Shown: one piece after another, positions 1-64,000 of the stretch | Layout of the letters: each line of letters begins with the position of its first letter | Position numbering within the stretch: position 1 is the first letter of the stretch | Origin: Leekyejoonella antrihumi | GTDB taxonomy: Bacteria > Actinomycetota > Actinomycetes > Actinomycetales > Dermatophilaceae | DNA length: 64,000 bases | Reading direction: 5' to 3' | Assembly (NCBI RefSeq): GCF_007845645.1 | Contig: NZ_VCQV01000022.1 | Coordinates: 1 to 64,000, forward strand | Made by a program: the position numbers and the translations under genes | Notes under the pieces: model-generated | What the model was told of the DNA's origin: nothing | Databases searched by the model: none | Seen by the model: the letters and a program-made list of their open reading frames with translations, nothing else

Positions 1-156
1 GCGTGCCGTCTTCTTGCCCTTGGCGTGCTGCTTGTCCACGGCCCGCGCGGATCCGGCATGCACTGCCTCATCCGTGCGAAGCCGCAGACCGGCCAGTCTT
101 CCAGCCGTCGTATGCAGGTCAGGGCGGTCATCGGTGGGGAGGGCCGCATCGCTCAT
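1..156 (-). CDS. acyl-CoA carboxylase beta subunit, N-terminus only (AccD5/PccB-like)
   Basis: This is the first 52 codons of a leftward gene whose remainder lies off the left edge. The reverse strand starts with ATG at 156. It reads MSDAALPTDD, then LHTTAGRLAGLRLRT, then EAVHAGSARAV and KQHAKGKKTAR, which is the characteristic N-terminus of actinobacterial propionyl/acetyl-CoA carboxylase carboxyltransferase (AccD5/PccB). The subunit transfers carboxyl from carboxybiotin to acyl-CoA. It is divergent from the biotin ligase fusion that starts about 50 bases away, a logical pairing because the ligase biotinylates the partner alpha subunit and a conserved pairing in actinobacteria. The family call is firm; which acyl-CoA it uses cannot be told from this fragment. 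Confidence 0.85.
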   Translation of the reverse strand, partial: MSDAALPTDDRPDLHTTAGRLAGLRLRTDEAVHAGSARAVDKQHAKGKKTAR

Positions 157-173
157 GAGGCATGACTGTAGTC

Positions 174-224
174 GGGGCCCCGCGAAGTACCGAGGGAGGC
201 ATGAGGGGTGGCTTGGTGCGGTGG
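174..224 (-). repeat. degenerate copy (e) of the dispersed palindromic repeat
   Basis: On the plus strand GGGG is followed by CCCCGCGAAGT (178-188), TACCGAGGGAGG, and an opposite arm GCTTGGTGCGGTGG (211-224). The first arm is identical over 11 bases to the copy at 34696-34706. The loop (ACCGAG-GAGG-GAG) resembles the reverse complement of the copy inside the glycosyltransferase at 39319. The arms no longer pair well and no ATGA flank remains, so it looks like an old copy. It overlaps the first GTG start proposed for the biotin ligase fusion and may have supplied that start. Confidence 0.55.
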
Positions 225-2091
225 CTCTAGCCTTAGTGGTGTGAGTCACTTTCTCGATGGTGGGTTGTTGCGGCAACGGCTGTCCACGACGACCTGGCAT
301 GACACCGTCGTTCGCAGCGAGGTCGGTTCCACCAACGAGGAGCTGTTGATCGACCCGCGGCCGTGGCGGGTGCTGGTCGCTGACCACCAGACCACGGGCC
401 GCGGCCGACTGGAGCGCAGCTGGGTTGCGCCAGCGGGCACCAGCATCGCCATGTCCGCTTCGATGCCCCTGCCGCAGGATGCGGGCAGGTGGGGCTGGGT
501 GCCGCTGCTCGTGGGGGTCGCCGTCCGCAGGGCCTTGCTGCAGCTGACCGACCTGGAGCTCGGCCTCAAGTGGCCCAACGATGTGCTGGCCCGGGAACAG
601 CCGGGTCGGGAATGGCGCAAGATTGCCGGGATCCTGTGCAACGCGACCGGTGGCAGCCACCCGGTGGTCGTCGTCGGAGTCGGCCTCAACGTCCACCAGA
701 CTGCTGCGGAGCTGCCGGTGGACACGGCGACCTCCCTCGACCTGTGCGGTGCCCACGTCAGTCGCGAGGACGTGGTCGTGGCGGTGCTCGGGGCACTTGC
801 CGAAGTCGAGAAGGGCTGGGACACCGCGACCTGGGACGACAGGTACCGGTCGGCCTGCGTCACGCTCGGGCAGGAGGTGCGCATCCAGCTGTCCGAGGGG
901 GAGGTGGCTCGCGGGCCGGCCGTCGACATCGACCGGATGGGTCGTCTGGTGCTGCAGACCCCGAGTGGGCTCGTGCCGCACGCGGTCGGCGACGTGGTGC
1001 ATGTCCGACGAGAGCCGACCAGCACGGGCGGCCAGGCCGGCCGCGAGAGGTCGGCGGGCACGATGGCGCCCCCGGCGCGCGAGTCTCAGCTGGACCGTGC
1101 GGCTTTTGTCGACAGCCTGGAGGCCCGGCTGATGGGGTACCCGCGGACGATGCGGCGCTCCGACGTGGGCGATGCCGCGCAGGTGTCGGGCGACGAGGCG
1201 AGCAAGTTCTGGCGGGCACTCGGATTTGCCAATGCACGCGACGACGACGTGGTCTTCAGTGAAGCCGATGTGCAGGCCCTGTCTCAGGTCGACAAGATCG
1301 TCCGGGATGGGTTGCTCGACGAGACTACGGCTCTGGGTCTGGCTCGTGCCTTGGGGCGCACCACGGACCGAATGGGGATGTGGTCGCTGCAACTGGTCAC
1401 CGACATGGTCAGCGGCGAAAACATTGCCGAGGTCGACAGCCAGCTGGCGCATGTCTCCGCCGAGCGTGTTGTCGACCTGGCCGCTCGACTGGAACCGCTG
1501 CTGCTGTATGCGTTCCGTCGCAACCTTGGAGTCGCGATCTCACGCCTCGTCGCGGACTCGGAGCCCGAGACGCACATCGGTGTCGTGCGGACGGTCGGTT
1601 TCGCCGACCTGGTGAGCTACACCCGCCTGGTGCGCCAGCTCAGTGAGCGTGAACTGGGCGCGCTCGTGCTGCGGTTTGAGGCGCTCGCCGCCGACGTGGT
1701 CAGCCAGCACGGGGGTGCTGTGGTCAAGATGGTCGGGGACGAGGTGCTCTTCTCACACCCCAACGTCGAAGGCGCCGTCAACATCGCCTTCGACCTGCTC
1801 CAAGCAGCCGAGCTCGACGACCTGATGCCTCAGATGCGGGTGGGTATGGCGGGCGGCCGGGTTCTTGCCCGACTCGGCGACATCTACGGCAACACGGTCA
1901 ATCGGGCCAGCAGGCTGACTACCGTGGCTCAGCCGGGCACGGTGCTGGTCGATCCGGGGGTGGCCGAGCAGGCTCAGGCACTGCCGGAGGTCGTCGCGAC
2001 GTCGGTGGATCCGATCGAGTTGCGCGGAATCGGGCACATGGAGCCATGGGTGCTGACCCGCCAAGCCGACGCCCCGGAGGGCCGGTCGTGA
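208..2091 (+). CDS. birA: biotin protein ligase fused in frame to a class III adenylate/guanylate cyclase
   Basis: One uninterrupted 627-residue frame. Residues ~35-275 are a BirA-type ligase: SEVGSTNEEL, the biotin loop TTGRGRLERSW, KWPNDVL and a C-terminal BPL_C barrel ending GDVVHVRR. It joins biotin to carboxylase carrier domains. After a ~25-residue linker comes a cyanobacterial/actinobacterial-style cyclase: a helical region (~300-455), then the catalytic domain. The metal Asp pair (D467 in GFADLVSYT, D511 in VGDEVLF), K507 and the N565/R569 pair are all present, so it looks active. GTG 208 has a GGGAGG about 8 bases upstream; GTG 241 is an alternative. ATG 1063 could start a separate 342-residue cyclase. 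Neighbouring birA and cyclase genes are common; a single frame is less usual. Confidence 0.85.
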   Translation: MAWCGGSSLSGVSHFLDGGLLRQRLSTTTWHDTVVRSEVGSTNEELLIDPRPWRVLVADHQTTGRGRLERSWVAPAGTSIAMSASMPLPQDAGRWGWVPLLVGVAVRRALLQLTDLELGLKWPNDVLAREQPGREWRKIAGILCNATGGSHPVVVVGVGLNVHQTAAELPVDTATSLDLCGAHVSREDVVVAVLGALAEVEKGWDTATWDDRYRSACVTLGQEVRIQLSEGEVARGPAVDIDRMGRLVLQTPSGLVPHAVGDVVHVRREPTSTGGQAGRERSAGTMAPPARESQLDRAAFVDSLEARLMGYPRTMRRSDVGDAAQVSGDEASKFWRALGFANARDDDVVFSEADVQALSQVDKIVRDGLLDETTALGLARALGRTTDRMGMWSLQLVTDMVSGENIAEVDSQLAHVSAERVVDLAARLEPLLLYAFRRNLGVAISRLVADSEPETHIGVVRTVGFADLVSYTRLVRQLSERELGALVLRFEALAADVVSQHGGAVVKMVGDEVLFSHPNVEGAVNIAFDLLQAAELDDLMPQMRVGMAGGRVLARLGDIYGNTVNRASRLTTVAQPGTVLVDPGVAEQAQALPEVVATSVDPIELRGIGHMEPWVLTRQADAPEGRS

Positions 2092-2159
2092 CCGCGCTCT
2101 CCGCGACTACCCGTGCATACAGCGCATGGAATACGCAGCGGGTCGATACGATCGCCACC

Positions 2160-2840
2160 ATGACGCGCGTGCTGCTTGCCGAGGACGATCCGGCCATTTC
2201 GGAACCGCTGGCTAGGGCGCTGCGACGTGAGGGGTACGACGTCGACGTGCGCGCAGACGGCCAGGGCGCCCTGGACGGCGCCCAGGACAACCCGGACCTG
2301 CTGATTCTCGATCTGGGGCTGCCGCTCATGAACGGACTGGAGGTCTGTCGCCGGCTTCGGGCCGGCGGGTCGTCCGTGCCTGTCCTGATCCTCACGGCCC
2401 GGGCGGAAGAGGTCGACACCGTCGTTGGGCTCGACGCCGGCGCCGACGACTACGTCACCAAGCCGTTCCGGCTCGCCGAGCTGCTGGCGCGCACCAGGGC
2501 GCTGCTGCGCCGAAACCTGCAGGAGGAGGAGCACGAGGGCGGGGCACTCATCCGGATCGATGCCGACGCCCGGCGGGCGTTCATCGGTGACAACGAGCTG
2601 CAGCTGACCGTCAAGGAGTTCGATCTGCTGCGGGTCCTGGTCCGTGAGCAGGGCAAGGTCGTGTCACGAGAGCAGCTCATGCGGGAGATCTGGGAGACGG
2701 CCTGGCTCGGGTCCACCAAGACCTTGGACATGCACGTGTCGGTGCTGCGACGCAAGCTCGGGGACGACGCGGCGCAGCCGCGCTTCATCACCACGGTGCG
2801 CGGGGTCGGTTTCAGGTTTGAGCCCGAGCACGGGGCCTGA
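2160..2840 (+). CDS. OmpR/PhoB-family response regulator
   Basis: 226 residues with a receiver domain followed by a winged-helix DNA-binding domain. The acidic pair is E8-D9-D10, the phosphoacceptor is D51 (LLILDLGLP) and the conserved Lys is K101 (VTKPF). The C-terminal half has the trans_reg_C pattern KEFDLLRVLV ... LDMHVSVLRRKLG ... GVGFRFE. ATG 2160 is chosen because the protein starts MTRVLLAEDD, the normal receiver start; an upstream in-frame start adds residues without domain character. A histidine kinase gene follows 5 bases downstream, so the two form a two-component operon. The stimulus and regulon are not evident. Confidence 0.9.
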   Translation: MTRVLLAEDDPAISEPLARALRREGYDVDVRADGQGALDGAQDNPDLLILDLGLPLMNGLEVCRRLRAGGSSVPVLILTARAEEVDTVVGLDAGADDYVTKPFRLAELLARTRALLRRNLQEEEHEGGALIRIDADARRAFIGDNELQLTVKEFDLLRVLVREQGKVVSREQLMREIWETAWLGSTKTLDMHVSVLRRKLGDDAAQPRFITTVRGVGFRFEPEHGA

Positions 2841-2845
2841 GCGTC

Positions 2846-3805
2846 TTGCGGGACCGGTTGGTCCGTGCCGCGGCACGCGCAGGGGTCGCGGCGCTGCTGA
2901 TCATGGTGGTGCCGCTGCTCATCGTGGTGCCCGGCTGGCAGCGCAAGGTGCTCGTGGTGGTGCTCGCCCTGATCGGCGGAGGGGTCGCCTGGTGGGTGAT
3001 GGGCCGCGGTGTCGACGAGGTGGCCAGGCCGGTGAGCGACCTGACGCAGCGCGCCGAGCAGGCCGGCGACGGACCGGTCCTCTTCCAGCCGATGCGGACG
3101 GGAATCGATGAGATCGACCGAATCTCGCAGGTTTTCGAGCGGCGTGCCGGCGAGCTGACGCGCACGCTCGCTGCCGAACGGGAGTTTTCCTCCGACGCGA
3201 GTCACCAGCTGCGGACCCCGCTGACCGCGCTGCTGATGCGGCTGGACGAGATTTCGACCACCGACGACCTGGCGCTGGCACGGGAGGAGGCGCGGGTCGG
3301 CATCGCCCAGGTCGAGCGCCTGACCACGGTGGTCGACGAGCTGCTTCAGCGTTCCCGGCATACCCCGTCAGGGCCGGTCCCGACGATCTCGCTGGACTCG
3401 GTGATCGCGGCCCTGCAGCGGGAGTGGCAGCCGGCCTTTGAGGATGCGCGTCGCAGCGTGCGCGTCGGCGGTGAGCGCGGGCTGATGGTGGTGGCCAGCC
3501 GCAGCGGGCTGTCCCAGATCCTGTCGACACTGCTGGAGAACGCGCTCGCCCACGGCACGGGCACCGTGCAGGTGATGGCACGGCGCAGCGGGCCCTCGGT
3601 CGTCGTCGAGGTCAGTGACCGCGGCGAGGGTGTCGATCCGGCGATCGCCCCACGAATCTTCGAGCGGCGGGTGACGACGGGCGGCACCGGGCTGGGGCTC
3701 GCGCTGGCGCGTGACCTCGCTCAGGCCAACGGCGGCCGGTTGGAGCTGCGGAGTTCGCAGCCGGCGGTGTTCGCGCTGTTCCTCTCGGAGGGCGAGAGCA
3801 ACTAG
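2846..3805 (+). CDS. sensor histidine kinase
   Basis: 319-residue membrane kinase partnered with the response regulator immediately upstream. Two hydrophobic segments near residues 12-30 and 33-52 are separated by only a few residues, so there is essentially no periplasmic sensor. Then follow a HAMP-like linker, a dimerisation/phosphoacceptor helix with H120 (DASHQLRTPLT), and an ATPase domain with the N box (LLENALAHG), G1 (DRGEGV) and G2 (GGTGLGLAL). With a minimal extracellular loop it probably senses a membrane or cytoplasmic cue. It starts with TTG 2846. The stop codon overlaps that of the convergent gtrA-like gene in CTAG at 3802-3805. Confidence 0.88.
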   Translation: MRDRLVRAAARAGVAALLIMVVPLLIVVPGWQRKVLVVVLALIGGGVAWWVMGRGVDEVARPVSDLTQRAEQAGDGPVLFQPMRTGIDEIDRISQVFERRAGELTRTLAAEREFSSDASHQLRTPLTALLMRLDEISTTDDLALAREEARVGIAQVERLTTVVDELLQRSRHTPSGPVPTISLDSVIAALQREWQPAFEDARRSVRVGGERGLMVVASRSGLSQILSTLLENALAHGTGTVQVMARRSGPSVVVEVSDRGEGVDPAIAPRIFERRVTTGGTGLGLALARDLAQANGGRLELRSSQPAVFALFLSEGESN

Positions 3806-4281
3806 GGCGTATCCCGGGTGGGCGCGGCCGCTGCGACCTCGGGTTCGGTGAGGTCCTCGTTGACGAAGACGAACCGGCGGTAGGTCCAGAACCGGAAGAG
3901 GGTGCCGAGCGCGATACCGATGAACGCGTTGATGTTGAGCCACAGGGCGCCCTGGGCGTTCAGCAGGTAGTGCGCGAAGGCCACCCAGCCTGCCGACATC
4001 GCGAGAGCGACCCCGTTCACGGCGAAGAAGAGCGCGGCCTCGTGATGGACCGGTCTGTTGTGGCGGTGCCGGAACGTCCAGAAGCGATTGCCCACCCAGG
4101 AGAAGACCGTGGCCACCCCACCACTGATGATCTTCGCGGTCGTGACCTTGTGCTCCAACGACCCGCTGACCAGCCAGTTGAAGCCGCCGAGGTCGATCAC
4201 GAAGGAGACGACGCCGATGATGCCGAACTTGACGAGTTCGCGCCACAGCACGGAGACGGTCCGTCTCAACTTGTCGATCAC
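3802..4281 (-). CDS. GtrA-family membrane protein
   Basis: 159 residues, four predicted transmembrane helices: KFGIIGVVSFVIDLGGFNWL, a second near ISGGVATVFSWVGNRFWTF, a third in the AALFFAVNGVALAMSAGW stretch, and a fourth in NAFIGIALGTLFRFWTYRRF. GtrA-like proteins are thought to help move polyprenyl-linked sugars across the membrane or to support cell-wall glycosylation; no substrate can be read from sequence. GTG start at 4281. The neighbour purK is divergent. A GtrA gene next to purK-purE is a conserved actinobacterial arrangement, which supports the assignment. Confidence 0.85.
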   Translation of the reverse strand: MIDKLRRTVSVLWRELVKFGIIGVVSFVIDLGGFNWLVSGSLEHKVTTAKIISGGVATVFSWVGNRFWTFRHRHNRPVHHEAALFFAVNGVALAMSAGWVAFAHYLLNAQGALWLNINAFIGIALGTLFRFWTYRRFVFVNEDLTEPEVAAAAPTRDTP

Positions 4282-4327
4282 GACACGAGGGTACGGGCGA
4301 GTATGCAGTGCTCGTTAAGGTGGGCCT

Positions 4328-5503
4328 GTGACGGATGCACTGCGCGCCCCTGGAGGCTTCCCGGTTGTCGGCATCATCGGGGGTGGGCAGCTCGCCCGGA
4401 TGTGCCAGCCACCGGCGGTCGCCCTGAGCCTGACCCTGTCCGTGCTCAGCGAGTCGCCGGATGCGGCCGCGGCGCTCGTGGTGCCGTCCGCGCCGGTCGG
4501 GCAGAAGGACGACGTCGAGGCGATCCGGGCGTTCGCGAGCGGCTGCGACGTCGTGACCTTCGACCACGAGCTGGTGCCGCTGGATGTGCTGGCAGCGCTT
4601 GAGGCAGACGGCGTAAAGATGCATCCCAGCCCGAAGGCGCTCGTCCATGCACAGGACAAACTGGTGATGCGCCGCCGGCTCACCCAGCTCGGCATACCCT
4701 GCCCCGCCTGGGCGCAGGTCAGCGACGTCGCCGAGCTCAAGGCGTTCGCCGACGTGCATGGACTGCCGGTCATCCTCAAGACGCCCCGCGGCGGCTACGA
4801 CGGCAGGGGAGTGCGCGTCATACACGATCCGCGGGACGCCGCCGACTGGTTCGCGCACAGGGAGCCGCTGCTGGCCGAGGAGGCGGTCGACTTCACCCGT
4901 GAGCTTGCCGTCATGGTGGCGCGCAGCCCGTCGGGCCAGGGCGCCGTCTGGCCCGTCGTGCACACGGTGCAGACCGATGGCATCTGCACCGAGGTGATCG
5001 CACCGGCACCCGACCTGGACGGCGACCTGCAGGGCGCCGTCACCCAGGCCGCGCTGCGCATCGCCGGTGAGCTGGACGTGACCGGGGTGATGGCGGTGGA
5101 GCTCTTCGAGGTGCAGGACAGGGCCTCTGGGCGTCCGACGTTCGTGGTCAACGAGCTCGCGATGCGCCCGCACAACAGCGGCCACTGGACCATCGACGGG
5201 TCGGTGACCAGCCAGTTCGAGCAGCACCTGCGCGCGGTCCTCGACCTGCCGCTGGGTGAGGTGACAGCGCGCGCGCCGTGGACCGTCATGACCAACGTCC
5301 TCGGCGGCGACTACCTGGAACTCTACCCGGCCTACCGGCACATCCTGGCGCGGGATCCCGGGCTGAAGGTGCACCTCTACGGCAAGGGCGTGCGCCCGGG
5401 CCGCAAGATCGGCCACGTGACCGTATGCGGCGGCGACCTGGACGCGCTGCGCGCCCGCGGCGCGCACGCCGCCGACTATCTGCAAGGAACGGTCAAAGAA
5501 TGA
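4328..5503 (+). CDS. purK: N5-carboxyaminoimidazole ribonucleotide synthase
   Basis: 391-residue ATP-grasp enzyme that converts AIR, bicarbonate and ATP to N5-CAIR in purine synthesis. Visible: N-terminal [11 protein letters not shown], the ATP-binding lid [11 protein letters not shown], and the C-terminal metal/catalytic region [17 protein letters not shown]. Length is typical. GTG 4328 is preceded by AAGGTGG about 6 bases upstream. The last codon ends in an ATGA at 5500-5503, which begins the small repeat-encoded ORF separating purK from purE. PurE, the next enzyme of the pathway, follows on the same strand. Confidence 0.96.
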
Positions 5504-5577
5504 GAACCCCACAAAGCCACCCCACAAAGTTCTCCGCTCGCAAGCTCGCTCCGATACTTTGCGGGGGCCCCACATGA
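5500..5577 (+). repeat. MIRU-like palindromic repeat, copy (a), between purK and purE
   Basis: The element lies between two ATGA tetranucleotides (5500-5503, overlapping the purK stop, and 5574-5577, overlapping the purE start). A direct duplication of ACCCCACAAAG (from 5506 and from 5519) leads into the stem. CCCCACAAAGT at 5520-5530 pairs with ACTTTGCGGGG at 5556-5566, with one A/C mismatch, around a loop rich in CGCTCGC/GCTCGCTC; a GCCCC follows. The same organisation recurs at 34684-34749, 57263-57359 and 39319-39373, with a degenerate copy at 174-224. It therefore looks like a dispersed mobile or propagated unit rather than a local hairpin. Confidence 0.8.
5500..5577 (+). CDS. 25-codon ORF carried by the purK-purE repeat
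   Basis: ATG at 5500 overlaps the purK TGA (ATGA), and its own TGA at 5575-5577 overlaps the purE ATG at 5574 (ATGA). The frame is open across the whole repeat and would give about 25 residues (begins [10 protein letters not shown]). No known domain. Its likely value is to let ribosomes terminating on purK travel across the insertion and restart on purE, as proposed for the small ORFs in mycobacterial MIRUs. Whether the peptide itself has a function is unknown; translation is inferred, not shown. Confidence 0.35.
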
Positions 5578-6104
5578 AAGCCGCACGACAACCTGTCGTC
5601 GGCCTGGTCATGGGCAGCGACTCCGACTGGCCGGTGATGAGCGAGGCGGCCACCGTGCTGGAGCAGTTCGGGGTGCCCTACGAGGCCGATGTCGTCTCGG
5701 CCCATCGGATGCCGCACGAGATGGTCGAGTACGGCGCCCATGCGGCCGAGCGTGGGCTGCGCGTGATCATCGCGGGTGCCGGCGGCGCCGCGCACCTGCC
5801 CGGGATGCTGGCCGCGGTCACGCCGTTGCCGGTGATCGGGGTGCCGGTGCCGCTGAAGTACCTGGACGGAATGGACTCGCTGCTGTCGATCGTGCAGATG
5901 CCCGGCGGCGTGCCGGTCGCGACCGTCTCGATCGGCGGAGCCAAGAACGCCGGGCTGCTGGCAGTGCGCATGCTGGCCGCCGGCACCGACGACGAGGCCA
6001 CCAGGCTGCGCGCGGCGATGGTGGACTTCCAGGCCGACCTCAAGCAGGCGGCCCACGCCAAGGGTGACGCGCTGCGCTCTCGCGTCGCCGACCAACACGA
6101 CTGA
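5574..6104 (+). CDS. purE: N5-carboxyaminoimidazole ribonucleotide mutase
   Basis: 176 residues. Rearranges N5-CAIR to CAIR in purine synthesis and normally acts as an octamer. The class I signatures are clear: GSDSDWPVM near the N-terminus (phosphate binding), SAHRMP with the catalytic His region, and [17 protein letters not shown] 5574 gives [18 protein letters not shown], a normal N-terminus; the TTG at 5559 lies within the repeat and is unlikely. No good Shine-Dalgarno lies in the GC-rich end of the repeat, so expression probably depends on translational coupling through the repeat ORF. Confidence 0.95.
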
Positions 6105-6144
6105 GCCGGTTTGATCGGTTGGCCCGGCACTGACCAAGGAGTTC

Positions 6145-7155
6145 ATGATGAGATTCGGCTTGTTCATTCCGCAAGGCTGGCGTTTTGATCTGGTCGGCAT
6201 CGACCCGGCCGACCACTGGCGGCTGATGTCCGATCTGGCCAAACGGGTGGACGCGTATGACGGGTGGGAGTCGCTCTGGGTCTACGACCACTTCCACACC
6301 ACCCCGGAGCCGTCACACGAGGCGACCCACGAGGCCTGGAGTCTGATGTCGGCGTTCGCCGCAGTGACCGGCCGGGTGCGGCTGGGGCAGATGTGCACGT
6401 GCATGAGCTACCGCAACCCGGCCTACCTGGCGAAGGTCGCGGCCACCATCGATGTGATCTCCGGCGGACGTGTCGAGATGGGGATCGGCGGCGGATGGTA
6501 CGAGCACGAGTGGCGCGCCTACGGATACGGGTTCCCATCGGCGGGGGAGCGGCTCGGGCGACTGCGGGAGGGAGTGGAGATCTTCCGGCAGATGTGGACG
6601 CGGGGAGAAGCGACACTGGACGGGAAGTACTACCAGGTCGATGGGGCCATCTGCGCGCCCAAGCCGTTGCAGACGACCAGCTCGAGCAACGCCATACCGA
6701 TCTGGATTGCCGGCGGCGGGGAGAAGAAGACCCTGCGGATCGCGGCGGAGTATGCCGACTACACCAACTTCGACGGCACGCCTGAGGTGTTCGCGCACAA
6801 GAGCGAGGTGCTGGCGCAGCACTGCAAGGACGTCGGCCGCGACTTCGGTGAGATCACCAGGACCGCCGACTTCAACCCGGTGATCGGCGAGACGCAGCAG
6901 GAGGTCGAGGACCGGCTCTCCTGGTATGAGTCGCACGCGATCAAGGCCGGTTTCGAGCCGGAACGCGCCCGGAAGATGGCGGACGACCTGCGCTCGCAGC
7001 CCCTGGTCGGCACCGTGGAGCAGGTCGTGGAGCGCTTGGCAGCACTCGAGAAGGGCGGGCTGGCCTACGCGATCAGCTACTTCATCGACGCCGCATACGA
7101 CACCAGGTCGATCGACCTGTATCAGCAGCAGGTGATCCCGCACTTGACGAAGTGA
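6145..7155 (+). CDS. LLM-class F420-dependent oxidoreductase
   Basis: 336-residue TIM-barrel protein of the luciferase-like family. Motifs: FGLFIPQGW at the N-terminus, LWVYDHFHT, RVRLGQMCTCMSYRNP, and the family hallmark VISGGRVEMGIGGGWYEHEW, then GEATLDGKYYQ and IPIWIAGGGEKKTLRIA. This subgroup uses cofactor F420 rather than FMN, which fits fbiA and fbiB elsewhere in the window. The substrate is unknown. AAGGAG lies 8-10 bases before the tandem ATG at 6145/6148; either could be used. It sits between purE and an acyl-CoA dehydrogenase on the same strand, with about 40 bases to purE. Confidence 0.85.
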   Translation: MMRFGLFIPQGWRFDLVGIDPADHWRLMSDLAKRVDAYDGWESLWVYDHFHTTPEPSHEATHEAWSLMSAFAAVTGRVRLGQMCTCMSYRNPAYLAKVAATIDVISGGRVEMGIGGGWYEHEWRAYGYGFPSAGERLGRLREGVEIFRQMWTRGEATLDGKYYQVDGAICAPKPLQTTSSSNAIPIWIAGGGEKKTLRIAAEYADYTNFDGTPEVFAHKSEVLAQHCKDVGRDFGEITRTADFNPVIGETQQEVEDRLSWYESHAIKAGFEPERARKMADDLRSQPLVGTVEQVVERLAALEKGGLAYAISYFIDAAYDTRSIDLYQQQVIPHLTK

Positions 7156-7176
7156 CTCGCGGGTAGGATCACGCCT

Positions 7177-8346
7177 GTGACTGGAAACAAAGACTTCGAC
7201 CTGTTCAAGATCAACGAGGACCACGAGGCTCTCCGCGAGGCCGTGCGTGCCGTTGCCGAGGACAAGATCGCACCGCATGCGGCGGAGGTGGACGAGAAGA
7301 GCGAGTTTCCGCAGGCCGCCCTCAAGGCGCTGGTCGCCTCGGACTTCCACGCTCCGCACATCGCCGAGGAGTATGACGGGGTGGGCGCCGACGCGCTCGC
7401 GACCTGCATCGTCATCGAGGAGGTCGCGCGAGTCTGCGCGTCCTCCTCGCTGATCCCCGCCGTCAACAAGCTGGGCACGATGCCGGTGATCCTCGCCGCC
7501 TCCGACGAGCTCAAGAGCACGTACCTCCCGCCGGTCGCCAAGGGCGACGCGATGTTCTCCTACGGACTGTCCGAGCGGGAGGCCGGCTCCGACACCGCGT
7601 CGATGCGCTGTCGGGCCAAGGCCGACGGCGACTTCTATGTGCTCAACGGGCAGAAGTCCTGGATCACCAACGCCGGCATCTCCCAGTACTACACCGTGCT
7701 GGCGGTGACCGATCCCGACGGCGACCGCGGTCGCAACATCAGCGCCTTCGTGGTCGAGAAGTCCGACGAGGGCTTCTCCTTCGGTGAGAAGGAGCGCAAG
7801 CTCGGCATCAAGGGCTCACCCACCCGGGAGCTGCACTTCGAGGGCACGCGCATCCCGGCCGACCGGATGATCGGTGCGCCGGGTGAGGGTCTGAAGATCG
7901 CGCTGCGCACCCTCGACCACACCCGCGTCACCATCGGCGCGCAGGCCGTCGGCATCGCGCAGGGTGCCTTGGACTACGCGCTCGGCTACGTCAAGGAGCG
8001 CAAGCAGTTCGGCAAGGCGATCGCCGAGTTCCAGGGCCTGCAGTTCATGATCGCCGACATGGCGATGAAGCTCGAGGCGGCGCGGCAGATGGTGTATGTC
8101 GCGGCCGCCAAGTCCGAGCGGGGCGACGACGATCTGCCGTTCTTCGGTGCGGCGGCCAAGTGCTTCGCCTCGGACGTCGCCATGGAGGTCACCACGGATG
8201 CGGTGCAGCTGCTCGGTGGCGCCGGTTATGTCCGGGACCACCCGGTGGAGCGGATGATGCGCGACGCCAAGATCACCCAGATCTACGAGGGCACCAACCA
8301 GATCCAGCGCATGGTGATGGCGCGGCAGGTCCTCAAGGGCATCTAG
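7177..8346 (+). CDS. acyl-CoA dehydrogenase
   Basis: 389-residue flavoprotein that oxidises acyl-CoA to trans-2-enoyl-CoA. All family blocks are visible: FSYGLSEREAGSD (FAD and substrate binding), the KSWITNAG segment, RKLGIKGSPTRELHFE, RVTIGAQAVGIAQGALDYA, KERKQFGKAI, QLLGGAGYVRDHPVERMMRD, and the C-terminal QIYEGTNQIQRMVMARQ with the usual catalytic Glu in IYEGT. GTG start at 7177. Synteny with M. tuberculosis fadE25, also next to purE, is from memory. Followed by a strong inverted repeat at 8360-8391 before the convergent LCP gene. Confidence 0.92.
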   Translation: MTGNKDFDLFKINEDHEALREAVRAVAEDKIAPHAAEVDEKSEFPQAALKALVASDFHAPHIAEEYDGVGADALATCIVIEEVARVCASSSLIPAVNKLGTMPVILAASDELKSTYLPPVAKGDAMFSYGLSEREAGSDTASMRCRAKADGDFYVLNGQKSWITNAGISQYYTVLAVTDPDGDRGRNISAFVVEKSDEGFSFGEKERKLGIKGSPTRELHFEGTRIPADRMIGAPGEGLKIALRTLDHTRVTIGAQAVGIAQGALDYALGYVKERKQFGKAIAEFQGLQFMIADMAMKLEAARQMVYVAAAKSERGDDDLPFFGAAAKCFASDVAMEVTTDAVQLLGGAGYVRDHPVERMMRDAKITQIYEGTNQIQRMVMARQVLKGI

Positions 8347-8359
8347 CCATCCCTCTCCG

Positions 8360-8391
8360 CCGAGTGGACCAAATAGAAGTACTCCACTCGG
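8360..8391. terminator. inverted repeat between convergent genes, probable bidirectional terminator
   Basis: CCGAGTGGA at 8360-8368 and TCCACTCGG at 8383-8391 form a perfect 9-bp stem with a 14-base A-rich loop. It lies 14 bases after the acyl-CoA dehydrogenase stop and about 40 bases from the convergent LCP gene end. There is no long T run, which is usual for actinobacteria. A third half-site, CTCCACTCG, repeats at 8402-8410, so an alternative pairing is possible. Confidence 0.55.
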
Positions 8392-8428
8392 GGTGTATGT
8401 GCTCCACTCGACGGGGGGAGGGGCGGGC

Positions 8429-9781
8429 TCAGGGTTGGACGTTCACCGACTTGTCGTTCTTCAACGCGTCGAACATTGCGAGCGCCTTGGTGCGGTCCCA
8501 TTGCACCGCGTCCTGGCCGTCCACGAAGTAGTTGGCGTTCCCGATCGGCACCTGCACGGAGTTGCCGCCGTTGGTGATGCCCTTGATGGTCCACATGATC
8601 TTCAGCGCGGTAAGGGGCGACATCCCCTTGTTGACCGCGATGCCCTGGGCGCCGGACTCGCCGATGCTCTTCAGCCGCCACGGCACCAGCAGGCGACTGG
8701 GGCTGGCGACCTTCTTCATCAGGGCAGCGAGGAACTCTCGCTGGTGCTGCACTCGGGCCAGGTCGCCGGTGGCGAACGCATGTCGAGAGCGGACATAGCC
8801 CAGCGCATTGGCCCCGTCCAGGACCTGGCAGCCCTTGGGCAGGTTGATGTGGGCGTAGGAGTCCTTGACCGCCTCAGGGAGGCACATTCGCACCCCGCCT
8901 ACGGCATTGACGACACCGGCGAACCCGCCGAAGCCGATCTCCATGTAGTCGTCGATGCGCAGGCCGGTGGAATTCTCGATGGTCTGGACCAGCAGTTTGC
9001 CGCCGCCATAGGTGAAGGACGAGTTGATCTTGCCGCTGCCGTGCCCGGGGATCGGCACCCAACTGTCACGCGGCACGCTGACCAGCGTCGGGGATCCGCT
9101 GGCCGGCATGTGCAGGATCATGATCGAGTCCGTGTGTGCGGCTCCGGCCGACACGTTGCTGCCGCCGGTGCCCAGCTTGTGGGCCTGCGCGGAGGTGAGC
9201 CCGGCGCGTGAGTCAGACCCGACCAGCACCACGTTGGTGCCCTTGCCCGCCGGAGGACGGTTGCTGGTGGGAATGGCATCCACCTTGGCCACCTTGCCCC
9301 ATATCGCGTAGCCGGCGTAGAGCAGACCGCCGATCCACAGAGCCAGGATCACGACGAGCGCAAGCAGGCCTCGGCGCCACGGATGCTTCCGTCGGCGGCG
9401 CGGCGGTGCTTCGCGCCGGCCACCTCGGCCATCGTCATACCCGGCCCGCGGACCGCCGGGACCCCCGCCCACCGGGCGCTGACGTGCTGGGCCGCTACGC
9501 GGTGGTGCGCCGCGCCCGGGCGCGGCGCTCGTGCCTCCACGGCTTCCGGCCGGCATCGCCCGGGTGGCGTCGTCCCGTTGGGGGTGCCTCTCGCCTGCGG
9601 GGGGCTGCCCGCCGGAACCGCGCGGCGGCCGCTGGGGGAGCCGCCCGGCGCGCTGTTCCGACCCTGGACGGCGGACCGGAATCTGTTGCGGTTCCTCGGC
9701 GGGGCGTCGGGCTTCGCGGCGAGGCCGTCGGGCCCCGCCGCGGCGCGTGTCGACGGTGTAGGCGTCATCGTCATCGGACAT
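8429..9781 (-). CDS. LytR-CpsA-Psr (LCP) family cell-wall glycopolymer ligase
   Basis: 450 residues from ATG 9781 (MSDDDDAYTVDTRRG). The cytoplasmic N-terminus (~1-145) is long, low-complexity and rich in Arg, Pro and Gly. One transmembrane helix (GLLALVVILALWIGGLLYAG) is followed by an extracellular LCP domain: NVVLVGSDSRAG, HTDSIMILHM, VSVPRDSWVPIPG, KINSSFTYGG, and GYVRSRHAFATGDLARVQHQ with the conserved Arg residues. LCP enzymes move polyprenyl-phosphate-linked glycopolymers onto peptidoglycan or arabinogalactan-like acceptors. Its place beside a glycosyltransferase, an ABC exporter and the nonulosonate island fits attachment of the polymer made there. It is divergent from the glycosyltransferase at 9804. 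Confidence 0.9.
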   Translation of the reverse strand: MSDDDDAYTVDTRRGGARRPRREARRPAEEPQQIPVRRPGSEQRAGRLPQRPPRGSGGQPPAGERHPQRDDATRAMPAGSRGGTSAAPGRGAPPRSGPARQRPVGGGPGGPRAGYDDGRGGRREAPPRRRRKHPWRRGLLALVVILALWIGGLLYAGYAIWGKVAKVDAIPTSNRPPAGKGTNVVLVGSDSRAGLTSAQAHKLGTGGSNVSAGAAHTDSIMILHMPASGSPTLVSVPRDSWVPIPGHGSGKINSSFTYGGGKLLVQTIENSTGLRIDDYMEIGFGGFAGVVNAVGGVRMCLPEAVKDSYAHINLPKGCQVLDGANALGYVRSRHAFATGDLARVQHQREFLAALMKKVASPSRLLVPWRLKSIGESGAQGIAVNKGMSPLTALKIMWTIKGITNGGNSVQVPIGNANYFVDGQDAVQWDRTKALAMFDALKNDKSVNVQP

Positions 9782-9803
9782 CGCGCCAGAGTAACCCGGC
9801 CAG

Positions 9804-10886
9804 ATGAGTGATCCGCTCAGCCGCGCATGTAGCCTGGCGCTCGTGTCGAGCGCTGATTCCTCCCCGCTACAGGGTATTTCGGTGGTGATGCCGATCCTCA
9901 ACGAGGAGCGTCATCTCGCCGAGGCGGTTCAGGCCGTCTTGAACCAGGACTGGGACGGGCCGCTGGAGCTGATCCTGGCCCTCGGTCCCTCGACCGACGG
10001 GACGCGCACGGTGGCAACGCGGCTGCGTGACGCGGATCACCGCATACGCCTGGTCGACAACCCGTCCGGACGCACGCCAGACGGGCTGAACGCCGCGCTC
10101 GCGGTTGCCGACTACGACGTTGTATGCCGTGTCGACGGGCACGGCATCCTCTCGGCCGGATACCTGCGAACCGCCGCGCGCACGCTCGAGGAGACCGGGG
10201 CGGCCAACGTCGGCGGCATCATGGACGCTCAAGGCAGCACGCCGTTCGAGCGTGCCGTCGCCGTCGCGATGAAGTCCAAGATCGGCGTCGGTGGAGCGAA
10301 GTTCAAGCTCGGTGGCGAGGCCGGCCCGGCGGAGACGGTGTATCTCGGTGTATTCCGGCGCGAGTGGCTGCGTCGCGTCGGCGGCTACGACCCGAGGTTC
10401 AGCAGGGCACAGGACTGGGAGATGAACTACCGGATCCGAGCGCAGGGCGGGCTGGTCTGGTTCACTCCGGACCTGCGGGTGGACTATCGGCCACGTGGCT
10501 CGTTCAGCGCACTGGCCAGCCAGTACAAGCAGTACGGCCAGTGGCGACGGGTGGTTGCACGGCAGCACAAGGGATCGTTGAACGCAAGGTACCTCGCGCC
10601 ACCGACTGCGCTGGCCGGTGTCGTCGTCGGGTCTGTTGGCGGACTGTTCTGGCGGCCCCTATGGGTGATTCCTGCCGCATATGGGGCTGCGGTCACCACG
10701 GGTGGGCTGGCCATCTCCACAGGTCAGGACTCGGCGGTAAGCCTGCGGGTTCCTGCTGTTTTGGCCACGATGCACATGGCATGGGGCTGGGGTTTCCTCA
10801 CCAGCAGAATCCGGCTCACCGACGATCTTCCGGCGGCTTCCAGCGTCGGAAGGATAGCCTGTCTCGGCCCCGTTCCGGATCGGTAG
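9804..10886 (+). CDS. family 2 glycosyltransferase (ExoA-like)
   Basis: 360 residues. The N-terminal GT-A domain has ISVVMPILNEERHLAEAV, DGPLELILALGPSTDGT, a nucleotide/metal motif around CRVDGHG, and the acceptor-side motif RAQDWEMNYRIRAQGG, replacing the common ED motif. The C-terminal third holds hydrophobic segments (~275-300 and ~305-335) typical of membrane-associated ExoA-type enzymes that extend lipid-linked glycans. ATG 9804 or GTG 9843 are possible starts; the domain itself begins near residue 24. It lies 22 bases from the divergent LCP start and 15 bases before the wzm-like gene, so it is probably cotranscribed with the exporter. Confidence 0.85.
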   Translation: MSDPLSRACSLALVSSADSSPLQGISVVMPILNEERHLAEAVQAVLNQDWDGPLELILALGPSTDGTRTVATRLRDADHRIRLVDNPSGRTPDGLNAALAVADYDVVCRVDGHGILSAGYLRTAARTLEETGAANVGGIMDAQGSTPFERAVAVAMKSKIGVGGAKFKLGGEAGPAETVYLGVFRREWLRRVGGYDPRFSRAQDWEMNYRIRAQGGLVWFTPDLRVDYRPRGSFSALASQYKQYGQWRRVVARQHKGSLNARYLAPPTALAGVVVGSVGGLFWRPLWVIPAAYGAAVTTGGLAISTGQDSAVSLRVPAVLATMHMAWGWGFLTSRIRLTDDLPAASSVGRIACLGPVPDR

Positions 10887-10901
10887 CACGGCAAGGATGA
10901 G

Positions 10902-11741
10902 ATGTCAGTAGCGATGCGTATACGACGCATGGTCGAATTCCGCAGGGTTTTGGTGATCCTCGTGCGGCGCGACCTGCGCGTGCGGTACGCCCGTAGTTGG
11001 TTGGGTTACGTCTGGACGCTCATCGACCCCCTCGCCATGTCACTGGTCTACGCTTTCGTTTTCGGGGTGATCTACGGAGTGAAGGCCAACGGGAACGCGT
11101 CGATCAATGCGCGTACCGATGGCATCGATATTGTGCTGTTCGTGGTCTCCGGTCTGCTTGCCTGGAACTGGTTCAACATGTGCATCAACGAGACCGCACG
11201 CGCCCTGTCGGCTGAACGCCTGTTGGTCCGCTCCACGAACATTCCCCGCGAGATGTGGGTGGTGCGGGTTGTGCTGTCTAAGGGGATCGAGCACCTGATG
11301 TCGATGCCGATCTACGGCGCGTTCATCCTGTACTTTCTCCTCCGAGGCGAGGTGCACGTCAACTGGGAACTGGTCTATATCATCCCGGCCCTGGTGATCC
11401 AGCTGATTCTATGTATAGGCATGGGCCTGGTCATGGCCCCGGTCACCGCGATGGTTGACGACTTCATTCGCGTTGTGCGGATCGTGCTGCGGATGGGCTT
11501 CTACCTGACCCCGGTCGTCTACTCGGCCAACTATCTGGGCACGAAGCTGCCCTGGGCCATGCATCTGCAGCAGCTCAACCCGCTGACCGGGATAATCGAC
11601 ATGTACCGATGTGGGATCACAAGTCATTACACGCCCGACTACCACGCGTGGATCTTCTCGATCCTCGTCTCGCTGGCGTGGTTGTTCTTCGGGATGTGGG
11701 TGTTCCGCAAGCTCGAGCCGGCCATCCTGAAGGAGATCTGA
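10902..11741 (+). CDS. ABC-2 type polysaccharide export permease (Wzm-like)
   Basis: 279 residues with about six transmembrane helices. It has the ABC-2 polysaccharide permease pattern: LVRRDLRVRYARSWLGYVWT before the first helix, FSGLLAWN-type sequence (VVSGLLAWNWFNMCINE), and a C-terminal MDMYR-like segment (NPLTGIIDMYRCGI). Such permeases, with a Wzt ATPase, export complete undecaprenyl-linked polysaccharides such as teichoic acids or O-antigens. The ATPase gene starts 1 base after its stop. The nearest candidate cargo is the nonulosonate-containing polymer coded downstream, an inference from position. Confidence 0.88.
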   Translation: MSVAMRIRRMVEFRRVLVILVRRDLRVRYARSWLGYVWTLIDPLAMSLVYAFVFGVIYGVKANGNASINARTDGIDIVLFVVSGLLAWNWFNMCINETARALSAERLLVRSTNIPREMWVVRVVLSKGIEHLMSMPIYGAFILYFLLRGEVHVNWELVYIIPALVIQLILCIGMGLVMAPVTAMVDDFIRVVRIVLRMGFYLTPVVYSANYLGTKLPWAMHLQQLNPLTGIIDMYRCGITSHYTPDYHAWIFSILVSLAWLFFGMWVFRKLEPAILKEI

Positions 11742-11742
11742 C

Positions 11743-12633
11743 ATGGCCGTTGCATGGAGAACGAAACCTGGCGAGCCCGTGATCGAGGTAAAGAACCTCG
11801 GTGTCGAGTTCCTTCGTGGCCGTAGGCGCAATCTGTCGCTGCGCGAGATTGTGTACCGGCGACAGGCGACGCACGTCAAGGACACCTTTTGGGCGCTACG
11901 GGATCTTTCCTTCACCGTGGGCCGTGGCGAGGCGGTCGGCCTGGTCGGAGCGAATGGCGGCGGCAAGTCGACGCTGCTGAAGATGATCGCAGGCACCCTG
12001 TTGCCTGACGAGGGTTCGGTCGAGACCAAGGAGGGTGTCGCTCCCCTGATCGAACTCACTGGAGGCTTCATCGGTGAGTTGTCGGCGCGCGAGAACATCT
12101 ACCTGACCGCGGGACTTCACGGGATGTCGACCCGAGCAATTGACGAGCGCTTCGAGGAGATCGTCGACTTCGCGGGTCCACAGGTCCGCGCCGGCCTCAA
12201 CCTGCCCTTTCGGCACTTCTCTTCCGGTATGCAGGCCCGCCTCGGCTTCGGTGTGATTACCTGCCTCGACGAGCCGATCCTTCTGGTCGACGAAGTACTG
12301 GCGGTGGGTGATGTGGCCTTCCGGGAGAAGTGCTATGACCGAATGGAGGTGTTGTTGGAGGAGGGGCGCACTCTCTTTCTCGTCTCGCACTCCGCTGCCG
12401 ACCTCATGCGCTTCTGCACCCGAGGGATCTTTCTCAGGCAAGGTCAGTTGGTCGATGACGGCCCGATGGACCTGATCATGGAGCAATACATGCACGACAC
12501 TATGGGCGACCGCTACACACCTCCGACGCCGGAGGAGCGAGAGGAAGAGCGACAGAAGCGCGAGCAGGCCAAGGAAGAGCGTCGACTGGCTCGGCACGCC
12601 ACGCGCGAGCAGCAACAGGTCCGGAATAACTAG
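11743..12633 (+). CDS. ABC transporter ATPase for polysaccharide export (Wzt-like)
   Basis: 296 residues. Walker A is GANGGGKST (Gly where Pro or Ala is common), Q-loop region LIELTGGFIGELSARENIYL, signature FSSGMQARLGF, Walker B ILLVDEVLAVGD, and H-loop LFLVSHS. GELSARENIYLT and DEVLAVGD are diagnostic of the teichoic acid/O-antigen exporter subgroup. There is no extended C-terminal carbohydrate-binding domain; the last ~50 residues are a charged Glu/Arg-rich tail. It energises the permease coded immediately upstream. Its start ATG 11743 is one base after the permease stop, so the pair is almost certainly cotranslated. Confidence 0.92.
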   Translation: MAVAWRTKPGEPVIEVKNLGVEFLRGRRRNLSLREIVYRRQATHVKDTFWALRDLSFTVGRGEAVGLVGANGGGKSTLLKMIAGTLLPDEGSVETKEGVAPLIELTGGFIGELSARENIYLTAGLHGMSTRAIDERFEEIVDFAGPQVRAGLNLPFRHFSSGMQARLGFGVITCLDEPILLVDEVLAVGDVAFREKCYDRMEVLLEEGRTLFLVSHSAADLMRFCTRGIFLRQGQLVDDGPMDLIMEQYMHDTMGDRYTPPTPEEREEERQKREQAKEERRLARHATREQQQVRNN

Positions 12634-12651
12634 GGACCGGCCGCCTTCACG

Positions 12652-13284
12652 TCAGGCAGTGCGCAATGTGGGTCCTGTCTTGGCGCGGACCTCATCCTCT
12701 GTGGCGCCCGGTGCGAGCTCGCGCAGTACCAGTCCCTGACCGGTGACGTCGATGACGGCGAGATCGGTGATGATGCGCTGCACCACGCCCTTGCCGGTCA
12801 GCGGCAGGGTGCATTTTTCGAGGATCTTCGGGGACCCGTCCTTGGCTGTGTGGTCCATCAGCACGATGACCTTCTTGGCACCGTGCACAAGGTCCATCGC
12901 CCCGCCCATGCCCTTGATCATCTTGCCGGGAATCATCCAGTTGGCGATGTCGCCGTCGGCCGAAACCTGCATGGCGCCGAGAATCGCGGCGTCGACCTTG
13001 CCGCCGCGGATCATCCCGAAGCTGGTGGCAGAGTCGAAGATCGACGCCCCCGGGCGAAGCGTCACGGTCTCCTTGCCGGCGTTGATCAGGTCGGGGTCCT
13101 CGTGCCCGGCGATCGGGTATGCCCCCACACCGAGCAGGCCGTTTTCGGACTGCAGCACCAGCTCGACGTCGTCGGCAACGTAGTTGGGCACGAGTGTCGG
13201 CATACCGATCCCGAGGTTGACGTAGTCACCGTCCTGCAGCTCTCGCGCGGCGCGGGCGGCCATTTCATCGCGGGTCCGTGGCAT
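12652..13284 (-). CDS. scoB: 3-oxoacid CoA-transferase subunit B
   Basis: 210 residues. Family signatures: [13 protein letters not shown], the catalytic Glu motif [36 protein letters not shown], and [16 protein letters not shown]. Together with subunit A it transfers CoA between succinyl-CoA and acetoacetate or a related 3-oxoacid. It is translated leftward from ATG 13284, 3 bases after the stop of subunit A. It sits just outside the nonulosonate island. The possible supply of acetoacetyl groups to the nearby ACP cassette is only a speculation. Confidence 0.93.
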
Positions 13285-13287
13285 GCT

Positions 13288-14058
13288 TCAGGCCTTCCTG
13301 GTGGTGCGTCGTTCGATCCGTTTGTCATCGACCTGCTCGGCGCTCAGCGGCAGCACACGGTGCACGTAGATGCCGGGTAGGTGAACCTGGTCGGGGTCCA
13401 GTTCACCCGGCTCGACCAGCTCCTCTACCTCCGCGACCGTGATCGTGCCGGCCATCGCCGCCAGCGGGTTGAAGTTGCGCGAGCTCTTGTTGAAGACCAG
13501 GTTGCCGTGCCGGTCGCCCTTGGCAGCACGAACCAGTGCGAAGTCGGTGACAATCGCCTCCTCGAGGCAGAACGTGCGAGCGCGCCCTGCGAGGGTGAAC
13601 TCGCGGGTCTCCTTGGCGGGAGAGGCGACCTCGACACCGCCATCCGGCGAGTACTTCCACGGCATCCCGCCGTCGGCGACCTGGGTGCCCACTCCGCTGG
13701 CGGTGTAGAACGCGGGAATGCCGGCACCCCCAGCACGCAACTTCTCCGCGAGCGTGCCCTGTGGGGTGAGCTCGACTCGTAACTCACCTTGGAGGAACTG
13801 CCGCGCGAACTCCTTGTTCTCGCCGACGTAGGAGGCGATCATCCGAGTGATGCGCCTGTCCCTCAGAAGAATCCCGAGACCCCAGTCATCCACCCCGCAG
13901 TTGTTGGAGACGACGGTGAGGTCATCTGCGCCCTGGTCATGGAGTGCCTTGAGGAGCACACTCGGTATACCGCAGAGGCCGAAGCCGCCAACGGCCAGCG
14001 ACGCCCCGGAGGAAATGTCTGCAACGGCATCGGTTGCGTAAGAGACGACTTTGTCCAT
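13288..14058 (-). CDS. scoA: 3-oxoacid CoA-transferase subunit A
   Basis: 256 residues from ATG 14058 (MDKVVSYATDAV). Visible motifs are GGFGLCGIPSVLL, VSNNCGVDDWGLG, SYVGENKEFARQF, TPQGTLAEKLRAGGAGIPAFYT, and KGDRHGNLVFNKSSRNFNPLAA, all typical of the alpha subunit of succinyl-CoA:3-oxoacid CoA-transferase. An in-frame ATG at 14085 would add nine residues but is less like family N-termini. It is coupled tightly to scoB. The enzyme opens ketone-body or acetoacetate use. The neighbouring methyltransferase gene is divergent, with about 150 bases between the starts. Confidence 0.93.
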   Translation of the reverse strand: MDKVVSYATDAVADISSGASLAVGGFGLCGIPSVLLKALHDQGADDLTVVSNNCGVDDWGLGILLRDRRITRMIASYVGENKEFARQFLQGELRVELTPQGTLAEKLRAGGAGIPAFYTASGVGTQVADGGMPWKYSPDGGVEVASPAKETREFTLAGRARTFCLEEAIVTDFALVRAAKGDRHGNLVFNKSSRNFNPLAAMAGTITVAEVEELVEPGELDPDQVHLPGIYVHRVLPLSAEQVDDKRIERRTTRKA

Positions 14059-14206
14059 GCTCGGGACTCTAGCCGTCCTGCTCACGCAACCTTCCGTTCG
14101 GGTCTGAGCTCGTGAAGAGGTAGGGCGTCATTGTGCTTCGACGTGGCTTCCGGCCTCAGAGATGATCCGTCGGTAGTCTGACGGGACAACAGCTCAGGAG
14201 GCCGCT

Positions 14207-15253
14207 TTGAGACATGGTTCACGCCAGGCGTGGAACGCCCTGACAGATCGCTCGCTGGCAGGCATCAAGAGCGCTGATCCGGTGTATCGGCCGACGAACT
14301 TCTGGGGACCTGGTCTGGAGCAGCTGCTCGCCGACATGAGTACCCACGGGTTGGAGAAGTTCAAGTCCTGGCCGAGCGCACGAGTCTGGTTCTATCCGAC
14401 CTACGGCAGCGGATTCAGCGAGGCGATGATCAAGGAGTTGACCGAACACAGCCGCACGATCAACTCCCGCACCAATCCCGGTTTCATCTTCTCCGCGCTG
14501 TCCGGCGGGTACGAGGCACGCCGCGACTTCGATGCAGCCTGCCTCGCCTGGAACCAGGACCGCTGGCCAATGGACTTGTTCGGCTACGGCGAGAGCGAGA
14601 TCGGCCAACGTCCGCAGGGATTTTCCGTGCTGGAGCCGGGGCCCTTGAAGTACGGCCGAGCGTACGCCAACTATCTGCTGTGCCTCGCGGCCCTGTCCAA
14701 TCACGTCGATAAACCACAGACCTCGTTCCTTGAGATCGGTGGCGGGTACGGCGTCCTGGGCGAGATCGTCATGTCACGAGACCAGCGGGCGCGCTACGTG
14801 GATCTGGATATCCCACCACTGCTGACGGTAGCGTCCTATTACCTGACCGAGCTGTTCGGCCAGACGAAGGTGCGCGTTTTCAACGAGGACGTGCCGAGCA
14901 GCGGACCCATCGAGCTGTCATCATCGGCTGTGCTGCCCAACTGGCGCATCGACGACGTGCACGGTGACTTCGACGTCTTTGTGAACTCGTTCTCCTTCCA
15001 AGAGATGGAGCCGCCGGTCGTCGACCACTACATCAGTGCGGTCTGCGACAAGGGAGTGCGGTACGCGGTCTCACTCAACTCCCGCAACGGCAAGCCGAAG
15101 GCGGCGTCCGCAGGGGACTGGGGCGCGCTGGATCCGGTGAGGTCGGCGGACATCGTCAAGATGTTCGAGCGGCGCGGCTATTCGCTGCTGAGTCAGTACG
15201 ACCAGCCGTTGATCCGCGGGGCGGCCCAACTGGTGATCCTCAAGCGAGACTGA
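14207..15253 (+). CDS. putative sugar O-methyltransferase
   Basis: 348 residues. The central SAM-binding motif is FLEIGGGYGVLGEIV (residues ~177-192), followed by RYVDLDIPPLLTVASYYL and the late motif DFDVFVNSFSFQEME. The long N-terminal region (~1-170) with PTNFWGPG and FGYGESEIGQRPQGF is typical of the putative sugar O-methyltransferase family found in surface-polysaccharide clusters. TTG 14207 is chosen because CAGGAGG lies 5 bases upstream. It is the first rightward gene of the glycan island and convergent with the TIGR03089 gene. The sugar it methylates is unknown. Confidence 0.75.
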   Translation: MRHGSRQAWNALTDRSLAGIKSADPVYRPTNFWGPGLEQLLADMSTHGLEKFKSWPSARVWFYPTYGSGFSEAMIKELTEHSRTINSRTNPGFIFSALSGGYEARRDFDAACLAWNQDRWPMDLFGYGESEIGQRPQGFSVLEPGPLKYGRAYANYLLCLAALSNHVDKPQTSFLEIGGGYGVLGEIVMSRDQRARYVDLDIPPLLTVASYYLTELFGQTKVRVFNEDVPSSGPIELSSSAVLPNWRIDDVHGDFDVFVNSFSFQEMEPPVVDHYISAVCDKGVRYAVSLNSRNGKPKAASAGDWGALDPVRSADIVKMFERRGYSLLSQYDQPLIRGAAQLVILKRD

Positions 15254-15290
15254 CCAAAAAACGGCCACAGAATGCTGGCTCAGCCAACCG
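15251..15290 (-). terminator. possible intrinsic terminator after the TIGR03089 gene
   Basis: On the reverse strand AACGG near the end of the coding sequence can pair with CCGTT, which runs into six T residues (the A run at 15255-15260 on the plus strand). The loop between them is long and holds a small GGCTGAGCC dyad. The T run makes this one of the few classical-looking terminators in the window, but the stem is short. Confidence 0.35.
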
Positions 15291-15981
15291 TTGGTGTCGC
15301 TCCCTCAATCTGCAACCGCCGGTCCAGCATCATGGCGTCGGGATCGCGGATGAGCAGCACGGATCCATCTGCGGCCCACGTGTCGAGGGCGCCGCGCAGC
15401 ACTGCTGCGGCGTCGACGACGTTGAGGTACCTCCTGCGCCGATCTCGTGCGGCGGGCACGCTCACCAGGTCCCGATAGGTTGTCCGAATCCCGCCGGCGA
15501 TAAGTGCAGTATCCGAATCTTCGGGGCTGGCCCAGGCATCGAAGTGGTCGGCATAGGTTGACAGTTCGGCCGCCTCGTCCAGCGCACCGGACGGCAGCGG
15601 GTTGGGGCTCATTCGTGCCAGCGCCGCAAGCGTGACCAGGATGAGATCACCGGTCCCGGCCCGGGAGGGGTCATCGGTGACCAGAATGTCGGCATTGGTC
15701 ACGCCGTCCAACGTCACGGTCGCGCCAACCGCCCAGCCCGCCATTGCCCAGTAGAGAGTGCGCCAGTGTTGTGGGGGAAGGTCAAGACCGATGGTGGTGC
15801 CCGGCGCGGCCTCGAACTCGTCCTGTAGTAGGTTGGCCGCCTTGGCAATCCAGTTGGCAAACACTTTGGCAGACAGTTCGATTCGCTCGCCGCGGGTTTG
15901 GCCCGGCGTGTCGTCGTAGAAGGTGACGCGCGGCGCGGTTTCATCCTGGCGGATCAGTGCGAGGACGTCGGCTGGTGTCAT
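15280..15981 (-). CDS. TIGR03089 family protein
   Basis: 233 residues. Matches the actinobacterial TIGR03089 family, whose members look like a truncated AMP-binding (acyl-CoA synthetase-like) N-terminal domain without the P-loop: TFYDDTPGQTRGERIELSAKVFANWIAKAANLL, GLDLPPQHWRTLYWAMAGWAVGATV, then DILVTDDPS. The biochemical role is unknown. In M. tuberculosis the relative (Rv3268, from memory) sits next to an LCP gene; here the island lies between the two. Its ATG at 15981 overlaps the stop of the cytidylyltransferase fusion in ATGA, so it is cotranslated with that nonulosonate gene. Confidence 0.75.
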   Translation of the reverse strand: MTPADVLALIRQDETAPRVTFYDDTPGQTRGERIELSAKVFANWIAKAANLLQDEFEAAPGTTIGLDLPPQHWRTLYWAMAGWAVGATVTLDGVTNADILVTDDPSRAGTGDLILVTLAALARMSPNPLPSGALDEAAELSTYADHFDAWASPEDSDTALIAGGIRTTYRDLVSVPAARDRRRRYLNVVDAAAVLRGALDTWAADGSVLLIRDPDAMMLDRRLQIEGATPTVG

Positions 15982-17504
15982 CGGCCCGCCTCCGCCATCC
16001 GGTGATCGACCTGCGCGATCTGGTCAGCCGGTAAGGGCTCTGCAGCCATGAGCGTGAGGTCCTGTCGCAGCTGCTCGGTATTCGTGGCCCCGAGCGTTAC
16101 CGACGTGACGACGCCATGGCCGAGGACGTAACTGAGGCACAGGTCGGCCACATCCGCGCGGCCAAGCTCCGCGGACAGTGACTCCAGGGTTTTCGCTCCC
16201 TCCGCTGTCGGATCCAGCAGGGCACCCCCGGCGAAGGTGCTGTGGGTGCTGAGCACGATACCGCGCTCGATGAGGGCTTCGACGTGATCGCCCAGTCCCC
16301 CGGACAGCACATTGAATGGCAGCGTGAGGTAGTCCAGCCCCTCGAGTTCGAGCGCCATTGGGAGTTCGGCGGTTCGCTGCAGGCACACGCCGACCAGTCC
16401 GACGATGCCGTCGCCCTGGTATGCCCGTAGACGTGCCCAACCAGCGCCGCGGTCCCGGCAAGCGTCGGCGAGGGTTGGTAGCAGGGCCGCAGCAGCCTCG
16501 CGTCGGCCAAGCTCGGCAAAGGTTCGCTCCAGGCTGGTCTCGACCCGTAGGGCCGCAGCACCCTCCGTCAGGGGGGCGAGCCGGGAGATGACCTTCAGGC
16601 GGCGGGTCAACTGGGGCTCGACACCTGCGTGAAGTCTTCGTTCGGCCAGTTCCTGTGTTCGCCCCACTTCCACATGACTTACCCCACGCTCGACGGCAGC
16701 GGCCAGGATCGCGCGCACCTGGTCCGCGCTTGGTGCGGCCTGGCCGCTGAACTGGTCCGTTCCCAGGACCAACCGACTCTGGCGCAGGTGACCCTGGCCA
16801 CGTGAAGGCACAGTCGGACCGTCCACCCGGGCATCTCGGACGATACGGTCCATCAGTTCCGCCCAGGGCACTCGTACTGCGTCTGTGGTGCTGTCGAACA
16901 AGAGGCAGGCGCGGTCGAAGTCGCTGAGGGTGTCGACGGTGCACCGGTAGCGCGTCGGCTCGCCCGGGTTCTTTGCCGGGACGAAGAGCAGTTCACCCAA
17001 GGTGCGCCGCAGCCACGGAGTCACGTGCTCGCGGTCATATGCGTCCTGTGTTGTGGCCGCCGCGTCGCGAAGGGCCTGTACGGAGAACCCCTCCGCGCCG
17101 AGTCCTTCGGGGACCTGGTCAATGTCGACTCGTCCATAGGCATGTCCGGAGGCATCCATTGCGGCCAGCAGTTCGTCTACGAGGTCCGCGTCGGCGACAG
17201 GGTTGTCACCGGTCAGGCGGACGACACGGTCGGTCGGCGCCAGATCTGAGGTGGCCAGTACAAACCGAGCGAGCACATCGTCCAGCGGGCCACGAACGAC
17301 GGGGATCTTCACTCGGGCAAGATGATTGGCGATCAGGCTGTCGTAGTGCTCGTTGCTGGTAGCGACGACCACTTCGTGACCGGACCGGGATGCGCGGCGG
17401 GCAACCAGCTCGACGAGTGGCATCCCCCCGATCGACATCAAAGCCTTTCCCGGTAGTCGTGACGAGTTGAGACGTGACTGGATCACGATGCGGGTGCGTG
17501 GCAA
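15978..17504 (-). CDS. SpsF-type cytidylyltransferase fused to a degenerate aldo/keto-reductase domain (PseF role)
   Basis: 508 residues. Residues 1-~235 are an SpsF/NeuA-like nucleotidyltransferase: IVIQSRLNSSRLPGKAL (CTP loop), VATSNEHYD, VVRGPLDDVLARF, VRLTGDNPVADADLV. This would activate a nonulosonate as its CMP derivative. Residues ~245-508 have the aldo/keto-reductase outline (LVLGTDQFSG, SLERTFAELGR, PFNVLSGG, STHSTFAGGALL). However, the usual Asp-Tyr (DTAxxYG) is VEVGRTQ, the Lys is Arg in VISRL, and the LLLH His is missing, so the reductase is probably not catalytic. With PseB, C, H, G and I nearby this is the best PseF candidate. It is coupled to the TIGR03089 gene by ATGA. Confidence 0.78.
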   Translation of the reverse strand: MPRTRIVIQSRLNSSRLPGKALMSIGGMPLVELVARRASRSGHEVVVATSNEHYDSLIANHLARVKIPVVRGPLDDVLARFVLATSDLAPTDRVVRLTGDNPVADADLVDELLAAMDASGHAYGRVDIDQVPEGLGAEGFSVQALRDAAATTQDAYDREHVTPWLRRTLGELLFVPAKNPGEPTRYRCTVDTLSDFDRACLLFDSTTDAVRVPWAELMDRIVRDARVDGPTVPSRGQGHLRQSRLVLGTDQFSGQAAPSADQVRAILAAAVERGVSHVEVGRTQELAERRLHAGVEPQLTRRLKVISRLAPLTEGAAALRVETSLERTFAELGRREAAAALLPTLADACRDRGAGWARLRAYQGDGIVGLVGVCLQRTAELPMALELEGLDYLTLPFNVLSGGLGDHVEALIERGIVLSTHSTFAGGALLDPTAEGAKTLESLSAELGRADVADLCLSYVLGHGVVTSVTLGATNTEQLRQDLTLMAAEPLPADQIAQVDHRMAEAGR

Positions 17505-17609
17505 GACGACCTCCGATCGGGCTGAACGGGACGACTGCAGGTTACGTCACCACGGCAACATGGAAGTGGTGGTGGGCTGGCACTGAGGCAAGTGTGGTGC
17601 GTTGTGGTC

Positions 17610-18656
17610 TCAGGAGTTCAGCGCCCGATGCCGCGCTGCCAACGCGTCGACGACTCGAGCTCGACCCTGCCCGTCCACCGCCAGTTGGCCGCTTCGAGCC
17701 AGCTGCGCGCGAAGGGGTGCATCGCTTAGGAGGACACGCAGCCGGTCGATAGCGATGTGTCGGGCACGGGGTTGCTCTCGTAGCTCAGCCAGGAGGCCGA
17801 TCGGCGCCGCGAGCGCGCTCGCGACGATTCGACGGTACCCATCACGCTGGTTGTCGACCACGCAGACCACTGCGCATGGCACCCCGAGGCACAGCATCTC
17901 CCAGATGGAGGACCCGGCCGCGCTGATGACGAGATCACACCCGACTGCTATCGCCGGCAGGTTCCGGGCGGGTGGCACAACCTCGACCTGCTGGCCGGAC
18001 TCTGTCGGCAGCGACCGGAGCGCCTCGCCCAGCTCGGCGCGGGCGGCGACGGCGATCAGGTGGACCGGCGCGCCGGTGGCCAGCAGCAGGGGCACGATGG
18101 TCGGTGATGCGCCGAACGGGTCTGTCCCACCGAAGACGGCGAGCACCCGCGGAGGTGATCTCGTCGTCAAGGGCAGGCCACGCCTGTGTTGAAGCACCGA
18201 GTCGCGGAAGAGGGCATAGTCCAACCCTGCCAAGAATCCACCGGGATCTTGGCCCGCGGCGGGCTCTGCACCGAGGTTCTGATCGACGTAGAGATCAGCG
18301 CTCTGACCCGCGCCGAACTGGTAGTCAACGATCGCGAGCACGGTGATCTTGCGAGCCCGCAACTGCACACCACACTGAGGGGGCAGACCGTATCCATCGA
18401 GGACGACTGCGTCCACGGTCAGCTGAACCGCCAGGTCAGCCAGCTCGTGCGCGCGTTCGGGCGCCGCGACCTGGCGGATGCCGCGCTCGGCGTAGAGCTG
18501 CTCGACCCACTCGACACCGCCCAGGTCGCCGAGCAGCAGCACCTCGATACCCCGGGCCTGGAGTTCCTCGGCCAGTGCCAGGCAGCGCACCACATGCCCC
18601 ACACCGAGTGTCGGCGAGGCGTCGCAGCGCAATGCGACCCGGCGCAACTGAGGCAA
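17610..18656 (-). CDS. pseG: UDP-2,4-diacetamido-2,4,6-trideoxyaltrose hydrolase (PseG)
   Basis: About 348 residues if TTG 18656 is used. GT-B-like hydrolase that removes UDP from the PseH product. The N-terminal RCDASPTLGVGHVVRCLALA has the catalytic His in GVGH; also LDGYGLPPQ, LAVFGGTDPFGA, and the UDP-binding CDLVISAAGSSIWEMLCLGVP. The frame is open upstream to 18944 but that part has no family resemblance. TTG 18656 and TTG 18647 are the candidate starts; GAAGGGACGG precedes the first. It is divergent from pseB and upstream of the cytidylyltransferase fusion, with a 105-base gap. Confidence 0.85.
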   Translation of the reverse strand: MPQLRRVALRCDASPTLGVGHVVRCLALAEELQARGIEVLLLGDLGGVEWVEQLYAERGIRQVAAPERAHELADLAVQLTVDAVVLDGYGLPPQCGVQLRARKITVLAIVDYQFGAGQSADLYVDQNLGAEPAAGQDPGGFLAGLDYALFRDSVLQHRRGLPLTTRSPPRVLAVFGGTDPFGASPTIVPLLLATGAPVHLIAVAARAELGEALRSLPTESGQQVEVVPPARNLPAIAVGCDLVISAAGSSIWEMLCLGVPCAVVCVVDNQRDGYRRIVASALAAPIGLLAELREQPRARHIAIDRLRVLLSDAPLRAQLARSGQLAVDGQGRARVVDALAARHRALNS

Positions 18657-18708
18657 CTGTCCCGTCCCTTCGCGATCCACAGGTTGGGCATGACGGTCGT
18701 GTCGACCT

Positions 18709-18737
18709 TTGGGCCGACCTGTCTGAAATGCTAGCCT
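18709..18737 (+). promoter_or_regulatory. possible extended -10 promoter for pseB-pseC
   Basis: TGCTAGCCT (18729-18737) fits an extended -10 (TG-N-TANNNT). TTGGGC 17 bases upstream (18709-18714) is a weak -35. It lies in the divergent pseG/pseB interval, about 100 bases before the pseB start. No supporting operator was recognised. Confidence 0.3.
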
Positions 18738-18834
18738 CGACGACGGTCGGTCCGCGCGGCAGTGCCCGGGCGGACGGCCACCTATTTCCCCAAGTTCGCC
18801 GCTGGCGGACGCTGTCAGTTTATGGGAGCTGTGC

Positions 18835-19824
18835 GTGAGCATTCTCGAAGGATCGAACATCCTGGTCACCGGAGGTACTGGGTCATTCGGCAAGGCGTTC
18901 ATCACCAAGTTGCTGCGTGATGTGAAGCCCAAGCGAGTGGTCATCTACTCCCGCGACGAGCTCAAGCAGTGGGAGGTCCGCCAGATGTTCAAGGACGACC
19001 CCCGCTTGCGCTGGTTCATCGGTGACGTCCGGGACCTCGACCGACTGCGGCGGGCAATGCACCAGGTGGACTATGTTGTCCACGCCGCGGCGCTGAAGCA
19101 GGTGGACACCGGCGAGTACAACCCGTATGAGTTCGTCAAGACCAATGTGCTGGGCAGCCAGAACGTGATCGAGGCCGCCATCGACTCCGGGGTCAAGAAG
19201 GTCGTAGCGCTTTCGACGGACAAGGCGTCGAGTCCGATCAATCTCTACGGTGCGACGAAGCTGACCGCTGACAAGCTGTTCATCACGGGTAACCACTACG
19301 CAGCGGCGTACGACACCCGATTCGCGGTCGTACGGTACGGCAACGTCACCGGGTCGCGCGGATCGATCATCCCGAAGTTCCGCAAACTGCAGGAGAACGG
19401 CGAGTCCTTGCCGATCACGGATCTTCGCTGCACTCGCTTTCTGATCACGCTGCCGCAGGCCGTGCAGATGGTCCTCGACACCTTCGAGATGATGCAGGGC
19501 GGTGAGCTTGTCGTGCCGCACATCCCGTCGCACATGGTCACGGACCTGGCACAGGCGGTTGCGCCAGGTGCCAAGATGCACGACATCGGTCTGCGACCCG
19601 GTGAGAAGCTGCACGAAGAGATGATCAGCCCCGAGGAGGGCCGGCGTGCCGTCAAGGTCATGGATGGCAAGTACTTCGTCATCCAGCCTGAGCTGGCGAC
19701 CTGGGGCTACAAGCCGCTGAACGACGCCGAGCCCGTGGCCGACGGATTCCATTACGCCTCCAACAAGAACGACATCTGGTACTCCGCCGAGGAGATCCGG
19801 AAGATCCTGGAGTCAGGAGTCTGA
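18835..19824 (+). CDS. pseB: UDP-GlcNAc 4,6-dehydratase (inverting), PseB
   Basis: 329-residue short-chain dehydrogenase-fold enzyme, first step of pseudaminic acid synthesis. NAD-binding ILVTGGTGSFGKAF (9-22), YSRDELKQWEV, FIGDVRDLDRL, HAAALKQVDTGEYNPYE, then the catalytic STDKASSPINLYGATK. D129, K130 and Y138 align with the Asp132-Lys133-Tyr141 triad of H. pylori FlaA1 at the same spacing, which distinguishes PseB from retaining LegB-type enzymes. GTG 18835 with GGGAG 6-7 bases upstream. Its stop overlaps the pseC ATG by one base. Confidence 0.93.
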   Translation: MSILEGSNILVTGGTGSFGKAFITKLLRDVKPKRVVIYSRDELKQWEVRQMFKDDPRLRWFIGDVRDLDRLRRAMHQVDYVVHAAALKQVDTGEYNPYEFVKTNVLGSQNVIEAAIDSGVKKVVALSTDKASSPINLYGATKLTADKLFITGNHYAAAYDTRFAVVRYGNVTGSRGSIIPKFRKLQENGESLPITDLRCTRFLITLPQAVQMVLDTFEMMQGGELVVPHIPSHMVTDLAQAVAPGAKMHDIGLRPGEKLHEEMISPEEGRRAVKVMDGKYFVIQPELATWGYKPLNDAEPVADGFHYASNKNDIWYSAEEIRKILESGV

Positions 19825-21002
19825 TGAGTCTCGACCCCGATGATGCGAGGTGGAGCACGGTCGCCGGGTCCGTGCTGCCGTATGGGCGTCAGACCATCGA
19901 CGAGGGTGATGTCGACGCCGTCAGCCGGGTGCTGCGCGGCGACTGGCTGACCACGGGGCCGGCTGTGGACCAGTTCGAGGCGGGCATTGCGGGCTGTGCG
20001 GGCGTGAGTCATCCCGCGGTGGCCGTGAGCTCGGGTACGGCCGCGCTGCACACCGCCTACGCCGCGTTGAAGATCGGTCACGGGGACGAGGTTGTCACCA
20101 CGCCTCTGACCTTCCTGGCGACGGCGACGTGCGCCATCTGGCAGGGCGCGACCGTAAGGTTCGCCGATGTGAGTGAGGACACTGGCAATCTTGACCCGGA
20201 CGCGGTGGCGGCCACCGTCACCGGCCGGACCAAGGTCGTTGCCGGTGTCGACTACGGCGGCCATCCCATCGATGCGCCGGCACTCTGCAAGGTCGCCCAC
20301 GATGCGGGCGCGATGCTGCTCGAAGACGCGGCGCACAGCATCGGCGGTTCGCTGAACGGCACGCCGGTGGGGGCGCTGGCCGATGTCACCACCTTCTCGT
20401 TCTTCCCGACGAAGAACCTCACCACGGCAGAGGGCGGCGCCGTCGCCTCCAACGATGCGGAACTGCTGACCCGGGCCCGCGCATTCAAGGGCATCGGGAT
20501 GGTGCGGGACAGCCGCCTGATGCGCAGCAAGGACGTGGGCGCCTGGTACTACGAGATGCCTGAGCTCGGGCTCAACTATCGGCTACCCGATGTGCTGGCG
20601 GCCCTTGGCGCGAACCAGTTGAAGCGACTGCAGTCCTTCAAGGCTCGTCGTCAGGCTATTGCAGACCGGTACCACGCGGGGTTCGGTGGTCTTGACGTGC
20701 TGCGCTTGCCGACGCACCGGCAGGGAGCGGACCCGATGTGGCACCTGTTCCCGCTGCGCATCCAGGACGGTCGTCGTCGACAGCTGTTCGAGTACTTGCG
20801 AGAGAACGGCGTCGGCGCACAGGTCAATTACGTCCCGGTGTACTGGCAGCCCTACTTTGCCGACCTCGGTTACCGGCGGGGCATGTGCCCAGTGGCCGAG
20901 AGCTACTACGAGCAGGAGATCTCCCTGCCGATGTTCCCTTCGCTCGCCGACTCCGACATCGATCGAGTCATCGACCTCATCCGCATCTTCGTCGAGGGCT
21001 GA
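19824..21002 (+). CDS. pseC: UDP-4-keto-6-deoxy-AltNAc aminotransferase (PseC)
   Basis: 392-residue PLP enzyme of the DegT/DnrJ/EryC1 family. The N-terminal LPYGRQTIDEGDVDAVSRVL and WLTTGP are very close to known PseC proteins. Other motifs: AVSSGTAALHTAYAAL, PLTFLATATCAIWQGA, LLEDAAHSIGG, and the PLP lysine K197 in FFPTKNLTTAEGG. It aminates C4 of the PseB product. ATG 19824 overlaps the pseB stop, so both are made in sequence from one message. Length and order are the same as in flagellin-glycosylation Pse loci, though no flagellar genes appear here. Confidence 0.92.
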   Translation: MSLDPDDARWSTVAGSVLPYGRQTIDEGDVDAVSRVLRGDWLTTGPAVDQFEAGIAGCAGVSHPAVAVSSGTAALHTAYAALKIGHGDEVVTTPLTFLATATCAIWQGATVRFADVSEDTGNLDPDAVAATVTGRTKVVAGVDYGGHPIDAPALCKVAHDAGAMLLEDAAHSIGGSLNGTPVGALADVTTFSFFPTKNLTTAEGGAVASNDAELLTRARAFKGIGMVRDSRLMRSKDVGAWYYEMPELGLNYRLPDVLAALGANQLKRLQSFKARRQAIADRYHAGFGGLDVLRLPTHRQGADPMWHLFPLRIQDGRRRQLFEYLRENGVGAQVNYVPVYWQPYFADLGYRRGMCPVAESYYEQEISLPMFPSLADSDIDRVIDLIRIFVEG

Positions 21003-21007
21003 CCGCT

Positions 21008-21979
21008 ATGCACCACGCAAACCACTTCTACGGCCACGCGCACATCATGGCGCGGTATACCCAACTGGCCGAGGTCCCGCGCATCTGGGGATACCTGCAG
21101 CACGGGTGGAACACGCACGACGGCTTTGCCGTCGGGACCTCCTTCGCACCGAACTTCCCGAAGTTGGTGTGGTCCGACTCCGTGGCTCGTCGTGGTTGGG
21201 TGGCTGGGCTACGCGACTACATTGTCGTGGCGTCCCCGTGGGCCTACCTGCTGCAGATGAGCAAGCAGGACGAGTGGGAGGCATCCGAGCCGGAGCGGGA
21301 GGGGACTCTGGTGTACCCGTTCCACGGATGGGAGCAGCAGAACATCATCGGTAGCCATGACACCTATGTGAGGCAGATCAAGGAGGTCGAGGGTGATGTC
21401 CCTATCACCATCTGCCTCTACTGGAACGAGTACCAGGACGAGTCGGTGCGCCGGTCCTACGAGGATGCCGGCTTCCGGGTGATCTCCCATGGCTACCGGG
21501 GTCACCTATGGAAGGGCACGGATGTGTACTTTCTGGACAAGCAACTGGACGAGCTGCGTCGCCACAAACGAGTCATTAGCAACCGGATCGGTAGCGCGCT
21601 GCTCTACGCGGTCAGCGTCGGCGCTGAGATCGGTGTCTATGGTGACCCGATGATCCTCGAGGCCGAGCGGGCCGCGCTTGGTGGCAGGGAGAAGCAACTG
21701 CGGCTCTATCCCGACCTGCATCAACCGTTCATCCCGATGAACTACGCGAAGGAACTGGCCCGTTACGAGCTGGGCCAGGACGTCATGCTCAGCGCGAACG
21801 AGGTGCGAGAGGTCTTCGGGTGGCAGCATGCGCGGCGTGCAGTAAGCGGCCAGACCCCGATCATGGGCCTGTCCTCGATGGCGGAGGGCGGAGCCGACAC
21901 CAGTGAGCAGCTGAGTCACATCCCGACCGATGACGAGAAGCGAGACGACGCCGACGACGCGGTCCTTGACGGGCAGTAG
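21008..21979 (+). CDS. putative surface-polysaccharide glycosyltransferase, possibly nonulosonate transferase
   Basis: 323 residues from ATG 21008 (MHHANHFYGHAHIMAR), 5 bases after pseC. No family is recognised with certainty. It has GT-B-like features: HGWNTHDGFA near the N-terminus, YPFHGWEQQNI, VPITICLYWNEYQDESV, and a C-terminal donor-site-like motif SNRIGSALLYAVSVGAEIGVYGDPM, resembling the S-(N/T)-x-x-S/T-A motif of capsule and polysialyltransferases. The final ~40 residues are acidic and look disordered. Position directly after pseBC and convergent with pseI suggests a role in adding the nonulosonate to the polymer; this is inference. Confidence 0.5.
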   Translation: MHHANHFYGHAHIMARYTQLAEVPRIWGYLQHGWNTHDGFAVGTSFAPNFPKLVWSDSVARRGWVAGLRDYIVVASPWAYLLQMSKQDEWEASEPEREGTLVYPFHGWEQQNIIGSHDTYVRQIKEVEGDVPITICLYWNEYQDESVRRSYEDAGFRVISHGYRGHLWKGTDVYFLDKQLDELRRHKRVISNRIGSALLYAVSVGAEIGVYGDPMILEAERAALGGREKQLRLYPDLHQPFIPMNYAKELARYELGQDVMLSANEVREVFGWQHARRAVSGQTPIMGLSSMAEGGADTSEQLSHIPTDDEKRDDADDAVLDGQ

Positions 21980-22042
21980 CCGGGACACCGACCAGAGTCG
22001 GCTCCGGGCATCCGGTGCTACCCCGGCCCTGCTCGTACTCCG

Positions 22043-23134
22043 CTAGACCAGGTCCCAGGACAACGCGGTCCCGCGCGAGACGTCCTGGGTGAAGGTGCGT
22101 CCCAAGACGACCGAGAACAGGTCGGGGGCCAGGCCGAGCGCCGGGCGGATCGACCGCACGTTCGCTGCGGTGACGAGGTCGCCCGCGTGGACATCCTGCA
22201 CGACATACAAGGACCGGCGAAAACGTAGACCCTCGCGCTCGGTGGCCACCGCTCCGATGCGCGGCTGCCCGAGCGCCTGCCACGCGGTCCGGGACTCCCG
22301 AACGAGCGCGTTGAGCTCCTGCGGCTCGAGCGAGAACGACGAGTCGACGCCACCGCCGTCACGGGCCAGCGTGACGTGCTTCTCGACAACGCAGGCGCCC
22401 AGGGCAACCGCGGCGAGGGCGGCACCGATCCCAGTGGTGTGGTCCGACAGGCCGATCGGTGTGCCGAACGTGTCCCGCATCAGGGGGATGCCGCGCAGGT
22501 TCGACTCGCTCGGATCGGCCGGGTAGTCAGCAGTGCAGGACAGCACAACGATCTGCTCGTTTCCGGTGCTGCGCGCGGCCTCGACAGCCGCATCGATCTC
22601 GGAGACCGACGCCATCCCCGTGGAGATGATCATCGGCTTGCCCTTGCTCGCTGCCAACCGGATCAGCGGAAGGTCGACGATTTCCGAGCTCGCGATCTTG
22701 TAGGCCGGGGTGTCGAGGTCTTCGAGCAAGTCGATCGCGGTCGGGTCGAACGGGCTCGAGAATGCCACAAGGCCAAGCTCCTTCGCCAGGCTAAAGATCG
22801 GCTCATGCCACTCCCACGGGGTGTGTGCTTCCTGGTAGAGGTCCCAGAGGGTTCGTCCGCCCCACAACTCATGACCTTCCGACAAGCGGAAGTCCGGCGC
22901 GTCGGACTCGATCGTGATCGTTTCTGGCTTGTACGTCTGGAGCTTGACGGCCTGTGCACCCGAGTCGGCTACCATGCGCACGATCTTGAGCGCGGTGTCG
23001 AGGCTTCCGTCGTGGTTGCCGGAGACCTCGGCGATGATGAACGGCTCGGAGTGCGCGCCGATGGTATGCCGACCGATCCTGATCTCGGGCATACCTGACA
23101 GCCTGTCGGTCGTCGACGTACTGGGCTTGCTCAT
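22043..23134 (-). CDS. pseI: pseudaminic acid synthase (PseI, NeuB family)
   Basis: 363 residues from ATG 23134 (MSKPSTST), with AGGAG upstream. The NeuB barrel condenses phosphoenolpyruvate with the 6-deoxy-diamino hexose. Signatures: FIIAEVSGNHDGSLDTAL, GAQAVKLQTYKPETIT, FSSPFDPTAIDLLEDL, YKIASSEIVDLPLIR, ISTGMASVSEID, LSCTADYPADPSE, GLSDHTTGIG, EKHVTLARDGGGVDSSFS. The C-terminus (~300-363) is a SAF antifreeze-like domain (RRSLYVVQDVHAGDLVTAANVRSIRP). The SGNHDGSL sequence and missing sialate-type SANH favour PseI over NeuB. Its start is about 30 bases after the pseH stop, so the two are likely cotranscribed. Confidence 0.93.
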   Translation of the reverse strand: MSKPSTSTTDRLSGMPEIRIGRHTIGAHSEPFIIAEVSGNHDGSLDTALKIVRMVADSGAQAVKLQTYKPETITIESDAPDFRLSEGHELWGGRTLWDLYQEAHTPWEWHEPIFSLAKELGLVAFSSPFDPTAIDLLEDLDTPAYKIASSEIVDLPLIRLAASKGKPMIISTGMASVSEIDAAVEAARSTGNEQIVVLSCTADYPADPSESNLRGIPLMRDTFGTPIGLSDHTTGIGAALAAVALGACVVEKHVTLARDGGGVDSSFSLEPQELNALVRESRTAWQALGQPRIGAVATEREGLRFRRSLYVVQDVHAGDLVTAANVRSIRPALGLAPDLFSVVLGRTFTQDVSRGTALSWDLV

Positions 23135-23162
23135 CGGTTGTGGCTCCTGACTGGTGGCGTGG

Positions 23163-23672
23163 TCATGACTGGCGCGTCGCGGACGGGTGAGTGCGGCGGA
23201 TCGTGTGCACGATGACGGTCGTCCCATCGATCTCGCGTTCTTGAGTGTCGATCTCCTCGAACCCGTTGCGGCGGTTCATCCGTCGCACAGCGGCATTCTG
23301 GTCCAGCACCTCACCGGACAATGTGTCGAGGGCGAGTTCGGCATCGGCATACTTGACCGCCTGGCGCTGGATCTCGATCCACGCAGGCAAGGTCTCACCG
23401 CGGAGCTCGAGTCCCTCGTTGTCGAGGTAATAGCCCCACATGGCTGAGCGCCGCTTGTGATCGATGTCGAAAAAGTTCACGACGCCGCTGCGCACCCCGT
23501 GACGAACGTAGATGAGGACCTGGCGAGTGTCGTCCGACTGGACCGCGTCCCACCACGCATCGTGCATCTGCGGGGTGATCTCATCGCGAGTGAGCGAGAC
23601 GGCCCGCACCTGAGGGTGGTTGCGCCATAGGCGGACAACTTCCTTGTCGGCTTCTCTGGCAGGACGAAGCAA
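23163..23672 (-). CDS. pseH: GNAT N-acetyltransferase, PseH-like
   Basis: 169 residues. LRPAREADKEVVRLWRNHPQVR at the N-terminus matches PseH and its GNAT relatives, with ITPQMHDAWWDAV, GVVNFFDID, AMWGYYLD and a C-terminal NAAVRRMNRRNGFEEID acyl-CoA region. PseH acetylates the C4 amine of the PseC product using acetyl-CoA. TTG 23672 is chosen because GGAGG sits 5 bases upstream. Within this locus the acyl donor could be another acyl group, since an ACP and an acyl-ligase gene are divergently coded beside it. Confidence 0.82.
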   Translation of the reverse strand: MLRPAREADKEVVRLWRNHPQVRAVSLTRDEITPQMHDAWWDAVQSDDTRQVLIYVRHGVRSGVVNFFDIDHKRRSAMWGYYLDNEGLELRGETLPAWIEIQRQAVKYADAELALDTLSGEVLDQNAAVRRMNRRNGFEEIDTQEREIDGTTVIVHTIRRTHPSATRQS

Positions 23673-23804
23673 CTGCGCCTCCAGTTGTTGGCATGCTCCA
23701 AGGGCGCGTTTAGACTACAGCAGGTCGCACGTGACGCTGCTATTCCCTGGCCGCGTGCGGCAACCAGAGTCAGAGTCCGTTTGTCGATTGTTAAGGCAGG
23801 TTTG

Positions 23805-24056
23805 ATGAGCACGCTGAGCCGCGACCGGGTCCGCACCATGATGGGGGAGGTCCTCAGCGCCCAGGGTAAAGATCTGCCCTCCGATGACGACACCCGGCTG
23901 AATGCCATCGGGTTCCGTTCGCTCGACTTCTCCGAGCTTGCTCTGCGAGTCGAGGACGAGTTGGACGCCGAGCTCAACTTCGACGCACCCGGATTGCGGT
24001 CCGTCGAAACGGTGTCCGACGTGCTGGACTTCATCGACCAACTGCAGTCCGCCTGA
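23805..24056 (+). CDS. acyl carrier protein
   Basis: 83 residues from ATG 23805. Four-helix carrier: LSRDRVRTMMGEVLSAQG, then the phosphopantetheine site GFRSLDFSELALRVEDEL with Ser39, and NFDAPGLRSVETVSDVLDFI. The residue before the serine is Arg rather than the usual Asp of DSL, as seen in specialised carriers in peptide or sugar clusters; the Asp after Leu is kept. It is divergent from pseH and followed by an AMP-forming ligase and an SDR, so it probably carries a cluster-specific acyl chain. It is too unlike the fatty-acid ACP for a housekeeping role. Confidence 0.88.
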   Translation: MSTLSRDRVRTMMGEVLSAQGKDLPSDDDTRLNAIGFRSLDFSELALRVEDELDAELNFDAPGLRSVETVSDVLDFIDQLQSA

Positions 24057-24073
24057 GCGCGGAAGCGGCATCC

Positions 24074-25303
24074 GTGAGCTCGCATGCAGGCCCCGCTGGT
24101 TCTGACAATCGCATCGTCGCCCACGGATTCGACGGCACCTGGGCACAACTTGATGGTCGGACGACCCTTGCACTGCCACCCGCCGGTGCAGTTCTGGCGA
24201 ACAACAACTTCGAGGCCGCTCAAGCCGTCTGGGCACACGCCACCGGCGAGCGCGAGACGCTGATCGCGTCGCCGAGTCGGATAGGGGATGACCAGGCCCT
24301 GGAGTTGCGGAGGTCTGGCCTTGCCGTGGTGCGCGGTGAGCAGGTCGAACCGGCCCTCATCGACCGCGCCCCCGAGGTCGGCCGCATCTGGTTGCTCACG
24401 AGCGGCAGCACCGGACGCCCCAAGCAGGTTGCTCACACATTGGAGAGCCTGACCACCGTGAGAGGTGAGCAGCCTCCGCGGACTTGGTTGTGTCCATATG
24501 CCACCGGCGCGTACGCCTGGTGGCAGGTCGTCACCATGTCGCTGAGTCTGCCGGGGCAGGACGTGCTGTTTGTGGAGCCCGGGCAGATGGACAGCTGGCC
24601 GCAGCAGGCGCTCGACGCGGGAGTGACTGCGGCGTCTGGCACACCAACGTTTTGGCGGCAGGCACTATGGCGTTCTGCAGAGACTGTTGCGCAACTCGAT
24701 CTGCGGCAGGTGACTCTCGGCGGAGAGCCGGTCGATCAGTCGATCCTGGATCGCCTTCATGAGGTGTTTCCGAAGGCAAGAGTCTCCTGGATCTACGCAT
24801 CGTCAGAGGCCGGCGCCGCCATTGCGGTGCATGACGGTCGGGCCGGATTTCCGACGGCGTGGCTCGATCGCGAAGTAAACGGACGCCCCCGGCTGTCTGT
24901 GCAGGACGATGAGCTGATCATCTCCTCGCAGCATGCCGCGGAGGGGATGAGCGGGGCGATCCGTACCGGCGACCACGTCGAGGTTGCCGACGAACGTGTG
25001 CTGATCACGGGCCGCATCGCGTCCGACGAGATCAACGTGGGTGGTTCGAAGGCTTCCGCAGCCAAGGTGCGTGCGGTGCTGCTGGAGCACCCGAAGGTGG
25101 CTTGGGCCACGGTGCGTGGCCGCAAGGCCCCACTCGTCGGAAATGTCGTTACCGCGCAGGTCGTGTTGGACGCACCTGACGCGGTCTCGGATGCAGACCT
25201 GGTTGCCTGGTGCGCCGAACGCCTACCTGATTACGCCGTACCCAGGCGGCTGCGGTTATTGCCCGAAATCCCAATCAAGGAGACGTTGAAGAGTGATGTC
25301 TGA
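24074..25303 (+). CDS. AMP-forming acyl ligase acting with the carrier protein
   Basis: 409 residues, ANL superfamily, short for the family because the N-terminal subdomain is reduced. P-loop LLTSGSTGRPKQV (107-119), SGTPTFWRQAL, GGEPVDQSILDRL, WIYASSEAGAA (A5 region), IRTGDHVEV (A7 Asp), GRIASDEINVGGSKASAAKV hinge and a C-terminal IKETLKSD whose Lys406 fits the A10 catalytic Lys. It would activate a carboxylate as acyl-AMP and load it on the carrier coded 17 bases upstream. Start is GTG 24074. Its last codons overlap the SDR start by 8-11 bases. The acyl substrate is unknown. Confidence 0.8.
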   Translation: MSSHAGPAGSDNRIVAHGFDGTWAQLDGRTTLALPPAGAVLANNNFEAAQAVWAHATGERETLIASPSRIGDDQALELRRSGLAVVRGEQVEPALIDRAPEVGRIWLLTSGSTGRPKQVAHTLESLTTVRGEQPPRTWLCPYATGAYAWWQVVTMSLSLPGQDVLFVEPGQMDSWPQQALDAGVTAASGTPTFWRQALWRSAETVAQLDLRQVTLGGEPVDQSILDRLHEVFPKARVSWIYASSEAGAAIAVHDGRAGFPTAWLDREVNGRPRLSVQDDELIISSQHAAEGMSGAIRTGDHVEVADERVLITGRIASDEINVGGSKASAAKVRAVLLEHPKVAWATVRGRKAPLVGNVVTAQVVLDAPDAVSDADLVAWCAERLPDYAVPRRLRLLPEIPIKETLKSDV

Positions 25304-26042
25304 CACCCCCGCCATTCCTGCTGCATCGTGTGTGCTCGTCTCTGGTGGATCCCGTGGCCTCGGCCTGGCATTGGTCGAAAGAGCGCTTGCCGGTGGTGCC
25401 AAAGTCGCGGCGTTCGCCCGCACAGTCACCCCGGAACTCGCAAAGATCGCGGCGGACCACCCGGAGGACGTCTTCGTCGGTTCGGTCGACATGACCGACA
25501 ACACGGCGGTCGGGGCCTTCATCAAGGAGGCTTGCGCCAAGCTCGGCCCGCTTGATGCACTGGTGAACAACGCTGCGGTCGGGCAGGACTCGCTGCACGT
25601 GCATACATCGCCCGAGCGCATCGGCCAGATCATCGAGACGAACCTCACGTCCACACTGTTGCTGACTCGTGCGTTCTTGCGGCACGCAATGGCGAAGTCG
25701 GGCAAGGGCCGGGTCGTCATGGTGACATCGGTGTGTGCCCAACGCGGTTACGCGGGACTGGTCAGCTACTCCGCCACCAAGGGCGGATTGGATGCGGCTA
25801 TGCGTGCTCTCGCTCGCGAGATGCACGGACGATTCCTGATCAATAGCGTTGCCCCTGGATTCTTTGCCTCCGAGATGTCGTCCGTGCTGGGAGCCGAGCA
25901 ACTGTCGACAATTACCAGACGGACACCGACCGGTCGCCTGGTCGAGCCCGACAACATCACCCCGATCGTCGGGTCCTTGCTGTTCGACGACACCAATATC
26001 AACGGTCAGGTCATCACCGTTGATGGCGGCGGGTCGATCTGA
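25296..26042 (+). CDS. short-chain dehydrogenase, FabG-like
   Basis: 248 residues from ATG 25296 (GTG 25293 also possible). Rossmann motif VSGGSRGLGLALVE, DALVNNAAVG, VMVTSVCAQRGYAGLVSYSATKGG with the Ser-Tyr-Lys triad, and a C-terminal GSLLFDDTNINGQVITVDGGGSI as in 3-oxoacyl-ACP reductases. It overlaps the ligase stop, so translation is coupled. In an ACP-ligase-SDR cassette the likely reaction is reduction of a 3-oxoacyl-ACP to 3-hydroxyacyl-ACP, although a sugar-ketone reduction is equally possible from sequence alone. Confidence 0.85.
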   Translation: MSDTPAIPAASCVLVSGGSRGLGLALVERALAGGAKVAAFARTVTPELAKIAADHPEDVFVGSVDMTDNTAVGAFIKEACAKLGPLDALVNNAAVGQDSLHVHTSPERIGQIIETNLTSTLLLTRAFLRHAMAKSGKGRVVMVTSVCAQRGYAGLVSYSATKGGLDAAMRALAREMHGRFLINSVAPGFFASEMSSVLGAEQLSTITRRTPTGRLVEPDNITPIVGSLLFDDTNINGQVITVDGGGSI

Positions 26043-26134
26043 GCGGCGGGTCGACGGAAGACGAGCCCGTCAGGTCCGGCGATTCGGCGAGGCTTCGGCG
26101 GTTCCTGGCAGAGTACGGCGGTGTTCAGCATCTG

Positions 26135-26587
26135 GTGATCGGGCAGGCCGGTACGGGTCAGGACACCCGAGCGGGCACCGTCTCGGCGCGGACCCACCCG
26201 GATGCGGCTCGGACCTACCTGTCCGATGGGCGCGGTGTGGCATGGACCGCCCCTGACCAGGCCGAGATCAGGCGAGCCGCGGATGCGGAACTCATTGACC
26301 AGCGAGTCCCTGAAGCGCTACTCGTCAGAATGGGGGATGCACCAATGCCGTCCACCCGGGCGGATCTGGTGGCGTTCTGGAGCCACTGGACGCGAGCCGA
26401 GGTGGCAGCAAAACTGCAGGACGTGCCGATTCTTCTGTGGTTGAGGCGCTACTCGGTCGAACTGCCTGACGACCTGCACGTGTCTGGCCCCACAGAAGTC
26501 GGGCATCTCATGCTGCGCACACTCGTGCTGGAGCAGATGGTGGTGACGGTGGGTGCCATCCACTGGTCGAGCCGTACTGACGTATGA
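26135..26587 (+). CDS. unrecognised protein with a faint phosphopantetheinyl-transferase-like motif
   Basis: 150 residues from GTG 26135. The frame stays open and coding-like upstream to 26039 (a CTG that overlaps the SDR stop) with no ATG, GTG or TTG between, so the true start is unclear. The only suggestive segment is FWSHWTRAEVAAKL (~residues 80-95), which resembles the W-x-x-(K)E-x-x-x-K motif of phosphopantetheinyl transferases, although the Lys before Glu is Ala. That role would suit its position just after an ACP cassette. Function is not established; it may be an unrelated island protein. Confidence 0.5.
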   Translation: MIGQAGTGQDTRAGTVSARTHPDAARTYLSDGRGVAWTAPDQAEIRRAADAELIDQRVPEALLVRMGDAPMPSTRADLVAFWSHWTRAEVAAKLQDVPILLWLRRYSVELPDDLHVSGPTEVGHLMLRTLVLEQMVVTVGAIHWSSRTDV

Positions 26588-26789
26588 CCCCCCTCCTCAC
26601 CAGTGAGCGTTCCGCATACGACGAACCGGGTATTTGCAGCAGCCACCTCGAGGAGCGCGGCGGGCCCCCGGCCGCCGATGCTGCCGTCCGAGACCTACCA
26701 CCGGCGTTCTCATAGCGCGGGTGGACGAACCCGTCCGGCTAGCGCAGCCGCGTCAGGTTACCTGAAGGTTGCGGTCAAGGTGCTGACCT

Positions 26790-27944
26790 ATGATCGCGAG
26801 CGTGTCGTTGACGGGGTGGCCGGTTCTCGTTCTTCTCGGGATCGTCCTGGTGCTGCTAACCGTCGCCGCGATTGGGGGCCGGCCGCGGCGCGGCGGGCGG
26901 CTTGCTTGGAGCGTGCGGCGTGGGATGCTGATCGTGTTGTCCCAGTTGGTGGCCGTGGCGTTCGTTGGTGCTGCGGTCAATGACTGGGGTTACTTTTACG
27001 GCTCGTGGTCCGATCTGTTCGGCGGTGGCCCGCACCAGTTGACTGTCGTCTCGGGACCAGCACCGGATAGGTCGGTTGGTGCGACGATGCCGGGTGGCTC
27101 CGGCTCACCGCTCAGGGCCTCGACATGGTCCAACCGCTCTCAGTACAGTTCCCGAGGTGGTGTCTTCTCGATGCCCCTGCCGGGCCGCACGACCCACCTT
27201 TCGACTCGTGCCTTGGTCTACCTGCCGCCGCAGTACTTTGAGCCCGGTTGGCGTGGTGCCAAGTTCCCCGTGGTAGAGACCTTCTCGGGGTTCCCTGGGG
27301 ACGTGCTGCAGCTTGTCGACCGACTGGCCTACCCCCAGCATCTGCTCACCGCGATCCGCGCGGGCACGGCACGACCCATGATCCTGGTCATGCTTGACCC
27401 CGCCGTTGTGCTACCTCGAGACACCGAGTGCACCAACATTCCACACGGCCCGCAGGTGCTGACTTACCTGGCCAAGGACGTACCCGAGGACCTCCGGGCG
27501 CACCTTCGAGTCAGCGAGTCCGCGTGGGGCGCGATGGGGCACTCCACCGGCGGGTACTGCGCGACGAAGCTTGCAATGCTGCATCCCCGTCAGTTCTCGA
27601 CAGCTGCCTCACTATCCGGCTATTACCATGCGATCAGCGACGTCACGACGGGCAGCCTCTGGGGTGGCTCCCGGTCGGTTCGGGATGTGAACGATCCAGA
27701 GTGGAGGCTGCGGCACCTCGCACCTCCGCACGTGTCGATACTCGCGACAGTCGGGACCCTGGAGGGTGGCAGCGACGGGATCGTCGACAGCCGGCTGTTT
27801 GCGAGCCTGGCTCGTCCGCCGATGGTCGTGCAACTGGTCGTCGTTCATGGCGGCGGGCACAACTTCACCGACTATCAGTTGGTCCTCCCCGAGGCATTCG
27901 GGTGGTTGTCGACCCATCTGACGCAGTCCAGAACTGCCAGCTGA
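26790..27944 (+). CDS. membrane-anchored esterase/acyltransferase (antigen 85-like fold)
   Basis: 384 residues. Two N-terminal transmembrane helices (VLVLLGIVLVLLTVAAIGG and LIVLSQLVAVAFVGAAV) are followed by an extracellular alpha/beta hydrolase domain. Nucleophile motif is GHSTGGYCATKLA; the acid is probably in the GGSDGIVDSRLF region and the His in HGGGHNFTDYQ near the C-terminus. RALVYLPPQYFEPG and FPVVETFSGFPGD fit the esterase D/antigen 85 family. It could add or remove acyl groups on the exported glycan. Start ATG 26790. A CAGGTTACCTG dyad lies about 25 bases upstream. Confidence 0.75.
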   Translation: MIASVSLTGWPVLVLLGIVLVLLTVAAIGGRPRRGGRLAWSVRRGMLIVLSQLVAVAFVGAAVNDWGYFYGSWSDLFGGGPHQLTVVSGPAPDRSVGATMPGGSGSPLRASTWSNRSQYSSRGGVFSMPLPGRTTHLSTRALVYLPPQYFEPGWRGAKFPVVETFSGFPGDVLQLVDRLAYPQHLLTAIRAGTARPMILVMLDPAVVLPRDTECTNIPHGPQVLTYLAKDVPEDLRAHLRVSESAWGAMGHSTGGYCATKLAMLHPRQFSTAASLSGYYHAISDVTTGSLWGGSRSVRDVNDPEWRLRHLAPPHVSILATVGTLEGGSDGIVDSRLFASLARPPMVVQLVVVHGGGHNFTDYQLVLPEAFGWLSTHLTQSRTAS

Positions 27945-28134
27945 CACCGGATCAAAACCGTAGACCGCGTTGTCCGGCCCAGGCTTGACTGGCTCGGGTA
28001 CCTCAGCCTGAATCCACCGTCTGTTGGTCGGTAGGTAGGTGCAGGTGGAGGCGCCGGTCGGTGCGGGCGAGCCGTGTCAGGACGCCGATCAGCGGGGCTC
28101 GGGTGGTGCTGGTCGTCGCTCTCGCATGGAACCT

Positions 28135-30042
28135 CTAGCGGCGAGCTTGAGCGTTGAGGAGGCGGCGGACGGCGAGCCGTGCCCGCGGGACGAACCCGGG
28201 CGGCAGCATCGAAATTGCCGCGTGGCGGGCACTGCCCATCGCCGCTCGGCCGGGGTAGGTGACACCGCGCCCGATCTTGAAACTCGTCGAGTCGCGGACC
28301 TGGCCCAGTGTGTGCTCGAGCTCGCCGACCCGGGCATCGCGCGCACGCAGGGTTGCCTCCAGCCATTGGACCTGACCGCCCCGCTGGTACAACTCATGGG
28401 ACATGCGGCCCGAGGTGGCAAGGCTCTCCCGGTAACCCCGAGACGGTCCTGGGGTCGCGGTCAACTGAGAGGCGCCGCTCTCCAGGTTGGCGGCGAGGGC
28501 GTTGCTCTCCGCCATTGCGTTGCCCCCGTGAACCACGACCTCGAGCTCGGCTTCGCGCGACCCGACTGCTTCGATGGCCTGTGCGCTCCAGGACAGGTCG
28601 ATCATGGTGCTCATCGTGTGGGCCAGGTCATCGGGGCTGATGTCCGGTTTCCACGGGTGTTCGGCACCGGACTGAAGCATTCGTCGGCAGAAGTCGCGGA
28701 TCCCGCGGAGCACGGCAACGTCTGCCGAGAGCGTCTCCGACCACGACCAACTGGCGTCGAACAAGGTGAACGATCCGTCGCTGCGTACGATGACGTTGCT
28801 CGGAACGGCGAAGAATCTCTGGTCGGCGTGGCCCTTCCAGGCGGCGTCGTCACGGATCCACGCGGCATACCGCTGCACCAGGACTCGCACGTGCGCGAGG
28901 TTGCCTCCTGCGCAGGCCTCTCGAAGGTCGGCCTCCAGGAGTCGGCCAGGCGACAGCTCCATCGCCAGGACTGAGGTGTCACGGGTAACCCGGCGTTCAC
29001 TCATTGTCGTGGCCCCCCGCGGGGTGTGCACCGAACAGGTCCACGGGTTCTTCTCGTCCGCCTGGTCGAAGGTCATCACAGCCGTCCACTCGGGTAGGGC
29101 GTCGTGATCGGCAGAGATGACCGCAGGCAGGGAAGTCTCCAAGGACGAGCTGCCGGCTGATGGATGTGCGATGAGCAGCCACACCGGAGCAAGGTCGGCG
29201 GTCAGGCCGGCGTCCATGACCTGGCGAGTCAAGGTGTACGGGTCGATGAGGGCGGGGTTTGTGGCGAAGTGACTGCCCTCGGTGCGGGCAACGGCGGCGT
29301 GCAGGCCGGCGGCGACATGTTCGTCCTGCGCCGCGGCGTCCGAGATCAGCAGGGACAGGTTCTCTCGGGAGGGGAACACAGAGTACTTCACGTCGATGCT
29401 CAGCCCGGCGCCAGCCAGTGCTTCCGGCAGCTCCCGGACGTAGGGCCGACGGGCATCGAACCCCGGTGCGCCGTGGTGCCACTGGTCGTCCGCGTCATAC
29501 ATCGAGCGCAGTTCCAGGCGCAGCATGCTGTCCAGCCCGAGTTCATTGTTGAACAGCATCGCCACGGTGCCCTTCGGAGCTACCCAACCGCCGATGCGCG
29601 CGGCAACCTCGGCATGGGACAGGCCCACAGAATCGGGCGTCAGCAGTGTCTCCGGGCCGTCTAGAGCGATGATCAGGTCGTACGGTACCTCGGGATGGTA
29701 GCGGTCCAGTCCGCCGCAGTAGATTTGCAGGTGTCCAAGCGATCCCCCCATGGTGGCAAGGCGACGAGCATCCGGTAGGCCTCGCACAAGGAGGTCGGTC
29801 TCGACGCTGGCGGGTACCGAGTCGACCAGTGCGGCTGCGCGGGGGCCGGCCAACAGCACGCGGGTGGCATGCGTCTGGTGCACCAGGCGTGCCACCAGGT
29901 AGCCCGCAGAACTCAGCCCAGGTGTGTGGTCCAGATCGGACCACTCCAACATGTCCCCGCCGATAAGTCGGCTGCCCGATGACGCATCGACCTGGTATGA
30001 CTGCACAGCTGTCCTCTCGAACCGGGATCTGAACGTGGTCAC
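28135..30042 (-). CDS. large glycan-locus protein with methyltransferase-like N-terminus and C-terminal coiled coil
   Basis: About 635 residues from GTG 30042 (MTTFRSRFER); the frame is open further to 30291 but that would overlap the divergent glycosyltransferase. The N-terminal part (~20-260) has a Rossmann methyltransferase outline: TRVLLAGPRAAALVDSV, LGHLQIYCGGLDRYHPEVP, PYDLIIALDGPE, GWVAPKGTVAMLFNNELGLDSML. The middle (~300-540) is unassigned. A predicted coiled coil follows (ELYQRGGQVQWLEATLRARD ... ELEHTLGQV), then the tail STSFKIGRGVTYPGR, a pattern common at the end of large surface-polysaccharide enzymes. It probably modifies or scaffolds glycan assembly; exact chemistry unknown. 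Confidence 0.6.
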   Translation of the reverse strand: MTTFRSRFERTAVQSYQVDASSGSRLIGGDMLEWSDLDHTPGLSSAGYLVARLVHQTHATRVLLAGPRAAALVDSVPASVETDLLVRGLPDARRLATMGGSLGHLQIYCGGLDRYHPEVPYDLIIALDGPETLLTPDSVGLSHAEVAARIGGWVAPKGTVAMLFNNELGLDSMLRLELRSMYDADDQWHHGAPGFDARRPYVRELPEALAGAGLSIDVKYSVFPSRENLSLLISDAAAQDEHVAAGLHAAVARTEGSHFATNPALIDPYTLTRQVMDAGLTADLAPVWLLIAHPSAGSSSLETSLPAVISADHDALPEWTAVMTFDQADEKNPWTCSVHTPRGATTMSERRVTRDTSVLAMELSPGRLLEADLREACAGGNLAHVRVLVQRYAAWIRDDAAWKGHADQRFFAVPSNVIVRSDGSFTLFDASWSWSETLSADVAVLRGIRDFCRRMLQSGAEHPWKPDISPDDLAHTMSTMIDLSWSAQAIEAVGSREAELEVVVHGGNAMAESNALAANLESGASQLTATPGPSRGYRESLATSGRMSHELYQRGGQVQWLEATLRARDARVGELEHTLGQVRDSTSFKIGRGVTYPGRAAMGSARHAAISMLPPGFVPRARLAVRRLLNAQARR

Positions 30043-30202
30043 CGCCGGGGCGTAGGACTCATCGTCGTGGGCGCCGCCCTGGCTGTGCCCGCCACAGCCT
30101 AGACCAGGCCGTGACCTGTGGGCTATGCCGCGCCTCGGGTCGACGTCAGGTCCCGTTAATCTGGGTCCGAACTGCTTGACTGCATCCCTTTTAAGGAGCC
30201 TC

Positions 30203-31081
30203 GTGTCCGCACCCGAGCGTCGTCCCAGAGTTGGCGTCGTCGTGCTCCATATGGGTGATCGGCCCGTCGAGCTCGCGCACGCACTCGACACCCTGCATGC
30301 TCAGGAGGGGGTCGACCTGGATGTCGTCCTGGTCGGTAATGGGTGGGAGCCGAAGGGGCTGCCCGAGTGGGTCCGCACCGTCCATCTGGCCAAAAATGTT
30401 GGTATACCAGAGGGTCGCAACATCGGGGCCCGCGAGGCCGGCGGCGAGCTGATCTACTTCTACGACGACGACGCGTCGCTGCCCGCACGTGATGTGCTCG
30501 CGCGGCTGGCGGACGTCATCCTCGATGATCCGAGTGTGGCCGTCGCGCAACCGCGAGGTGAGGACCCGACCGGCAAGCCGGCTCCGCGGCGCTGGGTGCC
30601 TCGCTTCCGCGTCGAGGGGGGTGGCCGGCCGGGTGAGGCGACGTGGTTCTGGGAGGCTGTCTTCATGGTGCGCCGCGAGGCGTTTCAGCAGGTCGGCGGG
30701 TGGCCCGGCCACTTCTTCTACGGGCACGAAGGCATCGACCTGGCGTGGCGACTGCTTGATGCCGGCTGGCATATCCGCTACGTCCCCTCGGTGGTGGTCC
30801 ATCACCCCGCCACCAGCCCCGCCCGACACGAGGTCTTCTACCGGATGAACGCTCGTAATCGGGTGTGGGTGGCGCGCCGAAATCTTCCGGCGCCGTTGAT
30901 CCCGGTCTACCTCGGTGTGTGGACGGGCATCACCCTCGCGCGGGTGCATGACCGCGACGCGTTGCGCATCTGGTTCCGCGGCCTACGTGAAGGTGTGAGC
31001 AGCGACGCCGGCGACCGGCACCCGATGTCCTGGCACACGGTCGCTCGCCTGACGCGCGCAGGTCGCCCACCGGTGGTATGA
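30203..31081 (+). CDS. family 2 glycosyltransferase (rhamnosyltransferase-like)
   Basis: 292 residues from GTG 30203, with AAGGAG 4 bases upstream. GT-A domain: RVGVVVLHMGDRPVELAHAL, DVVLVGNGWEPKGLP, KNVGIPEGRNIGAREAGG, the metal-binding IYFYDDDASLP, and the acceptor motif FFYGHEGIDLAWRLLDAGW. This subgroup transfers sugars such as rhamnose or mannose in wall polysaccharides. The next gene begins 1 base after its stop. It starts divergently from the large methyltransferase-like gene, with about 160 bases between them. Confidence 0.85.
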   Translation: MSAPERRPRVGVVVLHMGDRPVELAHALDTLHAQEGVDLDVVLVGNGWEPKGLPEWVRTVHLAKNVGIPEGRNIGAREAGGELIYFYDDDASLPARDVLARLADVILDDPSVAVAQPRGEDPTGKPAPRRWVPRFRVEGGGRPGEATWFWEAVFMVRREAFQQVGGWPGHFFYGHEGIDLAWRLLDAGWHIRYVPSVVVHHPATSPARHEVFYRMNARNRVWVARRNLPAPLIPVYLGVWTGITLARVHDRDALRIWFRGLREGVSSDAGDRHPMSWHTVARLTRAGRPPVV

Positions 31082-31082
31082 G

Positions 31083-32057
31083 GTGAACGACGTGGACGGG
31101 CAAGCGGACTGGCGGGTCTTCGTCACGGGGGTGCGGAGTGTGACACACCTGGTGCACATCGCCTCCTACGTGCGAGATCTCCTCACGCGGGCCCGAAGTG
31201 TCCGGGTCTCCTACATCGGAGGTGGACGCTTCCTCGGACACGCGACTGTGACTCACGACGACGTTCTGCGCATGTTGCCCGACGACGACCGGCTGAGCAT
31301 CAACTTTCTGGCAGGGACTGCATGTTGGGATGCTGAGCCCGGTGAACGGCTGGTCTATGTCGCAGTCGGTGCGCCGGGGCTGAAGGCGTGGGTCCTCCTG
31401 AGACGCGCCTACCCACGTAGGCACCTGCACGTGGTCGTCACCGACGAAGGGATCGGCACCTACGGCAACTGGCGTACTCGACGGGCCGCGTGGCGCCGCC
31501 AGGGAGGCGGCGAGCCCTGGACCTCGGCCCGTGCTCTGGCGGTCGCAGGCGGCGGTCGGCTGCTCACCGGCGAACGCTGGGCGATGTATGACGAGGGGGC
31601 ATCCTGGGCGATCGACGGCCGGGTCGCTGCGGAGTTCACGCGCCATGTTGGCGACGTGCGACCCGACCGGGAGTCGCGCCGCGTCGTGATGCTGACCCAG
31701 CCGTGGGTGGAGATCGGTGTGCTCAGTGAGGCGGCTTATCTGGACCACATACGCTCTGTTGCGCGCTTCGTCGAGCGCGACGGTCGATCGCTTGCGGTGC
31801 GGCCCCACCCGGCCGAGTTGATCGATCGCTACCGCCGGTTCGATGTGCTGACCGGCCGGATGCCGGCCGAGCTCGACCCGGAGGTCGTTGGATGCTCCGC
31901 AGCGGTCGGCGGGACGAGCACGGCGCTGCTCAACGTCGCGGCACTCTACGGCCTACCCGCGACCCGAGTCGTCGTGCCTGGACTGGAGCATTTGGACGCC
32001 GGTCTCGGCGCAAGTCAGCGCCGGCTGTTGGCAACCTATCTTGCGGAGCCGCAGTAG
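31083..32057 (+). CDS. polysialyltransferase-like glycosyltransferase
   Basis: 324 residues, GTG 31083. Resembles the alpha-2,8-polysialyltransferase/lipooligosaccharide sialyltransferase group. It has an N-terminal VRSVTHLVHIASYV, the mid motif VVVTDEGIGTYGNWRTRR (compare the D/E-(D/E)-G-x-x-x-Y motif of these enzymes), a HP motif in LAVRPHPAELIDRY, and the C-terminal S-S/T motif GGTSTALLNVAALYGLP. These enzymes use CMP-activated nonulosonates, which the island would make, so a CMP-pseudaminate transferase role is reasonable. It is translationally close to the preceding glycosyltransferase. Family assignment is by pattern only. Confidence 0.6.
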   Translation: MNDVDGQADWRVFVTGVRSVTHLVHIASYVRDLLTRARSVRVSYIGGGRFLGHATVTHDDVLRMLPDDDRLSINFLAGTACWDAEPGERLVYVAVGAPGLKAWVLLRRAYPRRHLHVVVTDEGIGTYGNWRTRRAAWRRQGGGEPWTSARALAVAGGGRLLTGERWAMYDEGASWAIDGRVAAEFTRHVGDVRPDRESRRVVMLTQPWVEIGVLSEAAYLDHIRSVARFVERDGRSLAVRPHPAELIDRYRRFDVLTGRMPAELDPEVVGCSAAVGGTSTALLNVAALYGLPATRVVVPGLEHLDAGLGASQRRLLATYLAEPQ

Positions 32058-32121
32058 GAACAACGGGACGGGCGCGGTGGCGAGACTGCCATTTGAGCAC
32101 CAAGCGGTTACAGTCGTAGAT

Positions 32122-32874
32122 GTGAAGGGCACCCTGTCGACCGCCGCACGACTTGCCAGCTCGCCTGCCGTCCAACGCGCTGTTGGACGCGCGCGGGAGG
32201 CTGCCAAGGGGACCGCCGCAAAGGTTCCCCGGCCGGCCGAACAACGCGTCACGCTCAAGGCATCCGACCTGAGCGGGGTCCGGACCACCGATCTGCTGGT
32301 CGACGGCGTGGAGGCCAGGGCGGCGCGCCGCCGGTCCCGTGAGCTGCACCTACCGCGAACGCTGGACGACACCAGCGCCTGGGCCGCGCTGGGCGCGCTC
32401 GCGGCGCTGCTGCGGATCGTCGACGACGGACGCCGCAGCGCGACGGTCATCGACACGGTCGGATCTCGTTCGGTCTTCTCCAGGTGGACCACCAAGGCAG
32501 GATTTGCGCCGATCCATGTCGATGTGACCAGGCCGGACGTGGTCGGCACCGGTATCGACCCGCACTCGGTGGACATGGTGACCCGGCTTCACCCGCACCT
32601 CAGTCAGCCGGAGACCGTCGACGAGGATCTCGCGCGAGGGTCGGGTGCGCTGCGCCGTGGCGGGTTGATGGCCGTGACCGTGCGCCTGGGCCCGCTGGAG
32701 GAAGGCGGGATGGGCATCGCGGAGCTGCGGTCCCTGATCGCGCGCGCCGATGAGCAGGGCCTGTCCCTGGTCGGCGACCTCGACATTGCGGACAGCCGGC
32801 GCGCTCAAGAGGCTCAGCAGGTCGAGGGCGCCACCAGTTTCGGACTGGCGCTGCTCACCTTCCGTCGTCGGTGA
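32122..32874 (+). CDS. hypothetical protein, SAM-methyltransferase-like outline
   Basis: About 250 residues from GTG 32122 (MKGTLSTAARLAS); GTG 32077 is an alternative. The first ~55 residues are Ala/Arg-rich and basic. The rest alternates strand-like and helix-like stretches in a methyltransferase-like order (SATVIDTVGSRSVFSRW, IDPHSVDMVTRLHPHLS, GGLMAVTVRLGPL), but no glycine-rich SAM motif is visible, so binding is doubtful. It lies between the polysialyltransferase-like gene and a DNA glycosylase whose start overlaps its stop by 4 bases. It is probably the last gene of the glycan island. Function not recognised. Confidence 0.55.
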   Translation: MKGTLSTAARLASSPAVQRAVGRAREAAKGTAAKVPRPAEQRVTLKASDLSGVRTTDLLVDGVEARAARRRSRELHLPRTLDDTSAWAALGALAALLRIVDDGRRSATVIDTVGSRSVFSRWTTKAGFAPIHVDVTRPDVVGTGIDPHSVDMVTRLHPHLSQPETVDEDLARGSGALRRGGLMAVTVRLGPLEEGGMGIAELRSLIARADEQGLSLVGDLDIADSRRAQEAQQVEGATSFGLALLTFRRR

Positions 32875-33794
32875 CGTCCGAGCCGCAGTCGACCGACTGG
32901 ACGCCGGGTCGGCCCGTGCCGCTCGAGGCGATCCTGGCGCCGCTGCGTCGCGGCTCCGGTGATCCGACCTGGTCGTCCGCGCCCGGCGAGGTATGGCGTG
33001 GGGTGCGCACGCCCGCGGGGTCGGCGACACTGCGAATGCAGCTGGCGACGGCCCGACACGGGGATCGGGTTGTCGCTCGAGCGTGGGGCGACGGTGCCTC
33101 GTGGGTCCTGGATCGCCTACCGGGCTTGCTCGGCGCCGATGACGACGTGTCCGGCTTCGAGCCGGCGCATCCGGCGCTGGCCCGTGCGCAGCACCTCAAT
33201 CAGCACTGGCGGGTCGGCCGGACCGGTCTCGTGCTGGAGAGCCTGCTGCCGGCCGTCATCGAACAGCGGGTCACCGGCAAGCAGGCGTTCGGCTCCTACC
33301 GGCAGCTGGTGCGCCGGTATGGGTCTGCGGCGCCGGGACCCGGCGCCGAGCGGGGCCTCATGGTGCCCCCGGGCGCCGACGGGTGGCGCGGGATTCCGTC
33401 CTGGGAGTGGCTGCGCGCGGGGGTCGATGCGCAGCGTGCCGACACGATCATGCGGGTGCTGCAGGTGGCGCATGCGCTGCAGGAGTGCACGGTGCTGCCG
33501 CGCGGGCAGGCGTGGAGCAGGTTGCAGTCCATTCGCGGGGTCGGCAGCTGGACGGTGTCCGAGACGGCCCAGCGAGCCCTCGGGGATGCCGACGCGGTCA
33601 GCTTCGGCGACTACCACGTCGCCAAGGACCTCGGCTGGGCGCTGACGGGGGCGCCGGTGGACGATGTCGGGCTGGAGCGGCTGTTGGAGCCGTATCGCGG
33701 GCACCGGTATCGCGTGCAGCACCTCGTCATGGCGGCCCGCCTTGGTCGACCACGCCGCGGCCCGCGGATGCCTGTGCCGTCGCACCTGCCCTGA
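32871..33794 (+). CDS. DNA-3-methyladenine glycosylase (AlkA-like, HhH-GPD)
   Basis: 307 residues. The helix-hairpin-helix-Gly/Pro-Asp region is clear: LQSIRGVGSWTVSETAQRAL followed by DAVSFGDYHVAKDLGWAL, with D247 as the predicted catalytic aspartate. The preceding LLPAVIEQRVTGKQAFGSYRQLV is the usual AlkA helix pair. It removes alkylated purines to start base-excision repair. GTG 32871 overlaps the stop of the previous gene (GTGA). It is convergent with the racemase gene, with about 90 bases between stops. No iron-sulphur cluster cysteines are seen. Confidence 0.88.
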   Translation: MTSEPQSTDWTPGRPVPLEAILAPLRRGSGDPTWSSAPGEVWRGVRTPAGSATLRMQLATARHGDRVVARAWGDGASWVLDRLPGLLGADDDVSGFEPAHPALARAQHLNQHWRVGRTGLVLESLLPAVIEQRVTGKQAFGSYRQLVRRYGSAAPGPGAERGLMVPPGADGWRGIPSWEWLRAGVDAQRADTIMRVLQVAHALQECTVLPRGQAWSRLQSIRGVGSWTVSETAQRALGDADAVSFGDYHVAKDLGWALTGAPVDDVGLERLLEPYRGHRYRVQHLVMAARLGRPRRGPRMPVPSHLP

Positions 33795-33886
33795 CCACCG
33801 CATCCACCAACGTCATCGCGGAGTCGGCGAAAAGCCCTGTTATTGCGGCGAATCCGCCCAACACCGAGCGTGGCCGCCAGGAGTCC

Positions 33887-34687
33887 TCAGAGCTTGGGGG
33901 TGCGGCCGGCCTGGCGGATCGTGGCGATCGCCAGGGACTCGACGGAGTCGACCAGCTCGGGCCGGGAGCGCCAACGCTGCTCGGCATACACGACCGACAG
34001 CTCGGTGCAGCCCATGACGACGACGTCGGCGCCCTCTTCGGTCAGTGCGTCGACCACGGCGAGCAGCCCGGTGACGTCCACCGGGCCGCCGGCCTTCACC
34101 CCGTCGTAGATCACCGACATCACCAGCTCCTGCTGGGCGGTCGAGGGCAGCAGAACCTCGCAGCCCAGTGCTTCGAGCGCGCCCTGGTAGACCCCGGCCG
34201 ACCGGGTCCCGTCGGTGGCGAGGACCGCCACCCGAGGCGCGTGATCGGCGTCGGAGGTCTCCGCTGCTCGACGCTGCGCCGCCTTTGCGGTCTCGTCGAC
34301 GATGCTCACCAGCGGAATCGACACCGCGGCCTCGACTTCGGCAAAGAAGTGGTGCGCCGTGTTGCACGGCACCGAGATGAACGCAGCCCCAAGGGCTTCC
34401 AGTCGTTGCGCGTCCCGGGTGAGCGACGGCGTCGGGTCCGGGTGGGACGGATCCAGAATGGCCGCAGTCCGGTCCGGCGTGGTCGAGTGGTCCAGGACGA
34501 TCAGGTCGAGGTGCTCCTGGTCGTTCGTTGCCGGAGTCAGGTCGACCACGAGCTGGAGGAAGAGGGCCGTCGCCGCCGGACCGAGACCGCCGATCACGCC
34601 GACGACCGCCGCGGACCAGGTGGGGTCGGTGTCGACCCGCAGCTCGGCCAACGAGGGGGAGGGGGTGGTCATACCGGGGGCGGTCAT
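33887..34687 (-). CDS. aspartate/glutamate racemase family protein
   Basis: 266 residues from ATG 34687, which overlaps the repeat ORF stop in ATGA. The second ATG at 34672 is in frame. Fold marks: VVGVIGGLGPAATALFLQ at the start, the first catalytic cysteine in SVPCNTAHHF, VAVLATDGTRSAGVYQ, and the second in VVMGCTELSVV. Two cysteines mean a PLP-independent racemase making D-Asp or D-Glu. Its partner upstream is an ATP-grasp ligase, a pairing known from D-Asp peptidoglycan bridges in lactic bacteria. It is distinct from typical MurI, as it has the aspartate racemase-type start (GGLGPAAT). Confidence 0.85.
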   Translation of the reverse strand: MTAPGMTTPSPSLAELRVDTDPTWSAAVVGVIGGLGPAATALFLQLVVDLTPATNDQEHLDLIVLDHSTTPDRTAAILDPSHPDPTPSLTRDAQRLEALGAAFISVPCNTAHHFFAEVEAAVSIPLVSIVDETAKAAQRRAAETSDADHAPRVAVLATDGTRSAGVYQGALEALGCEVLLPSTAQQELVMSVIYDGVKAGGPVDVTGLLAVVDALTEEGADVVVMGCTELSVVYAEQRWRSRPELVDSVESLAIATIRQAGRTPKL

Positions 34688-34749
34688 ACCGGGGTCCCCG
34701 CGAAGTATCGGAGCGAGCTGGCGAGCGGAGAACTTCGTGGGGTGGTCAT
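34684..34749 (-). repeat. MIRU-like palindromic repeat, copy (b), between ATP-grasp ligase and racemase
   Basis: In the direction of the genes the unit runs from ATGA (34749-34746, the ligase stop) to ATGA (34687-34684, the racemase start). Stem arms are CCCCACGAAGT (complement of 34742-34732) and ACTTCGCGGGG (complement of 34706-34696). Compared with copy (a), the A-T pair has become G-C on both arms. The 9-base GGTATGACC flanks both ends (complements of 34744-34752 and 34682-34690) and recurs at 34667-34675, consistent with a target duplication plus a 15-base tandem. Confidence 0.8.
34684..34749 (-). CDS. 21-codon ORF carried by the ligase-racemase repeat
   Basis: ATG at 34749 overlaps the ligase stop and TGA at 34686-34684 overlaps the racemase ATG, each as ATGA. 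The peptide (begins MTTPRSSPLA) is read in a different frame of the repeat from that in the purK-purE copy, so the amino-acid sequence is not conserved while the start and stop overlaps are. That points to a coupling device, not a conserved peptide. Translation is inferred. Confidence 0.35.
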   Translation of the reverse strand: MTTPRSSPLASSLRYFAGTPV

Positions 34750-36035
34750 ACCAAGGCCTTGGGCTCGGGGTAGTGCCGACGGTACTTGCGCACGTAGTTT
34801 GCCTGGTTCGCAATGATCCAGGCCCACCGGCGGGGGTGACGTTCCGCGCTGTAGAACAACGGGTTGGTGACGTCGCCGGCCTTGATCAGGCGCCGCACCT
34901 TCGCCTTGGTGGCCGGTTCGGTCACATACCGGGTGAGCAGGCGCAGCGGGATCGCGGTGAAGATGTGCTCCTCGGAGGCCTCGAGTGGGTCCACCCGGCT
35001 CAGGTCCTCGCCGTGGACGTACTCGTCGACATACCAGCGGACCGTGTTATGGCCGGCGGCGGTGATATAGAAGCTGGTCCCGCCCAGTCGGGGGTTGAGC
35101 TCGAAGAACACGATCTTGCCGGTGCGCGGGTCGAGCTTGAGGTCGAAGTTGGCGTATCCCCGCCAGCCCACGTGCTCCAGCAGCCGCGTCGCCTGTCCGA
35201 CGACCTCGTGATTGGTCTGCGTCAGGATGGCCGCTGGGAAGCCGACGGTGTCCGGGGAGTGCTCCTCCAGGAGGACCTGACCGTAGGACGCGAACCGCAC
35301 CAGCCCGTTGCGGTCGCTGTAGCAGGTGAGGATGCGCATGCCCTGGTCGTCGCCCGGGATGACGTCCTGCAGGATGAACTTGTCCCGGTATCCCGCGTGG
35401 TACAGCTTGTCGAGCAGGTCGTCCAGCTCGGCGCGGTCGGCCGGGCTGTGCACCTTCCGCTTGCCCTCGAAGGCGACTCCCGCATACGCCTCTGCATTGG
35501 ACGGCTTGGCGATGATCGGGAAGGTCATCGCGTCGACGGCGGCACGAGTCTGCGGTGTGCTGTCCGCATGCTCGGCGAGGTCGTACACGACCGTCGCCGG
35601 GTGCGGGATGTCCAGTTCCTGGCACACCTGGGCGAAGTGCTCCTTGCGGGTGAGCCGGTCGATCAGCTCGTGGTCGCTGTAGGGCACCAGGTAGAGGTCC
35701 TCGAGCCGGTCCCTGACGCGCGCGACGACGCTGACGACGTGGTCCGTGGTGGCCAGCAGCAGGAGCTTGCGGCTGCCGATGCGCGGTGCGAGGTCGCGCA
35801 ACGTGGTGACCAGCGCCTCGGGGTCCTCGAGGCTGCTGATCTGCTGGTGCACGATGAGGGGGCTGTGCGCGATCGCGCCGCCGACCATTCGCGAGACCAC
35901 GACCGTGCGATAGCCGTAGGCCATGTGGAACGACCGGGCGAGGCTGTATCCGAGGCGGTCGCCCCCGAGGATGACCGGCACGAACTCCTGGCCGGGCAGC
36001 AGTGGTTCGCTGGTCGAGGCGTGTGGCGAAGGCAT
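34746..36035 (-). CDS. ATP-grasp amino-acid ligase, D-aspartate ligase-like
   Basis: 429 residues from ATG 36035. N-terminal domain FVPVILGGDRLGYSLARSFH; ATP-grasp core with FPIIAKPSNAEAYAG, KFILQDVIPGDDQGMRI, GYANFDLKLDPRTGKIVFFELNPRLGGTSFYIT, the last closely like the EINPR-x-G-x-S/T-x-Y-x-T segment of D-Asp ligase (Aslfm) relatives. It probably joins D-Asp or D-Glu to a side chain of the peptidoglycan precursor. It stands 10 bases after fbiB and just before the racemase. Other ATP-grasp substrates are not excluded; the family has diverse acceptors. Confidence 0.72.
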   Translation of the reverse strand: MPSPHASTSEPLLPGQEFVPVILGGDRLGYSLARSFHMAYGYRTVVVSRMVGGAIAHSPLIVHQQISSLEDPEALVTTLRDLAPRIGSRKLLLLATTDHVVSVVARVRDRLEDLYLVPYSDHELIDRLTRKEHFAQVCQELDIPHPATVVYDLAEHADSTPQTRAAVDAMTFPIIAKPSNAEAYAGVAFEGKRKVHSPADRAELDDLLDKLYHAGYRDKFILQDVIPGDDQGMRILTCYSDRNGLVRFASYGQVLLEEHSPDTVGFPAAILTQTNHEVVGQATRLLEHVGWRGYANFDLKLDPRTGKIVFFELNPRLGGTSFYITAAGHNTVRWYVDEYVHGEDLSRVDPLEASEEHIFTAIPLRLLTRYVTEPATKAKVRRLIKAGDVTNPLFYSAERHPRRWAWIIANQANYVRKYRRHYPEPKALV

Positions 36036-36045
36036 GCGAGAAAGC

Positions 36046-37107
36046 CTAACCGCGCACGTGCAGGCGCACGCTCTGCGGGCCATGGGCGATGACCTCGCTG
36101 GTCAGCCGTTCGCCCGCGAGCGCAACCTCATGCCGTGCCCACACACGACCCAGCACCACCGGATCCGCCCCGGCGACGAGCAGTTCGACGGTGCCATCCT
36201 CGGCCCGCTCGTCTGTGAGGTGGGTGGCCACGGCATCTGCGGGATCGCCGGCGCTCAGCGCGACCCGCGAGGCCCGCCGGACACGATCCAGAAGCGGCTC
36301 GGGGTGCACGGACTCCAGTCCGGCGGCCGCGGCACGCGGGGTGCCAGGCGGCACGCCGAGGGCGGCGCGCACCGCCTCGGCGCGGCCCAGGCCGAACCAG
36401 TCCGAGGGGCCGGACCGCACGAGGTCGCGTCCGTGCAGGCTCTGCGCGGTGTCCGTGGTCACGAGGTGCGCGAGCCCTCGCACGACCGCAACCGGCACCC
36501 GCTCCAGCTTGCCCTTGACCAGGTCCGCCGCGGCTGCGATCTCGTCGGCCAGGTTGCGGATGGTCACCGCTAGGTCCCGACCCTCGGTGTCGGCCCGGCC
36601 ACGCAGGTCGTCGAGCGGGTCGAGTCCGTGCACGCCGAGCGCGAAGTCGGACACCCCCGCTCGCCAGGGCCGCCCCGAGGTGTCGCTGAGCACCAGGCCG
36701 AACGACACCGAGCTGGGCAGCGCCGACTGCAGCTGCGCGTGGATCCGTGCGGCTGAGGCGTCCGGGTCGCGGGGGAGCAGGAGCAGCCGGTCGTCGCCGG
36801 CGTTCGACGCGTCGATCCCGGCGCCGGCCATCACCGGGCCGGCCACGGACTCGACGACGCGGGTCGGCGCTCCGGTCGTCGCCCGCTCCGTCACGACGGA
36901 GCGCGCCTCCTGCAGCGTCAGCGCCGACCGGTCGCCGGCGACGACGAACAGGTCCTCGGACTTTGACACGACCTTGCTGGTGACGACCACCACATCGCCG
37001 TCGATCAGGGTCGTGCCGCCGCGGCGCATCGCGTCCGCGACGGTCGCTCCGAGATTCGTGCCGGGCACGATCTCCGGTATGCCGTCGACCGGGCAGATGG
37101 TGAGCAT
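36046..37107 (-). CDS. fbiB: coenzyme F420-0:L-glutamate ligase (FbiB/CofE), without nitroreductase domain
   Basis: 353 residues. CofE domain: PVDGIPEIVPGTNLGATVADA, DGDVVVVTSKVVSKSEDL, LVLSDTSGRPWRAGVSDFALGVHGLDPL, then DEIAAAADLVKGKLERVPVAVVRGL. It adds gamma-glutamates to F420-0. Mycobacterial FbiB (about 450 residues) has a C-terminal FMN nitroreductase domain that reduces dehydro-F420. Here only ~110 other residues follow residue ~245 and no FMN-binding pattern is visible, so that reduction must come from another protein. ATG 37107 is 3 bases after the fbiA stop. Confidence 0.9.
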   Translation of the reverse strand: MLTICPVDGIPEIVPGTNLGATVADAMRRGGTTLIDGDVVVVTSKVVSKSEDLFVVAGDRSALTLQEARSVVTERATTGAPTRVVESVAGPVMAGAGIDASNAGDDRLLLLPRDPDASAARIHAQLQSALPSSVSFGLVLSDTSGRPWRAGVSDFALGVHGLDPLDDLRGRADTEGRDLAVTIRNLADEIAAAADLVKGKLERVPVAVVRGLAHLVTTDTAQSLHGRDLVRSGPSDWFGLGRAEAVRAALGVPPGTPRAAAAGLESVHPEPLLDRVRRASRVALSAGDPADAVATHLTDERAEDGTVELLVAGADPVVLGRVWARHEVALAGERLTSEVIAHGPQSVRLHVRG

Positions 37108-37110
37108 CGG

Positions 37111-38082
37111 TCAGGCGGCCTTGCGCAGGTCCATGGCGAGCTCGAGCGCCGCGGCGCCCATGGCGGCTGCCGCGTCCACATCGGTCATCAGCAGCGGGCA
37201 GGCTCGCACCCGCAGACCGGCGACCGGTGCACCCGCGTCCCGTTCGTCGACCAGCCAGCCGTCGAGGAAGTCCGTGTAGAGGCCGGCCACCCCGGCCGGT
37301 GTGACGTCGATCCCGATGGCCTCCAGACAAACGTCGGCGTGACCACGCACCGGCGCGCCGCCCACGAGGGGACACACGCCGACGACCGGCGCGTTGGTGC
37401 CGCGCAGTGCATCCCGGACGCCCGGCACGGTGAGGATGATGCCGATCGACACGACCGGGTTGCTCGGCGGCAGCAGCACCACGTCGGCCTGCCGTATCGC
37501 ATCCAGCACGCCGGGTCCCGCGACGGCGTGATCCATCCCGGCGACGACGAACCGCACGGCCGGCAGCTGGGCCTGATAGCGGACCCACCACTCCTGGAAG
37601 TGCATGGCCCGCTGTTCCTCGCCCTCCTCGACGACCACGTGCGTCTCGACCGGTGTGTCGGTCATGGGGAGCAGCCGCACGTGCTGACCGGGCAGGCCCC
37701 ACCGCTCGGCGAGCCGGGCCGTGACCCGGCTGAGCGGCATACCCTGGCCGAGCCACAGGCTGCGCGCGATGTGCGTGCCGAAGTCCTGGTCGCCCAGGCC
37801 GAACCACTGCGGTGGGACCTCGTATGCCGCGAGCTCGTGCTGGACGGCGAACGTCTCGTCCGCGCGTCCCCAGCCCTGCTGCTCGTGGACCCCGCCACCC
37901 AGGGTGTACAGCAGGGTGTCCAGATCGGGGCAGACGCGTAGCCCGAAGAGTGTGATGTCATCGCCGGTGTTGCCGATGATGGTGAGCTCGTGCGGGCCGT
38001 CCGGCAGGGTGTCCAGGTGGCGGCGCAGGCCACGCAGGAAGCGTGCGCCACCGACGCCCCCGGCCAGTGCAGTGATGCGCAT
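37111..38082 (-). CDS. fbiA: 2-phospho-L-lactate (or phosphoenolpyruvate) transferase for F420 synthesis
   Basis: 323 residues. ALAGGVGGARFLRGLRR (nucleotide-binding N-terminus), IIGNTGDDITLFGLRVCPDLDTLLYTLGG, QHELAAYEVPPQWFGLGDQDFGTHI, VLLPPSNPVVSIGIILTVPG, and PVVGVCPLVGGAPVRG. CofD/FbiA joins the activated phospholactate or PEP donor to FO. It is the first gene of the leftward operon with fbiB, ATP-grasp ligase and racemase. The ATG 38082 faces the whiB gene across a 123-base divergent region with an inverted repeat at 38152-38177 that could influence both directions. Confidence 0.94.
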   Translation of the reverse strand: MRITALAGGVGGARFLRGLRRHLDTLPDGPHELTIIGNTGDDITLFGLRVCPDLDTLLYTLGGGVHEQQGWGRADETFAVQHELAAYEVPPQWFGLGDQDFGTHIARSLWLGQGMPLSRVTARLAERWGLPGQHVRLLPMTDTPVETHVVVEEGEEQRAMHFQEWWVRYQAQLPAVRFVVAGMDHAVAGPGVLDAIRQADVVLLPPSNPVVSIGIILTVPGVRDALRGTNAPVVGVCPLVGGAPVRGHADVCLEAIGIDVTPAGVAGLYTDFLDGWLVDERDAGAPVAGLRVRACPLLMTDVDAAAAMGAAALELAMDLRKAA

Positions 38083-38142
38083 ACCGGACAGTGTGGCAGT
38101 CGCGGTGGTTGCCGTTGCGGGCAGATCCCCTGCTCTGCGCGC

Positions 38143-38172
38143 TTGACTAAAGGCTAATCACACGAGTGTAAT
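38143..38172 (+). promoter_or_regulatory. sigma-70-like promoter of whiB
   Basis: TTGACT (38143-38148) is followed after an 18-base spacer by TGTAAT (38167-38172). This is an unusually A+T-rich, consensus-like pair for the window, and about 34 bases before the WhiB GTG. The -10 is inside the right half of an inverted repeat. Confidence 0.5.
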
Positions 38173-38177
38173 TAGCC
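38152..38177. promoter_or_regulatory. 26-bp inverted repeat, candidate operator at the whiB promoter
   Basis: GGCTAATCACA and TGTAATTAGCC flank CGAG; 10 of 11 positions in each half are symmetrical. It covers the spacer and -10 of the proposed whiB promoter, a position suited to repression. The factor that binds is not known; autoregulation by WhiB or control by a stress regulator are both possible. Confidence 0.5.
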
Positions 38178-38205
38178 TTGCTGTCATTCAATGCAAGGAG
38201 GAGCT

Positions 38206-38475
38206 GTGCAGGAGTTCTCATTATTTGCCTTGCATGACCTCGCAGACGAGGACGGCGAGTTGTCCTGGCAGGAGCGTGCTCTGTGCGCCCAGACCGATCC
38301 GGAAGCGTTCTTTCCGGAAAAGGGCGGGTCAACTCGCGACGCCAAGAAAGTCTGTGTCGGTTGTGAGGTTCAGGCGGAGTGTCTGGAGTATGCCCTCGCC
38401 CACGATGAGCGGTTCGGCATCTGGGGCGGGCTCTCCGAGCGCGAGCGCCGCAAGTTGAAGAAGCGGGCGGTCTGA
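38206..38475 (+). CDS. WhiB-family iron-sulphur regulator (WhiB2/WhmD-like)
   Basis: 89 residues from GTG 38206, chosen because AAGGAGGAG ends 4-5 bases upstream; the ATG at 38191 lies within or before that site. Four cluster cysteines C27, C50, C53 and C59 (LCAQTD ... VCVGCEVQAEC), the turn FGIWGGLSERERR and a basic tail KLKKRAV. WhiB proteins hold a [4Fe-4S] cluster and act with the principal sigma factor. Place next to fbiA matches WhiB2/WhmD of mycobacteria, needed for septation, from memory. A strong RBS and promoter suggest high expression. Confidence 0.93.
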   Translation: MQEFSLFALHDLADEDGELSWQERALCAQTDPEAFFPEKGGSTRDAKKVCVGCEVQAECLEYALAHDERFGIWGGLSERERRKLKKRAV

Positions 38476-38492
38476 GCGCCCACGCACAGAGC

Positions 38493-41400
38493 GTGACCCA
38501 GCCATCCACCGTGGTGGGTAGTGCTGGGTGCTCGGCGTCCGATGCGGACGACACGGGGACCCAGCTGAAGGTGACGACCCTCCTGGTGGTCCAGCAGGGT
38601 TTCGAACCCTGGATCGACCAGACCCTCGCCGCCCTCATCGGGCAGCAGCGGCGACCGGAGCGACTGGTTGTCGTCGATGCGACCGCCGAGCGCCTGATGC
38701 CCGATCGGATCGCAGCGGATGCCGACCTGCACACGGCATTCCCCAGCATCTCGGTCGTCACCGTGCCGAGCGGCACACCCTTTGCCGCGGTGGTGGACAC
38801 CGCCGTCGATGCCCTGCCTGAGCCGGGGGAGGACGCGGTCGTCGCGCGCCGACCACGCAAGCGGGCCCGCACCCACAAGATCCGCCCTCGCGACAAGCAC
38901 GAGTGGCTCTGGCTGCTGCACGAGGACAGCGTGCCGGAGGCGTCCGCGCTGGCCGACCTGGTCCGAGTCGTCGGCCACTCGAGCCGCATCGGCGTGGCGG
39001 GCTGCAAGATCACCCGTCTGCAGGACCGTCGCCGCCTGGTCAATGTCGGCATCGACCTGACCCGCACCGGGCGGCACGTCGGCGCGACGATGCTGGACGA
39101 GCCCGACCAGGGCCAGCACGACGATCGCCGTGACGTTCTCGCCGTGAGCAGCGCCGGCATGATGGTGCGGCGCGACGTGTATACCCGCCTCGGTGGCTTC
39201 GACCCCGCCTTCGACGGCGACGGTGACGGGCTCGACCTGTGCTGGCGGGCGCACCTGTCCGGTCACCAGGTCATCGTCGTCCCGGCGGCTGTCGTGCACC
39301 AGGACCTGGCCTCGGGCAATGACACCCCACGAAGTCCTCGCTCGTCCCTCACTCGGTACGTCGCGGGGACCCCGACAGGAGAGGGGGACCGCCCCGCCCC
39401 GCGCAGCCCGCGCACCCTGCGGCGGCACCGACAGGTTGCGCTGGCCCGATGCTCGCTGCTGGGTATGCCGGTAATGGCCGTGTGGACCACCCTCACCTCG
39501 CTGCTGCTCGCACTGCTGTTTCTGCTGCTCAAGCGCCCGCGCCGGGCGGGGGCCGAGGTCGCCCAGGCCACGGCACCGCTGGGCATCGTCCGGGTCCTTG
39601 GCGCCCGGTTGCGTTTCATGCGCCGCGCGTCGGCACGTCGGCGCCACCTGCGCGCGCTGTTCGTGCCGCTGTCCGGTGCCACCCGATCCGCCATGGAGTC
39701 CCTGCATGACGCCGTGGCGATCGAGGACGCCCGCGATGACGAGTCGAGCACGCCGGAGAGCGGGCCCGCACAGGACGACGTCGACGAGATGGTGCCGGTC
39801 CGCAGCACCTGGTTCCACCGGACCGTGACCAACCCCGGCCTCTGGGCCGTGCTGCTGCTGGCGGCGGCGTCCGCGGTGATGTGGCGGGAGCTGCTGACCA
39901 CCGACGCGCTCCGAGGCGCCGGCAGCGGACTGACCGGCGGTGAGCTCCGGCCGTTTGCGACCGACGCCGACGGCATCTGGGCGATGTGGCGCGACGGCTG
40001 GCAGGGGACCGGCCTCGGTCACGCCAACGTGCCCACTCCATACCTGCCCGTCCTTGCCGCGCTGGCCTGGGTCGTGCAGTGGATTCCCGGGATCAGCGGG
40101 GCGACGACGGGTGCCACCGTCGTCGCCTGGCTGCTGCTGCTCACCATGCCGCTGTCCGGGGCGGCGGCCTACCGGGCCGCGCGCACCGCGACGCATGCCC
40201 GGTGGCCGCGCGCCGCCGCAGCTCTGGCCTGGGCGTCGCTTGCGACCGTGACCACGGCCGTATCGGGTGGCCGGCTCGGCCCCGCCGTAGCGCACATCCT
40301 GCTGCCGTTCGCCCTCGCCGGGATCTTCGAGATCGGCCGCCGCCGGGCGAGCGCGCCGGTCACCTTCGGGACGGTGCTGGCCGTGGCCGGCGTGGGCGCC
40401 TTCGCACCGGCACAGCTGGTGCTGCTCTCCGCGGCGGCCTTGGTCGTGGTCGTCATCGGTCCCGGCTGGGCTCGCCTGCGCGGTCTCATTGTTGCGGTGC
40501 TGCCCTGGGCCCTGCTGGCCCCGTGGACTCGTTCGCTGATCCGCGATGACTGGCGCGCCGTGCTCGCGGGTCCTGGGCAGCTGGACGCCGGCCATGGCGC
40601 CGGCCCCCAGCCGTGGCAGCTGGCCATGTTGCATCCCGGCGGCCCCGGGTCCTACCTCGTGCTCGTCTCCGTGCCGGTCCTGGCGTTCGGCGTCCTCGGG
40701 CTGCTTCGATCCGGCCGTGGTCGGGTGCAGACGGCGCTGATCCTGCTGGCGGCGGTGGGGCTCGCGGCCGGGCTCGCGGCGCCCCGCATCATGCTGGTGC
40801 GAGGGCCCGACGGCGTCCTGTCGCCATGGAGCGGCACCGCCCTGGACGTGCTGGCGGCCGCACTGCTCGGCATGGCGCTGCTGGGCTCGCGAACGATTGC
40901 AAGCCTTCCCCGGCGCGCGCCGGCCCCGGCGAGCGACAGTGCCGTCGGTCCCGACCCGGTCGACGGCGAAGATCCGGTGGATGACGTCGACGACAGTGCG
41001 CCCCCGCGGCGCCGCTGGGGGCTGCGGACCGCGATGCCCGGGCTCGTCGGCCTGGCGCTGCTGCTCGGACTCGGGATGACCGGTGTTGCCGCCTGGTCGG
41101 CCCCGGTCAAGAACCTGCATCCGGCCGCGTCCGAGCTGCCCGGCATCGCGGACGAGCCGGTCCACGGCAGCAGGCAGGTGCGCGCGCTGTCCCTCACCGT
41201 CGGCGCGGACGGGGTGATCGACTACCAGCTGGACGGTGCGGAGCAGGGCCTGCCGGTGAGCGACCTGACCACGCAACGGCCCACCGGGGCGGGTGCGACT
41301 GCCGGCGCCGTCGCCCGTCTGCTCGGCCCACCCGCCGGTGGTGCCGGTCAGACCCTGGCCGAGCAGCTGAACCGACTGGCGATACAGACCGTGGTGGTTC

Positions 41401-41891
41401 GTGGTCTGGGCAGCACGGCGCAGCTCACCCAGTCGCTGCAGGCGACCGGGATCCTCACGTCGCTGCGCGCCGGCCGCGGCGTCACGGTATGGCGAGTGGC
41501 CCCGCTTGTGGTGGGCGATGGGGCGCGGACGGTCGACGCCAGCCGGGTCACGTTGTACTCCGGCGGGCAGCCTGCACTCGAGCTGCCGTCCACGTCCTCG
41601 CACTCGCGATCGAGCACAACGGTCCCACAGGGCGCCACCGGACGGATGATCGTCCTGTCCGAAGGGCGCGGCTGGGCGTCCGTCGGCACGGCGCGGCTGA
41701 ATGGGCACCCGCTGCAGGCAACAACGCTGGACGGACTACCGGCCTACCGGCTGGGCGCGAGCGGCGGGCACCTGGTGATCGACCCGGGTGTTGCCTTCTC
41801 CCGACTGCGACTGGTCCAGGTAGTGTTGCTGATCCTCTGCCTGTTCCTGGCGGTCCCGTTCGGCAACCGCCGCTCGAGGAGACTTGCATGA
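38493..41891 (+). CDS. giant membrane glycosyltransferase (GT2 domain plus multi-pass and extracellular regions)
   Basis: 1132 residues, GTG 38493. Residues ~20-270 are GT2-like: TTLLVVQQGFEPWIDQTLAAL, WLWLLHEDSVPEASAL (DXD-like), GVAGCKITR, MMVRRDVYTRLGGFDPAFDG, and DGDGLDLCWRAHLSGHQV. A helix at ~330-348 and some ten more between ~450 and 870 follow, then an extracellular stretch (~875-1100) and a last helix near 1110-1125. This architecture is conserved downstream of whiB in many actinobacteria, with DUF5719 following. The sugar acceptor is unknown but must be cell envelope. Residues ~276-294 are coded by an in-frame repeat copy. Confidence 0.85.
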   Translation: MTQPSTVVGSAGCSASDADDTGTQLKVTTLLVVQQGFEPWIDQTLAALIGQQRRPERLVVVDATAERLMPDRIAADADLHTAFPSISVVTVPSGTPFAAVVDTAVDALPEPGEDAVVARRPRKRARTHKIRPRDKHEWLWLLHEDSVPEASALADLVRVVGHSSRIGVAGCKITRLQDRRRLVNVGIDLTRTGRHVGATMLDEPDQGQHDDRRDVLAVSSAGMMVRRDVYTRLGGFDPAFDGDGDGLDLCWRAHLSGHQVIVVPAAVVHQDLASGNDTPRSPRSSLTRYVAGTPTGEGDRPAPRSPRTLRRHRQVALARCSLLGMPVMAVWTTLTSLLLALLFLLLKRPRRAGAEVAQATAPLGIVRVLGARLRFMRRASARRRHLRALFVPLSGATRSAMESLHDAVAIEDARDDESSTPESGPAQDDVDEMVPVRSTWFHRTVTNPGLWAVLLLAAASAVMWRELLTTDALRGAGSGLTGGELRPFATDADGIWAMWRDGWQGTGLGHANVPTPYLPVLAALAWVVQWIPGISGATTGATVVAWLLLLTMPLSGAAAYRAARTATHARWPRAAAALAWASLATVTTAVSGGRLGPAVAHILLPFALAGIFEIGRRRASAPVTFGTVLAVAGVGAFAPAQLVLLSAAALVVVVIGPGWARLRGLIVAVLPWALLAPWTRSLIRDDWRAVLAGPGQLDAGHGAGPQPWQLAMLHPGGPGSYLVLVSVPVLAFGVLGLLRSGRGRVQTALILLAAVGLAAGLAAPRIMLVRGPDGVLSPWSGTALDVLAAALLGMALLGSRTIASLPRRAPAPASDSAVGPDPVDGEDPVDDVDDSAPPRRRWGLRTAMPGLVGLALLLGLGMTGVAAWSAPVKNLHPAASELPGIADEPVHGSRQVRALSLTVGADGVIDYQLDGAEQGLPVSDLTTQRPTGAGATAGAVARLLGPPAGGAGQTLAEQLNRLAIQTVVVRGLGSTAQLTQSLQATGILTSLRAGRGVTVWRVAPLVVGDGARTVDASRVTLYSGGQPALELPSTSSHSRSSTTVPQGATGRMIVLSEGRGWASVGTARLNGHPLQATTLDGLPAYRLGASGGHLVIDPGVAFSRLRLVQVVLLILCLFLAVPFGNRRSRRLA
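39319..39373 (+). repeat. MIRU-like palindromic repeat, copy (d), inside the glycosyltransferase gene
   Basis: ATGA at 39319 leads to CCCCACGAAGT (39325-39335), a short CTCGCTCG-rich loop, and ACGTCGCGGGG (39358-39368) then ACCCC. It has one more mismatch in the stem than copies (a)-(c). It is read in frame (GNDTPRSPRSSLTRYVAGTP), adding Arg/Ser/Pro-rich residues in the linker between the GT2 domain and the first following transmembrane helix. There is no second ATGA. Confidence 0.65.
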
Positions 41892-41901
41892 GGCGCCTCT
41901 C

Positions 41902-43365
41902 GTGAAGGTCGGTGGCCCGGTGCGGGCACTGGTGACCGTGGCCGTGGGTGCGGGACTGGTCTACGGCGCGACCAACGCGGACGCACAGGTGTTCTGGACC
42001 CGACCCGGTGATGTGCAGCAGGTGAGCACGGCGTCGTCGGCGGCGCGCTCGCAGGTGGTGTGCCCCGGGCCGGATCGTCCGGGTTCCACGGGCACAGAGA
42101 CCGATACCCAGCGCGTCGACATCCTGACCGCGCTGGCACCGAAGTCGGTGCTGTCAGCCGCGTCGGGCGGAGCCGGATCCGGGAAGGTGACGGCGACGCG
42201 ACTGCCGGCCACCAGCGGTGGAGCCCCCAAGACCGTGACGGCTCGAGGCCGGCAGCTGGTTGACAGCGTGACCGGCGGTGGAGCCGTGCAGGTGACCGGC
42301 GTAGGCAGCGACGCGCGAGGTCTGCTCGCGATGCAGACCGCGACAGAGTCCACCCGGACCGGGCGCGGCAGCTCGCTGCTGGAGTGCACCGAGCCCGGCA
42401 GCGATGTGTGGCTGGCCGGTGGCGGGGCGCAGCCGGGTCGGCTCGCCCGGCTGGTGCTCACCAACCCCGGAGACGGCGCGATCAACGTCGATGCCGAGGT
42501 GCTCGGACATTCGGGCGTCAGCAAGTCCAAGAGCGCCCAGGATGTCGTGGTCCCGGCTCGCGGTCGCACCGTCGTGGTGCTCGGAGCGCTCGGTAGGGCC
42601 GCCGCCGACCCGATGATTCACGTCACCGCCACGGGCGGAGTTGTGCAGGCATCCCTCCTCGACACCTGGATGACCGGGGAGACCCGCGGCGGTGAGGAGC
42701 TGACGGGCCCGACGAGCGCGCCGGCAACCAGCCAGGTGCTGCCGGCAGTGACCGCCGCCGGCGCGCCGCCGCAGGTGCGGGTGGCGGTCCCGGGCACGTC
42801 AGAGGGCATCGTGCGAGTGCGCGCGACCAACACCGCCGGCGCCGTCGTCACCGACCAGGTCGCCACCGTCGCGGCTGGATCGACGGGTGTGGTGACCTTG
42901 CAGGGCCTACCCGAGGGCACCTACTCCGTCCAGGTCACCGCCGACGAGCCCGTGGTGGCCGCCGCGATCTCCCGCACGGCCACCTCCGGCACGTCCGATC
43001 TCGCGTGGATGCCGGCGGCGGCCCCGATCACGTCGTTGACCGGGTTCGCGCTGTCCACGCAGTCCCCGGGGTCGAATGCGGTGCTGATGCTGGCGTCGCC
43101 GGGCCGGCCGGCGACCGCTCGAGTCACCATGGTGTCGCCCGCCGGCGTGCCGACCACCAAGACGGTCACGGTCCCCGCCGACCGACCGGTCGCGCTGACC
43201 GTGACCTCGGCGGCGTCCGGCTGGGTGAGTGTCACCAAGGGTGCGCTGTACGCCGGCCTGGTCGACCACGGCAAGGACTCCTCGGGTCCGCTGCTCAGCA
43301 GCACCGCCCTGCACCCCGTGCAGGTGCGCTCCGATGTGCTGGACGCTCGGCCCGCGACTCCCTGA
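41902..43365 (+). CDS. DUF5719-family exported protein
   Basis: About 487 residues from GTG 41902 (GAGG 8 bases upstream); TTG 41884 would add six residues. A single N-terminal helix (ALVTVAVGAGLVYGATNAD) anchors or exports it. The rest is a repetitive beta-rich secreted region, high in Ala, Gly, Thr and Val with few charges: CPGPDRPGST, LVLTNPGDGAINVDAEVLG, VPARGRTVVVLGALG, AAISRTATSGTSDLAWMPAA. It is conserved immediately downstream of the giant glycosyltransferase in related genomes, and the gene pair overlaps or abuts here. Probably a wall-associated partner. No catalytic motif. Confidence 0.72.
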   Translation: MKVGGPVRALVTVAVGAGLVYGATNADAQVFWTRPGDVQQVSTASSAARSQVVCPGPDRPGSTGTETDTQRVDILTALAPKSVLSAASGGAGSGKVTATRLPATSGGAPKTVTARGRQLVDSVTGGGAVQVTGVGSDARGLLAMQTATESTRTGRGSSLLECTEPGSDVWLAGGGAQPGRLARLVLTNPGDGAINVDAEVLGHSGVSKSKSAQDVVVPARGRTVVVLGALGRAAADPMIHVTATGGVVQASLLDTWMTGETRGGEELTGPTSAPATSQVLPAVTAAGAPPQVRVAVPGTSEGIVRVRATNTAGAVVTDQVATVAAGSTGVVTLQGLPEGTYSVQVTADEPVVAAAISRTATSGTSDLAWMPAAAPITSLTGFALSTQSPGSNAVLMLASPGRPATARVTMVSPAGVPTTKTVTVPADRPVALTVTSAASGWVSVTKGALYAGLVDHGKDSSGPLLSSTALHPVQVRSDVLDARPATP

Positions 43366-43417
43366 CGTCGCTGGGTGAGGGCGCCGAGTCGCACTGCGCA
43401 CGCTTCCCTGTCGCGCA

Positions 43418-43477
43418 TCGAGTGGTCAAGGATGCACGGTTCGAGCGAGTGGGTGGCGTGCGTCTGTGACCACTCGA
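43418..43477. terminator. long inverted repeat between convergent genes
   Basis: TCGAGTGGTCA (43418-43428) and TGACCACTCGA (43467-43477) are perfect 11-base complements, with a weaker inner dyad (ATGCACG / CGTGCGT). It lies between the DUF5719 stop and the end of the leftward NAD-binding gene, so it could end both transcripts. The CGAGTGG core also occurs in the hairpin at 8360-8391. Confidence 0.55.
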
Positions 43478-43499
43478 CGAATCCGGTGGGGAAGGCCAG

Positions 43500-44327
43500 T
43501 CAGTTTGGCCGGGCCGCCAGCCACTCGGCATACGTGCGCCCACCGCGCACTGCGCCCGGACCCGGCAGGTTCGCGCCCGCCGCGAACGCCTTCAGGGCCC
43601 CGCCGACCGCGGGGAGGGGCAGCACGCGAGGTGTGCGACGGCCCTGGATGTGTGCGGTGAGCACGGCCAGGTCTCGGGCCGACTGGGTCTCGGGTCCGGC
43701 AAGCTCGATCGGTGCGGTGGCCGGCGTCTCGTCGAGGGCAACATCGACCAGACGAGCGGCCACCCATGCGGTGTCGCAGGAGGCGAAGCGCAGTCCGGAG
43801 AGCCCCAGACCGACCGGTCCGAGGTGCGCACCGCAGATGCGGGCGACCAGGTCGTGGAACTGGGTTGCCCGCACGATGACGTGCGGACGCCCGGAGCCGG
43901 TCACCACGGCCTCAGTGTCCGCCTTCACCTGGTAGTACGACATGGGACTGTCCCAGCAACCCACGATCGAGACGTAGACCAGGCGTGCGTCCGGATTCGC
44001 CTGGGACAGAACGTCGCACAGTCGTCTGGTGCCCTGCACGTCTACCTGCTGGGCGTGCGTCGGGTTGGAGGCGCAGTGGATGATCGCCTGCACCCCGGAG
44101 ACGGCCTCGAGCAGACCGTCGCCGGTTGCCAGGTCACCCTCCACCTGCGGCACCGGCGAGGAGCCGGACGCGCGTCGCGTCAGCACCCGTGCGGGCACCT
44201 CGGAGCGGGTGAGCTCCTCCACGACCCGCAACCCGAGAGTGCCGGTCCCGCCGGTGACGAGCACGGGGGCGCGGCCCAAGCCGGGAAGCCCCGGAACCAG
44301 GGGTGGTGGGTCGGTCGGTCCAGCCAT
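43500..44327 (-). CDS. NAD(P)-binding epimerase/NmrA-like protein
   Basis: 275 residues from ATG 44327. Rossmann start VLVTGGTGTLGLRVVEEL, then EGDLATGDGLLEAVSGVQAIIHCAS, LVYVSIVGCWDSPMSYYQVKADTEAVV with a Tyr-x-x-x-Lys (YYQVK), HVIVRATQFHDLVA, and ELAGPETQSARDLAV. This is the atypical SDR group that includes NmrA-like sensors and ubiquinone NDUFA9-like proteins; it may be a redox-responsive binder rather than an enzyme. It lies 7 bases from the metallopeptidase-like gene on the same strand, so they probably form an operon. Confidence 0.8.
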   Translation of the reverse strand: MAGPTDPPPLVPGLPGLGRAPVLVTGGTGTLGLRVVEELTRSEVPARVLTRRASGSSPVPQVEGDLATGDGLLEAVSGVQAIIHCASNPTHAQQVDVQGTRRLCDVLSQANPDARLVYVSIVGCWDSPMSYYQVKADTEAVVTGSGRPHVIVRATQFHDLVARICGAHLGPVGLGLSGLRFASCDTAWVAARLVDVALDETPATAPIELAGPETQSARDLAVLTAHIQGRRTPRVLPLPAVGGALKAFAAGANLPGPGAVRGGRTYAEWLAARPN

Positions 44328-44334
44328 GATGGAT

Positions 44335-44721
44335 TCAGTCCTCCAGGTCGTCCGGATGGATGCCGAGAACACTCGCCACCTGTTCGGCGACCACGTCGTC
44401 GATCAGCACGCACAGGTCGGCCTCATGCAGTGCACGAGACTCGATCGGACGGCGGTAGAGCACGATGCGTGCGGCGGTTGTGCGGGTCGCCGGGAAGGCT
44501 CGGCCGAGCGCGATCTGTGCTTCCCACGGCGCCGGATCGCTGGGCGGCACGTCCTCGACCGCGAACTCCAGGGACGCGAGCGGGCGGTGCAACCGGTGCT
44601 CGAGATGGTCCACGGAGTCCAGCACGAGCTCGTCGAAACGACTGGAACGGGATCGCATTGCCGGCACCTGCGGCCAGGCGATGGGACCACGGAAGCCCCG
44701 GCCATGGCGATCTGCGTGCAT
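44335..44721 (-). CDS. zincin-like metallopeptidase-family protein lacking HExxH
   Basis: 128 residues. Matches the small actinobacterial metallopeptidase family by RFDELVLDSVDHLEHRL, LEFAVEDVPP, ARIVLYRRPIE and a C-terminal VLIDDVVAEQVASVLGIHPDDL. In catalytic members the last helix reads HE-x-x-H-H-x-G-I; here the corresponding section is DVVAEQVASVLGI, so the zinc ligands are absent and peptidase activity is unlikely. A similar VVxEQVAxxLG variant is remembered from other actinobacteria, so this may be a regulatory subgroup rather than a local mutation. ATG 44721; divergent from the DUF3499 gene. Confidence 0.75.
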   Translation of the reverse strand: MHADRHGRGFRGPIAWPQVPAMRSRSSRFDELVLDSVDHLEHRLHRPLASLEFAVEDVPPSDPAPWEAQIALGRAFPATRTTAARIVLYRRPIESRALHEADLCVLIDDVVAEQVASVLGIHPDDLED

Positions 44722-44830
44722 GCCCCGACTCTATCCGCCGGCCCTGGCCCCGGTGGTGGCCTCCCGCGGCGTGCCGACCGCCGGATGTCGACGGCGTCCC
44801 CTAGAGTCGGTGCGTGATGTTGACGAGGCG

Positions 44831-45172
44831 ATGCGCATGCTGAAGCGGCAGTGCTCCAGGACTGCCTGCAAGGCGGCTGCAGTGGCGACGCTCACCTACG
44901 TGCAGGCGGAGCGGACGGCGGTGCTCGGGCCACTCGCGACCTACGCCGAGCCACACACCTACGACCTGTGCGCCGACCACACCAGGCGCCTGACGGCCCC
45001 GCGCGGCTGGGATGTCGTGCGGCTGGCCATCGATCTGAGCGAGCCGGAGCCGAGCGAGGACGATCTGCTGGCACTTGCCGACGCGGTGCGAGCGGCGGGC
45101 CGGCCCCGCCGGACGGAGCCGGCGCCGCAGCCGCCGGGGCGGCCCAGGCTGAGGGTCCTGCCAGACCTCTGA
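44831..45172 (+). CDS. DUF3499-family protein
   Basis: 113 residues from ATG 44831 (ATG 44837 possible). Typical sequence: RQCSRTACKAAAVATLTYVQAERTAVLGPLATYAEPHTYDLCADHT split as a Cys-x4-Cys pair (C8, C13) and a later Cys-x-x-His, suggesting a small zinc-binding fold. The C-terminus is Pro/Arg-rich. Function unknown; it is conserved between the metallopeptidase-like gene and phosphomannomutase in actinobacteria (as Rv3258c in M. tuberculosis, from memory). It lies 21 bases before the phosphomannomutase. Confidence 0.82.
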   Translation: MRMLKRQCSRTACKAAAVATLTYVQAERTAVLGPLATYAEPHTYDLCADHTRRLTAPRGWDVVRLAIDLSEPEPSEDDLLALADAVRAAGRPRRTEPAPQPPGRPRLRVLPDL

Positions 45173-45193
45173 TCCCACCGGTAGGCTCACCGT

Positions 45194-46633
45194 GTGACGA
45201 GTTCTCGGTTGGCCGACTTCGTGAAGGCCTATGACGTGCGCGGGTTGGTCGGGGAGCAGCTGGACGCGAGCGTGGTGCATGCCATCGGCTCGGCGTTTGC
45301 CCAGGTGATTGTTGCCCCGGAAGGCGCGAACGGCGTCGTGATCGGGCATGACATGCGCTGCAGCTCACCGGAGTTCGCCAGAGCGTTCGCGGACGGCGTC
45401 GCGACCCACGGCCTTGAGGTGACCCTGATCGGGCTGTGCTCCACCGACGGCCTCTACTACGCCAGCGGTGCCCTCGACCGCCCCGGTGCGATGTTCACCG
45501 CCAGCCACAACCCGGCCACCTACAACGGCATCAAGCTGTGCCGCGCCGGCGCGCGACCGGTCAGCGTCGAAACGGGGCTCGCGGAGGTGCGCGACCTGGC
45601 GCAGTGGATGCTCGACCGCGCCGACGTGCACGACCTCGGCGAGGCGGCGGACCCGGGTCGAATTGTCGAGCGGGACCTGCTGCTCGACTACGCCGCCTTC
45701 CTGCGCGGGCTGGTCGACCTGTCCGGGTCCCGGCCGCTGAGCGTCGTCGTTGACGCGGGCAACGGGATGGGCGGGCACACTGTGCCGGCCGTCCTCGGTG
45801 GCGGTGCGGGCCTGCCGGACCTGCCCCTGAAGATCCTGCCGCTCTACTTCGAGCTTGATGGCACCTTCCCCAACCACGAGGCAAATCCGCTCGAGCCGGA
45901 GAACCTCGTCGACCTGCAGCGCGCCGTGGTCGAGCAGGGCGCCGACTTGGGCCTCGCGTTCGACGGCGACGCCGATCGGTGCTTCGTGGTCGACGAGCTG
46001 GGCGCTCCGGTGCCACCCTCGGCGATCACCGCCCTGGTCGCCGGCCGGGAGATCGCCCGGAAGGTCGCCGGGGGACAGCAGGCCTCCGATGTGGCCGTCG
46101 TGCACAACCTGATCTCCTCGCGGGCGGTTCCCGAGATCATCACCGAGTCCGGCGCGCGTCCGGTCCGCACCCGGGTGGGGCACTCCTACATCAAGGCCCA
46201 GATGGCCGAGCACGGTGCGGTGTTCGGTGGCGAGCACTCGGCGCACTACTACTTCCAGGACTTCTGGTATGCCGACACGGGCATGCTTGCCGCGATGCAC
46301 GTGCTTGCGGCGCTGGGGGAGCAGGACGTCCCGCTGTCACAGCTGGTGGCGGGGTACACCCGCTATGTCGCGTCCGGTGAGATCAACTCACGGGTCGACG
46401 ACGTGGCCGCAGCCACCGACAGCGTGCGCTCATGGGCGATGGGACCTGGCGGTGTCGTCGAAGACCACCTCGACGGGCTGACGCTGACCCACGACGACGA
46501 CCCGATGTGGTGGCTGAACCTGCGGGCCAGCAACACCGAACCACTGCTACGGCTCAACGTCGAGGCGGCCGATGCCGCGACGATGGAGCACGTGCGAGAC
46601 TCTGCCCTTGACCTCATCCGCACCGCTTCCTGA
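45194..46633 (+). CDS. manB: phosphomannomutase/phosphoglucomutase
   Basis: 479 residues, GTG 45194. Four-domain alpha-D-phosphohexomutase: phosphoserine loop MFTASHNPATYNGIK with S104, the metal loop LAFDGDADRCFVVDE, the sugar-binding GGEHSAHYYFQD, and the phosphate-binding RASNTEPLLRLN near the C-terminus. It interconverts mannose-6-P and mannose-1-P for GDP-mannose and wall mannan or lipomannan synthesis. Followed after a short gap by a Trm112-like protein and an SIS isomerase-like gene, as in mycobacteria. Confidence 0.93.
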   Translation: MTSSRLADFVKAYDVRGLVGEQLDASVVHAIGSAFAQVIVAPEGANGVVIGHDMRCSSPEFARAFADGVATHGLEVTLIGLCSTDGLYYASGALDRPGAMFTASHNPATYNGIKLCRAGARPVSVETGLAEVRDLAQWMLDRADVHDLGEAADPGRIVERDLLLDYAAFLRGLVDLSGSRPLSVVVDAGNGMGGHTVPAVLGGGAGLPDLPLKILPLYFELDGTFPNHEANPLEPENLVDLQRAVVEQGADLGLAFDGDADRCFVVDELGAPVPPSAITALVAGREIARKVAGGQQASDVAVVHNLISSRAVPEIITESGARPVRTRVGHSYIKAQMAEHGAVFGGEHSAHYYFQDFWYADTGMLAAMHVLAALGEQDVPLSQLVAGYTRYVASGEINSRVDDVAAATDSVRSWAMGPGGVVEDHLDGLTLTHDDDPMWWLNLRASNTEPLLRLNVEAADAATMEHVRDSALDLIRTAS

Positions 46634-46643
46634 GGAGTTCTTC

Positions 46644-46853
46644 ATGAGCACATCCACGATCGAACCCTGGCTGCGGGAGATCCTGCGGTGCCCGGTCTGC
46701 CGGCACGAGCTGGTGGATGGGACGTCCCCCTCCGGTGACCCTGAGCTGCAGTGCGCGAAGGACTGCGAGGCGCCCGGTCAGCGGCGCGCCTACCGTATCG
46801 AGGACGGCATACCCGTCCTGTTGGCCGACGAGGCTCGCATCTTCACCGCCTGA
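46644..46853 (+). CDS. Trm112/DUF343-family small zinc-ribbon protein
   Basis: 69 residues, ATG 46644 with TGAGGAG 6 bases upstream. WLREILRCPVCRHELVDG provides the first Cys-x-x-Cys; a second pair comes in LQCAKDCEAPG, then the family end AYRIEDGIPVLLADEA. Trm112-like proteins in eukaryotes activate methyltransferases; bacterial partners are not well known. It lies 3 bases upstream of the SIS gene and 10 after phosphomannomutase, so the three are one operon. Confidence 0.85.
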   Translation: MSTSTIEPWLREILRCPVCRHELVDGTSPSGDPELQCAKDCEAPGQRRAYRIEDGIPVLLADEARIFTA

Positions 46854-46856
46854 GCC

Positions 46857-48053
46857 ATGCCTCATCTCGACGAGTCCTTCATCGACAACACCGAGGAGCT
46901 CGCGCGGCGCGACACGCGAGATACGTTGCGGGCGCTGGCAACTGCGGGTGCTCAAGCGCGAGAAGCGGCCACGCTCGCGGGCGAGGCCGGAGTGGACCGG
47001 GTGGCCTCGGGCGAACGTCCGCGGTCCGTGCTCGTCGCCGCTCTGGGCGGCAGCTCGGTGGTTGCCGACGTGCTCGAGCTGTTGGCGGAGCCGGGCTCGC
47101 CGGTGCCGGTGACGGTGCGGCGGAACCTGCCGCTGCCCGGCTGGGTCGGCCCGCTGGACCTGGTGATCGCCGTGTCCCTGTCCGGGAACGCCGAAGGGCC
47201 GGTGGCCATCGCTCGGGAGGCGGCGCGCCGCGGCGCCGACCTGCTGACGGTGGGCGCGAGCGACTCGCTGCTCGCCGAGACCTGCCACCAGGCGCGCGGG
47301 GTGCACGTGGGAGTAGGCCGTGGACGGACGTCGAGTCGCACGTCCCTGTGGTCGCTGCTCACGCCGGTGCTGCTGGCGGCCGATCGCCTCGGGCTCGTCG
47401 ACTTCGCCGATGCGGTGGTGCCAGAGGTCGCGGCGCGGCTCGACGAGCAGGCGGAGGTGTGCCGGCCGTCCTCGGAGTCGTTCGTCAACCCCGCGAAGCT
47501 GACCGCGCTGCAGCTGGCAGAGACCGTACCGGTGGTCCTCGGTGACAACCAGCTGACCGGTGTGGCCGCGATGCGTGCGGCCTCCATGCTGGCCCGCACC
47601 GCGCGGATGCCCACGACCTGGGGCGAGCTGCCCGATGCCGCGTCCCAGATCGTCGCGTGCTTCGACGGCCCGTTCACCGCCGGCGGGGGCGCCGGCGTGC
47701 GAGCACCCGGCGGCCGACCGGTCGGCGACCTGTTTGCCGACCCGTTCCTGGACGGGCCGGCCCAGCCGACCCTCGGCCTGCTGATGCTGCGCGATGCCCC
47801 GCCACAGGAGCACACGCACCAGGAGGACCAGCGGGTCGCACTCGCGGAGGCGTTGCTCGCGACGGCGCGTGCGGCCGGAGTCAAGGTGATCGAGTCCACC
47901 GCGCAGCCCGGTCACCCCTGCGTGCGGCTGGCCGAGCACCTGGCGATGCAGGACTTCGTGTCCACCTACCTGGCCATCGGGCTCGGGCTCGATCCCGCAG
48001 TCTCCCCGCACGTCGCCGACCTGCGCGACCGCACCAGGGACCTGGGCTACTAG
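46857..48053 (+). CDS. SIS-domain protein, phosphoglucose/phosphomannose isomerase-like
   Basis: 398 residues, ATG 46857. First SIS half: LVAALGGSSVVADVLELLAE, DLVIAVSLSGNAEGPVAIAREAARRGADLLTVG, where the Ser-Leu-Ser-Gly-Asn motif is the sugar-phosphate site. C-terminal PGI/PMI-like half: NPAKLTALQLAETVPVVLG, REASMLARTARMPT-like helix, QEDQRVALAEALLATARAAGVKV. It probably isomerises fructose-6-P and mannose-6-P, providing the substrate for the mutase encoded upstream, but several relatives lack proven activity. No manA gene follows here. Confidence 0.82.
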   Translation: MPHLDESFIDNTEELARRDTRDTLRALATAGAQAREAATLAGEAGVDRVASGERPRSVLVAALGGSSVVADVLELLAEPGSPVPVTVRRNLPLPGWVGPLDLVIAVSLSGNAEGPVAIAREAARRGADLLTVGASDSLLAETCHQARGVHVGVGRGRTSSRTSLWSLLTPVLLAADRLGLVDFADAVVPEVAARLDEQAEVCRPSSESFVNPAKLTALQLAETVPVVLGDNQLTGVAAMRAASMLARTARMPTTWGELPDAASQIVACFDGPFTAGGGAGVRAPGGRPVGDLFADPFLDGPAQPTLGLLMLRDAPPQEHTHQEDQRVALAEALLATARAAGVKVIESTAQPGHPCVRLAEHLAMQDFVSTYLAIGLGLDPAVSPHVADLRDRTRDLGY

Positions 48054-48134
48054 ACGCGACGTGCGGGGCTTCGTAGGTGACGGTGCAGTCACAACGTGCG
48101 GACACACGGTGCATCGGCTGGGTACGGTGGAAGA

Positions 48135-48956
48135 GTGACGAAGCACTCTTCCATGTCCTACGGCGACTACCTCGACCTGAGCACGTTGCTGTCCGCCCAG
48201 CATCCCCTCGCGGTGCCACCGCAGCACGACGAGCTGCTGTTCATCATCCAGCACCAGACCAGTGAGCTGTGGTTCAAGCTGGTGCTGCACGAGCTGCGTT
48301 CCGCGCGTGACCTGTTCACGCACGATAAGCTTCCGGTCGCACTCAAGCGCCTGGCGCGCGTCAAGCACATCCAGTCCACGCTCACCGAGCAGTGGACCGT
48401 GCTCGCGACCCTGACCCCGAGCGAGTACTCACAGTTCCGCCGGTTCCTCGCCACCTCCTCCGGGTTCCAGTCGGTGCAGTACCGCGCGGTCGAGTTCATC
48501 CTCGGCAACAAGAACCCCGACATGCTCCCGGTCTTCGACCAGCAGCCGGAGGCGCGCGTGATGCTGGCCACGATGCTGGCGGAGCCCAGCCTGTATGACG
48601 TGTTCATCCAGCTGCTCGCTCGGCGCGGATTCGACGTCCCCGCCGACCTGATCGAGCGCGACTGGTCGCAGCCCTACACCGTGCACGACGGTCTGATCGG
48701 CGTGTTCCGTGAGGTCTACGGCGATCCCGAGAAGCACTGGGACATCTACGAGACCTGCGAGGAGCTGGTGGATCTCGAGGACAACTTCCAGCTCTGGCGC
48801 TTCCGCCACCTCAAGACCGTCGAGCGCATCATCGGTCAGGCGCGCGGCACCGGCGGCAGCAGCGGGGTGCCCTTCCTGCGGCGGGCACTGGACCAGACCT
48901 TCTTCCCGGAGCTCTACAGCGTGCGCGGCGAGATCGCCGAAGGGGCGACCTCGTAG
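48135..48956 (+). CDS. kynA: tryptophan 2,3-dioxygenase
   Basis: 273 residues, GTG 48135. MSYGDYLDLSTLLSAQHP, LLFIIQHQTSELWFKLVLHEL, LTPSEYSQFRRFLATSSGFQSVQYRAVEFILGNKN, and the C-terminal heme ligand area LWRFRHLKTVERIIG, in which the His after Arg-Phe-Arg is the proximal ligand. It opens tryptophan to N-formylkynurenine. No other kynurenine-pathway genes are adjacent, so the route may be completed elsewhere or the enzyme may have a signalling use. It lies 9 bases before mycothione reductase. Confidence 0.93.
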   Translation: MTKHSSMSYGDYLDLSTLLSAQHPLAVPPQHDELLFIIQHQTSELWFKLVLHELRSARDLFTHDKLPVALKRLARVKHIQSTLTEQWTVLATLTPSEYSQFRRFLATSSGFQSVQYRAVEFILGNKNPDMLPVFDQQPEARVMLATMLAEPSLYDVFIQLLARRGFDVPADLIERDWSQPYTVHDGLIGVFREVYGDPEKHWDIYETCEELVDLEDNFQLWRFRHLKTVERIIGQARGTGGSSGVPFLRRALDQTFFPELYSVRGEIAEGATS

Positions 48957-48965
48957 GCTGAGTGC

Positions 48966-50336
48966 GTGACGCATTACGACCTGGCCATCGTCGGCACCGG
49001 ATCCGGCAACTCACTCGTGACGCCCGACTTCGACGACAAGCGGGTCGCGATCATCGAGAAGGGCATCTTCGGCGGCACCTGCCTGAATGTCGGATGCATT
49101 CCCACCAAGATGTTCGTGTATGCCGCGGAGGTCGCGCTGAGCGTTCGCGACGCCGCCCGCTACGGGGTCGACGCGACCCTCGACGGTGTGCGCTGGCGGG
49201 ACATCCGCGACCGGGTGTTCGGGCGCATCGATCCGATCGCGCAGGGCGGTAAGGACTACCGCGTCAATGGCCTGAACACCACGGCCTACCTGGGCACGGC
49301 GCGCTTCACCGGACCGCGCGAGCTGGCCGTCGAGGTCGACGGCGAGACGCACCCGGTGACCGCCGACCAGATCGTGCTGTCGGTCGGCGCGCACGCCGTG
49401 GTCCCCGAGATGGTCACGCAGTCCGGTGTGCCCTACCAGACCAGCGACACGATCATGCGGATCGATGAGCTGCCGGCCTCGATGGTCATCCTCGGGGGAG
49501 GCTTCATCTCCTCGGAGTTCGCGCACGTCTTCTCGGCGTTGGGCGTCGACGTGACGGTCGTGACCCGGGGTCCGGCGCTGTTGCGCGCAGAGGACCGGGA
49601 GATCTCCGAGGCCTTCACCGAGCTGGCGACAAGGCAGTGGACCGTCCACCTCGATGCCCCGGTGGAGAAGATCAGCGGCGATGCGCGCAGTGTCACGCTC
49701 AGCCTGCCCGAAGGCCGCAGGGTGGAGGCGGAGATGCTGCTGGTAGCCACCGGCCGCGAGCCCAGCACCGCAGGGCTCGCCCTCGACAAGGCGGGGGTGC
49801 GCACCCACGACGACGGTCGGATCGTGGTCGACGAGTTCGGGCGCACCGATGCCGACGGGGTGTGGTCCCTCGGTGATGCCAGCTCCGAGCATCAGCTCAA
49901 GCACGTCGCCAACCACGAGGCACGCGCCGTCGCGCACAACCTGACCCACCCGGGTGACCTGCGCGCGTTCGATCACCGCTACGTGCCGTCCGCGGTGTTC
50001 ACCCACCCGCAGATCGCGTCCGTCGGGCTGACCGAGCAGGAGGCGCGCGAGGCCGGGCATGATGTGGTGACCAAGACCCAGAAGTACGGCGACGTCGCCT
50101 ACGGCTGGGCCATGGAGGACCAGACCAGCATCGCGAAGGTCGTCGCCGACCGAGCAACCGGGCAGCTGCTCGGGGCGCACTTCATGGGCCCGGACGCCAG
50201 CACGCTGGTCCAGCCGGTGATTCAGGCGCTGTCCTTCGGGCTCGGCGTCCGGGAGATGGCCAGGGGGCAGTACTGGATCCACCCGGCGCTGACCGAGGTG
50301 CTGGAAAATGCGCTGCTCGGACTCGACCTGGACTGA
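48966..50336 (+). CDS. mtr: mycothione reductase
   Basis: 456 residues, GTG 48966. Class I pyridine nucleotide-disulphide oxidoreductase: LAIVGTGSGNSLV instead of the usual GGGPGG FAD motif, typical of mycothione reductase; redox-active GGTCLNVGCIPTKM with C39 and C44; NADPH motif VILGGGFISSEFAHVF; VDEFGRTDADGVWSLGDA; C-terminal active-site YWIHPALTEVLENALLGL with the His-Pro-x-x-x-E. It reduces mycothiol disulphide. Its presence shows that the organism makes mycothiol and is an actinobacterium. Confidence 0.93.
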   Translation: MTHYDLAIVGTGSGNSLVTPDFDDKRVAIIEKGIFGGTCLNVGCIPTKMFVYAAEVALSVRDAARYGVDATLDGVRWRDIRDRVFGRIDPIAQGGKDYRVNGLNTTAYLGTARFTGPRELAVEVDGETHPVTADQIVLSVGAHAVVPEMVTQSGVPYQTSDTIMRIDELPASMVILGGGFISSEFAHVFSALGVDVTVVTRGPALLRAEDREISEAFTELATRQWTVHLDAPVEKISGDARSVTLSLPEGRRVEAEMLLVATGREPSTAGLALDKAGVRTHDDGRIVVDEFGRTDADGVWSLGDASSEHQLKHVANHEARAVAHNLTHPGDLRAFDHRYVPSAVFTHPQIASVGLTEQEAREAGHDVVTKTQKYGDVAYGWAMEDQTSIAKVVADRATGQLLGAHFMGPDASTLVQPVIQALSFGLGVREMARGQYWIHPALTEVLENALLGLDLD

Positions 50337-50387
50337 GTCGCCGGCGCGCGAGGACCTGCCCGGTGGGCGAGCCCCTACACTGCGTGC

Positions 50388-51377
50388 ATGTCGACCGAGG
50401 GTGGCACGAAGGCGATCGTGGCGGCACTGGGTGCCAACCTCGGGATTGCCATCACGAAGCTGCTGGCCTTCCTGCTGACCGGGATGAGCTCGATGCTGGC
50501 CGAGGCCATCCACTCGTTCGCCGACTCCGGCAACCAGGTGCTGCTGCTGATCGGCGGGAAGCGGGCCCGGCGTGACGCGACGCCGGAGCACCCGTTCGGC
50601 TACGGCCGGGAGCGATACATCTACGGGTTCATCGTCTCGATCGTGCTCTTCTCCGTCGGCGGGCTCTTCGCTCTCTACGAGGCGTACCACAAGTGGCACG
50701 AGTCCCATACCGGTCATGGTGAATCACCCGGGGTGCACCAGGCCTGGTGGTGGGTGCCGCTGTTGGTGCTGGTCGTGGCGATCGGGCTGGAGAGCATGTC
50801 CTTCCGGACGGCGATCCGGGAGAGCAACCCACAGCGCGGCTCGGCATCGTGGGTGCAGTTCATTCGCGGTGCGAAGGCTCCCGAGCTGCCGGTCATCCTG
50901 CTGGAGGACTTCGCGGCGCTGATCGGCCTGGTCTTCGCCCTCTTCGGGGTCCTGCTGGCAGTGCTCACCGAGAATGCCGTGTGGGATGCGATCGGCACCG
51001 GGCTGATCGGCGCGCTGCTGGTGAGTGTGGCCGTCGTTCTCGCGATCGAGATGAAGTCCCTGCTGCTCGGCGAGAGCGCCGCACCGAGCACGGTGCGGGC
51101 GATCACCCAGGCGATCGAGGCCTCGGCCGGGGTCGACCGGATCATCCACCTCAAGACCTTGCACCTCGGGCCGGAGGAACTGCTGGTCGCCGCGAAGATC
51201 GCCATCAGCGGGGCCGACCGGGGCGCACAGATCGCTGCGACGATCGACGACTGCGAGCGCCGCGCCCGTGATGCGGTACCGGAGCTGGACCTGGTCGTCT
51301 ACCTCGAACCGGACCTCGACCGTGCCGGACGTCCAACTGGTGCGCATCCACGGCGGCACGCGGACGAGGTCCAGTAG
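50388..51377 (+). CDS. cation diffusion facilitator transporter
   Basis: 329 residues. Five to six transmembrane helices: IVAALGANLGIAITKLLAFL, a second with SSMLAEAIHSFADSGNQVL (metal-site HSFAD), IYGFIVSIVLFSVGGLFALY, VPLLVLVVAIGLESM, EDFAALIGLVFALFGVLLAV with the second Glu-Asp, and IGTGLIGALLVSVAVVLAI, then a cytoplasmic dimer domain (ASAGVDRIIHLKTLHLGPEE). It exports a divalent metal such as Zn or Mn by proton exchange; the missing HxxxD pattern in helix 5 (EDFAALIG) leaves specificity open. Conserved as a neighbour of mycothione reductase is not certain. Confidence 0.88.
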   Translation: MSTEGGTKAIVAALGANLGIAITKLLAFLLTGMSSMLAEAIHSFADSGNQVLLLIGGKRARRDATPEHPFGYGRERYIYGFIVSIVLFSVGGLFALYEAYHKWHESHTGHGESPGVHQAWWWVPLLVLVVAIGLESMSFRTAIRESNPQRGSASWVQFIRGAKAPELPVILLEDFAALIGLVFALFGVLLAVLTENAVWDAIGTGLIGALLVSVAVVLAIEMKSLLLGESAAPSTVRAITQAIEASAGVDRIIHLKTLHLGPEELLVAAKIAISGADRGAQIAATIDDCERRARDAVPELDLVVYLEPDLDRAGRPTGAHPRRHADEVQ

Positions 51378-51386
51378 ATTCTGCCC

Positions 51387-51929
51387 ATGGGTGATCTACC
51401 TGACATCACACCCGACACCAAGGACTGGACCTGGACGGTGACGCGACGGTGCCCCGACTGCGCGGCCGACGCCGGCGAGGTGACCGGCGACCGGCTGGCC
51501 GACGCCATCCGTGCCGCGGTCGCGCCGTGGCCCGGTCGGCTGCAGTGGCCGCACGTCGACGCCCGCCCGGCGCCGACGACCTGGTCGCCGGTTGAGTACG
51601 CCTGCCACGTGCGGGACGTCTGCCGGGTGTTCGACGGCCGGCTGCACCTGATGCTGGACCGCGACGATCCGCCGTTCCACAACTGGGACCAGGACGCGGC
51701 ATCGGTTGCCGGCCGGTATGCGGATCAGGACCCCACCCGCGTCGGCTCCGAGATCATGCAGTCGGCCGAGCAGCTCGCCACATCGTACGGCCGGGTCACG
51801 GGCGGCCAGTGGGATCGCACGGGACAGCGCGGCGGCGGCGCGCGGTTCACGGTGCTGACGCTCGGCCAGTACTGCTTGCACGATCTGGTGCACCACCTGC
51901 ACGACGTCGGAGTGAGCATCGGGCGCTGA
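51387..51929 (+). CDS. DinB-fold protein
   Basis: 180 residues, ATG 51387. Probable metal-binding four-helix DinB bundle: the ligands are likely His in YACHVRDVCRVFDG and the C-terminal HDLVHHLHDVG, with CPDCAAD near the N-terminus. Relatives are thiol-dependent transferases or mycothiol S-transferases; the precise reaction is unknown, but the presence of mycothiol enzymes nearby would fit. It lies 9 bases after the CDF gene. The predicted start follows a short spacer without a strong SD. Confidence 0.78.
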   Translation: MGDLPDITPDTKDWTWTVTRRCPDCAADAGEVTGDRLADAIRAAVAPWPGRLQWPHVDARPAPTTWSPVEYACHVRDVCRVFDGRLHLMLDRDDPPFHNWDQDAASVAGRYADQDPTRVGSEIMQSAEQLATSYGRVTGGQWDRTGQRGGGARFTVLTLGQYCLHDLVHHLHDVGVSIGR

Positions 51930-52124
51930 GCCTGCACGCAGCACCCTCGCGCATTCCGTAGGATGGGGTCGCCCGGCGTTGGTGATGACCTCGCGGGAGC
52001 AGAGAATGCTCCACAGCCCAGAGGGGCGCGCCGTGACAGCACGCTCAGACGCTCGCACCCGCGACCGCCTGTGACGCCGCCTGTCTGCACGGCAGGTTCG
52101 ACAACGAGAAGGAGACGGACAGAC

Positions 52125-53558
<1,434 letters not shown>

Positions 53559-53578
53559 GCCCTTGTGCTCGGCTCCTT

Positions 53579-53618
53579 GGCAGTGGATCAGCCCGGTTCG
53601 CCGGGCTGATCCACTGCC
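53579..53618 (+). terminator. perfect 18-bp hairpin after ahcY
   Basis: GGCAGTGGATCAGCCCGG (53579-53596), loop TTCG, and CCGGGCTGATCCACTGCC (53601-53618). No T tract follows, the usual I-shaped actinobacterial terminator. It begins 20 bases after the ahcY stop. A UUCG tetraloop on a C-G closing pair makes it very stable. Confidence 0.8.
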
Positions 53619-53683
53619 TGCGAGGTCTTCGCTGGGGCGATCCTGGAGGCCCTCGGCCGGAGCGACCGACCGAAGGAAACGCC

Positions 53684-54775
53684 ATGTCCCCTGACACCAC
53701 CGAGCCGAATCCTCCAGAACCATCGAAGGCGCAGATCCGCCGGTGGCGGCAGTACCTGGCCGACGAGCGGGCCGAGGCCGCCGTCTACCGCGACCTGGCC
53801 GGGCGCCGGGCAGGTGAGGAGAAAGAGATCCTGCTCGGCCTGGCGGAGGCGGAGACCCGCCATGAGCGGCACTGGATCGACCTCCTCGGCGACCGGGTCG
53901 GCAAACCGCGCCGTGGGGACGCGCACACCCGGTTTCTGGGGTTCCTCGCCCGCCGATTCGGGTCCGTGTTCGTTCTGGCACTCGTCCAGCGTGCCGAGAC
54001 TCGTTCGCCGTACGACAGCGAACCCGATGCCACCCCCGAGATGGCTGCCGACGAACGGATCCATGTCGAGGTCATCCGTGGCCTCGCGACGCACGGGCGA
54101 AGCCGCCTCTCGGGATCCTTTCGCGCCGCGGTCTTCGGCGCCAACGACGGCCTGGTCAGCAACCTGTCCCTGATCCTCGGCGTCGGCGCATCCGGGGTCG
54201 CCAGCAACATCATCCTGCTGACCGGCGTCGCCGGTCTCCTCGCCGGGGCGCTCTCGATGGGTGCCGGGGAATACGTGTCGGTCCGGTCGCAACGAGAGCT
54301 CCTCGAAGCATCGACGCCGGACCCGGAGGCCCGGCACGTTCTCCCGGATCTGAACATCGACGCCAACGAGCTCGCCCTGCTCTACCGGTCCCGAGGCATG
54401 AACCCGCACGAGGCGGAGGCCCAAGCTTCCGCGGTCCTTCGTGAGGGGAGCTCCGGACAAGGCGCCGAATCGCCGGGCCGAGATGAGCATGAGGCCGTGG
54501 GGACCGGCTTCCGGGCTGCGATCTCCTCGTTCTGCTTCTTCGCCGCCGGCGCGGTCGTCCCCGTGCTGCCCTACCTGTTCGGACTGCACGCCTTGACCGC
54601 GGTCTTCGTTGCTGCCGCCCTTGTGGGCCTCACCCTGCTGGGGACCGGAGCGATCGTCGGCCTGCTCTCCGGCGGCCCGCCCCTGCAACGCGGTCTCCGC
54701 CAGCTGATGATCGGATATGGTGCGGCCGCGGTCACCTATCTCCTGGGCCATCTGGTCGGTGTCGGCGGGGCCTGA
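53684..54775 (+). CDS. ferritin-like/VIT1 fusion, Fe or Mn transporter
   Basis: 363 residues, ATG 53684. The N-terminal ~145 residues form an erythrin/rubrerythrin-like helical domain with carboxylate/His pairs in ADERAEAAVYRDLA, AEAETRHERHW and AADERIHVEVI. Then a VIT1/CCC1 membrane domain: VFGANDGLVSNLSLILGVG, LLTGVAGLLAGALSMGAGEYVS, SFCFFAAGAVVPVLPYL, FVAAALVGLTLLGTGAIVGL and a last helix. The pair is like MbfA-type iron exporters, where the ferritin part captures the ion. It should lower cytosolic Fe or Mn. Separated from ahcY by the hairpin, so it is probably its own unit. Confidence 0.87.
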   Translation: MSPDTTEPNPPEPSKAQIRRWRQYLADERAEAAVYRDLAGRRAGEEKEILLGLAEAETRHERHWIDLLGDRVGKPRRGDAHTRFLGFLARRFGSVFVLALVQRAETRSPYDSEPDATPEMAADERIHVEVIRGLATHGRSRLSGSFRAAVFGANDGLVSNLSLILGVGASGVASNIILLTGVAGLLAGALSMGAGEYVSVRSQRELLEASTPDPEARHVLPDLNIDANELALLYRSRGMNPHEAEAQASAVLREGSSGQGAESPGRDEHEAVGTGFRAAISSFCFFAAGAVVPVLPYLFGLHALTAVFVAAALVGLTLLGTGAIVGLLSGGPPLQRGLRQLMIGYGAAAVTYLLGHLVGVGGA

Positions 54776-54874
54776 CCGACGATCCGGACACGGGGCGCGG
54801 TTTGAGCGGGTGACGCCCGGCGCAGTGTGTGAAGATTATCGAAAGGCTTCGTGTACGGAAGGAACCACACGTCT

Positions 54875-55552
54875 ATGAACGGTCGCGTGCTGATTGTCGA
54901 CGACGACCCGTCGCTGGCGGAGATGCTCGGCATCATTCTGCGCAGTGAGGGCCTCGACGTCAGTCACTGTGCCGACGGCACCGGGGCGCTTGAGGCATTC
55001 CGGGAGCACCGCCCGGACATTGTGCTGCTCGATCTGATGCTGCCTGGAGTGGACGGGGTCGAGGTATGCCGGCGCATTCGCGCGGAGTCTGTCGTGCCCA
55101 TCGTCATGCTGACCGCACGCACGGACACCACGGATGTGGTGTCCGGGCTCGAGTCCGGCGCCGACGACTATGTCACCAAGCCGTTCAATCCGCAGGAGCT
55201 GGTGGCCAGGGTCCGGGCCAGGTTGCGCCGTGGGGATGAGCCCGAGGCGGAGACGCTTGAGGTCGGCGACCTGACGATCGACGTGCCCGGGCACTCGGTC
55301 AAGCGGGGTGCGGCCCCGATCTCGCTCACGCCCCTGGAGTTCGACCTGCTCGTGGCGCTCGCGCGAAAACCGTGGCAGGTCTTCACCCGTGAGGTGCTGC
55401 TCGAGCAGGTCTGGGGCTACCGTCATGCCGGTGACACTCGGCTGGTCAATGTGCACGTGCAGAGGCTGCGTTCCAAGGTCGAAACGGATCCGGAACACCC
55501 GGAGATCGTCGTCACCGTGCGAGGGATCGGGTACAAGGCCGGATCGTCGTGA
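54875..55552 (+). CDS. mtrA: MtrA response regulator
   Basis: 225 residues, ATG 54875 with GGAAGGAA about 10 bases upstream. Receiver with D9-D10 and phosphoacceptor D53 (IVLLDLMLPGVDG), T80 and K102 (VTKPF); the DNA-binding domain has LEFDLLVALARKPWQVFTREVLLEQVWGY and VNVHVQRLRSKVE. It controls cell-wall and division genes in mycobacteria and is essential there. It is followed by mtrB and lpqB in the conserved order. The VLIVDDDPSLAEMLGIILRSEG segment is almost a family fingerprint. Confidence 0.94.
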   Translation: MNGRVLIVDDDPSLAEMLGIILRSEGLDVSHCADGTGALEAFREHRPDIVLLDLMLPGVDGVEVCRRIRAESVVPIVMLTARTDTTDVVSGLESGADDYVTKPFNPQELVARVRARLRRGDEPEAETLEVGDLTIDVPGHSVKRGAAPISLTPLEFDLLVALARKPWQVFTREVLLEQVWGYRHAGDTRLVNVHVQRLRSKVETDPEHPEIVVTVRGIGYKAGSS

Positions 55553-55592
55553 GGTGCTCGCGCAAGACCCATGACGCGGTGATGTGCGGGCC

Positions 55593-57266
55593 ATGAGCCG
55601 GATGGATACCGTCGGCAGCTGGACTCGCCGGGCGGCACGCTTCCTCTACCGCCGCTGGCGGCAGTCATTGCCGTTGCGGGTGGTGACGATCACGACCATC
55701 GTCGGCGGACTGTTCACCCTGGCGCTGGGCACCTACATGTACCAGCAGATCGCCGACGGACTGGTGCACAGCAGCATGGCGTCGGCCGAGCAGCAGTCGC
55801 TCGTCAAGCGGGCCGCCGCGCAGAACATCTTCTTGAACACCGACCGCACGGATCCGGCGTCACTGAAACTGGTGGCAGGGCAGACGGTGCAGTCGATCGG
55901 CTCAACCGGCGACGACCCGTCCGTCCTGGTGGTCCTGCAACAGTCGTTGAACAACACCTATCAGGCACTGCCGAGGATCAGCTCCGGCGGAGTCAGCCCG
56001 GACATCGTGCCCTCCGACATCGTCCATGCGCTCGCGAAGGACCCTGCTCATCAGCAGGTCGAAATCATCACCGCTCCGTACAAGGGCCGGCAGGGCGTGC
56101 CGGCCGTGCTGGTGGGCTCGCGCATCACGGTCCCGAACGCGGGCGAGTACGACCTCTACCTCATCTACTCGATGGCCCCCGAGCAGCAGTCGCTCAACAT
56201 CGTCAAGGGGTCGCTCCTTGCCGGCGGCCTGGCGCTCCTGCTGCTGCTCGCCGGCCTGGCCTACCTGGTCACCCGTATGGTGGTCGCCCCGGTCCGCGCC
56301 GCGGCGCACGTCTCCGAGCGGCTGACCGCCGGAGCCCTCAATGAGCGCATGCAGGTGTCCGGTGAGGACGACCTGGCCCGGCTGGCAACGTCGTTCAACG
56401 CGATGGCCGACAGCCTGCAACGGCAGATCCGCCAGCTGGAGGACCTGTCGCAGTTGCAGCAGCGTTTCACCTCGGACGTCTCACACGAGCTGCGGACGCC
56501 CCTGACGACCATCCGGATGGCCGCCGACCTCATCCATGCGAGCCGGGATGACTTCACCGCCCAGGTCTCTCGGTCATCCGAGCTGTTGCACCGGGAGCTG
56601 GGGCGGTTCGAGTCTCTGCTCACCGACCTCTTGGAGATCAGCCGCTTCGACGCCGGCGCCGCCGCGCTGACGACCGAGACGGTGGACCTGCGGGTCATCG
56701 TCGGGAGTGTCGCCGAGGGCGCCGCGTCGCTGGCCGATCGGGCCGGGACGCAGCTGCGCGTGCATGCCCACACGCCCGCGCTTGCCCCGATGGACTCCCG
56801 TCGCATCGAACGGATCGTGCGCAACCTCGTCACCAACGCCATCGAGCACGGCGAGCGGCGGCCGATCGACATCTCCGTCGGCGTCAGCGCCACCGCGGTG
56901 GCCGTATCGGTGCGGGACTACGGAGTGGGCCTGAAACCGGGAGACCAGGCGATGGTCTTCAACCGCTTCTGGCGAGCCGACCCCGCGCGTGCCCGAACCA
57001 CCGGTGGCACCGGCCTCGGACTGTCGATCTCGCTGGAGGACGCCCAGCTGCACGACGGGTGGTTGCAGGCGTGGGGCGAGGTCGGCCGCGGGGCCTGCTT
57101 CCGTCTCACCCTGCCGCGCAAGGCGGGCGTGCCGATCCGCCATTCACCGGTGTCGCTGTCTCCGGACGCGGCCGCTCGGGGGAAGCTGCCGACCGGCACC
57201 GGCGGCCAGACCGGCGGTGTGCCGCCCGGGGCGCCCGTCAACCTGCAGCTTCGGCCACCAACATGA
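55593..57266 (+). CDS. mtrB: MtrB sensor histidine kinase
   Basis: 557 residues from ATG 55593 (GTG 55584 and ATG 55602 are alternatives). TM1 is VVTITTIVGGLFTLALGTYM; a ~150-residue extracytoplasmic sensor; TM2 LLAGGLALLLLLAGLAYLV, HAMP, HisKA with H298 (DVSHELRTPLT), and HATPase (NLVTNAIEHG, GVGLKPGD, GGTGLGLSIS). A Gly/Pro-rich tail follows. It phosphorylates MtrA; LpqB interacts with its extracellular part in mycobacteria. The stop falls in ATGA, which is also the lpqB start and the left end of a repeat copy. Confidence 0.93.
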   Translation: MSRMDTVGSWTRRAARFLYRRWRQSLPLRVVTITTIVGGLFTLALGTYMYQQIADGLVHSSMASAEQQSLVKRAAAQNIFLNTDRTDPASLKLVAGQTVQSIGSTGDDPSVLVVLQQSLNNTYQALPRISSGGVSPDIVPSDIVHALAKDPAHQQVEIITAPYKGRQGVPAVLVGSRITVPNAGEYDLYLIYSMAPEQQSLNIVKGSLLAGGLALLLLLAGLAYLVTRMVVAPVRAAAHVSERLTAGALNERMQVSGEDDLARLATSFNAMADSLQRQIRQLEDLSQLQQRFTSDVSHELRTPLTTIRMAADLIHASRDDFTAQVSRSSELLHRELGRFESLLTDLLEISRFDAGAAALTTETVDLRVIVGSVAEGAASLADRAGTQLRVHAHTPALAPMDSRRIERIVRNLVTNAIEHGERRPIDISVGVSATAVAVSVRDYGVGLKPGDQAMVFNRFWRADPARARTTGGTGLGLSISLEDAQLHDGWLQAWGEVGRGACFRLTLPRKAGVPIRHSPVSLSPDAAARGKLPTGTGGQTGGVPPGAPVNLQLRPPT

Positions 57267-57359
57267 GCACCCCACAAAGAACACCCCACAAAGTTCGACC
57301 TCGTGCCTCGGCCGATACTTTGCGGGGACCCCATTCTCCGCTCGTCGGCTCGCTCCGAT
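57263..57359 (+). repeat. MIRU-like palindromic repeat, copy (c), composite, at the mtrB-lpqB junction
   Basis: ATGA at 57263-57266 is the mtrB stop. Duplicate arms CCCCACAAAG occur at 57270 and 57284, the same doubling as at purK-purE. CCCCACAAAGT (57284-57294) pairs with ACTTTGCGGGG (57317-57327), then ACCCC. From 57334 a second fragment, TTCTCCGCTCG / GGCTCGCTCCGAT (57334-57359), matches the interior of copy (a), so this looks like a nested or recombined pair. No right-hand ATGA remains; the frame is open into lpqB. Confidence 0.75.
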
Positions 57360-59161
57360 CCGGTCTGGGCCGGCTGGTGCGGATGCTGCTCGCGCTGCTG
57401 GTCGTCGCCGTGCTCGCGGGCTGCGCCGGGCTGCCGACCAGAAGTGGGGTCAAGGCGGAGCAGGCGATCAGCAGCTCCCCGGTGGAGAGTCCGCCCAACG
57501 TCTTCCCGAACCCGCCGCAACCGGGCGAGGGCCCCCGGGAGCTCGTCGGCGACTTTCTCAAGGCCAATGCCAGCCCGGACGAGGACTATCGAGTCGCTCG
57601 CCTCTACCTGACGAGTGCCGCCAGCAATACGTGGAACCCCACTGGGCGCAGCACCACCGTCACGACAGGGGAGCAGGACTACAACATCGTCGAGACCTAC
57701 GACGGTCCGGTTCAGGTCACCGGCCGGGCCCTGGCAACGCTGGACAGCAACGGTCACCTGACCCAGCTGCGGACCCACGAGAAGATCCAGTCGGGGTTCC
57801 ATCTGGCGAAGGTCAAGGGGCAGTGGCGCATCGCCAGGCTTCCGCGCGACTTCGGGTCCTGGATGAGCCTGTCCGACTTCAACCGGCTGTTCGTGAGCCG
57901 GCAGGTGTACTTCGCGGACACCTCGACGCACGCGCTGGTGCCGGACACCCGCTGGTACCTCACGAGGGGAGGCGAGGCGACCGCCCTGGCCCGCGCCGTG
58001 CTGGGCGGCGTCCCGTCGTGGATGACGGGTATGGCGTACCGGTCCATGCCGCCGGGCACCCGGCTCGAGGTCGATGCGGTCCCGGTCGACAACAACGGGC
58101 TCGCCCAGGTCGACCTGTCACAACAGGCGCTGCAGGCGGACTCGACGACCCGCCGCGCCGTCTGGGCGGCGATGATCCAGACGCTCGATCAGCTCCCGCA
58201 GGTCCGCAACGTTGAGCTCACGGTGGGGGGCAGCCCACTCGCGGTGGGCACCAGCTCGGAGGACATCACCGACATCAGCGCACTCGGTTACCAGAGCCAT
58301 ACACCGACAAATGGCCCGATCCTCATCCGCAACGGCGACACCCTCAGCTGGGGCAACCCGCTGAACACCGTGGGTTCCCCTGGGCCGATCAAGCCGCTGC
58401 CCGAGGCTCGTGCATCGCTGCCCACGCTCAATCACAACTGGTACATGCTGGCGGCTGGACCCGTGGGCCGCCAGCTTGCCGCCATCTCCGGGGACCGCAA
58501 GTCGCTTGGCCGGTGGATCAACGGGAAGCTGAGCGTCCAGTCCTTCGGCACCGGCCTGACCCAGCCGACCTTTACTCCGTTCGGGGAGCTCTGGGTCGCG
58601 GGCCGGCCGTTGTCCGAGACCGGGCCGGCACCCAGCCAGAACGGGGGCGCGGTCTGGGTGATCGATACGGCGTTGCCTGCCGCCCGGGCGCAGCCGCAGG
58701 TGGTGTCGACTCCCTGGCTCGGTTCGTCGCAGGTGGTGGCGATGAAGGCGTCTGCCGAGGGTGAACGGATGGCCATGGTCGTGCAGACCCCGACGGGGTC
58801 CACCCGGCTGCTGCTGTCTGCCATCGTACGCAACGCGAAGGGAGTCCCGGTCGCCCTCAGCACTCCGCAGCAGGAGGGCCTTCCCATCACGGGGATGACC
58901 GATGTCACCTGGCTGGACCCGGCCACGGTCGCGGTGCTGGGAATTGACCCCACCAGCCCGGTTCTGCAGCCGATCACGGTGCCGCTCGGTGGGGTGTCGA
59001 CCCCACTCGGGCTGGCACCGGGTGCGCAGTTCATCGTCGGGCAGGGCGCGGGACTCAGCAATGTCTACATCATGACCAACAAGCAGACCGTGCTCGAGCG
59101 GTCGGGACAGCGCTGGCAGGTCTTCGGCACCGGGTCGGCCATCGTCGTCCCCGGCGCCTAG
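57263..59161 (+). CDS. lpqB: lipoprotein LpqB with repeat-derived N-terminal extension
   Basis: 632 residues from ATG 57263. Residues ~1-32 are coded by the repeat, then a signal helix VRMLLALLVVAVLAGC with lipobox L-A-G-C54. Mature part: GerMN-like domain (~90-330; PSRELVGDFLKA-like GPRELVGDFLKANASPDEDY) and a C-terminal propeller-like region. LpqB modulates MtrB at the cell surface. The extension is basic, so signal function could be preserved, but the peptide before the helix is unusually long (~40 residues). Internal starts at GTG 57377 or ATG 57383 would give a more usual signal peptide. Confidence 0.9.
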   Translation: MSTPQRTPHKVRPRASADTLRGPHSPLVGSLRSGLGRLVRMLLALLVVAVLAGCAGLPTRSGVKAEQAISSSPVESPPNVFPNPPQPGEGPRELVGDFLKANASPDEDYRVARLYLTSAASNTWNPTGRSTTVTTGEQDYNIVETYDGPVQVTGRALATLDSNGHLTQLRTHEKIQSGFHLAKVKGQWRIARLPRDFGSWMSLSDFNRLFVSRQVYFADTSTHALVPDTRWYLTRGGEATALARAVLGGVPSWMTGMAYRSMPPGTRLEVDAVPVDNNGLAQVDLSQQALQADSTTRRAVWAAMIQTLDQLPQVRNVELTVGGSPLAVGTSSEDITDISALGYQSHTPTNGPILIRNGDTLSWGNPLNTVGSPGPIKPLPEARASLPTLNHNWYMLAAGPVGRQLAAISGDRKSLGRWINGKLSVQSFGTGLTQPTFTPFGELWVAGRPLSETGPAPSQNGGAVWVIDTALPAARAQPQVVSTPWLGSSQVVAMKASAEGERMAMVVQTPTGSTRLLLSAIVRNAKGVPVALSTPQQEGLPITGMTDVTWLDPATVAVLGIDPTSPVLQPITVPLGGVSTPLGLAPGAQFIVGQGAGLSNVYIMTNKQTVLERSGQRWQVFGTGSAIVVPGA

Positions 59162-59244
59162 ACATCCACAGCCGGTCGGCCTGCTCGGCGGCGTCCACAG
59201 CGGCGCGCGAGGGCCGGTGCGAGGACCACCCCGAGTGATCCACT

Positions 59245-59973
59245 GTGGTTGTGCGGTGCTGGGCGGGTCTGGATGCCGTGATCGAGCTGGCGCTGCCCCG
59301 CAGCTGTGCCGGGTGCGGCCTGGCCGGAGTCATGTTGTGTGGGCGCTGCGAGGCCGAGGTTGTGGCAGTCCTCCGGACGCAGGCGCGGCGCACCGAGCCA
59401 CGACCCGTCCCGGTCGGGTTTCCGCCGACCTGGTCTCAGAGCGCCTACGAGGGCGTCACGGCCGCGCTGCTGAAGGCGTACAAGGACGGCGACCGACCGG
59501 ACCTCGCCCGGAGGCTGGCGCAGCTGGTGCGGGCCGGGTTGGCGCAGGTGCTGTCCGACGACAGCCGGGTGGCAACGGCCGCCGTGGAAGGGCGTCTCAT
59601 GGTCGTGTCGGTCCCGGCCTCCGCCCGAGCCAAACGGCAGCGCGGGCGAGACCCGGTCGCCGACCTGGTCGGGGTCGCGCTGCGACGGCAACGCCTGCTG
59701 GTGCAGGTGGCGCCCTTACGAGTGCGGCGCCGGGTGCAGGACCAGGCCACCCTCGGGGCGGGCGCGCGAGCCGACAACCTGCGGGGATCGATGACGACTC
59801 GGCGCACGGCTGCGCGGCGGGTCGACGGCGCCGTCTGCATCGTGGTCGACGACATCGTCACGACCGGAGCGACTCTGGTGGAGGCCTGCCGTGCGCTGCA
59901 GGAAGCGGGCGCGCAATACGTGGTGGCGACGACCATCGCGGCAACACGCCGACGTCATCCGCCGGGGTCCTGA
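59245..59973 (+). CDS. comF: ComF-family phosphoribosyltransferase-like protein
   Basis: 242 residues, GTG 59245. N-terminal four-cysteine zinc site CAGCG ... CGRC (C21, C24, C32, C35), AYEGVTAALLKAYKDGDRPDLA, VSVPASARAKRQRGRDPVADL, and the PRPP-binding CIVVDDIVTTGATLVEA. ComF is used in DNA uptake in naturally competent bacteria; actinobacterial members have no proven role. It follows lpqB by about 80 bases as in M. tuberculosis. No competence genes are near. Confidence 0.88.
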   Translation: MVVRCWAGLDAVIELALPRSCAGCGLAGVMLCGRCEAEVVAVLRTQARRTEPRPVPVGFPPTWSQSAYEGVTAALLKAYKDGDRPDLARRLAQLVRAGLAQVLSDDSRVATAAVEGRLMVVSVPASARAKRQRGRDPVADLVGVALRRQRLLVQVAPLRVRRRVQDQATLGAGARADNLRGSMTTRRTAARRVDGAVCIVVDDIVTTGATLVEACRALQEAGAQYVVATTIAATRRRHPPGS

Positions 59974-60084
59974 GCCGGGGGAACTGCGGCATCCAGCGCA
60001 ATGCGCGGTCCACCGGGCGGACCCGGATCGGCCATCTGAGGTCCGTCCATTTACTCGCTGCGGTTCGTGGTCTACCGTCAGGTT

Positions 60085-60195
60085 ATGGAGCACCCGCTGC
60101 CTTCGCTGCAGCGACCGGTGCGTGCCGATGAAGCCCTCCTGAAGGGGGTGATCTTCGCCGCGACAGGGCCCCGCGAGCCCGCACTCAACGCGTAA
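60085..60195 (+). CDS. possible 36-codon leader ORF upstream of hpf
   Basis: ATG 60085 to TAA 60195, ending 19 bases before the hpf start, in the 241-base leader. It begins MEHPLPSLQRPVRADEAL and has a rare TAA stop. No Shine-Dalgarno is strong (CAGG 5 bases upstream). Leader peptides often control ribosome-associated genes, but chance occurrence in this G+C-rich DNA is quite possible. No similarity recognised. Confidence 0.25.
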   Translation: MEHPLPSLQRPVRADEALLKGVIFAATGPREPALNA

Positions 60196-60214
60196 GACCC
60201 CAAGGAGGTTACTC

Positions 60215-60892
60215 ATGGAGATCACCGTTACCGGACGTCACGTCCCGGTACCCGAGCGCTTTCGCCGCCACATCGAGGAGAAGCTCGCCAAGGTCCCACA
60301 GCTGGATCCGCGCGTTACCCGGTGCGATGTCGTCGTCACGCACGAGGCGAACCCGAGGCAGGCAAAGGAAGCGGAACGAATAGAGATCACCTGTCACGCC
60401 AAGCGCTCGGTGATTCGTGCCGAGGCAAGTGCCGACGACGTCTATGGCGCCCTTGACCTGGTGTCCACCCGGCTCGCGGAGCGACTGCGACGGCAGCACG
60501 ACAAGCGGCGGGTCCACCGCGGACGGCGGCAGCCCCTGTCCGTGCATGACGCAACGGCCCGGCTCGAACCCCCGCTCAACGGTGCGGCGAGCGACGACGC
60601 GGGTCGGCTGCCTGCTCACATCGAGGCCGTCGGCGGCGACGAGGACTGCCCGATCGAGCTGCGCGAGAAGGTGCACGCCAGCCCTCCGATGGGAGTCGAC
60701 CAGGCCCTGAACGAGATGGAGCTGGTCGGGCACGACTTCTACCTGTACCAGGATCACGAGACCGGTCGCCCGAGCGTCGTGTACCGTCGCCGAGGCTGGT
60801 CCTACGGCGTGATCCAGCTCGACATCCAGGACTCCGAGAAGGAGCCGGGATCCGGTACCACCGAACAGCAGAAGGTGACGACAGCACGATGA
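60215..60892 (+). CDS. hpf: long-form ribosome hibernation promoting factor
   Basis: 225 residues, ATG 60215 with a full AAGGAGG 6 bases upstream. N-terminal S30AE domain (~1-105): MEITVTGRHVPVPERFRRHIEEKL, VVVTHEANPRQAKEAERIEI, DDVYGALDLVSTRLAERLRR; a linker; and the C-terminal dimerisation domain (~165-215): SPPMGVDQALNEMELVGHDFYLY and VVYRRRGWSYGVIQL. Long HPF joins 70S ribosomes into inactive 100S dimers in stationary phase or hypoxia. The very strong SD predicts high level when transcribed. Confidence 0.94.
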   Translation: MEITVTGRHVPVPERFRRHIEEKLAKVPQLDPRVTRCDVVVTHEANPRQAKEAERIEITCHAKRSVIRAEASADDVYGALDLVSTRLAERLRRQHDKRRVHRGRRQPLSVHDATARLEPPLNGAASDDAGRLPAHIEAVGGDEDCPIELREKVHASPPMGVDQALNEMELVGHDFYLYQDHETGRPSVVYRRRGWSYGVIQLDIQDSEKEPGSGTTEQQKVTTAR

Positions 60893-60904
60893 GCAGCATC
60901 TTCC

Positions 60905-61648
60905 GTGACTGACGCACCACCTCCGGAGCGCGGGGCCGACCAGCAGTCGGCCCCGCGTGCTGGCGTGCCGGCACCGATCCGCGTGCTGCTGGTCGATGAC
61001 TACGCGATCTATCGGCGCGGCGTCGAGACGGTGCTCGCACTCGAGGACGACATCGAGGTTGTCGCCCAGGCCGGCGGCTGCGCCGAGGCGATTGCCGCCG
61101 CGGAGCTCGTCGCACCCGATGTCGTCGTCCTCGACATCTGCCTGCCGGACGGCTCCGGCACCGACGCCTGCGCCCGGATCAAGGATGCCGCCCCGAGCGC
61201 GCAGATCCTGATGCTGACCGCCTCGGACGACGACGCCGACCTGGTGGCGGCGATTCGCGCGGGCGCGACCGGCTACCTGCTGAAGGATGTCGGCCCGGAG
61301 CAGCTGCCCAGTGCGATCCGCTCAGTTGCCTCCGGTCACGCCCTGCTGTCACCGGCGCTCGCCTCCACCCTCCTGGCCGAGTTCTCCCAGCTGGTTCGCT
61401 CCGAGCCGGATATTCGGCCCAGCCCACCGCCACCGCGGCTGACCGCCCGCGAGCGTGAGGTCCTGGTCCAGGTGGCCCGGGGCTGGTCCAACCGGCGGAT
61501 CGCCGAGGAGCTGTTCATCTCGGAGAACACCGTGAAGAACCACGTGCGCAACATCCTGGAGAAGCTGGCGCTGCCCAGCCGGATGGAGGCCGCGGTGTAT
61601 GCGATGCGCGGAGGGCTCATCGACGATCCCCGGGACGGGTCGGAGTGA
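60905..61648 (+). CDS. NarL/LuxR-family response regulator
   Basis: 247 residues, GTG 60905, 12 bases after hpf. A receiver domain with D31-D32 acid pair, phosphoacceptor D77 ([13 protein letters not shown]), T105 and K127 (GYLLKDVG), then a LuxR-type [46 protein letters not shown]. No kinase gene is adjacent. Position directly after hpf, in place of the usual secA, suggests linkage to dormancy or starvation, but that is only context. Stop overlaps the next start by GTGA. Confidence 0.88.
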
Positions 61649-62847
61649 CCGCGGGGACCGAACGTCTGAGCCGGCCCGCAGCCCGACGGATCGCCTTGGC
61701 AGCACAAGGGTTTGCCGACCCTCGTCCCGAGCCGTATGCCGCGACGTCGCGGCAGCTGCAGCGCGTTGTCGACCGGGTCGCGGTGATCCAGATCGACAGC
61801 GTCAATGTCCTGACGCGCAGCCAGTACCTGCCGTTCTTCTCCCGGCTCGGCCCCTACGACCCGGCGTTGCTGGACCGGGCGCGAGACCGTGCGCCACGCC
61901 GGCTGGTGGAGTACTGGGCGCACGAGGCCAGCCTGGTGTCGCCCACCACCTGGCCGCTGCTCGACTTCCGGATGCAGCGCGCCGTGCAGGACTCGTGGGG
62001 CGGAATGCAGCGCGTCGCCCGGGACCACCCCGACCTGGTGGCCGCGGTGCGCGCCGAGGTGCAGCGGCGCGGACCGCTGACCTCCCGCGAGGTCGAACGA
62101 CGCCTTGAGCACGACGTGCCGCGCAGCAAGGACGACTGGGGGTGGAACTGGAGCCTGGTCAAGAGCGCCCTGGAGCACCTCTTCTGGGCCGGCGAGATCA
62201 GCAGCGCGGGCCGGACCTCCCAGTTCGAGCGACGCTACGACGCGGTTGCCCGGGTCCTGCCCAAACCGATGCGTCACCTGGTGGACCCCGGTCGGCGCCC
62301 GCCTCCTGCCGAGGCCTTCATCGAGCTCATGCGCATCGCCGCCCGCGCGCACGGCGTCGGCACCGAGCAGTGTCTGCGGGACTACTTTCGGCTCAGTCCG
62401 ACACAGGCGCGGCCGGCCCTGCAGACGCTCGTCGACACCGGAGAGCTGCGGCCGGTGACGATCGACGGGTGGCGGCGCACGGCCTACCTGCACGTCGACG
62501 CACGCCGGCCGCGCGGCGTCCACGCCGAGGCGCTGCTCAGCCCGTTCGACTCGCTGATCTGGCAGCGGGACCGCACGGCCGCCCTCTGGGACTTCCACTA
62601 CCGGCTGGAGATCTACGTGCCGCGGGAGCAGCGCGTGCACGGCTACTACGTGCTGCCGTTCCTCTACGGCGACGCCCTGGTGGGGCGGGTCGATCTGAAG
62701 GCCGACCGGCAGGCGCGGGTGCTGCGGGTGCAGTCCACGCACTGGGAGGATGGTGCGCCGGCCGCGGCGCGACCGGCCCTGGACCGGCAGCTGGCGGCCT
62801 TGGCGGACTGGCTCGACCTGGATGCGGTGTCCTGCGCCGCAGCCTGA
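61645..62847 (+). CDS. winged-helix DNA-binding/YcaQ-like protein (crosslink repair glycosylase family)
   Basis: 400 residues, GTG 61645 overlapping the regulator stop. [14 protein letters not shown] at the start, [43 protein letters not shown], and the conserved [30 protein letters not shown] and [33 protein letters not shown], all typical of the HTH_42/YcaQ/AlkX family. Two such proteins open interstrand crosslinks in E. coli and Streptomyces. Catalytic Gln-x-Gln or Gln-x-Asp (here QID in VIQIDS) is consistent. The role in repair is inferred from the family. Confidence 0.85.
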
Positions 62848-62894
62848 CCCCCGAGACGCCGCGAGACGCGAGTAGCTGCCCTGTGAGGTCTGGT

Positions 62895-64000
62895 TCAGTC
62901 GGTGAGGTCGCTCGCCAGCAGCTCGTAGTACGCGCCGTCCGAGTAGGTGCCGTCGGCCCGCGAGTACGCCTGTCGATCCGTGCCCCAGCGCGCGAATCCG
63001 GCCCGCTCGAGCAGTTGCTGGGACGCGATGTTCGACAGATCCGTGCCTGCGTGCAACCGGGTCAGGCCCATTCCGCCGTCCGCGGTCGGCAGGAAGGCGT
63101 GCGTGACGGTGGCCGCCAGCGCCTCGGTGACGTAGCCGCGGCCTCGCGCGTCGACGTGCAGCCAGTAGCCGATCTCGGCGTTGGTCGGTGTGCCCTCACC
63201 GATGCCGAAGATGCCGATGCTTCCCAGGGCCGCGTCGGTGGCCCGGTCGGCGATGCACCAGTCGAGCACTGTGCCCGAGTCGCGCAGGGACTGTCTGCGG
63301 GCCAGCCAGTCGTCGAACGTCTCGGCGATCGGCTGGGCACCTGCCGGCAGGTACAACGCGCTGGCGACGTCCAGCCGCTGATCGGGGCGTGGCCGGTCGC
63401 TCTGCCGCCAGGGGCGCAGGGTGAGCCGGTCGGTATGTAGCGTCGGCACCGGGCGGGGGACCACGCGCGTCGCGAAGCGGTCGTCGGACGCCAGCAGCTC
63501 GAAGGAGAGGGCACCGGTAGGCGGACCGTCGTCATGGGCGAGCACCTCGCGCTCGGTCGCGGAGAGGCGGAACCCGGCGCGTCGCAGCGTGCGCTGTGAG
63601 GCGGGGTTCTCGGCGTCCGTGCCGGCCTGCAGGCGGTGCAGCCCGAGGCCGCCCTTGTCCCGGGCGGAGAAAGCGTAGGGGATCAGTGCGTCCAGAGTGT
63701 GCTGGACCAGGCCCTTGCCGCGCGCGGCGGGAGCGATCCAGTACCCGAGCAGCCCGCTGCCGCGCGTGAAGTCGACCTGCAGGCGAACGACCTGCACGTG
63801 ACCCAGCGGACGATCGGTCTCTGCGCCGGCGATGCACCAGAAGATCCCTTCGCCGCCGGCCATCCGCTCCAGCCTGCATCGATGCCACTCGGTGTACTCC
63901 TGTGGCTCGGGCCACATGCCTTCCGCGAATCGCTGTGCCGCTGCGTCCGGACCGACCGGTGGGGTGTCGTCCGGACGCCACGGACGCAGCCGGATCCCGG
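62895..64000 (-). CDS. tandem GNAT acetyltransferase, 5' end truncated by the window edge
   Basis: The frame runs leftward from beyond 64000 to 62895, at least 368 residues. Before the ATG at 63917 the reverse strand still reads a normal GNAT opening (IRLRPWRPDD ... PPVGPDAAAQRF), so the gene starts off-window. Domain one: LGYWIAPAARGKGLVQHTLDAL and NPASQRTLRRAGFRL. Domain two: LTLRPWRQSDRPRPDQRLD, AEIGYWLHVDARGRGYVTEALAA and NIASQQLLERAGFARWG. Both halves keep the acetyl-CoA loop R-G-x-G/A-like pattern. RimJ/RimL-type substrates likely; not identified. Confidence 0.85.
   Translation of the reverse strand, partial: GIRLRPWRPDDTPPVGPDAAAQRFAEGMWPEPQEYTEWHRCRLERMAGGEGIFWCIAGAETDRPLGHVQVVRLQVDFTRGSGLLGYWIAPAARGKGLVQHTLDALIPYAFSARDKGGLGLHRLQAGTDAENPASQRTLRRAGFRLSATEREVLAHDDGPPTGALSFELLASDDRFATRVVPRPVPTLHTDRLTLRPWRQSDRPRPDQRLDVASALYLPAGAQPIAETFDDWLARRQSLRDSGTVLDWCIADRATDAALGSIGIFGIGEGTPTNAEIGYWLHVDARGRGYVTEALAATVTHAFLPTADGGMGLTRLHAGTDLSNIASQQLLERAGFARWGTDRQAYSRADGTYSDGAYYELLASDLTD

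Follow-up and report, generated by a model that had tools for sequence, protein, structure and literature searches.

Mycobacterial interspersed repetitive units (MIRUs) are dispersed repeats of 40-100 bp which occur singly or in tandem, and in relatives without MIRUs a mere few bases separate the genes (PMC12548453, PMC2734929, PMC2453075). They are apparently mobile repeats which insert at start codons, and their internal ORF is coupled to the gene with -4 spacing (J Bacteriol 2025 review, PMC12548453). Units of 77 and 53 bp have been published (PMC2453075), and both lengths are 2 mod 3, which is the phase that a relay requires. Here, we analysed a hairpin repeat which is located between the genes for an ATP-grasp ligase and an Asp/Glu racemase family protein in a 64-kb window (the window is the whole stretch of DNA that was analysed, 64,000 nucleotides). 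We consider it likely that this mobile hairpin repeat entered the ATGA overlap of the two genes and remade the overlap on both sides, and that the relay ORF formed in this way hands ribosomes from one gene to the next.

The hairpin repeat shares several features with MIRUs. It is a short dispersed repeat, for which a covariance model based on 44 copies gave 135 matches in its own genome, and it forms tandem arrays of 2-4 units. It follows the translational direction of the adjacent genes (60 vs 7), and at 27 of the 32 single-copy NTGA..NTGA sites, where only part of all copies are located, it carries an internal ORF with -4 (ATGA) overlaps at both ends. In addition, the genes are directly adjacent in element-free relatives at two junctions. 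Unlike MIRUs, however, the repeat resides in a host from another actinobacterial family, not in a mycobacterium, its core is 47-55 bp long, and many copies are also found after stops other than NTGA. Particularly, it has a 10-bp covarying stem and a Shine-Dalgarno-like GRGG in the hairpin, and Supply et al. in 1997 are said to have reported MIRUs as lacking dyad symmetry. The hairpin repeat works like a MIRU but is not filed as one here, being set apart by its host and its hairpin in a comparison with MIRUs by description only. In the open-access literature we found no published description of this hairpin repeat, only MIRU and other named repeat families, and the family is apparently undescribed so far. 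The MIRU way of life, in which a repeat enters an operon at ATGA and the genes stay coupled, thus appears not to be confined to mycobacteria.

At the ligase/racemase junction, the following features were located in the window.

34746..36083, minus strand: ATP-grasp ligase, upstream gene (Pfam ATP-grasp matches; TGA stop inside the first ATGA)
34744..34752, minus strand: first GGTATGACC, ligase stop and relay start, ancestral junction (upstream flank agrees with the relatives' empty sites)
34690..34744, minus strand: 55-bp hairpin repeat core (CACCCCACGAAGT...ACTTCGCGGGGACCCCG; covariance model R1, E 1.1e-13)
34684..34749, minus strand: relay ORF of 21 codons, ATGA to ATGA (ATG 34749, TGA 34686-34684)
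34695..34699, minus strand: Shine-Dalgarno-like GGGGA with a putative role, in the hairpin 3' arm, 7 nt upstream of racemase ATG 34687
34682..34690, minus strand: second GGTATGACC, relay stop and first racemase ATG (34687)
34667..34675, minus strand: third GGTATGACC, second in-frame racemase ATG (34672), from a 15-bp tandem duplication
33887..34687, minus strand: Asp/Glu racemase family, downstream gene (Pfam PF01177, E 6.9e-38)

The relay ORF starts at an ATG which overlaps the ligase stop (ATGA), and its TGA overlaps the racemase-frame ATG 34687; the second in-frame racemase ATG lies 5 codons past the latter, within the third GGTATGACC. All three occurrences of GGTATGACC in the window are on the minus strand, compared with 0.21 expected, and none of the 100 shuffles gave three. 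The copies numbered 1 and 3 have 14 bases in common (GGTATGACCACCCC), and the second and third copies form one 15-bp tandem duplication. A sequence-only reading of this DNA had described GGTATGACC on both flanks of the element with a third copy just inside the racemase start, together with a 21-codon relay ORF linking the ligase stop and the racemase start, and both descriptions were exact. An Rfam search of the window gave no matches. The ligase gene directly follows cofE and cofD (F420 genes), and its orthologues were found in 45 of 120 family genomes. The cofD, cofE, ligase and racemase genes are clustered on the minus strand (33887-39160) and the ligase-racemase adjacency is kept in many relatives; this suggests a joint pathway near F420 synthesis.

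The history of the junction can be read from relatives without the element. In all six relatives whose ligase is ~70% identical, the two genes overlap directly (-4), by ATGA in Metallococcus, Allobranchiibius, L058 and L060 and by GTGA in L055 and L059. A single GGTATGAC[C/G] is present at the empty junction in three distinct relatives, and in L060 it is exactly GGTATGACC, once. The empty site predicted earlier, with a single GGTATGACC and an ATGA overlap, was therefore found, and the relatives' element-free overlaps support the related proposal that, through the duplicated ATGA junction, the ligase kept its stop and the racemase its start. Upstream of the first copy, the flank matches the empty sites, and the GGT that precedes the racemase ATG is therefore ligase sequence in a second copy, which probably arrived as a duplication together with the insertion. 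In another genus (L063 and L064), a different repeat-like insert (GGTCGAG..GGCGAGCC..TCGAGACC) was observed in the racemase N-terminus at this junction.

The window holds other copies of the repeat, as listed below.

5518..5572, plus strand: repeat core between purK (4328-5503) and purE (ATG 5574)
5500..5577, plus strand: purK/purE relay ORF of 25 codons, which reads another repeat frame
39323..39374, plus strand: divergent copy within ORF 38493-41891 of a family-2 glycosyltransferase
57282..57333, plus strand: divergent copy, which extends the downstream gene in frame at its N-terminus (this gene shares its frame with the ATG that overlaps the upstream stop)

At the purK/purE junction, 19 of the 20 relatives overlap directly by NTGA with the element absent, and this copy probably has the same history as the ligase/racemase copy. 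The relay frames of the two copies differ while the ATGA overlaps are kept, as the sequence-only reading had noted, but the purK frame is a minority and most copies start in a common frame. In one relative (L196), a mini tandem of GTCCCGGTCGAATGAGC-like units remakes ATGA several times at the purK/purE junction, with no direct overlap.

The target duplication at the ligase/racemase site is 9 bp, or up to 14 bp counting the shared CACCCC. When all NTGA sites were checked, the bases at -1 and +4 matched across the two sides more than in permuted pairs (p 0.0015 and 0.0005); with single-copy NTGA sites alone the match was weaker (p 0.053 and 0.021), and copies away from NTGA had no shared flanks (p 0.9). 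A general target-site duplication across the family was not supported away from NTGA sites; only the bases next to NTGA match and none do at other sites. Target-site duplication, as first proposed for this locus, is well supported there but is not established as a family-wide mechanism; either the duplication is restricted to NTGA insertions, or the remade NTGA is what selection retained. Like the MITEs/Correia (NEMIS) elements, the hairpin repeat has terminal inverted repeats, a high copy number and, at the ligase/racemase site, signs of target-site duplication, whereas over the whole family this duplication is inconsistent.

The host genome (5.3 Mb, 139 contigs) has Metallococcus carri and an Allobranchiibius sp. 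as its nearest named relatives, and Knoellia and Janibacter are more distant. The repeat is present in 38 of 148 relatives, with a maximum of 112 copies per genome, and in 12 of 346 genomes sampled across the class, seven of which are outside the family. Its consensus is CACCCCAC(A/G)AAGTTCTCCGCTCG..CTCGCTCCGATACTT(T/C)GCGGGGACCCCG, and the arms pair as the 10-bp stem, in which a G-C/A-U covarying pair was found and which withstands slid controls. In the sense RNA the stem has one A.C mismatch, for which the antisense has G.U, and 86 of 87 copies fold more stably as antisense RNA.

To place the copies relative to genes, the flanking genes were called by codon usage trained on the window. In the own genome, both same-strand flanking genes run along the element at 60 copies or arrays and against it at 7 (P 6.6e-12). 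Of 210 copies, 125 have a stop trinucleotide within the final 8 bases of the left flank, compared with 15-26 for windows farther out, and [AG]TGA is present in the first bases after the repeat in 72 copies, compared with 12-25 farther out. The copies settle directly after stop codons, in gene sense. The majority are away from NTGA..NTGA junctions, and coupling is therefore not the only setting of the family. This placement, which includes convergent gene ends, and the conserved stem would also be expected of a REP-like element whose hairpin stabilises or terminates the 3' end of mRNA, with the ATGA geometry being incidental to insertion in tight operons. The hairpin repeat indeed resembles the REP/RAYT palindromes as a short imperfect palindrome with a mismatched stem and many copies, outside genes and downstream of stops. 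However, the hairpin has no T-run, the sense hairpin is the weaker one in nearly all copies, as given above, and the sense-strand fold of the window copy is no better than that of shuffled sequences. In addition, no Y1/RAYT transposase (Y1_Tnp, PF01797; RAYT/IS200) was detected in the own genome or in any of ten carriers, where controls were positive, and the relay-ORF geometry at ATGA junctions also differs from these palindromes. Such a 3'-end role predicts neither the 2 mod 3 rule nor the spacer compensation described below, and we regard it as quite improbable.

When NTGA is present on both flanks, an ATG-ATG distance of 2 mod 3 is needed for a relay ORF from the first to end on the second. 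A mod-3 test took the place of a shifted-frame control for relay reach, in which one shift began at the stop itself and made the control partly degenerate. Among single-copy NTGA..NTGA sites, 12/13 in the own genome are at 2 mod 3 (P 1.7e-5), as are 15/19 in relatives (P 6.1e-5), a set added later mainly for replication. The pooled sites are in relay phase in 27/32 cases (P 3.8e-9), and these binomial P values overstate independence, because subfamily copies share geometry by descent; counted by distinct geometry, 8 of 12 are in phase (P ~0.02). All 27 relay ORFs at in-phase sites are open end to end, which alone is weak evidence since the consensus is without stops in all frames. The spacers compensate the core length, with (core, right spacer) being (55,2), (54,0), (52,2), (48,0) and (47,1), and intact tandem arrays hold the phase per unit, for example, 2 x 62, 2 x 65, 3 x 53 and 2 x 56. 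Some arrays show other periods, and the comparison of coupled vs uncoupled periods, which leans toward the rule but is mixed, was not used as evidence. Two off-phase exceptions still join genes, one as an in-frame N-terminal extension (L148) and the other by read-through of the upstream gene across the element (L043).

The same geometry could be a by-product of the insertion mechanism, if a fixed unit length and a target-site duplication give 2 mod 3 without selection for coupling. Most own-genome sites do have one geometry (a core of 55 bp with a right spacer of 2 and a distance of 62 or 65), and the bases adjoining NTGA agree between the two sides. However, at least 8 distinct length/spacer combinations across several genera hold the phase, and flank duplication is absent from copies away from NTGA, which makes this explanation unlikely, although it deserves some weight. 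It is far harder to believe that the relay ORFs code for a family of small functional peptides. Their common start is suggestive, as 26 of 30 begin in the common repeat frame with an MxTPQSSPL-like N-terminus. Past the loop, however, the C-terminal halves are in different frames by subfamily (..SLRYFAGTP, ..SDTSRGPR, ..LLCGDPE, ..PILRGGP), the purK copy is in another frame from the start, and many copies have no start codon. The codon changes are mostly non-synonymous (18/30), and the synonymous share (12/30) is slightly above the 28% expected by chance. The varied C-terminal frames and the mostly non-synonymous changes fit selection for ribosome delivery to the next ATG, with the peptide being unimportant. 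The sequence-only reading had proposed that coupling, and not a peptide, is selected for, and this holds family-wide, given the share of sites in phase, the open relay ORFs and the different C-terminal frames.

Based on the preferred reading, a ribosome relay at the ligase/racemase junction, we propose the following course. A mobile 47-55 bp hairpin repeat would have spread in the genome and in relatives, in gene sense and after stop codons, and its insertion into the ligase/racemase ATGA would have duplicated the overlap, so that the first ATGA ends the ligase and the second starts the racemase. The repeat between the two ATGAs would then be a stop-free minigene running from one to the next. 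Ribosomes finishing the ligase would re-initiate on the first ATG and translate the relay ORF, which would open the hairpin and free the GRGG in its 3' arm. Termination would follow at the second ATGA, where the ribosomes would start again on the racemase, and no function is expected of the relay peptide itself. The architecture and the phase rule are seen in the sequence, as are the empty sites and the uninterrupted relay ORFs, and from these we infer a probable relay of ribosomes in vivo, how the element was inserted and what the GRGG is likely to do. GRGG is located in the 3' arm 7-9 bases before the downstream ATG, and the mean anti-Shine-Dalgarno pairing at 30 junctions is -6.65 kcal/mol, compared with -2.69 kcal/mol for shuffled sequences. 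The element may therefore bring a landing site as well as the relay.

A broader proposal, which we hold only tentatively and at slightly below an even chance, is that this hairpin family, widespread in one actinobacterial family and unrelated to MIRUs, independently evolved insertion at translational-coupling sites. Its length would be under genome-wide selection for relay phase, its Shine-Dalgarno sequence would be exposed only upon relay translation, and it would serve as a portable, frame-independent device for the hand-over of ribosomes. Using the dozens of natural copies, in which the lengths vary and the phase is kept, it can be tested directly whether selection for termination-reinitiation coupling governs the survival of repeats in operons. 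The repeat copies can also be regarded as natural short reinitiation cassettes.

Several individual copies show further variation. In genome G060 (L174, L177, L178 and L090), the element seems longer, with CTAGGA before and TCCAC...CCTAG after the repeat, which lengthens the dyad. At L028 (1553-1660), part of a tandem array is N in the stored genome, as a masked or unassembled repeat. Within the window, the copy forming the N-terminal extension is accompanied by a second, truncated copy (57263-57333, plus strand), and the copy at 39323-39374 lies directly past the catalytic domain match of the 1132-aa glycosyltransferase ORF, where the reading stays open across the copy.
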